This document shows, one piece after another, positions 1 to 35,780 of a stretch of DNA of 35,780 nt. Below the pieces are notes generated by a model, which had not been told where the DNA came from, did no database searches, and saw nothing but the letters and a program-made list of their open reading frames with translations. Source of the stretch: Pseudomonadota bacterium (GTDB lineage Bacteria > Pseudomonadota > Alphaproteobacteria > GCA-2731375); contig JAQBYC010000042.1 of the NCBI GenBank assembly GCA_027623205.1, forward strand, positions 1-35,780, read 5' to 3'. Position 1 is the first letter of the stretch. Every line of letters begins with the position of its first letter. A program made the translations under genes and the position numbers.

Positions 1-138
1 CGGATATTACTCACTGCCCCCGCGATTCAATATCTAGTGGGTGTGGGTGAAAGGCGGATAGGCAAGGATTAAACGTTACAACTCGGGTCTGACACCGCCC
101 ATTTTTTGACGCCGCTGTATTGCAGGAGCGTAGGATCC

Positions 139-2694
139 ATGCTCGCTATCGAACCGCAGAATTCCGCTGGCCGCTTCAGCGAAGCCTGGAACGGTGTCGT
201 TCGCCGTGAACAGATCGGCATTCTCATCCGGCAGGCGCCATTTCTAGCCGTCGCGAATATCGTTAACAGCACGGTCGTCGTCCTCGTCGTTGCCACGGAT
301 GCCTCCCTATGGCTGCGCGCCGGCTGGTGGCTGGTGGTTTTCCTGTCCGCCCTCTACCCCTTGAACAACTGGCGGCGAACTCGCCTGGCATCCGTACCAA
401 GGTCGGCGAGCAACCGGGGGATCCATCGCTCGATCATCATTGCCGGCGTTTCAGGTCTGATCTGGGCCTCCGCGGCGCCTCTGTTCGCGCCGCGGCTGAG
501 CGATCGCGATGAGCTACTGCTGATGATCATTCTTTCGGGTATGGCGGCGGGTGGCACTGTCAGCCTTTCTTCGGTGCCCAAGGCTTCGTTCGTCTATGTA
601 ACTTCGATCGCTGCCATTGTTCTGGCTCATATGTTCTCTCAAGGAACGGTTCTCCACGCGTCTCTTGGGGGCATGTTATTGTTGTTTTTTACAATAACGC
701 TATTCGCCTCGAACTCGGTCTACCTTTCTGCGGCGGAAGCGTTGCGGAAGCGCGCCGAGGATGTTGAGCAACGGGCCGAGATGCAGGAACGGCTGCACGA
801 GTTCGCAGCCATCAGTTCTGATTGGTTCTGGGAGAGCGATAAAGCTGGCGTCCTTCGCGAAATCGCCAATAATGAGGCAGTGGAAGGCGCGACAATGCTC
901 GACTTCCAAGGCAAACGTTTTCTGATCGACATCGCACCCGATACTGCGGACGACCTAAAAAATTGGGGCGAAATATTGCAAGGCCATAAGGCCATTCGGC
1001 ATAAACTGTGCACCATAACAGACACAGCTGGTGGCAAGCGTCGCATCGCGGTAAACGGCCGGCCGCGGTTCGATGGCCATGGACAATTCATGGGCTACAG
1101 AGGCACCTTCACGAATTTGACGGACGTTTTGGCCGCTCAGGATCGTGCCGAGCGCGCCGAGGTGCTGCTGCGCGACGCCATTGAAGCCATCCCGGATGCT
1201 CTGATCCTGTATGACGCTGACGACAATATCGCGCTGTTCAATAACCGCCATCGGGAAATGTTCCCCTCGATTTCTGAAATCCTGGCGCCGGGTGTTTCGT
1301 ACGAGACAATTCTGCGACAGCAAATGTTGAGCGGTCAGTTCAAGGATATTATTGGACATGAAGAAGAAGTGATCGCGGAGCGATTGCGCGCGCACAAGAA
1401 CCCTTCGAATGACGACCTGCACATATTTTCAGACGGACGGACGGTGCGCCTAAGCGAACGGAGTACCAGCCTGGACGGCATCGTTGCCGTGCGGACCGAC
1501 ATCACCGAATTGACGGCTGCCAGGCAGGAGGCCCAGCGGGCTGCAGATCGCTTCCTCGATTTCGCTAGTTCCTCCGCGGACTGGTTCTGGGAAATGGATA
1601 CCGAACTGCGCTTTACCTGGATATCGCCCAATATTGAGGATACCACCGGTCTGCCTCCGGAATGGTACTATGGTAAATCCAGAGAGGACATCGTTGGTCC
1701 CGACCGTGACTCGCAACAATGGGCGCGGCACCTACGTACCTTGCGGGCGCACGAGCCCTTCCGGGATTTTGTCTATCATCGCGTGGGCGATGGAAACGAG
1801 ACCAGTTGGGTCAGCACCAGTGGTCTGCCGGTATTTGACGATGAGGGTAACTTTGATGGGTACCGGGGATGCGGCCGGGACGTAACCCAGTTGCGGGAAG
1901 CCGAGTCGCGCCTGCAGCAAGCCGAACGGCTTAGGGCGATCGGCCAACTTACCGGCGGTATCGCGCACGACTTCAATAACCTGTTGACGGCGATCATCGG
2001 CAATATTGAGCTGCTGGAGGATTCCGTGGTCGGAGATCCGGTCGCCGAACGGTTCCTGGGCGTTGCTAAGGAGGCGGGACAACGCGGCGCCCTCCTTACG
2101 CAACAACTGCTCGCGTTTGGCAGAAGGCAGGACCTGCGCCCAACCAGGACGGATATCCGCGCGCTTATCGATCAGGCGGTTGCGCTGATCGGCCGGATCA
2201 TTGGCGAAGACATCACCATCGATACCCACATTTCCAGTGATTTGCTGCCGATCACGGTTGATGCGGCGCAATTGCAGAACGCTCTGATCAATCTAGCTAT
2301 AAATGCGCGCGACGCCATGCCGGACGGCGGACGGTTGACTATCGATAGCCGCTGGACCTATCTCACACCACGAAATCTTGATGATAAGCAAGACGTGGCG
2401 CGGGAGCATTATCTGGAGATATCGGTCACTGACACCGGTATCGGGATGACGCCGGAAGTCCTCCAACGGGCCATGGAGCCTTTTTTTACCACCAAAGGTG
2501 TTGGCCAGGGCTCGGGGCTTGGCTTGGCAATGGCGCATGGTTTCGTGGCGCAGTCCGGCGGCCATGTTTCCATCGATTCCGAGCCTGGATCAGGAACCAC
2601 GGTGAAGCTATATCTACCGGACATCTGTGCCGCCGACGATGCAATGGAGGCAGAGATGCTGAATCCCACTGCGCCGTTGGAGGACCATGTGTGA
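139..2694 (+). CDS. Membrane-bound multi-PAS sensor histidine kinase
   Basis: This is a sensor kinase of 851 residues. The N-terminal part (about residues 34-191) holds roughly six hydrophobic segments. Three PAS-like regions follow at about 222-332, 344-457 and 470-590; the first and third share an S-x-D-W-F-W-E start. The catalytic core has the phospho-acceptor H610 in GGIAHDFNN, the N-box around 714-730 (LINLAINARDAM), DTGIGM at 765-770 and GSGLGLA at 791-797. No receiver domain is fused to it. I chose the ATG at 139 because AGGAG at 124-128 sits 10 nt before it; an in-frame TTG at 106 is possible but has no ribosome binding site. A single-domain response regulator, the natural partner, lies 88 nt downstream but is frameshifted. 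The signal sensed is unknown. Confidence 0.9.
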   Translation: MLAIEPQNSAGRFSEAWNGVVRREQIGILIRQAPFLAVANIVNSTVVVLVVATDASLWLRAGWWLVVFLSALYPLNNWRRTRLASVPRSASNRGIHRSIIIAGVSGLIWASAAPLFAPRLSDRDELLLMIILSGMAAGGTVSLSSVPKASFVYVTSIAAIVLAHMFSQGTVLHASLGGMLLLFFTITLFASNSVYLSAAEALRKRAEDVEQRAEMQERLHEFAAISSDWFWESDKAGVLREIANNEAVEGATMLDFQGKRFLIDIAPDTADDLKNWGEILQGHKAIRHKLCTITDTAGGKRRIAVNGRPRFDGHGQFMGYRGTFTNLTDVLAAQDRAERAEVLLRDAIEAIPDALILYDADDNIALFNNRHREMFPSISEILAPGVSYETILRQQMLSGQFKDIIGHEEEVIAERLRAHKNPSNDDLHIFSDGRTVRLSERSTSLDGIVAVRTDITELTAARQEAQRAADRFLDFASSSADWFWEMDTELRFTWISPNIEDTTGLPPEWYYGKSREDIVGPDRDSQQWARHLRTLRAHEPFRDFVYHRVGDGNETSWVSTSGLPVFDDEGNFDGYRGCGRDVTQLREAESRLQQAERLRAIGQLTGGIAHDFNNLLTAIIGNIELLEDSVVGDPVAERFLGVAKEAGQRGALLTQQLLAFGRRQDLRPTRTDIRALIDQAVALIGRIIGEDITIDTHISSDLLPITVDAAQLQNALINLAINARDAMPDGGRLTIDSRWTYLTPRNLDDKQDVAREHYLEISVTDTGIGMTPEVLQRAMEPFFTTKGVGQGSGLGLAMAHGFVAQSGGHVSIDSEPGSGTTVKLYLPDICAADDAMEAEMLNPTAPLEDHV

Positions 2695-2782
2695 GAGATT
2701 GTGCAAATTTCCGGGTCGGTTAGGGGGCTACCACGCGTAGGTTTGCGAGGCTATGCGCTCGACGAATGAAGGAAGCAAGGCG

Positions 2783-3189
2783 ATGAATAAGGTGAATCCT
2801 GCCAGAATACTGCTTGTTGACGATGACCGGCTGTTGACGATGACCGGCTTGTTAGCGAAACCCTATCGGCGATATTACAGCAGGCCGGCTATGCGATCAC
2901 GACGGCGGCCAACGGCGAGGCGGGATTAAGGGAGTTGCGGTCGCAGGAATTCGACCTGGTCATTACGGACATCATGATGCCTCACAAGGACGGGATTGAG
3001 ACGATTTTGGACATTCGCCGAGACAACCCGGCGCAAAAAATTATTGCCATTTCGGGCGGATCCCTGGAAGTCGAACTCGACTACCTCGAATTTGCCGAAA
3101 AATTAGGGGCCGACGGGGTGTTGCAGAAGCCAATCAACCGCGAGCGGCTCTTGACGATGGTGGAGCCGTTGCTGGATCGGTCAACGTAA
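2783..3189 (+). pseudogene. Frameshifted single-domain response regulator (CheY-like)
   Basis: Translation from the ATG at 2783 (preceded by GGAAG) begins like a receiver domain, with ILLVDDDRL, then loses frame and stops at 2927-2929. A second frame resumes the domain to 3189: QQAGYAITTAANGEAGL, the phosphorylation motif LVITDIMMPHKDG, ISGGS, and the lysine of LQKPI. The break coincides with an imperfect tandem duplication: an 18-nt unit at 2813-2830 is followed by a 17-nt copy at 2831-2847 that lacks one T. Removing the extra 17 nt restores an intact domain of about 130 residues. The gene follows the histidine kinase and was probably its output partner. It is either a true pseudogene or an assembly or sequencing error; the sequence alone cannot decide. 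Confidence 0.8.
2813..2853 (+). repeat. Imperfect tandem duplication that breaks the response regulator
   Basis: The unit CTTGTTGACGATGACCGG (2813-2830) is repeated as CTGTTGACGATGACCGG (2831-2847), and a third partial CTTGTT follows at 2848-2853. An exact 18-nt duplication would have stayed in frame. The missing T in the second copy makes the insertion 17 nt and shifts the frame. Confidence 0.85.
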
Positions 3190-3222
3190 CCGATATACAC
3201 CTACGCCTATAACGCCATTCAG

Positions 3223-3248
3223 GCCCATCGAATGGCCTCTCGATGGGC
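3223..3248. other. 9-bp inverted repeat after the response regulator
   Basis: GCCCATCGA (3223-3231) and TCGATGGGC (3240-3248) form a perfect 9-bp stem with an 8-nt loop. It lies 34 nt after the response-regulator stop. No T-run follows, so a rho-independent terminator is only weakly supported. Nothing else stands out in 3190-3456 apart from the ribosome binding site of the next gene. Confidence 0.35.
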
Positions 3249-3456
3249 GCGGAAACATGGACCAATCGCCAATATCCGCCTGTTGAATGATAGCAGACGT
3301 GGAACGGTTCTAATGATCGTGCAATTCGGGTGCGACGGGCGCGAATTATGTCGCTGCCTGGGAAGTCATATTTTGACGGTGACTGCAAAAATAGGCAATG
3401 ACCTGAGGCCAGGGCCATGATGTAGGCAACCGGGACGGGTTTGGGGAGTTTGAAGC

Positions 3457-4170
3457 ATGGAGTTGCTGTTGGCCTTCGTCGCCGGGTTGTTGACCTTGCT
3501 TAACCCATGCGTTCTGCCGGTGCTGCCGATTGTTCTGGCCGCCTCGCTGCAGGCCGACCGCCGGGGGCCGTTGGCGTTGGCCTGCGGGCTCAGCCTGTCA
3601 TTCGTGCTGCTGGGCCTGTTTGTCATTGTTCTCGGCGCTTCAGTGGGTATTGATCAACAAATGATGACAACCGCTGGCGCCGTGCTGATGATCGGCTTCG
3701 GCCTGGTCATGCTGGTGCCGCAACTGAATGAAAGGTTCGCCCTCGTTACAGCCGGTTTCGCCGGCAACGTGGACGGCCGCATGCATGACGTCGACAGTGC
3801 AGGCCTGGGCGGCCAATTTCTTGGCGGGGCCATGCTGGGGGCTGTCTGGTCACCCTGCATCGGGCCGACCCTGGGAGGCGCCATATCATTGGCCTCTCGG
3901 GGTCAGGATATATTCTGGGCCGGTGCCGTCATGGCGGCGTTTGCCCTGGGTATATCCAGTATTATGCTGGCTTTGGCCTATGGCGCCCGAGAGGTCATCG
4001 TGAAACGCCAGCGGGCCCTGCGGCGTCTGACGGGCAAGGCCAAGCCGATCATGGGTATCACGTTTTTATGTGTGGGCTTGGGGATCATATTTGGGCTAGA
4101 CCGTTGGCTGGAAGGTTGGCTGCTGGACCTGCTGCCCGAGTGGCTGCAGGATTTCACCGTCTCCATCTGA
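3457..4170 (+). CDS. ccdA: CcdA/DsbD-type transmembrane thiol-disulfide transporter
   Basis: This 237-residue protein is almost entirely hydrophobic, with about six membrane segments (near 3-28, 38-62, 68-88, 120-145, 153-178 and 196-216). Two cysteines sit in the signature positions of the CcdA/DsbD-beta family: C18 in LLNPCVLPVLP and C134 in WSPCIGPTLGG. Family members pass electrons from cytoplasmic thioredoxin across the inner membrane to periplasmic thioredoxin-fold proteins. GGGGAG precedes the ATG by about 8 nt. The next gene, 34 nt downstream on the same strand, encodes an exported thioredoxin-fold protein, so the two very probably form one electron pathway. DsbD-beta without its flanking domains and CcdA cannot be told apart confidently from sequence alone. 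Confidence 0.88.
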   Translation: MELLLAFVAGLLTLLNPCVLPVLPIVLAASLQADRRGPLALACGLSLSFVLLGLFVIVLGASVGIDQQMMTTAGAVLMIGFGLVMLVPQLNERFALVTAGFAGNVDGRMHDVDSAGLGGQFLGGAMLGAVWSPCIGPTLGGAISLASRGQDIFWAGAVMAAFALGISSIMLALAYGAREVIVKRQRALRRLTGKAKPIMGITFLCVGLGIIFGLDRWLEGWLLDLLPEWLQDFTVSI

Positions 4171-4204
4171 TAGCGTTGATTTCAAATTGCCGAGAGGTCG
4201 TATG

Positions 4205-4609
4205 ATGTTACGTCGAAATTTGCTGCAGTTTGCTTTTGTCCTCGCGTTGCTAGCGCCGTTGGGGGTGCAGGCAAGCGAGCGCGCGGTACCCTATTCGCCC
4301 CAGGCGGTGAAGGACGCCTTGGCGCAGGGCCGCGCCGTTTTGCTGGATTTCCACGCAGAGTGGTGAGGTACCTGCCGCCGCCAGGTCCGTGAGATCAAGG
4401 CATTACGGGACGCCAACAGTGTCTATGCGGACAAGATTACTTTCATCTCTGTGGACTGGGACAAATATCATCGCGCGCCGGTCAGCGTGGAATTCAAGGT
4501 TCGCCGGCAGGCCACTTTGATATTGCTGAAGGGCGAGGGCGAAGTTGGTCGCTTGGTTGCCGAAACCAGCCAGGCGTTGATCAAGGGCTTACTCGATAAG
4601 GTGCTTTAA
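4205..4609 (+). CDS. Exported thioredoxin-fold protein, probable selenoprotein (UGA at 4364-4366)
   Basis: Reading one frame from the ATG at 4205 (GAGAGG at 4192-4197, 7 nt before; an adjacent in-frame ATG is at 4202) gives 134 residues if the UGA at 4364-4366 is decoded. Residues 1-23 are a signal peptide with basic LRRN, a hydrophobic core and a likely cleavage after VQA. A thioredoxin fold follows: AVLLDFHAEW-U54-G-T-C57, then a helix, FISVDWD and a C-terminal helix up to the TAA at 4607. The UGA replaces exactly the first cysteine of the CXXC motif and 80 sense codons remain in frame after it, which fits selenocysteine insertion. A SECIS-like hairpin lies at 4380-4401. Residue A103 (RQATLILL) stands where thioredoxins have their cis-proline. 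The ccdA-type gene just upstream probably supplies electrons. The alternative is a Cys-to-UGA nonsense mutation in a pseudogene. No selenocysteine synthesis genes are present in this window. Confidence 0.75.
4380..4401 (+). promoter_or_regulatory. Candidate bacterial SECIS hairpin
   Basis: Downstream of the UGA, GCC (4380-4382) pairs with GGC (4399-4401). After a small internal loop, GGUC (4384-4387) pairs with GAUC (4393-4396, one G-U pair) around the loop CGUGA (4388-4392). The loop starts 21 nt after the UGA and has G at its second position. Both agree with the described bacterial SECIS consensus (a G in the first two loop bases, UGA-to-loop spacing of roughly 16-37 nt). A GC-rich competing hairpin, GGUACCUG with CAGGUCC (4367-4388), starts right after the UGA and is too close to match the consensus. 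Confidence 0.5.
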
Positions 4610-4708
4610 GGGCAGCCTGATACAACGACTTGGGGGAATATGGCAGGCATCGGGACGAGCCGAGGGCGAACTTAAGTGAAATGTGCTCAGAATCTATAGC
4701 CCGCTAGC

Positions 4709-4806
4709 GCAATTTTCAATTGGTCGGAGTCGCTAACGCGACTTAAGTAATTGGTTCAATTTCTCTATTCTCAAGAGTCGAGCATGTTTCGAAGAAACAT
4801 GCTCGA
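4709..4806 (+). repeat. Intergenic repeat element, copy 1
   Basis: This is one of three related ~98-bp elements in the window. It has an AT-rich head (gcaattttcaattgg), a small hairpin AGTCGC/GCGACT with loop TAAC, a second AT-rich block (gtaattgg..caatttctctatt), and a terminal hairpin. The terminal hairpin has a perfect 13-bp stem, TCGAGCATGTTTC (4778-4790) and its complement (4794-4806), around loop GAA. It lies between the convergent thioredoxin-like and nitrilase genes. Neither side has the T-run expected of a classical terminator. I do not recognise the family. Confidence 0.8.
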
Positions 4807-4825
4807 GCGCTGAATTCCAATCTTT

Positions 4826-5683
4826 CTATTCCGCTGCCGCGGCTACATCTGCTTTTCCAAGGATGAAATCATAATCCCGGTCATGCGCCAAGGCAGGGAT
4901 GTGTCCCCGCGCCTTGGCTACGGCAGCCAAATCGATCTCGGCCAAACTGACGCCTTCTTCGGTGCCGCCATCCGACAGCACCTCGCCCCAGGGCGCCACG
5001 ATTAGCGAATGACCATAACTGAGACGACCGGCAACATGTTCGCCGCACTGCGCCGCCGCGATGACAAAACAGCCGGTTTCAATGGCTCGGGCCCGCATCA
5101 GCACATGCCAATGTGCCTCTCCGGTGACCTGCATGAAGGCTGATGGTATCACCAGAACATCTGCGCCTGCCTTGGCCAAATCACGGTAAAGGTGAGGAAA
5201 GCGTAAATCGTAACAGATACTCAGGCCCAGTTGGCACCATGGGAGGGACGTCAAAACCGCTTGCCCGCCGGGTCTGTAGTTTTTTGATTCCCGCAGACTT
5301 TTGCCGTTGGGCAGGTCCACATCGAACATGTGGATCTTGTCATAGCGGGCTGCGACGGCACCGGTAGGATCAATCAGAAACTGCCGGTTCGCCAGCCGTT
5401 CCTCATCCTTCAACAGCACCGAGAGCGACCCCGCCAACAGCCATGCGCCTGTCTCCACCGCCCATCCGCGGAACGCGTCCAGGGCCGGGTGGGAGTCCTC
5501 ATAAAACGCCTTCGCGCGAATATTTTCACGCCCGACTTCGATCATCGCGGCGCATTCGGGCGTGGTGATGAGGTCAGCGCCCGCATCGCGCGCTTCGCGG
5601 ATCATGCGGCCTAGATTGGCGATATTGCCGTCCAGATCGTTGCTGGCATTGATTTGCACGCAGGCGGCGGTAAATCCGGTCAT
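4826..5683 (-). CDS. Carbon-nitrogen hydrolase, Nit/omega-amidase type
   Basis: The protein has 285 residues from the ATG at 5683, which has GGGGAA 7 nt before it; a TTG two codons upstream would overlap that site. The nitrilase-superfamily triad is visible: E43 in TTPECAAM, K116 in YDKIHMFDVD and C157 in LSICYDLRFP. Length and motifs match the Nit1/Nit2 branch, whose bacterial members hydrolyse deaminated glutathione or omega-amides such as alpha-ketoglutaramate, not true nitriles. It is the last gene of a minus-strand block after comF and grxC, 41 nt behind grxC, an arrangement common in alphaproteobacteria. The glutathione-linked neighbour favours deaminated-glutathione amidase, but the substrate is inferred. 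Confidence 0.88.
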   Translation of the reverse strand: MTGFTAACVQINASNDLDGNIANLGRMIREARDAGADLITTPECAAMIEVGRENIRAKAFYEDSHPALDAFRGWAVETGAWLLAGSLSVLLKDEERLANRQFLIDPTGAVAARYDKIHMFDVDLPNGKSLRESKNYRPGGQAVLTSLPWCQLGLSICYDLRFPHLYRDLAKAGADVLVIPSAFMQVTGEAHWHVLMRARAIETGCFVIAAAQCGEHVAGRLSYGHSLIVAPWGEVLSDGGTEEGVSLAEIDLAAVAKARGHIPALAHDRDYDFILGKADVAAAAE

Positions 5684-5724
5684 GGCCAATTTCCCCAGTT
5701 CAAGTCGGTGTTCAGGCAGCTATT

Positions 5725-5994
5725 CTAGTCTACGGCATTCTCGGACAGCAACGGGTCCAATTGATTTTGCCGCTCCAAGGCAAAAAGTTCGTCACAGCCC
5801 CCGACATGGCGGTCGCCGATAAAGATTTGCGGCACGGTGTGGCCGCCGTTGGCGCGCTGGCGCATCTCGGCTCGGGCGCCCGGCACCCGGTCGACGTCAA
5901 TCTCGTCATAGGCGACGCCCTTGCTTTCCAGCAGTTTCTTGGCATGAAAGCAAAACGGGCAAAACCCTGTAGTGTAAATGGTGACGTCAGGCAT
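5725..5994 (-). CDS. grxC: Glutaredoxin 3 family protein
   Basis: This 89-residue protein is a complete class I glutaredoxin. It has the dithiol site C12-P-F-C15 (the commonest form is CPYC), TVPQIFI with the cis-proline, and GGCDEL for glutathione binding. It should be cytoplasmic and reduce protein disulfides and glutathione mixed disulfides. Its ATG at 5994 lies 30 nt after the comF stop, and the nitrilase-type gene follows 41 nt later, so all three are probably co-transcribed. Confidence 0.95.
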   Translation of the reverse strand: MPDVTIYTTGFCPFCFHAKKLLESKGVAYDEIDVDRVPGARAEMRQRANGGHTVPQIFIGDRHVGGCDELFALERQNQLDPLLSENAVD

Positions 5995-6024
5995 TCTGGT
6001 TCCCTTATCGGCCTTTCCCGCGTC

Positions 6025-6777
6025 CTATAATACCCGTGCAAGCGTAAGCACGTCTACGCGGGCCGCGCCGTTGCGTTTTAGTATTCTAGCACAGGCCGAT
6101 ACAGTAGCCCCGGTGGTGAACACATCGTCAATCAAAACCACGCGAGAGCCATGAAGTTGAGCCCGATCGGTTTTCGCCACGGCAAAGGCCCCGCGTACAT
6201 TGCGGGCCCGCCCTGTCCGGCTTTGACTGCCCTGGCTGGCAGTGGCCCTCTGCCGTTGCAACAAACCGGGATCGCTGGGCACGCCACAACGCCGCGAAAC
6301 GGCCAAGCTTAACAATGCCGCCTGGTTATAGCGGCGGCGCAGCAGGCGCCATCGGTGTAGGGGTACGGGCAACAAAAGATCCGCATCCGCCCAAAAGGGG
6401 GCGCCCGCGCGGGCCAGCCATTGACCGAAGGCCGGCACGCCATCCAGCCGATCGGCATGCTTCAGCCGTAATAATAACGGCCGGCTGTTATCGTCATAGG
6501 CCAGCACGGCCCGGGCTCGGTCGTAATCAGGCCGCCGGCGGATACAGGCCGCGCAGAGCGCTTCTTCGCCTTCATCGTGAGGAAACGGGAGGCCGCAGAC
6601 GTGGCAGCAGGGCGGCGCCAAAAAATGTATGCCTGACCAGCATGGTGCGCATAGATTGCCCTGGCGGTCCACCATTGCACCGCAACAAAGGCACTGCGGC
6701 GGCAGCAGCGCATCCAGAACGACATCCCTGGCATGTCCAATCCGACGGACAATTTTGACCATAGGTATTTCAACCAT
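6025..6777 (-). CDS. comF: ComF family phosphoribosyltransferase-like protein
   Basis: The N-terminal part carries a cysteine-rich zinc-ribbon-like region, with CLCCGAMVDRQGNLCAPC followed by CCHVCG and CAAC. The C-terminal part has the PRPP-binding loop VVLIDDVFTTGAT of type I phosphoribosyltransferases. ComF proteins are needed for DNA uptake in competent bacteria; in most alphaproteobacteria the role is unproven. The ATG at 6777 gives 250 residues. An in-frame ATG at 6762 (245 residues) is also possible and neither site has a strong ribosome binding site. The frame stays open upstream to 7056, but that stretch overlaps the divergent SDR gene and reads as non-coding. It starts the comF-grxC-nitrilase block. 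Confidence 0.9.
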   Translation of the reverse strand: MVEIPMVKIVRRIGHARDVVLDALLPPQCLCCGAMVDRQGNLCAPCWSGIHFLAPPCCHVCGLPFPHDEGEEALCAACIRRRPDYDRARAVLAYDDNSRPLLLRLKHADRLDGVPAFGQWLARAGAPFWADADLLLPVPLHRWRLLRRRYNQAALLSLAVSRRCGVPSDPGLLQRQRATASQGSQSRTGRARNVRGAFAVAKTDRAQLHGSRVVLIDDVFTTGATVSACARILKRNGAARVDVLTLARVL

Positions 6778-6782
6778 CACCG

Positions 6783-6812
6783 TATAATGCTCCAGAGTAT
6801 AATGAGCCAGAG
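6783..6812. repeat. 15-bp tandem repeat with two TATAAT boxes between comF and the SDR gene
   Basis: TATAATGCTCCAGAG (6783-6797) is followed directly by TATAATGAGCCAGAG (6798-6812), 13 of 15 bases matching. Each unit contains a perfect plus-strand -10 hexamer, upstream of the SDR start at 6829. The only good -35 match (TTGACC, 6755-6760) is 22 nt from the first box, which is too far, so promoter activity is uncertain. Confidence 0.5.
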
Positions 6813-6828
6813 AGGGTAGGCGCGAAGT

Positions 6829-7581
6829 ATGGCACGTCTTGCAGATAAGGTCGCGCTGATCACCGGCGCGGCCGCGGGCATCGGCCGGGCGGCGGCGTTG
6901 CTGTTCGCCGAAGAAGGCGCGGCCGTGCCGGTCGCGGACTTGAATGTGGAGGCCGGTACGGACGTCGTTGCCGCGATCGAGGGCAGCGGCGGGCGCGCAT
7001 TGTTCGTAGCTACGGATGTTGCCGATCCGGACCATGTGGCGGCGGCGGTGGCGCAATGCGTCGCGGCTTTTGGCGGCCTGGATATCGTCTATAACAATGC
7101 CGGCGGGGCTACACCGGATGACGGCAAGGTGACGGAAATACCCTTAAAGAAGTTTTGGCGCACTATGGGGGTGGATCTCTATGGCTGCTTTCTGACCTAC
7201 CGTTTTGCCATCCCCCATCTGATCGAACGGGGCGGTGGGGCGATCCTCAATACCACCTCGATCCGGGCCATGAAGGCAACACAGGGGGCGGATGCCTACA
7301 CGGCGGCCAAGGGAGGCGTGCTGACCCTGACCAAATGCTTGGCTCAGGAACTGGCCGCGCATAAATTTCGTGTCAACGCCGCGGCGCCGGGGGTAGTGGC
7401 CAGCGAGCGGGTGATGCGAATGATGGGCGATGTGGCCGCCGATCCTTTGGCGCAGGCGACGCCATTGGGCCACGGCACGCCGATCGAGATTGCCCGCGCG
7501 GCGTTGTTCCTGGTGTCGGACGAGGCACGTTGGATTACCGGGGTCATCCTGCCTGTGGATGGTGGCGCGGCGGCGGTTTAG
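6829..7581 (+). CDS. Short-chain dehydrogenase/reductase (classical SDR)
   Basis: This 250-residue protein is a textbook classical SDR. It has the cofactor motif TGAAAGIG at 12-19, an acidic D at the end of strand beta-2 (VADLN) that favours NAD over NADP, NNAG at 89-92, and the catalytic triad S144, Y157 and K161. The C-terminus ITGVILPVDGGAA is typical of the FabG-like group. It is transcribed divergently from comF, and a methyltransferase-fold gene follows after 12 nt. The ATG at 6829 is preceded by GAGAGGGTAGG. The substrate cannot be predicted. Confidence 0.92.
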   Translation: MARLADKVALITGAAAGIGRAAALLFAEEGAAVPVADLNVEAGTDVVAAIEGSGGRALFVATDVADPDHVAAAVAQCVAAFGGLDIVYNNAGGATPDDGKVTEIPLKKFWRTMGVDLYGCFLTYRFAIPHLIERGGGAILNTTSIRAMKATQGADAYTAAKGGVLTLTKCLAQELAAHKFRVNAAAPGVVASERVMRMMGDVAADPLAQATPLGHGTPIEIARAALFLVSDEARWITGVILPVDGGAAAV

Positions 7582-7593
7582 GGAAGCGCCGCC

Positions 7594-8463
7594 TTGCAGG
7601 GGCCACCCACCATATTTGACCGTCGCGCGGTGCGCCGGCACCGGGATCGAGCCGCCGCGGGCCTGGCCGGATATGATTTTCTATTGCGGGAGGTCGCCAA
7701 CCGGTTGGCCGACTGTTTGCCGGATATCAAGCGCAGTTTTCCTACCGCGCTGGACCTGGGCTGTCATAGCGGTCAGTTGGCCGAGGTTTTGGCGGGACGG
7801 GGGGGCATCGAGTGGCTGCTGCAATGCGATCTGTCACCGGCTATGCTGGCCCATGCGGCAGGTCCGCGCCTGGCCGCGGATGAAGAGGCATTGCCTTTTG
7901 CCGATGCCCAATTTGACCTGATTCTATCGGTGTTGTCGCTGCACTGGGTTAATGATCTGCCGGGTACATTGGCGCAAATTCGTCGCGCCTTGAAACCTGA
8001 TGGCTTGTTTTTAGCCGCGATGCTGGGCGGCGGTTCCCTGGAAGAATTGCGCCAGGCCCTGCTGACGGCCGAGGTCGAGGTGATGGGTGGCGTATCGCCC
8101 CGGGTTTCGCCCTTCGTTGATCCCCATGATGCCGGCGCGTTGTTGCAGCGGGCCGGCTTTGCCCTGCCGGTGGTGGATACGGACCGGATCGTGCTGTCCT
8201 ATGCGGATCCCTTTGCCATGATGGCGGAACTGCGCGGCCTGGGCGAAAGCAATGCGGTAGCCGGACGCCAGGACCATTTCACCCCCCGCGGCGTGCTCCA
8301 GGCCGGCGCGCGGCACTACCATCAGACCCATGGCGATCGTAATGGCCGCATCCCCGCGACCTTCCAGATCATCACTCTGTCCGGTTGGGCGCCCCACGAA
8401 AGCCAGCCCAAGCCCCTGCCGCGCGGCAGTGGGCAAATGCCTCTTGCCGATGCCCTGGATTAG
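7594..8463 (+). CDS. NDUFAF5-like SAM-dependent methyltransferase-fold protein
   Basis: The 289-residue protein opens with FDRRAVRRHRDRAA and contains the Rossmann motif ALDLGCHSG, a motif-II-like LQCDLSPAML and LSLHWVNDLPG. It ends with an ITLSGWAPHESQPKPLPRGS tail. That combination marks the alphaproteobacterial relatives of human NDUFAF5, which hydroxylates an arginine of complex I subunit NDUFS7 during assembly; annotation pipelines often call them BioC-like. The start is the TTG at 7594 with GGGAAG 7 nt before it, which also gives the usual N-terminus. It follows the SDR by 12 nt. The role in complex I assembly is inferred from the family. Confidence 0.85.
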   Translation: MQGPPTIFDRRAVRRHRDRAAAGLAGYDFLLREVANRLADCLPDIKRSFPTALDLGCHSGQLAEVLAGRGGIEWLLQCDLSPAMLAHAAGPRLAADEEALPFADAQFDLILSVLSLHWVNDLPGTLAQIRRALKPDGLFLAAMLGGGSLEELRQALLTAEVEVMGGVSPRVSPFVDPHDAGALLQRAGFALPVVDTDRIVLSYADPFAMMAELRGLGESNAVAGRQDHFTPRGVLQAGARHYHQTHGDRNGRIPATFQIITLSGWAPHESQPKPLPRGSGQMPLADALD

Positions 8464-8540
8464 TACGCCCATACAGACACGCTCCTACCCGAAAGCCCCC
8501 GCAAGGCGTCTCTATGGGTCCCTATCAGCGCGGGTTGGTA

Positions 8541-9041
8541 TTAGACCCGGCGGGCGCAAATTTGTTGCCGCATCGCCGTCTTTGGGACATCGACGCGGCC
8601 ATGAAAATAGTCCAGCACCGCCAACTCGCCCGCAACGGCGGCGGGCAGCTCGCCTGGGCGCAGCAGGAAGTCCGGATTGCTGGGGCGTCCGAAAGCTTCA
8701 TTTCCGATTGCGAAGGTGTCATATAGCAGCAGGCCGCCCGGCGCCACGGCCTGGACAAGCCGAGGCAGCAAGGGACGGTAGAGATAGTTGACCACAACCA
8801 CCGCAGCATATTGCTTCTTCTTTAGAGGCCAGGGGCTGCCGTTCTCCAGATCGCATTGTATGATTTCCAGGCCATCGTGGGGGTTGAGCGCCTCGACTTT
8901 GCGGTCGATTGCCGTCACCGGGTGGCCTCGATCCAGGAAAAACCGGCTATGCCGGCCATTGCCACAGGCCAGATCCAGGATCTGGCCGCCGGGCGGCACC
9001 AGATCGGCGAAACGGTTGATCCAAAGCGAAACTTCAAACAT
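8541..9041 (-). CDS. Small class I SAM-dependent methyltransferase
   Basis: The 166-residue protein has motif I ILDLACGNGRHS, acidic motif VTAIDRK, motif II-like IIQCDLENGSPWPL and VVVNYLYRPLLPRL, followed by PGGLLLYDTFA. It resembles the short TehB/UbiG-like methyltransferases that hold only the catalytic core. The ATG at 9041 has only a weak upstream purine stretch. It converges with the NDUFAF5-like gene (77 nt between stops) and diverges from the DUF1178 gene. The substrate is unknown. Confidence 0.85.
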   Translation of the reverse strand: MFEVSLWINRFADLVPPGGQILDLACGNGRHSRFFLDRGHPVTAIDRKVEALNPHDGLEIIQCDLENGSPWPLKKKQYAAVVVVNYLYRPLLPRLVQAVAPGGLLLYDTFAIGNEAFGRPSNPDFLLRPGELPAAVAGELAVLDYFHGRVDVPKTAMRQQICARRV

Positions 9042-9095
9042 TAATCATATTCCAACCTTGCCGAATGGCCCCGACGATGGCATTTATGGGACGCA

Positions 9096-9518
9096 ATGAT
9101 AGTTTTTGATTTGATATGTGCCAACAGGCACACCTTTGAGGCTTGGTTCAAGGATTCAAAGGCGTTCGATGGCTTGCGTCGTAAAGGCCGGGTCGAATGC
9201 CCTACCTGTGGCGACAGCAAGGTGGAAAAAGCCTTGATGGCCCCCAACATTTCCACATCCAAGACACAGGCTCAGGCGGCCAAGGAAAGCGCCATGGTCG
9301 CGGGGGCTAAGCAAATGCTGGCCAGGATGCAAAAGCATGTGGAAGAAAATTGCGAGTATGTCGGACCTGGATTCGCCGAGGAAGCGCGCAAGATCCACTA
9401 TGGTGAGACCAAAAAGCGCGATATCTATGGGGAAGCCACCAAGACCGAGGTCGTTGAATTGAGCGAAGAAGGCGTTGATTTCACCGCGATTCCCTGGACA
9501 CAACCCACCGATAGCTGA
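9096..9518 (+). CDS. DUF1178 family protein
   Basis: The 140-residue protein begins MIVFDLICANRHTFEAWF and has the cysteines of the family in the N-terminal part (LICANRH, ECPTCGDSKVEKAL), probably a zinc-ribbon-like fold. A charged helical middle and GEEADIYGEAT-like end follow (KKRDIYGEATKTE). The family is common in alpha- and betaproteobacteria and usually found near comF, grxC and nitrilase genes, as here. Its function is unknown. Confidence 0.9.
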   Translation: MIVFDLICANRHTFEAWFKDSKAFDGLRRKGRVECPTCGDSKVEKALMAPNISTSKTQAQAAKESAMVAGAKQMLARMQKHVEENCEYVGPGFAEEARKIHYGETKKRDIYGEATKTEVVELSEEGVDFTAIPWTQPTDS

Positions 9519-9539
9519 AGCCAACTGGGCGCCGGCCGA

Positions 9540-10151
9540 TTAATATTGTTCCGCGCTGTATCTTTTTTCCATATCCACTTGGGATTCTGGAATGCCGGGT
9601 GAGGCGATCTGATCCTTAAGCATTTGCCCCATGCTTGGCAACGAGGACCGGTCAATTTTAATGGTCTCTTCCCACAGCCGGGACCGCATGAGCGCCTTGG
9701 CGCAATGCAAATAGGCCTCTGCAACATTCACGCGAATGATTGATCTTGGCAGCTTTCCCGGGGCCTCGAAAAGCTGCCGGATGCCGTCGTCGATCACGAT
9801 CTCCGCATTGCCATTAATTCTGAGCGTTTCATTGACGCCGGGGATCATGAACAATAGACCCACCCCAGGGCATTCAATGATGTTTTCCAGGGAATCCAGC
9901 CGATTGTTACCAGGCCAATCCGGCAACAGGACAGAATTTTGGTTTTCCACCCTAACAAAACCCGGCGCGCCGCCGCGCGGTGTTGCATCGGCCCTGCCAT
10001 CCGCGCCCTTGGTCGCCAGCACCACGAACGGCGAAAGCTCGATGAACCGACGTGCATGCAGGTCCAAAGACGGCATTTGTTTTAGCACGGCGCGGTCCAT
10101 TGCCGGAGGATAGATTTCCCTCAGATGGGCCTTCGAAACGATTTTCTTCAT
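9540..10151 (-). CDS. Pyridoxamine 5'-phosphate oxidase-like flavoprotein
   Basis: The 203-residue protein has the split-barrel features of the PPOX class: SPFVVLATKGADGRADATPRGG, LPDWPGNNRLDSLENI and an LRINGNAEI strand. It resembles the MSMEG_1061-type FMN-dependent group, which also keeps a C-terminal ALMRSRLWEE helix. I chose the ATG at 10151 because TTGGAG lies 6 nt before it; an in-frame ATG at 10166 lacks such a site. It follows a cupin gene on the same strand by about 20 nt and is probably co-transcribed. The substrate is unknown. Confidence 0.85.
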   Translation of the reverse strand: MKKIVSKAHLREIYPPAMDRAVLKQMPSLDLHARRFIELSPFVVLATKGADGRADATPRGGAPGFVRVENQNSVLLPDWPGNNRLDSLENIIECPGVGLLFMIPGVNETLRINGNAEIVIDDGIRQLFEAPGKLPRSIIRVNVAEAYLHCAKALMRSRLWEETIKIDRSSLPSMGQMLKDQIASPGIPESQVDMEKRYSAEQY

Positions 10152-10171
10152 GACTGTCTCCAACATGCTGA

Positions 10172-10561
10172 CTAGCGCGGATCATCGGCAAACGAATGTT
10201 CGGTTGGCTGTGGCGTCGCCGTCATGACCGTTACGCCGTCAGAGGCATTGAAGCGATGCCAATGATCCCTGGGTACCACGACGAGCGCGCCTGCGGTGAG
10301 GGTCAGAACTTCCGGGCCGGTGTCGGTGAGAATCGTCAAAGTGGTGGCGCCATCCAGGATCTGTACGATTTCATCGCCCTTAGGATGCTTTTCCCAGCCG
10401 CTGTCACCTTGAAATGCCCCCACGAAAACCGCGCCATCGCGAAACGGCGCCAAGGTCGCGAACGCGGCCGCAGCCTGCGCTTCGCTGGTTTCTTTGCCAC
10501 GGCCCGTCAAAGGGGACAATCGTGCCAGTTCTGTCTGAATATCGACGACCTTGATCCCCAT
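10172..10561 (-). CDS. Cupin domain protein
   Basis: The 129-residue protein is a single cupin barrel. Motif 1 is degenerate (WEKHPKGDEIVQILDG, with one His and one Glu) and motif 2 is GALVVVPRDHWHRF. Such small cupins bind a metal or a small ligand. It precedes the PPOX flavoprotein by about 20 nt. No specific role can be assigned. Confidence 0.82.
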   Translation of the reverse strand: MGIKVVDIQTELARLSPLTGRGKETSEAQAAAAFATLAPFRDGAVFVGAFQGDSGWEKHPKGDEIVQILDGATTLTILTDTGPEVLTLTAGALVVVPRDHWHRFNASDGVTVMTATPQPTEHSFADDPR

Positions 10562-10927
10562 TTTGATGCCCTCCCATCGCCTTCGTATTGTCCCAGGGCT
10601 AATCCTAGGTGCTCCAGTAGAACTCTACCGCGCCATCAACAATAACCAAAACCTATTGTGGTCGGTGCTTGTTCGCGACACGCGGCAAGGCCGCGGCCGC
10701 ATGCGTCCTCGCGCCGTTTGGTCCTCTCGGGACAGGAAATAGTACTTTAGGAACAAACAATATGGCGTCTGACTGAAACGTTTCATGCAATGTATGGGCT
10801 TGACGATTCCAAGTTCCGAAAGAATAGGTTACACTCTTGGCGGCTTGGCAGGCGCCGGCGAAAAAGCGCTAAGAAACCGCCGGTTGCCCTGGACTGCCGG
10901 GGGGCGGGCTAAAGGATTGTTTTCATA
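10562..10927. other. 366-bp intergenic region between divergent cupin and OmpH genes
   Basis: I see no gene here; short open frames lack homology and ribosome binding sites. TTGACG at 10800-10805 could be a -35 element for the ompH-like gene, but no good -10 box follows at 16-18 nt. The stretch 10845-10915 is GC-rich with several short complementary segments and may form structure in the leader. Confidence 0.35.
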
Positions 10928-11515
10928 ATGGCTCGATGGATTGAAGCTGCCTGCATTGCATTATTGACCAGCCTGTTGGCGGGTACGGTAAATGCGGCAG
11001 ATGCGAAGCCCCCCGAGGTTCCGGCGTCCGTGGGTGATCCCGTAATTGCGGTACTGGATGTTCAGCAGGTGTTGCGCCAAGCCGCGGCGGCAAAAGGGAT
11101 TCGCGTTGCCTTGGACGCGCGCCGCAAGGCCTTCGAGGCAGAGATAGAGGTAGTGCGCAAGGGCTTGAAGGAAGAAGAGCAGAAGCTGCGCCAGCAAAGC
11201 ACTATTTTATCCCCCGAGATCATCAATGAAAAGCGCCGCGGCCTCGAGACTAAATTCTCCGATTTGCGCCGCAAGGCGGAACAACGTCGGGGCACATTGA
11301 ACCGGGCCTTCACCAGCGCAACACGGAATATACGCGATGAAGTCGCCAAAGTGCTGACCCAATTGATGGCGGAACGGAAGATAACGATTACTCTGGCCCG
11401 TACGGCCGTCTTGGTTTTCGACCAAAGATTAAGCGTGACCGACGAAGTTTTAAAGCGGCTGGATAAAAATCTTCCCAGCGTATCGGTTGACTTCACAGAG
11501 CCAGCGGCGAAATAG
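10928..11515 (+). CDS. OmpH/Skp-family periplasmic chaperone-like protein
   Basis: The 195-residue protein has a signal peptide (hydrophobic segment about residues 7-19, likely cleavage after VNA). A beta strand IAVLDVQQVLRQAAAAKGI follows, then a long charged coiled-coil-forming stretch (about 60-135) and a closing helix and strand. This is the Skp/OmpH layout, in which helical tentacles hold unfolded outer membrane proteins. The usual bamA/lpxD neighbours are absent, so it may be a second, specialised copy. Gene name is withheld for that reason. Confidence 0.85.
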   Translation: MARWIEAACIALLTSLLAGTVNAADAKPPEVPASVGDPVIAVLDVQQVLRQAAAAKGIRVALDARRKAFEAEIEVVRKGLKEEEQKLRQQSTILSPEIINEKRRGLETKFSDLRRKAEQRRGTLNRAFTSATRNIRDEVAKVLTQLMAERKITITLARTAVLVFDQRLSVTDEVLKRLDKNLPSVSVDFTEPAAK

Positions 11516-11554
11516 CCCGGCCGCTCGATATATGACACTTACCGGCCGTTATCA

Positions 11555-12745
11555 GTGAGTCCCCATCGTTACAGCCTGGTACTGGCCAATCGCTGGGCCA
11601 TTCTCGCCGTGCTTATCGTGGTGCGGGTGGCCATGGGGTTTCAGTTTCAATCGGTGGCGGCTATTGCGCCGATCATCGCCACGGATCTGAAACTGGACTA
11701 CACCCAGGTCGGCAAGTTGGTCGGTTTTTACATGTTGCCCGGCATCGTTATCGCCATTCCCGGCGGATTTCTGGGCAGCCGTTTTACGGACCTGACAATG
11801 GTGCTGTTCGGCATCGGGCTGATGGCTCTGGGGGGCGTCGTTGCCGGCTTGGCCGGTGATTTCAATGTACTGGCCATTGGCCGTCTGTTGAGCGGCGCCG
11901 GCGCCGTGGTGCAAAGCATCTTTCTGGTCAAGATGATCGCCGAGTGGTTCGACGCCAAATCGGTGGTCACCGCCATGGCCATCATGTTATCCGGCTGGCC
12001 CGTCGGCATCGCCATCGCCCTGACGGCCTTGGGACCTCTGGCCGCCACTTGGGGCTGGCAGGCAGTTATGCATTCAACGGCCATTGGCTGTGTCGTCGCC
12101 ATGGCGGTGCTCTGGTTGAGCTATCAGCGGCCACCCGGTAGCGCGGTATCAAGCGGTGGTGGCAGCCGTTTCCGCATTCCCCGCCGCGAACTTGTCATGG
12201 TCTGTTTCGCCGGGCTGGTCTGGACCATCTACAACCTTGCCTACTTTTCATTTTTATCTTTTGGCCCGGCAATGTTGATCGAACGGGGACTGGATGTGGC
12301 GGCGGCGGGGCGTGCCATCAGCCTGGCCAGCTGGGCCGCCTTGCCGGCGCTGCCGCTGGGCGGTTACCTGGCGGATCGGACGGGACGGCCCGGTCTGGTC
12401 CTGGCCATAAGCTGTCTGTTGGCCGCCGGCGCGACTGCCGCATTGCCTTTGTCCGGTCAGCCGCATCTGTTGTGTGCCGCCATCGGTTTGTTTGCGGCCG
12501 CGCCCGCCGGTATCATCATGGGGCGCGCGATTTCAGTCATGTCGCCGTCCTACCGGGCCCAGGGTAATGCGATCCTCTACACTTTCTTTTATGGTGGCAT
12601 GGGCGTGATCCCCGGCCTGATTGGGTGGAGCGCGGATAGCGCAGGAACCGCCGCCGCGCCGCTATATTTTTCAGCTACAATTCTGGTTCTATCGGTACCG
12701 CTGTTCCTGGCTCTGAACGCAACCCCAGGGCGCCGGACCCGCTAA
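11555..12745 (+). CDS. MFS transporter, CynX/NimT-like
   Basis: The 396-residue protein has about twelve hydrophobic segments and MFS loop motifs (GGFLGSRFTD in the first half, GGYLADRTGRPG in the second). It resembles cyanate/nitroimidazole-type carriers such as CynX and NimT. The start used is the GTG at 11555; no strong ribosome binding site is visible, and a later ATG start cannot be excluded. Its stop overlaps the stop of the convergent ThDP enzyme gene by 4 nt. The substrate is unknown. Confidence 0.83.
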   Translation: MSPHRYSLVLANRWAILAVLIVVRVAMGFQFQSVAAIAPIIATDLKLDYTQVGKLVGFYMLPGIVIAIPGGFLGSRFTDLTMVLFGIGLMALGGVVAGLAGDFNVLAIGRLLSGAGAVVQSIFLVKMIAEWFDAKSVVTAMAIMLSGWPVGIAIALTALGPLAATWGWQAVMHSTAIGCVVAMAVLWLSYQRPPGSAVSSGGGSRFRIPRRELVMVCFAGLVWTIYNLAYFSFLSFGPAMLIERGLDVAAAGRAISLASWAALPALPLGGYLADRTGRPGLVLAISCLLAAGATAALPLSGQPHLLCAAIGLFAAAPAGIIMGRAISVMSPSYRAQGNAILYTFFYGGMGVIPGLIGWSADSAGTAAAPLYFSATILVLSVPLFLALNATPGRRTR

Positions 12746-14418
12746 ACCGCGTCCGGGCCCTTATCGAAGGGTGCAATGTCCCGGTCGTCGGTGATCAGAT
12801 GGATCAGGGCCGGGCCAGCGTGCGCCATGGCGCCGCGCAGGGCGGCGGCGAAGTCCTCGCTACGCTCGACGGTCCAGGCGGCGCAGCCGTATGCCCGGGC
12901 CACATCGGCAAAGTCGGGACTGGAAAGGCGGGTGCCGTAGACATATTCCGGCCCAAAACGCTGCCGCTGCCCCTCCAGAATAGAACCGTGCACGCCGTTG
13001 TCACAAACCACGACGACCAAATCGATGTTCTGTTCCACCGCCGTGACCAATTCCTGGCCCGTCATCATGAAACCGCCATCCCCGACAAAGGCGATTGCCG
13101 GGCGGTCGGGCCGGGCCAGGCGCGCGCCAATGGCGCCGGGCACGCCATAACCCATGGCACCGGAGACCGGGCCAGCCTGGCTATGGGCTTGGCGAAAGCG
13201 ATAGAAGCGATGGATCCACCGGGCGAAGCTGCCGCCATCGGTCAAGATCACGGTTTCGGGCGGTGCCTGACGCTGCACTTCCTCTGCGATCAGGGATAGA
13301 TCCACTGCACCATGCACCACGACGGCGCCGGGTTCGCTGCTATGCAAATAGGCCTGGTGCAATTCGTCGCGCCATGCCGAAACTTCCGCGATGTCCAACG
13401 CGCCCGGCGCGGTCAGCTTTTGCGCCAATGCCAGGCAGGCGGCGGCCGGGTCCGACAGCAGGGGCAGGGTGGCCTGGCAGCGGGCCAAGACCTCCCCGTC
13501 GGGATAGATCTGCAGCATATTCTGGCGTGGCCGGGGCAGGGCGCCGTCCTCGGCGCTGATGCCATCCATGCGGCTACCCACGGCGATTAACAGATCCGCG
13601 TCCTCCAGGGCCTGGCGCTGGTAGGGCAGGCGGTTAATCTCCAGATGTCCGGCATAGGCGCGGTGATCGTTGGGAAAGGTATCCTGGCGCCGATAGGCCG
13701 TCATGACGGGTGCGCCGGTGGCCTCCGCCAGGGCCAGCAAGGCGGCACCGGCATCTTGAATGGCGACAATCTCGCCCGATAACAACAAGGGCCGCCGGGC
13801 GGCGATGATCATTCGCGCCGCCTCACCCAGGGCTTCGTCGGCGGGCGCCACCGCCTGCCGCTTGCCGGGGCGGGGTATGGCAGGCTGGCTGACCGCGCCA
13901 TCGGTCAGATCACGGGGCAAAATCAGCACCACCGGCCCCGGCCTTCCGGCAATGGACAGGGCCACCGCCCGCGCGGTAACGATGGCAACCTGATCCGCAG
14001 TATTGGGTTGCAGGACCGCCTTGGCGATGGGGGCGAACATGGCGGCCAGATCGATTTCCTGAAATGCCTCTCGTCCTTGCGAGGCGCTGGGTACGTGGCC
14101 GATGAACAACAGCAGGGGCGTGCTGTCCTGTTTGGCCGTATGTATACCAATGGCGGCGTTGGTGGCGCCGGGGCCGCGAGAGACGAACAGTGCAGCTGGC
14201 CGTCCCGTCAGTTTGCCAAAGGCTTCCGCGGCAAAGGCGCCGCCGCCTTCCTGCCGCGCCGTGACCAGCTTGATCTGATTGCGTTTGCGGCGCAGGGCTT
14301 CCAGAATCGCCAGGAAACTTTCGCCCGAAACGGTAAAGGCGGTATCGACGCCATGGGCGATCAAGGTATCGACCAGGACGTCGCCGCCCGTTACGATCTG
14401 TTCTGTCACATCATTCAT
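12742..14418 (-). CDS. Thiamine-diphosphate-dependent enzyme, acetolactate synthase-like
   Basis: From the ATG at 14418 the protein has 558 residues and the three-domain layout of the family. The N-terminal pyrimidine domain has the catalytic glutamate in TARQEGGGAFAAEAFG. A central domain and the C-terminal ThDP/Mg site GDGGFMMTGQELVTAVEQ...CDNGVHGS follow. It belongs to the acetolactate synthase/benzoylformate decarboxylase group; no regulatory subunit gene is nearby, so a catabolic decarboxylase or lyase is as likely as branched-chain synthesis. The frame extends upstream to 14520, but that extension overlaps the divergent cupin leader and lacks family similarity. Confidence 0.85.
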   Translation of the reverse strand: MNDVTEQIVTGGDVLVDTLIAHGVDTAFTVSGESFLAILEALRRKRNQIKLVTARQEGGGAFAAEAFGKLTGRPAALFVSRGPGATNAAIGIHTAKQDSTPLLLFIGHVPSASQGREAFQEIDLAAMFAPIAKAVLQPNTADQVAIVTARAVALSIAGRPGPVVLILPRDLTDGAVSQPAIPRPGKRQAVAPADEALGEAARMIIAARRPLLLSGEIVAIQDAGAALLALAEATGAPVMTAYRRQDTFPNDHRAYAGHLEINRLPYQRQALEDADLLIAVGSRMDGISAEDGALPRPRQNMLQIYPDGEVLARCQATLPLLSDPAAACLALAQKLTAPGALDIAEVSAWRDELHQAYLHSSEPGAVVVHGAVDLSLIAEEVQRQAPPETVILTDGGSFARWIHRFYRFRQAHSQAGPVSGAMGYGVPGAIGARLARPDRPAIAFVGDGGFMMTGQELVTAVEQNIDLVVVVCDNGVHGSILEGQRQRFGPEYVYGTRLSSPDFADVARAYGCAAWTVERSEDFAAALRGAMAHAGPALIHLITDDRDIAPFDKGPDAV

Positions 14419-14521
14419 GGCCCGAATGTGCCTGATGGCGGGCAATGCTACAAGTGTGCGGCGCGGGGCTGCGGGGGCATCGCATTTCGTGCTAGATTCA
14501 GAACGACAGGGAGGCGACATG

Positions 14522-14842
14522 ATGCCGGATAAACCACAGCGCGTGGTGGCCGTTGGCGCGGTACAGGTAGATAACGAACGGGTTCGGGTAACCGAATACC
14601 GCTTTGCACCAGGGGCCGAGACGACACCGCATGTACATCAATGGGATTATGTGGTGGTGCCGTTAACTGATGGGGAATTGCTCGTCATTGCGCCTGATGG
14701 GGCCGAGAGCCAGGCGCATTTGACCAAAGGAATGTCTTACTATCGCCAGGCCGGCGTGGACCATAACGTCATCAACGCCGGCGCGGCGGAACTGGTCTTC
14801 ATCGAGGTTGAGTTGAAGGCCCATCCCATTGCAAACGGTTAG
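14522..14842 (+). CDS. Small cupin domain protein
   Basis: The 106-residue protein is a single cupin with TPHVHQWDYVVVPLTDGEL (motif 1, two His) and AGVDHNVINAGAAELVFIEVEL (motif 2, one His). I chose the ATG at 14522 because AGGGAGG (14508-14514) lies 7 nt before it; ATG at 14519 is in frame and equally open. It is divergent from the ThDP enzyme. Repeat copy 2 begins immediately after its TAG. Confidence 0.85.
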   Translation: MPDKPQRVVAVGAVQVDNERVRVTEYRFAPGAETTPHVHQWDYVVVPLTDGELLVIAPDGAESQAHLTKGMSYYRQAGVDHNVINAGAAELVFIEVELKAHPIANG

Positions 14843-14843
14843 A

Positions 14844-14941
14844 GAAATTTTCGATTAGTCTGTGTCGCAAGAGGAACTTAACTAATTGATTTAATTTATT
14901 TATTCTTAAAAATCTGAGCGCACTTGGATCAAGTGCGCTCA
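14844..14941 (+). repeat. Intergenic repeat element, copy 2
   Basis: This is a diverged copy of the element at 4709 and 16995. It keeps the AT-rich head (aaattttcgatta), actta.ctaattga and taatttatttatt, and ends in a perfect 12-bp hairpin TGAGCGCACTTG (14915-14926) / complement (14930-14941) around GAT. The stem keeps GAGC at its base while its inner part differs from the other copies on both arms, so pairing is preserved. On the minus strand the hairpin is followed by ATTTTTAAG, so this copy could also terminate minus-strand transcription. Confidence 0.75.
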
Positions 14942-14975
14942 AGGCCCAAAGACCAAAACGGACAGAGGATAGAGC

Positions 14976-15764
14976 ATGAAATTCCTGGGCAACGGCATAA
15001 CCATCGAGTATGAGTTTTTCGGGCCGGAAGGCGCTCCCGTGGTGGTTTTGAGTCATTCGCTTGGCTCGTCCTCGATCATGTGGGCGCCGCAGCTGCCCGA
15101 TTTGACGGAAAAATTCAGGGTACTGTGCTATGACACCCGCGGCCATGGCGGTACATCGGCGCCCGAGGGGCCCTATAGCCTGGATCAACTGGGGAACGAC
15201 GCCCTGTCGCTGTTGGATGGCATGGATCTGCCCCAGGTGCACTGGGTCGGCCTGTCCATGGGCGGGATGATTGGCCAGAACCTGGCCTTGCGTCAGAACG
15301 GCCGCTTCAAAAGCCTGACCCTATGTGATACCTCGTCGCAAATTCCGGAAGCGGCGCGCGCCACCTGGGATGAACGCATAGCCTTGGCCACGGCTGGCGG
15401 GATGGCCCCCCTGGCGGGTCCCACCATGGAACGCTGGTTCACGGCGCCCTATAGGGCCGGCAAGCCATCGGCGGTAGACTCCATCAAAGCGCAATTCTTG
15501 GCAACGCCACCGGCCGGTTTTATCGGCTGTTGTCATGCCCTGAAGCAGCTGGATTATCTGGATCAGTTGCACACCATTGATCTGCCAACCATGATCATCG
15601 TCGGTGCCGAGGATACCGGCACCCCGGTCGCTGCATCCAAGGCCATGCACGCCCGCATCGCTAATTCACAACTGACAATCCTGCCCCAGGCCGCCCACCT
15701 GGCCAACGTCGAACAGGCGGAAGCGTTCAGCCGGGCGTTGCTGGGTTTCCTAAAGGCGCAATAG
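14976..15764 (+). CDS. pcaD: 3-oxoadipate enol-lactonase-like alpha/beta hydrolase
   Basis: The 262-residue protein is a complete alpha/beta hydrolase with an oxyanion region LSHSLGSSSIMW, nucleophile S94 in GLSMGG, acid D213 in GAEDTGTP and H241 in AAHLANVEQ. The residues around DTRGHGGTSAP and the length match PcaD, which opens beta-ketoadipate enol-lactone in the protocatechuate/catechol pathway. No other pca genes are nearby, so a related lactonase or esterase activity is possible. Its stop is 7 nt from that of the convergent aminotransferase. Confidence 0.8.
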   Translation: MKFLGNGITIEYEFFGPEGAPVVVLSHSLGSSSIMWAPQLPDLTEKFRVLCYDTRGHGGTSAPEGPYSLDQLGNDALSLLDGMDLPQVHWVGLSMGGMIGQNLALRQNGRFKSLTLCDTSSQIPEAARATWDERIALATAGGMAPLAGPTMERWFTAPYRAGKPSAVDSIKAQFLATPPAGFIGCCHALKQLDYLDQLHTIDLPTMIIVGAEDTGTPVAASKAMHARIANSQLTILPQAAHLANVEQAEAFSRALLGFLKAQ

Positions 15765-15771
15765 CTTGCTG

Positions 15772-16968
15772 CTATTTCCCGTGCGCCCGGGCCAGGGAGG
15801 CGATGGCGGCGGGAAGGGCACCCTCGCCATAGGGGATGCCGAGAATTTGGAAGACCGCTTCGATACTGGCCAGGGTGCCCAGGATCATGGGTTCGTTAAT
15901 ATCGCCCATATGGCCGATGCGGAAGGCCTTGCCATCCAGCTGTCCCAACCCGCCGCCCACGGCAACGTTGAAACGGTCGCGCAGCAGGCTTTGAAAGGCC
16001 TTGGCATCGAAGCCTTCGGCCATCCGTATGGTGGTAATGGATTCGGCCCGCTGTTCGGGCACCAGGGCGTTAAGTTCCATCGCCCCGGCCGTCGCCCAGG
16101 CTTCCACCGCTGCCCTTGTGCAATTGCCCAGACGCCGATGCCGGGCAAAGGCGGCCTCCAGGCCCTCTTCCTCCAGCATGACCAAAGCCTCGCAAAGGGC
16201 AAAGATCATATGTTCCGGCGCGGTGCCGGCGAACCACCTGTAGGCCTCGGGATTCTTATCCATGTCGCGGCTGCGCCAATCCCAATAGCTGCGGGGGCTG
16301 CCGCCCTGGTTGCCCACCGCCCGGGCTTTCCCGTTCACCGCGTTGAAGCCGAGTCCAGGCGGGCACATCAAACCTTTTTGCGAACCGCCGATGGCGACAT
16401 CGACGCCCCATTCGTCCATGCGGAAATCGGTGCAGGCGAGTGATGCAATAACATCAACGACAAGCAGGGCGCCATGACCCGCCGCGTCGATGGCCTGGCG
16501 GACCGCCTGTATATCCGAGGTGATGCCACTGGCGGTTTCCGTATGCACCATCAGGATCGCGCGGTATGCGCCGGCCGTATCGGCCCGCAAACGGTCTTCG
16601 ACCTGGTTTGGGTCAATGGCATGCCGCCAATCATTGTCAATAGTGTCGATCGTGACGCCCAATTGTTTCGCCACGGCTCCCCAGGCGAAAGAAAACAGGC
16701 CGGTTTCAGGCACCAAGACCTTGTCGCCAGGCGAAAGTATATTTGACAGGGCGGCTTCCCAGGCCCCATGACCGTTGGAGGCGTAGATGAACACCTCCCC
16801 TTCGGTCTTGAAGATGGGGCGAATATCATACAGGCATTGCCGCGCCAGCGCGATGAAGTCGGGACCGGAATATTCCCAGGCCGGCTGGTGCATCGCCCGC
16901 AGGACCCGCTCCGGGATATTAGTGGGGCCTGGGGTTTGAAGAAAATTGCGTCCCCGCCGTACGGTCAT
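15772..16968 (-). CDS. Serine-glyoxylate/alanine-glyoxylate aminotransferase family protein
   Basis: From the ATG at 16968 (AAAGGA upstream) the protein has 398 residues and starts MTVRRGRNFLQTPGPTNIPERV, the usual N-terminus of class V serine-glyoxylate aminotransferases. The PLP lysine is K198 in GGSQKGLMCPPGLGF, preceded by the cofactor-binding VVDVIASL. It interconverts amino and keto acids with glyoxylate as likely acceptor; the serine cycle is not otherwise seen here. An in-frame ATG at 16998 would place the start inside repeat copy 3 and was rejected. Confidence 0.88.
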   Translation of the reverse strand: MTVRRGRNFLQTPGPTNIPERVLRAMHQPAWEYSGPDFIALARQCLYDIRPIFKTEGEVFIYASNGHGAWEAALSNILSPGDKVLVPETGLFSFAWGAVAKQLGVTIDTIDNDWRHAIDPNQVEDRLRADTAGAYRAILMVHTETASGITSDIQAVRQAIDAAGHGALLVVDVIASLACTDFRMDEWGVDVAIGGSQKGLMCPPGLGFNAVNGKARAVGNQGGSPRSYWDWRSRDMDKNPEAYRWFAGTAPEHMIFALCEALVMLEEEGLEAAFARHRRLGNCTRAAVEAWATAGAMELNALVPEQRAESITTIRMAEGFDAKAFQSLLRDRFNVAVGGGLGQLDGKAFRIGHMGDINEPMILGTLASIEAVFQILGIPYGEGALPAAIASLARAHGK

Positions 16969-16994
16969 GATCGCGTCCTTTATCTTTCTCTCGA

Positions 16995-17092
16995 GCAATT
17001 TTCAATTAGACGGAGTCGCTCTCGCGACTTAGGTAATTGGCTTAATTTCTCTATTGTTAAAGCGTCTGAGCATGTTTGAAGGAAACATGCTC
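16995..17092 (+). repeat. Intergenic repeat element, copy 3
   Basis: This is the closest relative of the copy at 4709, about 80% identical by eye. It has the head gcaattttcaatt, the small hairpin GTCGC/GCGAC with loop TCTC, the gtaattgg..taatttctctatt block, and a terminal hairpin GAGCATGTTT (17068-17077) / complement (17083-17092) with loop GAAGG. It lies between the atp operon terminator and the start of the aminotransferase gene. Confidence 0.8.
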
Positions 17093-17131
17093 TGGGGCCC
17101 TAATTCAAAAATCCGTACTCAACAAAAGGAA

Positions 17132-17160
17132 AAGCCCGCCATGGCAATTGGGGCGGGCTT
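17132..17160 (-). terminator. Rho-independent terminator of the atp operon
   Basis: On the minus strand, 25 nt after the atpC stop, AAGCCCGCC pairs perfectly with GGCGGGCTT (9 bp, 11-nt loop). TTTTCCTTTTG follows immediately. The position and the T-rich tail fit an intrinsic terminator for atpHAGDC. Confidence 0.85.
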
Positions 17161-17185
17161 GCAATCCACAACCTTGACCCTGTCG

Positions 17186-17587
17186 CTAACGGGCGGCGCT
17201 CAACATTTCCTGCAAGACGGCTATTTTACCATCCGCCAGACGCCGTTGCTCGCCTTCTTCCGCCGCAGCCACTTCGTCGCTGGCCGCCTGAATGCGTTGT
17301 TCCAGGTTTGCCCGGTCCATATCGGCGACCGGTACGGCTTCCTCCGCCAGCACGACCAAGCGGTCGGCGGCGACTTCGGCAAAACCGCCGGCAATATAGA
17401 TCCGGTCGGGGTTGTCACCGGCGCCTTCAACCTCGATAATTCCGGCTCGAAGAGCCGAAATGAGTGGCGCATGTCCCGGCAGGACGCCAAAATCGCCCTC
17501 CATCCCCGGCATGGCCACGGCGTCCGCTTCCACCGACATTAACAGCCGGTCGGGTGATACCAATTCGAATGCGACCTTGTCGGCCAT
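17186..17587 (-). CDS. atpC: ATP synthase F1 subunit epsilon
   Basis: The 133-residue protein begins MADKVAFELVSPDRLL and has the N-terminal beta-sandwich motifs GMEGDFGVLPGHAPLISAL and IYIAGGFAEV, followed by a C-terminal helical hairpin. Epsilon links the rotor to the catalytic head and inhibits ATP hydrolysis. I chose the ATG at 17587; the frame is open to 17794 but that part overlaps atpD. It is the last gene of the operon, 25 nt after atpD. Confidence 0.96.
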   Translation of the reverse strand: MADKVAFELVSPDRLLMSVEADAVAMPGMEGDFGVLPGHAPLISALRAGIIEVEGAGDNPDRIYIAGGFAEVAADRLVVLAEEAVPVADMDRANLEQRIQAASDEVAAAEEGEQRRLADGKIAVLQEMLSAAR

Positions 17588-17612
17588 CCTATCCGTGCCT
17601 CTCGCTACTTTA

Positions 17613-19052
<1,440 letters not shown>

Positions 19053-19085
19053 CTATCCGTAACGTGGTAAATTCCGCTGCTCGCG

Positions 19086-19985
19086 CTATAGCGCTTCGGC
19101 ACCGGAAACAATTTCAATCAATTCCTTGGTGATGATGGCCTGACGGGTGCGGTTGTAGGTCAGGGTCAGGCCCTCAATCATATCGCCGGCGTTGCGCGTG
19201 GCACTGTCCATCGAGGTCATGCGCGCCGCATGTTCCGCCGCACCGCTTTCCAGCAACGCGCGATAGATCTGTACCGCCATGTTGCGGGGCACCAGAACGC
19301 CCAGCAGATCGTTTTCTTCCGGCTCGTATTCATAGATGGCGCCGCCCAGATCCACTTCGCTGTCAGCTGCTGCGATTGCTTCCGGGTCCGGCAATTTAAC
19401 GGGGATCAGCTGTTGGTTGGTGACGACCTGGCTTATCACCGACTTAAAGGCGTTGTAATAGACGGTGCAAACATCAAACTCGTCGTCCGCGAACATTTGC
19501 GCGATTTGTTCGGCGATCGGCCGCGCATTGGCAAAGGAAAGCTGGCGAACCTCGCGCAAGGTGACGTATTCGACAATCAGGTCAGCCAGATCCCGGCGCA
19601 GGCTTTCCTGGCCCTTGCGGCCGACACAATACAATTTGACGGTCTTGCCGGAATTCCGCAATTCGATGACGCGCCGACGTACCGCCCGGACGATGTTGCT
19701 GTTAAATGCGCCGCATAGCCCGCGTTCCGCCGTGACAACCACCAGCAGGTGGACATCATCCTTGCCGCTGCCCACGACCATGGGCGGAGCGGTATCCAGG
19801 CTGGGCAGATTGGACGCGACCGAGGCGATCATCCGTTCCATGCGCTCGGCATATGGACGTGATTGCTCGGCGGCCTCCTGAGCCCGGCGCAGCTTGGCCG
19901 CGGCCACCATTTGCATGGCCTTGGTGATCTTCTGCGTCGAGGTGACGGAGGTGATCCGGTTCTTTAGTTCTTTCAGGTTTGCCAT
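19086..19985 (-). CDS. atpG: ATP synthase F1 subunit gamma
   Basis: The 299-residue protein starts MANLKELKNRITSVTSTQKITKAM and ends SATRNAGDMIEGLTLTYNRTRQAIITKELIEIVSGAEAL, the two conserved helices that form the rotating coiled coil. The central domain includes GLCGAFNSNI. The length is normal for alphaproteobacteria. GAAGG lies 9 nt before the ATG at 19985, and atpA ends 76 nt upstream. Confidence 0.97.
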   Translation of the reverse strand: MANLKELKNRITSVTSTQKITKAMQMVAAAKLRRAQEAAEQSRPYAERMERMIASVASNLPSLDTAPPMVVGSGKDDVHLLVVVTAERGLCGAFNSNIVRAVRRRVIELRNSGKTVKLYCVGRKGQESLRRDLADLIVEYVTLREVRQLSFANARPIAEQIAQMFADDEFDVCTVYYNAFKSVISQVVTNQQLIPVKLPDPEAIAAADSEVDLGGAIYEYEPEENDLLGVLVPRNMAVQIYRALLESGAAEHAARMTSMDSATRNAGDMIEGLTLTYNRTRQAIITKELIEIVSGAEAL

Positions 19986-20061
19986 GGGTCGGCGCCTTCA
20001 ACTCTCCGGCAGATTAAACATGCTGGCTACAGTGACCGCGTTCGGTTTTGCTGGCCGCCGG

Positions 20062-21591
20062 TCAAGCGAACTTTTTCGTAAAGTCTTCCAGAAATTCGCG
20101 CAGTTGCTTGTCCACGTCGTCGGAAAGGTCACCGCTGTCGCGAATGGCGGCAAGTATTTCCGGCTTTTTTTCGCGAATTTCATTCAGAAATTCCTGCTCG
20201 AAGCGGCCAATTTCGCTGACCGCGATCCGATCAAGATATCCTCGTACGCCGGTAAAGATGGAAACCACCTGTTCCTCGACCGCCATGGGCACGTACTGGT
20301 CCTGTTTTAGCAATTCGGTAAGGCGCACGCCGCGATTTAAAAGCTGTTGCGTGGAGGCATCCAGATCAGAGCCGAACTGGGCAAAGGCCTCCATCTCGCG
20401 ATATTGGGCCAATTCAAGCTTGATGGTACCGGCCACCTTTTTCATGGCCTTCACCTGGGCCGCCGAACCCACGCGCGAGACCGACAGGCCGACGTTAATG
20501 GCGGGGCGGATACCACGATAGAAGAGGTCAGACTCAAGGAAAATCTGGCCATCGGTGATGGAAATCACGTTGGTCGGAATATAGGCCGAGACGTCATTCG
20601 CCTGGGTCTCGATGACGGGCAGGGCTGTAAGCGAACCCAGGCCATTCGCTTCGTTCATCTTGGCGGAACGTTCCAAAAGACGCGAATGCAGATAGAAAAC
20701 ATCGCCCGGATAGGCCTCGCGCCCTGGCGGGCGGCGCAGCAACAGGGACATTTGACGGTAGGCCACGGCCTGTTTGGTCAAATCATCATAGACGATAACC
20801 GCGTGCATTCCGTTGTCGCGAAAATACTCCCCCATGGTGCAGCCGGCATAGGGGGCCAGGAACTGCAAGGGTGCCGGTTCCGAGGCGGTGGCCGCGACGA
20901 CGATGGAATATTCCATCGCGCCATTGTCTTCCAGGGTCTTGACGATCTGGGCAACGGAGGAACGTTTCTGGCCGATGGCGACATAAATGCAGTACAGCTT
21001 TTTCGATTCGTCGTCGCCCTGATTAATGGATTTCTGGTTGATGAAGGTATCGATCGCCACGGCCGTCTTGCCGGTCTGGCGGTCACCAATGATCAACTCG
21101 CGCTGGCCACGGCCCACGGGGACCAGGGAGTCGAGCGCCTTCAGGCCGGTCTGCATCGGTTCATGCACCGACTTGCGGGGGATAATGCCCGGCGCCTTGA
21201 CGTCGACCAGCCGGCGTTCCTCGCTTTCAATGGGGCCTTTGCCATCAATCGGATTGCCCAGGGCGTCGACCACGCGGCCTAGCAGGCCCTTGCCCACCGG
21301 CACGTCGACGATATCGCCGGTACGTTTTACAATGTCGCCTTCCTTAATGGCGCTGTCGTTGCCGAAAATCACGACGCCGACGTTGTCGCTTTCCAGGTTC
21401 AAGGCCATGCCCTTGATACCGCCAGGGAATTCGACCATTTCGCCGGCCTGAACTTGATCCAGACCATAAACACGGGCGATACCATCACCCACCGACAACA
21501 CTTGGCCGACTTCCGAGACTTCTGCCTCGGTACCAAAGTTGGCGATCTGCTCCTTCAGGATGGCAGATATTTCTGCAGCCCGCAGATCCAT
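20062..21591 (-). CDS. atpA: ATP synthase F1 subunit alpha
   Basis: The 509-residue protein is complete: an N-terminal beta barrel, Walker A GDRQTGKT at 169-176, [16 protein letters not shown] and the SRVGSAAQ segment. It forms the non-catalytic nucleotide sites of the F1 hexamer. Its ATG at 21591 overlaps the atpH stop in TAATG, with GAGGAG 7-12 nt before it, so the two are translationally coupled. Confidence 0.97.
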
Positions 21592-22151
21592 TACTCAACT
21601 CCTCTCATGGCAAATCTGAGATTTTGAATTTTCGTTCGCAGCGATGAATCGACCATGCGGGAGCCGATCTTGACGATCATGCCCCCCAGAATGCTTTCAT
21701 TTACCGCCGTTTCAACTTGCACTTCGGTTTTCATGGCCGCCGCCAATTCAGCCTTGATCTTGGCCAGTTGCCCATCGTTCAGGCTGTGGGCCGAGGTCAC
21801 CTCGGCCACCACTTCGCCACGGTGAGCGGCCAACATGGCGCGGAACGCCCGGATCATATCACGCAGCGCGAAAAGCCGGCGGTTCTGCGCCACGACGGCG
21901 ACGAAATTACACACCACTTTTGATGCGCCGGCCTTTTCCAACAGCGCGGCCATGCCCCGGCTCTGATCCTCGGCGGCGATCACCGGGCTGCGCAACAACC
22001 GATCCAAATCGTCCGATTGTTCAATCATGCCGCCGAGATCGGCGACATCAGCGGCCACTTCATCCAGCGCACCACTATCGCGCGCGATTTCAAACAGGGC
22101 GGTGGCGTACCGTCCTGCGATGCCGGATACGACGCTTGCTTCGGCTGACAC
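21591..22151 (-). CDS. atpH: ATP synthase F1 subunit delta
   Basis: The 186-residue protein has the N-terminal helical domain [16 protein letters not shown] and the C-terminal [24 protein letters not shown] typical of delta, the stalk protein joining F1 to F0. The start is the GTG at 22151. It is the first gene of an F1-only operon, as is usual in alphaproteobacteria, where the F0 genes are elsewhere. Confidence 0.95.
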
Positions 22152-22179
22152 GTTCGTGGGGTCCTCGTCGCGGAATTAA

Positions 22180-22206
22180 ATTATACAGCTAACCGGGCTT
22201 AAGCCC
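22180..22206 (-). promoter_or_regulatory. Candidate -10 box and palindrome upstream of atpH
   Basis: On the minus strand a perfect TATAAT (22180-22185) lies about 28 nt before the atpH start. No clear -35 is found 16-18 nt further up. A 12-bp palindrome GGGCTTAAGCCC (22195-22206) covers the spacer instead and could bind a regulator. Nothing else is evident in 22207-22344. Confidence 0.45.
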
Positions 22207-22344
22207 CTGAATTCATGCGCAGAAACTTACGACAATCCGTTCTCTATCACAGTCTCATCGTAAGGCGCGGCGTTTCGTAGCATAGCCACCCGGTCCTGGC
22301 AAGCAGCGACGGCGCTTCCCGGCGCCCGAGCTGGAAAACACCGC

Positions 22345-23577
22345 TTAGATGACATTGTTTTTTTTGAAATTTTCCAATTGCGACGAGCTGAGGCCGAGGC
22401 GTTCGCGATAGATTTTGTCGTTCCAGTCGCCCAGCCTGGGTCCAAGGGTATCAATTCCGCCAGGCGAGGCGGATAGCCTCGGCAGCACATCGGGGACGAC
22501 CACTTCGCCCAACAGCGCGTGCTGCATACGATGCAGGGTGCCGCGTGCCTCGAACTGTGGGTCGGCGAAGATATCGGCAATGGAATTGATGGCGGCACAG
22601 GGAACATCGCCTTTCGCACAGACCGCCACGACCTCGGCCGTGGGCCTGGCAGTGGTAAAGCTGGTCACCACGCCGTCGATGAGGGCGCGGGCCTGGACAC
22701 GGTCGGCGGTGGTGGGATGGCTATGGGCCAGATCGGGCCGATCCAGCACGTTGCAGGCCATGCGTTGCCAGATCTTGTCGGACGTGCACGCGATGGCCAC
22801 CCAGCCGCCGTCCCTGGTGGCGAAATGACCATGCGGGCAGACATTTCGGGTGCCCAAACCTTCCCGCTCCCGCACCGTGCCATGCCGGGCATAGGCCGGG
22901 GCCAGTTCGTCCAGCACCCGGAATATGCTTTCGAACAAGGCCACGTCAACGACCTGGCCCAGGCCGGTTTTGTCCACCGCACGCAACGCCATCAACACAC
23001 CGATGGCGCCGAACAGGCCGGAGATATAGTCGGCCAATGAAGTCGAACCTGGCGTTACCGGTGCTTCCCCGGGCATGCCCGCCAGATAGGTCAGGCCGCC
23101 GACCGCATGCGCAATACGGGCGAAACCCGGGCGGTCGCGATAAGGGCCATCCTGGCCATAGCCGCTGACCTGCAACATGATCAACTTTGGATTGATGGCC
23201 TGTAAAACATCATAACCCAGGCCCCATTTCGCCAATGTGCCGGGACGGAAATTCTCGCAAACCACATCCGCCTGCCGTACCAGGCGCTTGAACAATGCGG
23301 CGCCCTCGGGCGCTTTCAGGTTCAAAGTGATGGAATGTTTGTTACGCGCCTCGCTAAGCCAGGCCAGACTGCTGTCGGATATTTCGGTCGCGGTGCCGAA
23401 TTGCCGCAGGGGGTCGCCGCCGCCCGGTTGCTCTACTTTGATGACCTCGGCGCCGAATTCGGCCAGAATAGTCGCGGCGAACGGCGCGGCGATAAAGGTT
23501 GCCAGATCCAGTACGCGAACACCCTCCATAGGTCTTGCAGATGACCGTGCCGGCGCATTATCGTCCGTCGGGCTCAT
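22345..23577 (-). CDS. Class III (CaiB/BaiF) CoA-transferase
   Basis: The 410-residue protein has the family N-terminus [49 protein letters not shown] and the catalytic aspartate D183 in [13 protein letters not shown]. These enzymes move CoA between carboxylic acids through an aspartyl-CoA thioester. Its ATG overlaps the stop of the D-2-hydroxyacid dehydrogenase gene by 4 nt, so both act in one catabolic unit, probably activating a product acid. The acid is unknown. Confidence 0.93.
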
Positions 23578-24548
23578 CGTCCCAAGACCTCTGGATTAAT
23601 GACATTGATGGGTGATCCGGCGGCGTAGGCCGTAATCTGGTCAAAGATATCCGAGAACTGGAGCTCGTATTCCTCGGCGGTGACGTAGCCGATGTGCGGC
23701 GTACAGACCACGTTCTCCATGTTCAGCAAGGGGTGGGAGGGATCCAGCAACGGCTCGTCTTCATAAACATCCACCGCCGCCATGCCGGGCCGCCCCGCGC
23801 CCAGGGCCGCCACCAGGGCGCCCGGCTCGATCAACGGCGCGCGGCTGGTGTTGACCAGCAAGGCCGTCGATTTCATTTCAGCCAGGTCGGCGGCGGTGAC
23901 AATGCCGCGGGTCGCTTCATAGAGGCGCATATGCAGCGACAGAACATCGCATGCGGCAAAGAACGCCGCCTTGCCGTCCGCGACCGCATAGCCATCCGCC
24001 TTTGCCCTGGCGCGTGATTCAGGGCGGGCCCAGATCAGGATGTGCATGCCGAACGCCCTGCCATAGCCGGCAACGACGCGGCCAATACGGCCATAGCCGT
24101 AAATGCCCAGCGTGCGCCCCCCCAAACTGTTGCCAACGCCCACCTGCCAGGTGCCGGCCTTCAGCGCGGCCATTTGCTGGGGAATTTGCCGCATGGCGGC
24201 CAGGATCAGGCCCCAGGTCAATTCCGCGGTGGCGTAGGATGGCGTGTCCGCGTGCTGGTTGGACGAAACGACAATGCCCAGGCGGGTGCAGGCGTCCACA
24301 TCAATGTGCGGATAGACGCTCCGCTGGCTGATCAATTTCAGCTTCGGCAGACGCGCCAGCAAAGGCGCGCGTATTTTCGTCCGCTCCCGGATTAAGACCA
24401 GGGCTTCGGTCTCGGCCAGTCGCGCGGTAAGGGCATCAACCTCCTGGACGTGATCATTCCAGATCGTGACTTCGTAACCATCCAGCTTGGCGAAGCTGGG
24501 CAAGGCCCGCAGGGTGTCGTGATAGTCATCAAGTATGGTGATTTTCAT
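23574..24548 (-). CDS. D-2-hydroxyacid dehydrogenase family protein
   Basis: The 324-residue protein has the NAD-binding motif [20 protein letters not shown] and the catalytic set of the family: arginine in [11 protein letters not shown], glutamate in AVDVYEDEP and histidine in CTPHIGYVT. It should reduce a 2-keto acid or oxidise a D-2-hydroxy acid with NAD(H). It is preceded by a flavin-dependent oxidoreductase gene (47 nt) and overlaps the CoA-transferase gene, which suggests one operon. Confidence 0.92.
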
Positions 24549-24595
24549 GGTTGCGCCGCCTGATCAGTCCCCTAAAAACCGCGATCACCGAACGC

Positions 24596-25831
24596 CTATG
24601 TACCGGCGATCTGGGCCGCTTTGACCGAAGCCCTGACCACCGGGATTTCGTCGTCGGCCAAAGGTTGCATGAAAGTCTTGCGGGCCAGTGCGGCCTCGAT
24701 ATAGGGGGCCAGTTCGGTCGCCTTCGCCGCCGCCTTCGCTGTTTGTTTCGCCTTGAACGCGGGTAGCACATCCGCTGCGAACAATTCCAGGGACTCGCAT
24801 ATATCGCTGTGAAGATTGCGCCCGGCCTGTTGCAAAAAAATGATCTGATCAACCCCGGCCTCTTCAAACTCGGCGACATGTCCCGCCAGATCGCCGGGCG
24901 TGCCGATGCCCGAGTTATGGGTGCGGGCCCGTTTGACGGAGGCGATCAAATCCTCGGTCTTGGAGCCGTGCTGGGCCAGATATTCTTCCCATAAGTTTGT
25001 CCGGCCCGGCACCGTATCGTGGGCGACCAATGCATTCATGGCATAGCCGAAAAATTCAAAATTCACCTGGCCCCGGCGAATGGCCTCCTCCCGGTCCTTG
25101 TGCAGGGAAAAATTCGAAACGATGGCGATGTTGGCGTTCACGGCGTGGCCCACGGGGACGCAGTCTTCGCTTTTGATGATGCCGTAATAAATATCGGCCC
25201 AGGTTTTCGCTTCCTCCCGGTCCAGGAACGAGAACGCCAGGGCGCCAACACCCAGAGATGCCGCGATCTTGATGGTATCGCGGTTGGTGCAGGCCATCCA
25301 CATGGGTGGATGCGGTTTCTGCAATGGTTTGGGCAGAACATTCCGGCAGGGCATGGCAAAATGTTCGCCCTGAAAGCCGGGATAGGGCGTCATCACCATC
25401 ATATTCGCGATCTGCTCCGCCGCCTCGATGGCCATGGCGCGCTTTTGCCTGGCAGGGATATCAAAACCACCCAGTTCCAGCCGGGTCGCGCCCTCGCCAA
25501 TACCGAAATCGACCCGGCCGTTGGAGATCAGATCAAGGGTGCTCAGGCCCTCGGCCGTGCGGGCGGGATGATTGTAGTTCGGGATCACCTGGCGGATGCC
25601 GTGGCCCAGACGGATATTTTTGGTCTGCCCGGCGGCGGCGGCCAGAAAGACTTCCGGCGAGGAGCAATGGGAATATTCATCCAGGAAGTGATGCTCCACT
25701 GCCCAGGCATGGTCGATACCCAGCCTGTCGGCCAGTACAATTTGCTCCAGCGCCTCCTGAAACAGGCGATGCTCGTCACCTTCTTTCCAGGGGCGGGGTA
25801 ATTGCAGTTCATAAAAGACACCGAATTTCAT
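24596..25831 (-). CDS. LLM-class (luciferase-like) flavin-dependent oxidoreductase
   Basis: The 411-residue protein has the TIM-barrel signatures of the bacterial luciferase family: MKFGVFYELQLPRP, HAWAVEHHFLDEYSHCSSPEVFLAAAAG, IRLGHGIRQVIPNYNHPARTAEGLSTLDLISNGRVDFGIGEG and PPMWMACTN. It probably uses reduced FMN and oxygen. A C-terminal helix-rich tail with an alanine/lysine stretch (about 360-380) goes beyond the minimal fold. It is first in the minus-strand catabolic operon and diverges from the adenosine-deaminase-family gene. Confidence 0.92.
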   Translation of the reverse strand: MKFGVFYELQLPRPWKEGDEHRLFQEALEQIVLADRLGIDHAWAVEHHFLDEYSHCSSPEVFLAAAAGQTKNIRLGHGIRQVIPNYNHPARTAEGLSTLDLISNGRVDFGIGEGATRLELGGFDIPARQKRAMAIEAAEQIANMMVMTPYPGFQGEHFAMPCRNVLPKPLQKPHPPMWMACTNRDTIKIAASLGVGALAFSFLDREEAKTWADIYYGIIKSEDCVPVGHAVNANIAIVSNFSLHKDREEAIRRGQVNFEFFGYAMNALVAHDTVPGRTNLWEEYLAQHGSKTEDLIASVKRARTHNSGIGTPGDLAGHVAEFEEAGVDQIIFLQQAGRNLHSDICESLELFAADVLPAFKAKQTAKAAAKATELAPYIEAALARKTFMQPLADDEIPVVRASVKAAQIAGT

Positions 25832-25949
25832 ATAACTAATCTCTCAATCGTAAAGGCGGGCTGCGGATTGCGTCCCGCTGCGTGCCGGATCGCTTGCGGG
25901 AAAGAATAGCAAATCACCAAGCCAAGGCAAAATCGATAGGGCGGCGGAT

Positions 25950-26963
25950 ATGGCGGACGATCTTCGTGCCTGGTTGCAGGCGCTGCCGAAAGTGGAATTG
26001 CATCTGCATCTTGAAGGCGCCATTCCCCTTTCGGCCTTGTGGCGGTTGATGCAGAAATATGGTGGCGACCCTGGTGTGCCCAGCGAGGCGGATTTGCGCC
26101 AGCGCCTCACCTATCGGGATTTTCCCGACTTCATTGCGGCCTGGATCTGGAAGAACGGCTTTATCCGCTCTTACGAAGATTTTTCATTCATTGCCGAGGC
26201 GGTGGCCCGGGACTTGGCACGACAGAATATCCGCTATGCGGAGGTGTTTTTCTCCCCCACCCGTTTTCTCGATCAGGGCTTGGAGCCGCAGGGCCTGGCG
26301 CAGGCTATCCGAAAGGGACTGGATCGGGTGCCGGAGGCGGAAGTCTGGTTGATTGCCGATCTGGTCCGTGATCATGGCCCGGAACAGGCGCGGCAAACCC
26401 TGGCCCAGATACGCGAGGTGATGGATTGCGGTATCATCGGGATTGGTATTGGCGGCTCGGAGCATCTGTATCCCCCCGAGCCCTTCGCCCCGGTCTATGA
26501 AACGGCGCGCCGTCTTGGCCTCCGTACCTCGGCGCACGCGGGTGAAGCTGCGGGGCCGGAGAGTATTCGCGGCGCGGTGGAGGCCTTGGCCGTCGATCGT
26601 ATCGGGCATGGTATTGCCGCCCGTCAGGACGCAGCCGTCATGGCCCTCTTGGCGGAACGGCAGATACCTTTGGAACTGTGCCCTTTGTCCAATGTGGCCA
26701 CCGGCTCCATCGCCGCGATCAGTGATCATCCGGTGCGGGAATTCTGGCAGGCGGGCCTGATGCTGACCGTCAATACGGATGATCCGGGCATGTTCCATAA
26801 CTCCATGGTAGGTGAGTTCATGGCGTTGCACGAAGTCTTTGGTTTTGACCGGGACGAGATTCGCGCCCTGATCCTGAACGGCATCGACGCTTCATGGCAG
26901 GCGGCGGGCCGTAAAATTGCCCTGCGGCAGGCGTTTCTGGATGATCCGGCCTGGCAGGCATGA
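25950..26963 (+). CDS. add: Adenosine/adenine deaminase family protein
   Basis: The 337-residue protein has the zinc-site residues of the family: H18 and H20 in ELHLHLEGAIP, HAGEAAGPESI with the catalytic glutamate, DRIGHG, and NTDDPGMF with the paired aspartates. It should deaminate a purine base or nucleoside; adenosine and adenine deaminases are hard to separate by eye. The ATG at 25950 is preceded by GGGCGG. The nitrile hydratase genes start 61 nt after its stop on the same strand. Confidence 0.88.
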   Translation: MADDLRAWLQALPKVELHLHLEGAIPLSALWRLMQKYGGDPGVPSEADLRQRLTYRDFPDFIAAWIWKNGFIRSYEDFSFIAEAVARDLARQNIRYAEVFFSPTRFLDQGLEPQGLAQAIRKGLDRVPEAEVWLIADLVRDHGPEQARQTLAQIREVMDCGIIGIGIGGSEHLYPPEPFAPVYETARRLGLRTSAHAGEAAGPESIRGAVEALAVDRIGHGIAARQDAAVMALLAERQIPLELCPLSNVATGSIAAISDHPVREFWQAGLMLTVNTDDPGMFHNSMVGEFMALHEVFGFDRDEIRALILNGIDASWQAAGRKIALRQAFLDDPAWQA

Positions 26964-27024
26964 CCGTGACAAATGCAAGATCGATGGTTAGTCTGGAGAC
27001 AGCTTTTTGGGTGGAGGAGATAAG

Positions 27025-27618
27025 ATGACCGCGGATGCACATGGGGATGCGGACGTCGCCCTGCGGGTCAGGGCGCTGGAATCTCTGTTATTGGAAAAAG
27101 GCCTGGTGGAAAGTCCGGCGATCGACGAGATCATCGATCTGTTCGAAAACCGCCTGGGCCCGCAAAATGGCGCCAGGGTTGTGGCCCGGGCCTGGAGCGA
27201 CCCGGAATTCAAGGCCCGGCTGCTGGCCAATGCCACCGATGCCATTGTCGAAATGGGCTACGAGGCGGTGCAGGGCGAGGATATGGTGGTGGTGGAGAAT
27301 ACCCCACGGGTCCACAATCTGGTGGTCTGCACGCTGTGTTCCTGCTTTCCATGGGCGACTTTGGGCCTGCCGCCGGTCTGGTATAAATCCGCCCCCTATC
27401 GCTCCCGCGCGGCCTCGGACCCGCGGGGCGTGCTGCTGGAATTCGGCACCGCGGTCGCCGACGAGGCGGAGGTGCGGGTCTGGGACAGCAATGCCGAACT
27501 GCGTTACATGGTGCTGCCCGAACGGCCCGCCGGCACCGATGCCATGGGCGAGGATGAATTGCTGGCCCTGGTAACGCGGGATTCCATGATCGGCGTTACC
27601 CGGGCGTTGGCGCCATGA
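27025..27618 (+). CDS. nthA: Nitrile hydratase alpha subunit (cobalt-type motif)
   Basis: The 197-residue protein contains the metal-binding claw VCTLCSC, with C102, C105 and C107; T at the second position (CTLC) is the form usually seen in cobalt enzymes. [24 protein letters not shown] follows, as in classical alpha subunits. The enzyme hydrates a nitrile to the amide, with two of the cysteines oxidised. The ATG at 27025 has GGAGGAG just upstream. Its stop overlaps the next start in ATGA. Because the beta subunit is split, thiocyanate hydrolase or toyocamycin nitrile hydratase are useful comparisons; the substrate is unknown. Confidence 0.92.
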
Positions 27619-27926
27619 ACGGTATTCACGATATGGGTGGCATGCATGGTTTCGGGCCCATCGTGCGGGAAGCGGACGAGCCGGTCTTTCACCACGAATG
27701 GGAGGGCAAGGCCCTGGCCCTGGCCCGCATCGCCCTGGCGGGCGGGCTTTTCAATCTGGATGAGTTTCGCCACGTGATGGAGCGTATGCCGCCGGTGCAA
27801 TATCTCTCCATCAGCTATTACGAACGCTGGCTGGAAGGCGCCATTGCCCTGTTGGCGGAAAAGGGCGTGATCAGCGCCGACGAGTTCACCGCCCGCCTGA
27901 CCGCGTTGGCGGAGGCGGGGTCATGA
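27615..27926 (+). CDS. Nitrile hydratase beta subunit, N-terminal half as separate gene
   Basis: The 103-residue protein is the helical N-terminal half of a classical beta subunit. It has [48 protein letters not shown] and [20 protein letters not shown]. It stops where the usual protein runs on into the linker and barrel. Both ends overlap neighbours in ATGA (with nthA and with the next gene), so the three are translationally coupled. This layout occurs in thiocyanate hydrolase and in the three-subunit toyocamycin nitrile hydratase. Confidence 0.88.
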
Positions 27927-28288
27927 CGCGCGTCATAACCCGAAAGGTCGTGCAAGGCCTGTACAAGCGCACCGGCACGGCGCGGGTCGATGCCGATATC
28001 GCCGCCTCCTTCAAGGCCGGGGACGGCATCCGGGCCCGCAATATCAATCCCACGGGCCACACCCGTCTGCCCCGCTATATCCGCGGCAAACAGGGACAAA
28101 TCGCCAAGGATCATGGGGTTTTCCAATTCGCCGACAGCCTGGCCCATGGCGGCGGCAAACAGCCCCAGCATCTCTATTCCGTTCGCTTCACGGCGCAGGA
28201 ATTATGGGGTGCCGGCGCGCCGGCCCGGGACAGCCTGTATATCGACCTGTGGGACGATTATCTGGAACCACATGATGCAGACGCTTGA
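27923..28288 (+). CDS. Nitrile hydratase beta subunit, C-terminal half as separate gene
   Basis: The 121-residue protein is the SH3-like barrel half of a beta subunit. It has ASFKAGDGIRARNINPTGHTRLPRYIRGKQGQI, a GVFQFADSLAHGG segment, QHLYSVRFTAQELWG and YIDLWDDYLEP. Residues 1-30 correspond to the linker of fused beta subunits. Its start overlaps the stop of the N-terminal-half gene in ATGA and lies in a different frame, so the split is organised as two cistrons and does not look like a simple nonsense mutation. Confidence 0.88.
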   Translation: MTRVITRKVVQGLYKRTGTARVDADIAASFKAGDGIRARNINPTGHTRLPRYIRGKQGQIAKDHGVFQFADSLAHGGGKQPQHLYSVRFTAQELWGAGAPARDSLYIDLWDDYLEPHDADA

Positions 28289-28300
28289 TGCAGGCGCCTG

Positions 28301-28990
28301 ATGCGTAAGCTGTTGGCCGTGCCGGACCTGGGCATGCCGCCACGGCAGGGCGGCGCGGCCCAGCCCGGCGATCCGCAAGGCCCGGTCTTTCAGCAACCCT
28401 GGCAGGCCCACGCCTTCGCCATCGTCATGACCCTGTATGAAAACGGCCACTACACCTGGCCCGATTGGGATGATTATCTGGGCCATGAGATCCAGTCGCC
28501 GGACCATTTTGGCGGCGCCGCCCCGGCGGCAGCCGAACCGCCCGATAACGACCGCGCCAACTACAATCAATTCCTGTCCGCCTGCGAGGCCGACGGCGAA
28601 AACTATTACCACTACTGGCTGGCCGGCCTGGAAAAGCTGCTGGACGTCAAAGGGATGGTCAGTGCGGAGGCATTGGCGGCCCGGATCGCGGCGATCGCCA
28701 AGGTGGAGGCGGCCGGCCCCCGCTTCAAGGCCGGTGACCGGGCCAAGGTGCTGGATATCGAACTATTGGGCCATAGTCATTTGCCGCATTACATTCGCGG
28801 CGTCACGGGCGCGGTGGCGCGCGACCACGGCGCCCGCGTCTTCCCCGATAGCCACGGCCACAACAAGACGGATGCCTTGCAGCACGTCTATACGATCCGC
28901 TTTCAGGCCACGGAGATCTGGGGCGCAACGGCTGATCCCCGCCAGAGCTTGAATTTTAGTCTGTGGGATTACCAGTTGGAGCCAAGCTGA
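28301..28990 (+). CDS. Nitrile hydratase accessory-type domain fused to a beta C-terminal barrel
   Basis: The 229-residue protein has two parts. Residues about 25-133 (GPVFQQPWQAHAFAIVMTLYENGHYTWPDWDDYLGHEI, NYYHYWLAGLEKLL) resemble the nitrile hydratase accessory/activator family, itself related to the helical half of beta. Residues about 141-229 (FKAGDRAKVLDIELLGHSHLPHYIRG, QHVYTIRFQATEIWG, LWDYQLEP) are a second beta-type barrel. It starts 12 nt after the preceding gene with a weak ribosome binding site. It may act as a cobalt-loading chaperone that mimics the beta subunit, or as an extra structural subunit. Confidence 0.82.
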   Translation: MRKLLAVPDLGMPPRQGGAAQPGDPQGPVFQQPWQAHAFAIVMTLYENGHYTWPDWDDYLGHEIQSPDHFGGAAPAAAEPPDNDRANYNQFLSACEADGENYYHYWLAGLEKLLDVKGMVSAEALAARIAAIAKVEAAGPRFKAGDRAKVLDIELLGHSHLPHYIRGVTGAVARDHGARVFPDSHGHNKTDALQHVYTIRFQATEIWGATADPRQSLNFSLWDYQLEPS

Positions 28991-29016
28991 TGCCTGGCCC
29001 CAATTGAGCAAAATTC

Positions 29017-30102
29017 TCAGAACGCGATGACGTTGCGCGCCACTTCGCCGGTTTTTAGCTGGGCCATGGCGTCGTTGATATCTTCCAGCTTGATGCGGCC
29101 GGAGATCATCTGGTCCAGTTTCAGATCGCCGCGCAGATAGAATTCCACCAGACGGGGCATATCGACCCGAAAGCGGTTGGAGCCCATGGCGGAACCCTGG
29201 ATTTTCTTCTCCTGCAGGAACTCCGGCCCATGCAATTCGATATTGGTGCCCACGGGGACCATGCCGATGATGGTGGCCGTGCCGCCGCGCCGCAGGGCGC
29301 GGAAGGACTGCTCGGCGGTAACTTTCAGGCCCACGGCCTCGAATGAATAATGCACGCCGCCATCGGTCAAGGCGCGGATCTGCTTGACCACGTCGCCGTC
29401 GGCGGGGTTGACCACGTCCGTGGCGCCGAATTCCTTGGCCAGGTTCAATTTGGAGCCGAGCATATCGATCGCGATGATCTGCCCCGCACCGGCAATTGCG
29501 GCGCCGTTGATGGCCGAGAGGCCAATGCCGCCACAGCCAAAGACGGCGACGCTGGAGCCCGGCTCGACCTTGGCCGTATGGAATACCGCGCCGACCCCGG
29601 TCATCACGCCGCAACCGATCAGGGCGGCGCGGTCCAGGGGCATATCCGCGCGCACCTTCACCACGGAATGTTCATGGGTCAGGATGTATTCCGCATAGGA
29701 GGATAGATTGGCGAACTGACCCACCACTTCGCCGTTCTGGGTCAGGCGTTGCTGGCCGTCCTTGGCCCGCTGTACCATGGGGCTTAGGCAGAGCGACATG
29801 CGCCCGGTCAGGCAGAATTCGCATTCGCCGCAGAAGGTGGAGAGGCAGGTGATCACATGATCGCCCGGCTTCACATAGGTCACGTCCTCGCCCACCGCCT
29901 CGATAACGCCGGCGCTTTCATGGCCCAGGACACAGGGGCAGGGGATGGGATACAGCCCTTCGATGAAATGCAGATCGCTATGGCAGACACCGGCGAAAAC
30001 CGTGCGCACCAGAACCTCGCGCCGCGCCGGTTTGTCGATCTCGATTTCCTCGATGGTCAGGGGCGCATGGGCCTCCCGCATTACCGCGGCTTTCGCTTTC
30101 AT
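29017..30102 (-). CDS. Zinc-dependent alcohol dehydrogenase, class III-like
   Basis: The 361-residue protein has catalytic zinc ligands C40 (GVCHSD) and H61 (GHESAG), and four structural-zinc cysteines C91, C94, C97 and C105. NAD binding is by VAVFGCGGIGLSAINGA. The length and the CxxCxxCx7C pattern match medium-chain dehydrogenases related to formaldehyde/alcohol dehydrogenases. It converges on the nitrile hydratase genes with 26 nt between stops. The substrate alcohol is unknown. Confidence 0.92.
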   Translation of the reverse strand: MKAKAAVMREAHAPLTIEEIEIDKPARREVLVRTVFAGVCHSDLHFIEGLYPIPCPCVLGHESAGVIEAVGEDVTYVKPGDHVITCLSTFCGECEFCLTGRMSLCLSPMVQRAKDGQQRLTQNGEVVGQFANLSSYAEYILTHEHSVVKVRADMPLDRAALIGCGVMTGVGAVFHTAKVEPGSSVAVFGCGGIGLSAINGAAIAGAGQIIAIDMLGSKLNLAKEFGATDVVNPADGDVVKQIRALTDGGVHYSFEAVGLKVTAEQSFRALRRGGTATIIGMVPVGTNIELHGPEFLQEKKIQGSAMGSNRFRVDMPRLVEFYLRGDLKLDQMISGRIKLEDINDAMAQLKTGEVARNVIAF

Positions 30103-30251
30103 CGTGTACTCCTCCCAATATCAAGAATTGTTGGCCCGACTGTATCCTGGACCGAGGCCGTTCAGCCAGTGCTATTCGGCCTGGGGCGCATGAAAGCCGG
30201 GTCAGCCCAATCTGACTCCGAGCCCTTCTAGATTGGCCCGGAGCCTGACGT

Positions 30252-30326
30252 AAAACGGGGACATCATACGAGGCCGCAACGCGAGAAGCTCTGTCTTGCT
30301 GGTAAACAATTTGGTGTCCCCGTTTT
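30252..30326. repeat. 12-bp inverted repeat in the intergenic region upstream of the alcohol dehydrogenase
   Basis: AAAACGGGGACA (30252-30263) and TGTCCCCGTTTT (30315-30326) are perfect inverted repeats 51 nt apart. No open frame between them encodes a transposase. They could be the ends of a small non-autonomous element or a remnant. The 301-nt region 30103-30403 holds no gene. Confidence 0.6.
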
Positions 30327-30349
30327 GCGGGCGATGCCCCACCTAAAAT

Positions 30350-30386
30350 CCAATGGTAGAAACTTTCCGTAAAAACCAATGGTAGA
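30350..30386. repeat. Pair of 11-bp direct repeats
   Basis: CCAATGGTAGA occurs at 30350-30360 and at 30376-30386, each preceded by an A-rich run (aaaat, aaaaa). The pair lies next to the 12-bp inverted repeat and just beyond the VOC gene stop. Iterons for a regulator or a piece of a mobile element are both possible. Confidence 0.55.
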
Positions 30387-30403
30387 CCCCGTGTCTCGCG
30401 CGG

Positions 30404-30916
30404 TTATTCGCGGGATGCCGGGGATGGCCATTTATCGGGATGAGGTTGTATGAGTTCGATGAGCGTGCCGTCTGGATCCATACAGATCGCGATGTCGGCC
30501 ATGCCGTCTTGACAAAGCTGTGGCTCGGATATGAACGCGACGCCTTGCTCTCTCAGGCGCAAGTAGGCTTCCCGCAAATCGCTTGCGGCAAGACAAAGCC
30601 GAACGATCCCAAGGTCGGCGTTGGACAGGGGCTCTGCCGGCGTCTGGTCTGCGAATTCGATCAGATCCAGTTTGGGGAAGCCACGGCCCAGTTGCATGAT
30701 GCAGGCTCTGGCCCTGGCCGTCGCCGCAAGGCCCAGGGCGCGGGCACAGGCTTCCGGCATTTCCGCGACGCCGGCCTCAGAGTCTAGGCCCAGATAGGGT
30801 ATGCCGGGCCGGTAACCTTCAAAGCCCAGCTTCTCATAGAAAGCGACTGACCGTTCCAGATTGCTGACATTGATATTGATGTGGCCCCAGGCGAACTGCG
30901 GTACCTGATCGTTCAT
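30404..30916 (-). CDS. VOC (glyoxalase/dioxygenase fold) family protein
   Basis: The 170-residue protein has two beta-alpha-beta-beta-beta modules: FAWGHININVSNLERSVAFYEKLGFE at the start and GIVRLCLAASDLREAYLRLREQGVAFISEP with CMDPDGTLIELIQ in the second half. His in GHININ and Glu in LIEF and LIEL are in the usual metal-ligand positions. Substrates of this superfamily vary too much to predict. It is the last gene of the minus-strand set with hydantoinase and methyltransferase genes. Confidence 0.85.
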   Translation of the reverse strand: MNDQVPQFAWGHININVSNLERSVAFYEKLGFEGYRPGIPYLGLDSEAGVAEMPEACARALGLAATARARACIMQLGRGFPKLDLIEFADQTPAEPLSNADLGIVRLCLAASDLREAYLRLREQGVAFISEPQLCQDGMADIAICMDPDGTLIELIQPHPDKWPSPASRE

Positions 30917-30975
30917 GGGCGGCTCCTATCTAGAAATGGCACCGGGTCAGGAGTTGATCGCCCGTGGACCGGCCG

Positions 30976-31737
30976 TTACCTGCCCGGTTGGCCAACAAAA
31001 AATTCATAACCAAAGCTGTCGCCGAACAGTCTTCGAGTTTCGATTTCTTGCCGCGTCGTCTCCACGACACGAAGTGCTTCATGGTCATCTCTGTATTTCT
31101 CGCGCAGTTTCGGCAGTTTTTCGCTTAGCGGCGTATAGTAATCTTCCCACCAGGCCGCGTCGGGCAGCGTAAAATGCCCTACCAATTCATAGCCTTGCAT
31201 GCGGAACATATCCGCGACACTTGTCACATCCGTCATCGCCGGGTACGCGTCGGCAAAAAAGGTAGCCGCCTTGGCGGGACGTTCGGGTGCCAACCACACC
31301 AGTTCCGTGACCGCAAGATAGCCGCCCGGTTTTAAAAGCGGCCTCCAGGCGTCAAGCGCGTGCGCGAAGCCCATGATATATGCCGAGCCCTCGGCCCAGA
31401 TCAGATCGAAGTGATGTTCCGGAAAAGCCAGTTCGTTCATATCCAGCGCCAAGACCTCAACCCGGTCCGTGGCCCCCGCCTTTTCGACGCGCGCCTTCAA
31501 CTGGTCCAGGTACTCCTCACAAATGTCGACGGCTGTTATATGACCATGAACTTCCTGGGCCAGAACCACCGTCTGCATGCCCGGACCACAGCCAATATCA
31601 AGAACCCTGGGCTTGTCAGGCAAACCGCTGCATAGGGAGAGCGCTTTTCGCGTGGCGTCATCGCAACCCGGTCCCTGCCGTGGCAAACCGCGCTGCACGT
31701 CCAGGAAAATTTCCCAAAGCCGCGGGTTTTCTTCCAT
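30976..31737 (-). CDS. Class I SAM-dependent methyltransferase
   Basis: The 253-residue protein has motif I VLDIGCGPGMQT at about 45-56, ITAVDICEEYLDQL, LALDMNELAFPEHHFDLIWAEGSAYIMGF and LLKPGGYLAVTELVW. The C-terminal half is a substrate-binding lid with several aromatic residues (AAWWEDYYTPL). Such proteins methylate small molecules. It lies 34 nt after the hydantoinase B gene and 59 nt before the VOC gene on the same strand. Confidence 0.88.
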   Translation of the reverse strand: MEENPRLWEIFLDVQRGLPRQGPGCDDATRKALSLCSGLPDKPRVLDIGCGPGMQTVVLAQEVHGHITAVDICEEYLDQLKARVEKAGATDRVEVLALDMNELAFPEHHFDLIWAEGSAYIMGFAHALDAWRPLLKPGGYLAVTELVWLAPERPAKAATFFADAYPAMTDVTSVADMFRMQGYELVGHFTLPDAAWWEDYYTPLSEKLPKLREKYRDDHEALRVVETTRQEIETRRLFGDSFGYEFFVGQPGR

Positions 31738-31771
31738 CGAGGACCGGACCGTTTTCTGCGTTACCCCGTCC

Positions 31772-33676
31772 TTACTCCGCCGCGTCCGCCAGTTTCGGAT
31801 CGGGCGCGCGGCCCATCCATTTCTGGAAGACGGGGGTCTCGGGTGGATCCAGGGTGGTATCGGCCTTGCAACGGGCCTTCAACTCTTCCACGGTGCCGCC
31901 GAAATCGAACAGCGGGACGTCGCCCCGCTCGGCCGCCATGCGGCGGCGCAGATCCTCGGTGCCGCGCTGATCCACGCCGTAATCGGGGCCCAGGACAACG
32001 CCATAGCGTTTCGCTCCTTCGATGGTGATCAGACCACGCCGTGCGTCAAGCGCGACGATGCCGGGGTCGCGTTTTAGCCGGTCGCCCCAGCCGCCGCCGC
32101 CCCAGGTATTGAAATACAGGATATCGCCGGTATCGACCTTGATCCGGTCGCATTTCGATGCCATCCATTCCTGACTGCCGTCCGCCCGCACCATCAACTT
32201 GTTGCTGCGCGCGCCCGGCAGGCCGCCATTGACGCCCCAGGGGTGGGTCAGCCAGCGGTCGTCATGGATGGAAATGTTGCCCGGCTCCAGGAATTGATAA
32301 CCCATTGACAGACCGTTGCCGCCCCGGTGCAGGCCTGGCCCGCCGCTGTCGGCAATGGTTTCGTACTGCACGATGCGCAGGGGGAAATAGGCTTCCAGAA
32401 ATTCGTTCGGCACGTTGGTAAAGGCCGGCCACAGGGAATGGCCATCGGCGCCATCGCCGGCCGGTCGGCCCGGAATACCGCCAAAACCGATCTGGTAGAG
32501 CTGGTACCACTCGCCGTTCTTGTCATAGCCCGAATACATGAAATGGGGGCTGTCGGAAAAACCGGCGGCGCACAAGGCGTCCGGCGAGCCCTGGCCCAAC
32601 AATCCGCTCATGATATCAAAGATGCGGCCCAGCAGATGGGTCCGGCAGCTCAACGCCGCCGGGCGGATCGGCTTCAATATGGTGCCGCGCGGAATGCGCA
32701 CTTCCACCAGATCATAGAAACCATCGTTGAACAGGATCTGCGGGTCGAACATATTGATGAAGAAGGCGCCCAGAAACATCTTGAACATCTCTTCATTCAA
32801 CAGAAAATTGACCGAACTGATGGATTGCGGGTCCGTGCCTTCAAAATCGAAGATCGCCTTGTCCCCCTCGCGCCACAGGGTACAGGCGATTTTGTAGGGG
32901 CCCATGCCAACGCCATCGTCGTCAATATAATCCTCGAAATATTGTTTCGTCTCGGGGATCACCTGTTTCAGGATGGTGCCCATGGCGCGCTTGTTGCGCT
33001 CCAGCATCTCGTCCATGGCGGTGATGAATTCATCAACACCGAAACGCTCGCAACTTTCCACCACCCGCCGTTCGGCCAGGCGCAACGCGGCAATGATGGC
33101 GTTGAAATCGGATCGGTTCCATTCCGGCAGGCGGCAGTTGCGCAGGATCAACTCCAGAATTTCCTGGTTCAGGACGCCCTTTCGGTAGATCTTGATGGGC
33201 GGGATCTGCACCCCTTCCTCGAACAATTGCGCCGCATCCGTGGGCAGGCTGCCCGGCACCTTGCCGCCAATGTCGGTCATATGGCCGAACATGGCGCCCC
33301 AGGCGACGATCCGCCCGTCGATATAAATAGGCATCATGGTCAGCCAGTCGTTCAGATGGCTGATCGCGCCGTTGCAAAAATAGGGATCGTTGGTCAGGAA
33401 GACATCGCCCTCTTCAATGTCTCCGTCGTAGCCTTCCTGGAAACCGTGAAAGAACGAGCCGAATTGCCCCACCACCATCTTGCCCTGATGATTGGCGATC
33501 ATGGGGAAGGCGTCATGCTGTTCGCGGATGCCCGGCGACATGGCCGTGCGGAACAACACGGCGTCCATTTCATCACGCGCATTGCGCAAGGCGTTCTCGA
33601 CAATATCCAGGGTGATCGGGTCCAGGTCGATTTTCCGAAACGGCGTTTTGTTGCTCTCGATAATCTTGGCTGGCAT
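31772..33676 (-). CDS. hyuB: Hydantoinase B/oxoprolinase family protein
   Basis: The 634-residue protein is a full-length HyuB-type subunit. It has DPITLDIVENALRNARDEMDAVLFRTAMSPGIREQHDAFPMI near the start, VFLTNDPYFCNGAISHLNDW, and YFNTWGGGGWGDRLKRDP near the C-terminus. With HyuA it forms an ATP-dependent amidohydrolase or a carboxylase such as acetophenone or acetone carboxylase. The start is the ATG at 33676, 4 nt after the hyuA stop. The substrate is unknown. Confidence 0.93.
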   Translation of the reverse strand: MPAKIIESNKTPFRKIDLDPITLDIVENALRNARDEMDAVLFRTAMSPGIREQHDAFPMIANHQGKMVVGQFGSFFHGFQEGYDGDIEEGDVFLTNDPYFCNGAISHLNDWLTMMPIYIDGRIVAWGAMFGHMTDIGGKVPGSLPTDAAQLFEEGVQIPPIKIYRKGVLNQEILELILRNCRLPEWNRSDFNAIIAALRLAERRVVESCERFGVDEFITAMDEMLERNKRAMGTILKQVIPETKQYFEDYIDDDGVGMGPYKIACTLWREGDKAIFDFEGTDPQSISSVNFLLNEEMFKMFLGAFFINMFDPQILFNDGFYDLVEVRIPRGTILKPIRPAALSCRTHLLGRIFDIMSGLLGQGSPDALCAAGFSDSPHFMYSGYDKNGEWYQLYQIGFGGIPGRPAGDGADGHSLWPAFTNVPNEFLEAYFPLRIVQYETIADSGGPGLHRGGNGLSMGYQFLEPGNISIHDDRWLTHPWGVNGGLPGARSNKLMVRADGSQEWMASKCDRIKVDTGDILYFNTWGGGGWGDRLKRDPGIVALDARRGLITIEGAKRYGVVLGPDYGVDQRGTEDLRRRMAAERGDVPLFDFGGTVEELKARCKADTTLDPPETPVFQKWMGRAPDPKLADAAE

Positions 33677-33680
33677 CGTC

Positions 33681-35780
33681 CTACCCCCTTGGCCGTATCA
33701 ATATGTTGCCCACCGCGTCGACTTCGCCGTCATGGTCGGGCAGGATCAGGGTAGTGGAGTCCATCTCGGTAACGATCGCCGGGCCGGCGATGCGGTTGCC
33801 GGCCTGCAAAAGGCTGCGATCATAGATTTTGGCCGATCGGTCCTGGCCCGCCACATAGACGCTGGTATCCAGATAGGCGGCGGCGGAGGCATCGCTGCCG
33901 CCCGTCGGCAAGACCTCCGCCTTGGCCGTGCTTTCCCGGCCCTGCACCAGGGCGCGCAGGTTATACAGCTCGTGCCCGGTTTTCAAAGCAAAGGTGAACA
34001 TCTGCTCGTGCATGGCATTGAACTGTTTGCCGGCGGCCGCCAGGCCGCCGCGGCCGTATTCCTCTGGCGTCATGTCCACCGTCAATTGCATGGCCTGGCC
34101 CGCATACCGCAGATCGATCTGGTACACCGCGGATTGCTCCGACCGCGCCACGCCTTCGTTGTCCAGCGTGCGGGCCGCAATCTCGGCCAGTTCCTCCAGG
34201 ATACCGCGTACTTCCCCGTCGGAGGTGTCTTCAAAACGGCGGACAAAGGTGCGCGAGGCTTCATCCCGCACCCGCGTGGTGGCATCACCATAGGCGCACA
34301 GGACTCCCGGGCCGGGCGGGATCAACACCGGCCAACTGTTCATCAACCTGCCCAGGGCATTGGCGTGCAGCGGCCCCGCCCCGCCGAAGCCGACCAGAGC
34401 GAAATCTCGGGGGTCATAGCCCTGTTCGACCGAGACCAGCCGCAGGGCGCCGAACATGTTCTCGTTGACAATATTGATGATGCCTTCCGCGGCTTCCTTG
34501 AGCCCCAGTCCCATGCCGCTGGCTACCTTTTGCATGGCCCGTTCGGCGGCGTCGTAATCCAATTGCATATCGCCGCCCAGGCGGGCCCCGGACGGCAGAT
34601 AGCCCAGCACCACGTTGGCGTCGGTCACGGTGGGTTCAACCCCGCCCTTGCCATAGGCCGCCGGGCCCGGTTCGGCGCCCGCGCTTTGCGGACCCACGCG
34701 CAGGGCTTTTGTCAATTCCGGCACATAGGCGATGGAACCGCCGCCCGCGCCCACCGTACGGACGTCGATGGAAGATGCGCGCACGGTCACATCGGCGACC
34801 CGGGTTTCCCGCCGGGTCCGCGCCACGCCGCCTTCAATCAGCGCCACATCCGTTGACGTGCCGCCCATATCGAAAGTCAAAAGGTTTTCGTAACCGGCCT
34901 GTTTGGCGATCCAGATGGCGCCCGTGACGCCCCCCGCCGGTCCGCTCATCAACAAATTGACCGGCGCCGATTTTGCCGCCTCGGCCGAGGCCAGGCCGCC
35001 GTCCGAACGCAGGATGTGCAACTGTACCCCGTTCATGCGCCGGTTCAATTCGGCTTCCAGGCTCTCGATATACTTTGAAACCACGGGCCGGATATAGGAA
35101 TTGACCACCGTGGTTTCGGCCCGTTCGTATTCATACATCTCCGGTATCACTTCCGACGAGATCGAGACCGGAATGCCGGGCATTACGCGTTCGGCAATGG
35201 TGCGGATCCGCCGTTCATGCTCGCCATTGGCATAGGCGTTGATCAGGGAAACGGTCAGCGCCTCGACCCCGCTGCCTTTCAGGCTGGAAATGCTTTTCTC
35301 CATGGCCGCTTCGTCCAGGGCTTCCACCACCTCGCCCAGAGCGCTCATGCGTTCGTTGGCTTCGATGGTCAGCTCCAGCGGGGCCAGGGGATCGCGCTTG
35401 TTGAAGATGACCCAGCCGCCCAGACCACCCGGTACATAGGAGCGCGCGATCTGCAGCACCTGTTTGAAGCCCTTGGTGGTGATCAGGCCGACCAGGGCGC
35501 CGCTGCCCGTCAACACCGTGTTGGTGGCCACGGTCGTGCCGTGCATGACACGACCGATGGCGGCAGGGTCTATACCGGCTTCCAGGCAGATCTTGTTGAT
35601 CCCGTTCAACACGCCCTGGGCGGAATCTTCGGGCGTCGAGGGGACCTTGGCGGTATAGGCATGGCTGCTGCCTTCATCGATCAACAGCAAATCAGTAAAG
35701 GTCCCCCCCACGTCGACACCCAGGCGGTAGCCGCCGCCGTCACTGGTTGCCCGCGGCCGCGGCGCCGGCCTGGCGACGGT
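33681..35780 (-). CDS. hyuA: Hydantoinase A/oxoprolinase family protein (5' end outside the window)
   Basis: The frame is open to the window edge. The visible part includes YRLGVDVGGTFTDLLLID (the actin-like ATP-binding fold), HGTTVATNTVLTGSGALVGLITTKGF, LMSGPAGGVTGA, FDMGGTSTDVALIEGG, GAGGGSIAYV and FALVGFGGAGPLHA. This is nearly the whole of a HyuA subunit of about 690 residues; only a few N-terminal residues should be missing. An internal start at the methionine-read codon near 35711 would delete the beginning of the ATP motif and was rejected. It is translationally close-coupled to hyuB. Confidence 0.93.
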   Translation of the reverse strand, partial: TVARPAPRPRATSDGGGYRLGVDVGGTFTDLLLIDEGSSHAYTAKVPSTPEDSAQGVLNGINKICLEAGIDPAAIGRVMHGTTVATNTVLTGSGALVGLITTKGFKQVLQIARSYVPGGLGGWVIFNKRDPLAPLELTIEANERMSALGEVVEALDEAAMEKSISSLKGSGVEALTVSLINAYANGEHERRIRTIAERVMPGIPVSISSEVIPEMYEYERAETTVVNSYIRPVVSKYIESLEAELNRRMNGVQLHILRSDGGLASAEAAKSAPVNLLMSGPAGGVTGAIWIAKQAGYENLLTFDMGGTSTDVALIEGGVARTRRETRVADVTVRASSIDVRTVGAGGGSIAYVPELTKALRVGPQSAGAEPGPAAYGKGGVEPTVTDANVVLGYLPSGARLGGDMQLDYDAAERAMQKVASGMGLGLKEAAEGIINIVNENMFGALRLVSVEQGYDPRDFALVGFGGAGPLHANALGRLMNSWPVLIPPGPGVLCAYGDATTRVRDEASRTFVRRFEDTSDGEVRGILEELAEIAARTLDNEGVARSEQSAVYQIDLRYAGQAMQLTVDMTPEEYGRGGLAAAGKQFNAMHEQMFTFALKTGHELYNLRALVQGRESTAKAEVLPTGGSDASAAAYLDTSVYVAGQDRSAKIYDRSLLQAGNRIAGPAIVTEMDSTTLILPDHDGEVDAVGNILIRPRG

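What the first reader, a model, noticed from the sequence alone, without database searches (positions are those of the whole stretch)
4205..4609. Exported thioredoxin with UGA in place of the first redox cysteine: probable selenoprotein
In one frame a signal peptide, the first half of a thioredoxin fold, a UGA, and the second half with 80 further codons are all intact. The UGA falls exactly on the first Cys of CXXC (W-U-G-T-C). A random nonsense mutation could land there, but the site where Sec is chemically useful is the one affected and nothing else is decayed. Thioredoxin-like selenoproteins are known; a secreted one paired with a ccdA-type gene in this lineage would be worth describing. 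Ordinary annotation would cut it into two fragments or miss it.
Basis: partly seen in the sequence, partly recalled or inferred. Interest (0 to 1): 0.93.

Follow-up and report, generated by a model that had tools for sequence, protein, structure and literature searches.

The report
Exported thioredoxin carrying selenocysteine
This gene, which ordinary annotation would read as broken, most likely makes a small exported redox protein with selenium at its active site, because related bacteria that can insert selenium keep the same in-frame stop codon at exactly that site.

Summary
Window 4205-4609 (+) encodes a signal peptide, half a thioredoxin, UGA at codon 54 (4364-4366) in place of the first Cys of CXXC, then 80 intact codons. 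It is not a stray nonsense mutation: 11 genomes (this one included; 8 in its family, 3 in a second family) carry an orthologue with UGA at the same column. The genome has tRNA-Sec, selA, selB and selD, and its selD itself has an in-frame UGA. The three nearest homologues with Cys there come from genomes without a selB or tRNA-Sec hit. Codons just after the UGA are frozen at synonymous sites and can form a conserved SECIS-like hairpin. A ccdA-type gene lies directly upstream in 10 of 11 UGA loci. Best reading: an exported seleno-thioredoxin re-reduced through CcdA. Sec insertion, export and partner are inferred, not shown. Thioredoxin-fold UxxC selenoproteins are known; this exported, CcdA-paired subfamily appears undescribed in what I could search.

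The parts
4205..4609 (+). seleno-thioredoxin gene, 134 residues with Sec at 54; stop TAA 4607-4609; alternative in-frame ATG at 4202
   Evidence: PF00085 42.8 bits with TGA=C; 10 orthologues with aligned TGA
4205..4273 (+). predicted signal peptide (Arg-Arg, hydrophobic stretch, A-x-A-like end V-Q-A)
   Evidence: sequence itself; similar N-termini in orthologues; low pLDDT 51-53 over residues 1-20; no signal-peptide program was run
4364..4366 (+). UGA, predicted selenocysteine 54 of the U-G-T-C motif
   Evidence: 11 of 11 orthologues have TGA here; Cys in the 12 other rows of the alignment
4373..4375 (+). Cys57, resolving cysteine of UXXC
   Evidence: invariant in 23 of 23 aligned homologues
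4380..4401 (+). SECIS-like hairpin: arms 4380-4387 and 4393-4401, apical loop CGUGA 4388-4392, 21 nt after the UGA
   Evidence: synonymous-site constraint over the 15 codons after UGA; model hit 4361-4426 (built from these sequences)
3457..4170 (+). ccdA-type membrane protein gene (DsbD_TM), likely co-transcribed; ends TGA, 34 bases before the thioredoxin ATG
   Evidence: PF02683 51 bits, PF13386 39.4 bits, both over cut-off; directly upstream in 10 of 11 UGA loci
4192..4197 (+). purine-rich GAGAGG, possible ribosome-binding site
   Evidence: sequence itself; not tested

Best explanation
The gene encodes an exported thioredoxin-fold selenoprotein. SelB and tRNA-Sec read the UGA at codon 54 as selenocysteine, guided by a hairpin just downstream; the product crosses the membrane by its signal peptide and works outside the cytoplasm as a thiol/selenol-disulfide reductase through Sec54 and Cys57. 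The neighbouring CcdA-type protein most likely carries electrons from cytoplasmic thioredoxin across the membrane and re-reduces it, so that the pair works like a split DsbD (beta and gamma parts). Shown by computation: the aligned UGA, the Sec machinery, the Cys/Sec pairing, constraint on both sides, the ccdA linkage. Inferred: actual Sec insertion, export, the electron path, the substrate (unknown).
For: Aligned in-frame TGA in 11 genomes from two families. Own genome: tRNA-Sec, selB, selA next to selB, selD with one TGA, read as G-G-U-G-S-K. selB found in 10 of 10 UGA genomes tested (G396 not tested for selB), tRNA-Sec in 9 of 11; neither in the 3 genomes with the nearest Cys forms. Identical-codon share among synonymous comparisons is 0.74 (446/600) in the 15 codons after UGA, against 0.42 (405/958) before and 0.54 (1135/2086) beyond; 15 random codons reach this in 0.175% of 20000 draws, and 0 of 227 windows of the neighbouring ccdA do. 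A hairpin of the published bacterial SECIS type lies at spacing 21 with loop CGUGN in 10 of 11. ccdA directly upstream in 10 of 11 and upstream of the 3 nearest Cys forms. Confident thioredoxin model, pLDDT 88.6, best solved match 5zf2, TM 0.69/0.89.
Against: No experiment. The hairpin is weak in energy: 6 of 11 reach the model's -7.5 kcal/mol, and 99 of 400 arbitrary codon sites in the window's ORFs also pass; folds of the window's own stretch alone are no better than shuffles; covariation rests on one sequence, and 51 of 500 shuffles do as well. G298 and G206 each break one outer pair. tRNA-Sec was not found in G002 and G011 (only 150 of 914 and 150 of 912 candidates were scored). Four genomes of the same genus have selB but no orthologue at E<=1e-12, so the gene is dispensable. 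One UGA locus (G396) has no ccdA within 1.5 kb. Two Cys-form genomes, G108 and G191, do have selB.
Confidence: 0.92

Rival explanations
1. A pseudogene: a nonsense mutation in an ordinary Cys thioredoxin.
For: TGA interrupts the frame; the gene is missing from 4 of 11 genomes of the genus, and the response regulator gene upstream is frameshifted.
Against: Same TGA in 11 genomes at 51-75% protein identity to the window's; no other stop or frameshift in any of the 11; pN/pS similar before and after the TGA.
Confidence: 0.02
2. Sequencing or assembly error (TGC/TGT miscalled as TGA).
For: The window comes from a draft of 228 contigs.
Against: The same call would be needed in 11 assemblies at one codon.
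Confidence: 0.01
3. The organism reads UGA as a normal amino acid (code change), so nothing special happens here.
For: In-frame TGA tolerated here and in selD.
Against: The ccdA gene next door ends in TGA, and 7 of the 22 window ORFs whose stops were listed end in TGA; selB, 668 aa, is open without TGA.
Confidence: 0.01
4. It is a selenoprotein, but the ccdA-type neighbour is not its reductase: the protein may be reduced or oxidised by something else, or hand electrons to another partner.
For: G396 keeps the UGA gene without ccdA nearby; the usual cis-proline place holds Ala/Ser, so its redox partners may differ from those of thioredoxin.
Against: ccdA adjacent in 10 of 11 UGA loci and in 13 of 13 Cys loci examined (one only as a 25-residue match at a contig end), upstream or downstream.
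Confidence: 0.25

Closest known systems
Sec-containing thioredoxin (Trx, PF00085, UxxC) and GOS 'Trx-like 1' (COG0526, UxxC, 321 sequences)
   Same: Thioredoxin fold, Sec in place of the first Cys of CXXC (PMC13188914 and PMC2398784, passages).
   Different: Here an exported form, with Ala/Ser at the cis-proline place, beside ccdA. I could not compare sequences with those members, so some GOS reads may belong to this subfamily.
TsoB, rhodanese/DsbD fusion-like selenoprotein (NF045694)
   Same: Both genes match parts of it: the thioredoxin at its residues 459-548 (32 bits), the ccdA-type protein at 185-356 (14.3 bits); a DsbD-type architecture with Sec.
   Different: Both far below the cut-off of 805 bits; listed motif UxxxxU with 2 Sec in one fusion protein (PMC13188914, passage), here two genes and one UxxC.
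DsbD (CcdA-like beta domain plus thioredoxin-like gamma domain)
   Same: Membrane CcdA-type part and periplasmic thioredoxin part go together; best NCBIfam hit of the ccdA-type protein is DsbD, 29.5 bits.
   Different: Split in two genes, no alpha domain seen, Sec in the gamma-like part; below the DsbD cut-off of 330 bits.
5zf2/5zpv, a solved Edwardsiella thioredoxin-like protein (Trxlp)
   Same: Nearest solved relative by profile (E 2.7e-31 and 1.5e-30) and by fold; shares the Q-S-T-L stretch in place of the cis-proline.
   Different: Cys, not Sec; described as a virulence protein of a fish pathogen (PMC6636751, search listing and abstract start only), a role for which nothing here speaks.

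Membership tests
Bacterial selenoprotein | in-frame UGA aligned with Cys of homologues | tested here: met
   11 UGA rows against 12 Cys rows at one invariant column
Bacterial selenoprotein | UGA kept in other species | tested here: met
   11 genomes, 2 families
Bacterial selenoprotein | selA, selB, selC, selD in the genome | tested here: met
Bacterial selenoprotein | bSECIS: stem 4-16 bp, loop 3-9 nt with G in its first two places, spacing 16-37 nt, energy <= -7.5 kcal/mol (PMC13188914, passage) | tested here: inconclusive
   geometry met (stem, CGUGN loop, spacing 21) in 10 of 11; energy met by 6 of 11 including the window's (-7.7); background pass rate 99 of 400 (own implementation, not bSECISearch)
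Bacterial selenoprotein | Sec found in the protein | not testable with these tools
   needs mass spectrometry or 75Se
Thioredoxin superfamily (PF00085) | score over Pfam cut-off; thioredoxin fold | tested here: met
   42.8 against 23.5 bits; model and Foldseek
Canonical thioredoxin (TIGR01068) | score over the equivalog cut-off | tested here: not met
   46 against 96.8 bits
Canonical thioredoxin (TIGR01068) | cis-proline before the fourth strand (recalled) | tested here: not met
   Ala103 (Ala/Ser in the 23 rows) aligns with Pro of two solved thioredoxins, 6z7o and 6zmu
TsoB (NF045694) | score over cut-off, one fusion protein | tested here: not met
   32 and 14.3 bits against 805
CcdA/DsbD transmembrane family (neighbour gene) | PF02683 over cut-off | tested here: met
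   51 against 27.1 bits

The most novel reading that the evidence does not exclude
A two-gene trans-membrane relay, CcdA plus an exported seleno-thioredoxin lacking the cis-proline, is a distinct selenium-dependent periplasmic reductase of two alphaproteobacterial families, and it (with Sec-SelD) helps keep the Sec trait alive in a genome in which no formate dehydrogenase-type match carries an in-frame UGA.
Probability: 0.45. Interest if true: 0.62.

Novelty: new variant of a known kind. Interest (0 to 1): 0.52.

Why it matters
It turns a gene that pipelines would drop or split into a testable selenoprotein, places Sec at the exported end of a CcdA/DsbD-type electron relay, and adds a Sec use in Alphaproteobacteria other than formate dehydrogenase, which a 2006 survey called the only selenoprotein of Sec-decoding organisms there (PMC1794560, passages). 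In this genome 23 matches to the formate dehydrogenase alpha model contain no in-frame stop, so something else must keep the Sec trait.

Tried and rejected
Alignment A1 mixed strands (5 of 8 rows reversed) and was discarded; A2 and A4 replaced it. Folding the window's own stretch alone gave nothing beyond shuffles. Rfam at gathering score found nothing in the window. RNAalifold also predicts outer pairs 1-5/51-55 and a small 7-9/14-16 stem; I kept only the 20-41 hairpin and an optional 16-17/46-47 pair. The tree does not settle whether Sec arose once or was lost to Cys: the UGA/Cys split has support 46/59. One search compared the alignment with one of its own rows and says nothing. Code change, sequencing error and pseudogene were rejected (see rivals). 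Genomes other than those named were not searched for further selenoproteins.

Rows dropped: L143 from alignment A6 (wrong coordinates on my side); G396 is not in A3, A4 or model R1 because it was found later. Model R1 scores (79.5-91 bits for UGA loci; 14.8 and 13.1 for Cys loci L135 and L134; none for L136, L137 at E<=10) favour its own training rows.

Full report
Observation. The window is contig C98 of a 5.02-Mb genome draft, 96.94% complete. Its plus strand at 4205-4609 reads 53 codons, TGA, 80 codons and TAA. With TGA read as Cys the product matches Pfam Thioredoxin across the TGA (42.8 bits, cut-off 23.5). The upstream ORF 3457-4170 is a CcdA/DsbD-type membrane protein (PF02683, 51 bits, cut-off 27.1).

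Machinery. The genome has tRNA-Sec (68.2 bits, cut-off 47; ARAGORN tRNA-SeC with anticodon tca), selB (399.5 bits, cut-off 242.25), selA just beside it (582.4 bits, cut-off 267.9) and selD (390.8 bits, cut-off 125, one in-frame TGA). The selD TGA lies in ...AHGGG-U-GSK..., the place where SelD is known to carry Cys or Sec (the site is recalled). A second, Cys-type selD is fused to an oxidoreductase-like part. So this genome has a second UGA gene of a known selenoprotein family. In contrast, 23 matches to the formate dehydrogenase alpha model have no stop inside (one match is over the cut-off).

Conservation of the UGA. In 15 genomes of the family, 8 have an orthologue at E<=1e-12, all with one TGA. 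A sample of 385 genomes of the class gave 30 genomes with a match; 5 of these have TGA (three of the family, plus G206 and G298 of another family) and the others none in the rows listed. The second family has 3 of 7. In all 11 the TGA is in W-U-[GST]-[ST]-C. Identity of the other 10 to the window's protein is 51-75%. pN/pS is 0.35 before and 0.42 after the TGA (mean of 28 pairs, 8 sequences). The one named record among them is JAJFGG010000157.1, 'Alphaproteobacteria bacterium isolate OFTM58' (L049), which appears to be the same contig as G002's.

Cys/Sec pairs. The nearest homologues without TGA (G234, G036, G130; W-C-S-T-C) come from genomes in which no selB was found at E<=1e-60 and no tRNA-Sec at E<=1e-9. 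selB was found in 10 of 10 UGA genomes tested and tRNA-Sec in 9 of 11 (missing in G002 and G011, where only 150 of 914 and 150 of 912 candidates were scored). It is not a strict rule: all 15 family genomes have selB, yet 7 of them lack the gene at the cut-off used, and of 9 more distant Cys-form genomes tested 2 (G108, G191) have selB. The tree puts all UGA rows and the 3 nearest Cys rows in one clade (99/97) but does not resolve the order of gain and loss inside it.

The stretch after the UGA. Among pairs of sequences with the same amino acid, identical codons make up 0.74 (446/600) in the 15 codons after UGA, 0.42 (405/958) in the 30 before and 0.54 (1135/2086) beyond (11 sequences). Fifteen random codons of the gene reach that in 0.175% of 20000 draws, and none of 227 windows of ccdA does (maximum 0.63). 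This is what an RNA signal overlapping the frame would leave. The candidate is a hairpin at 4380-4401, GCC-A-G[A/G]UC-CGUGN-GAUC-..-GGC. It pairs in 97.8% of 90 cells in 10 sequences, against 20-39% when slid by 1-3 columns. In G006 the pair G-C has become C-G by a change on both sides. This is one event, and 51 of 500 shuffles do as well, so covariation alone is weak. Measured against the published model (loop 3-9 nt with early G, stem 4-16 bp, spacing 16-37, energy <= -7.5; PMC13188914, passage), my own scan finds the hairpin with loop CGUGN at spacing 21 in 10 of 11; G298's best is another register at spacing 22. Energy is met by 6 of 11, the window's included (-7.7), and 99 of 400 arbitrary codon sites pass too. 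I therefore rest the SECIS on conservation, not on energy.

Protein. The model is confident (pLDDT 88.6, pTM 0.78) and a thioredoxin (Foldseek best 5zf2, TM 0.69/0.89). The first about 23 residues look like a signal peptide and are the poorly predicted part; no signal-peptide program was available. W53, the Sec/Cys54 column, Cys57 and Gln60 are invariant in 23 rows. The place of the cis-proline holds Ala or Ser; in alignments with solved thioredoxins 6z7o and 6zmu it faces Pro, and the nearest solved relative also has Q-S-T-L there. It falls below the NCBIfam cut-off for thioredoxin (46 against 96.8) and for every other family listed, including the selenoprotein TsoB (32 against 805).

Neighbourhood and mechanism. 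The ccdA-type gene is directly upstream in 10 of 11 UGA loci (69-100% identity) and absent within 1.5 kb in G396. It is upstream of the 3 nearest Cys forms and downstream of the 10 further ones, with an 11th partial at a contig end. So the pair is older than the Sec. CcdA-type proteins and DsbD's membrane domain carry electrons from cytoplasmic thioredoxin to exported thioredoxin-like partners (established knowledge, not tested here). The most likely working is that relay, with Sec54 as the attacking residue. The final substrate is unknown. Because Sec has a low pKa, the site would stay reactive at low pH or with oxidised targets such as sulfenic acids (inference).

Known or new. UxxC thioredoxins are listed among proven and predicted selenoproteins (PMC13188914, passages; PMC9312934, passages; PMC2398784, passages). 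A survey of 2006 gave formate dehydrogenase as the only selenoprotein of Sec-decoding Alphaproteobacteria (PMC1794560, passages). Searches for selenoprotein with CcdA, with DsbD/periplasmic/thioredoxin-like, with SelB/Alphaproteobacteria/thioredoxin, with UxxC/signal peptide, and deep-Sep listed no paper whose title or abstract start described an exported, CcdA-paired seleno-thioredoxin. The library is open-access only, and one relevant paper on selenoprotein neighbourhoods was not held, so 'undescribed' means only that. I call it a new variant of a known kind.

Noticed in passing
window about 2783-3189 (+): A response regulator gene downstream of a histidine kinase (106-2694) is frameshifted by a 17-base direct duplication (gttgacgatgaccggct twice, about 2817-2850); Pfam sees only its later part. 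Real mutation or assembly slip is open.
   Followed up: partly
L181, match 1501-2430 (-) (genome C63:21997-22926): selD with an in-frame UGA at the known Sec site, so a second selenoprotein gene in this genome.
   Followed up: partly
L182:262-2538 (+): A second, Cys-type SelD fused behind an oxidoreductase-like domain, 758 aa.
   Followed up: no
genome G000: 23 matches to the formate dehydrogenase alpha model, none with an in-frame stop: the Sec trait does not seem to rest on formate dehydrogenase here.
   Followed up: partly
window 5725-5994 (-) and 4826-5689 (-): Glutaredoxin 3 (TIGR02181, 119.5 bits, cut-off 90) and a carbon-nitrogen hydrolase resembling deaminated glutathione amidase, below its cut-off (199.5 against 500) lie just downstream on the other strand.
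   Followed up: no
L184 (G396): The UGA thioredoxin stands without ccdA within 1.5 kb and carries W-U-T-T-C; a lone copy useful for testing what the partner is.
   Followed up: partly
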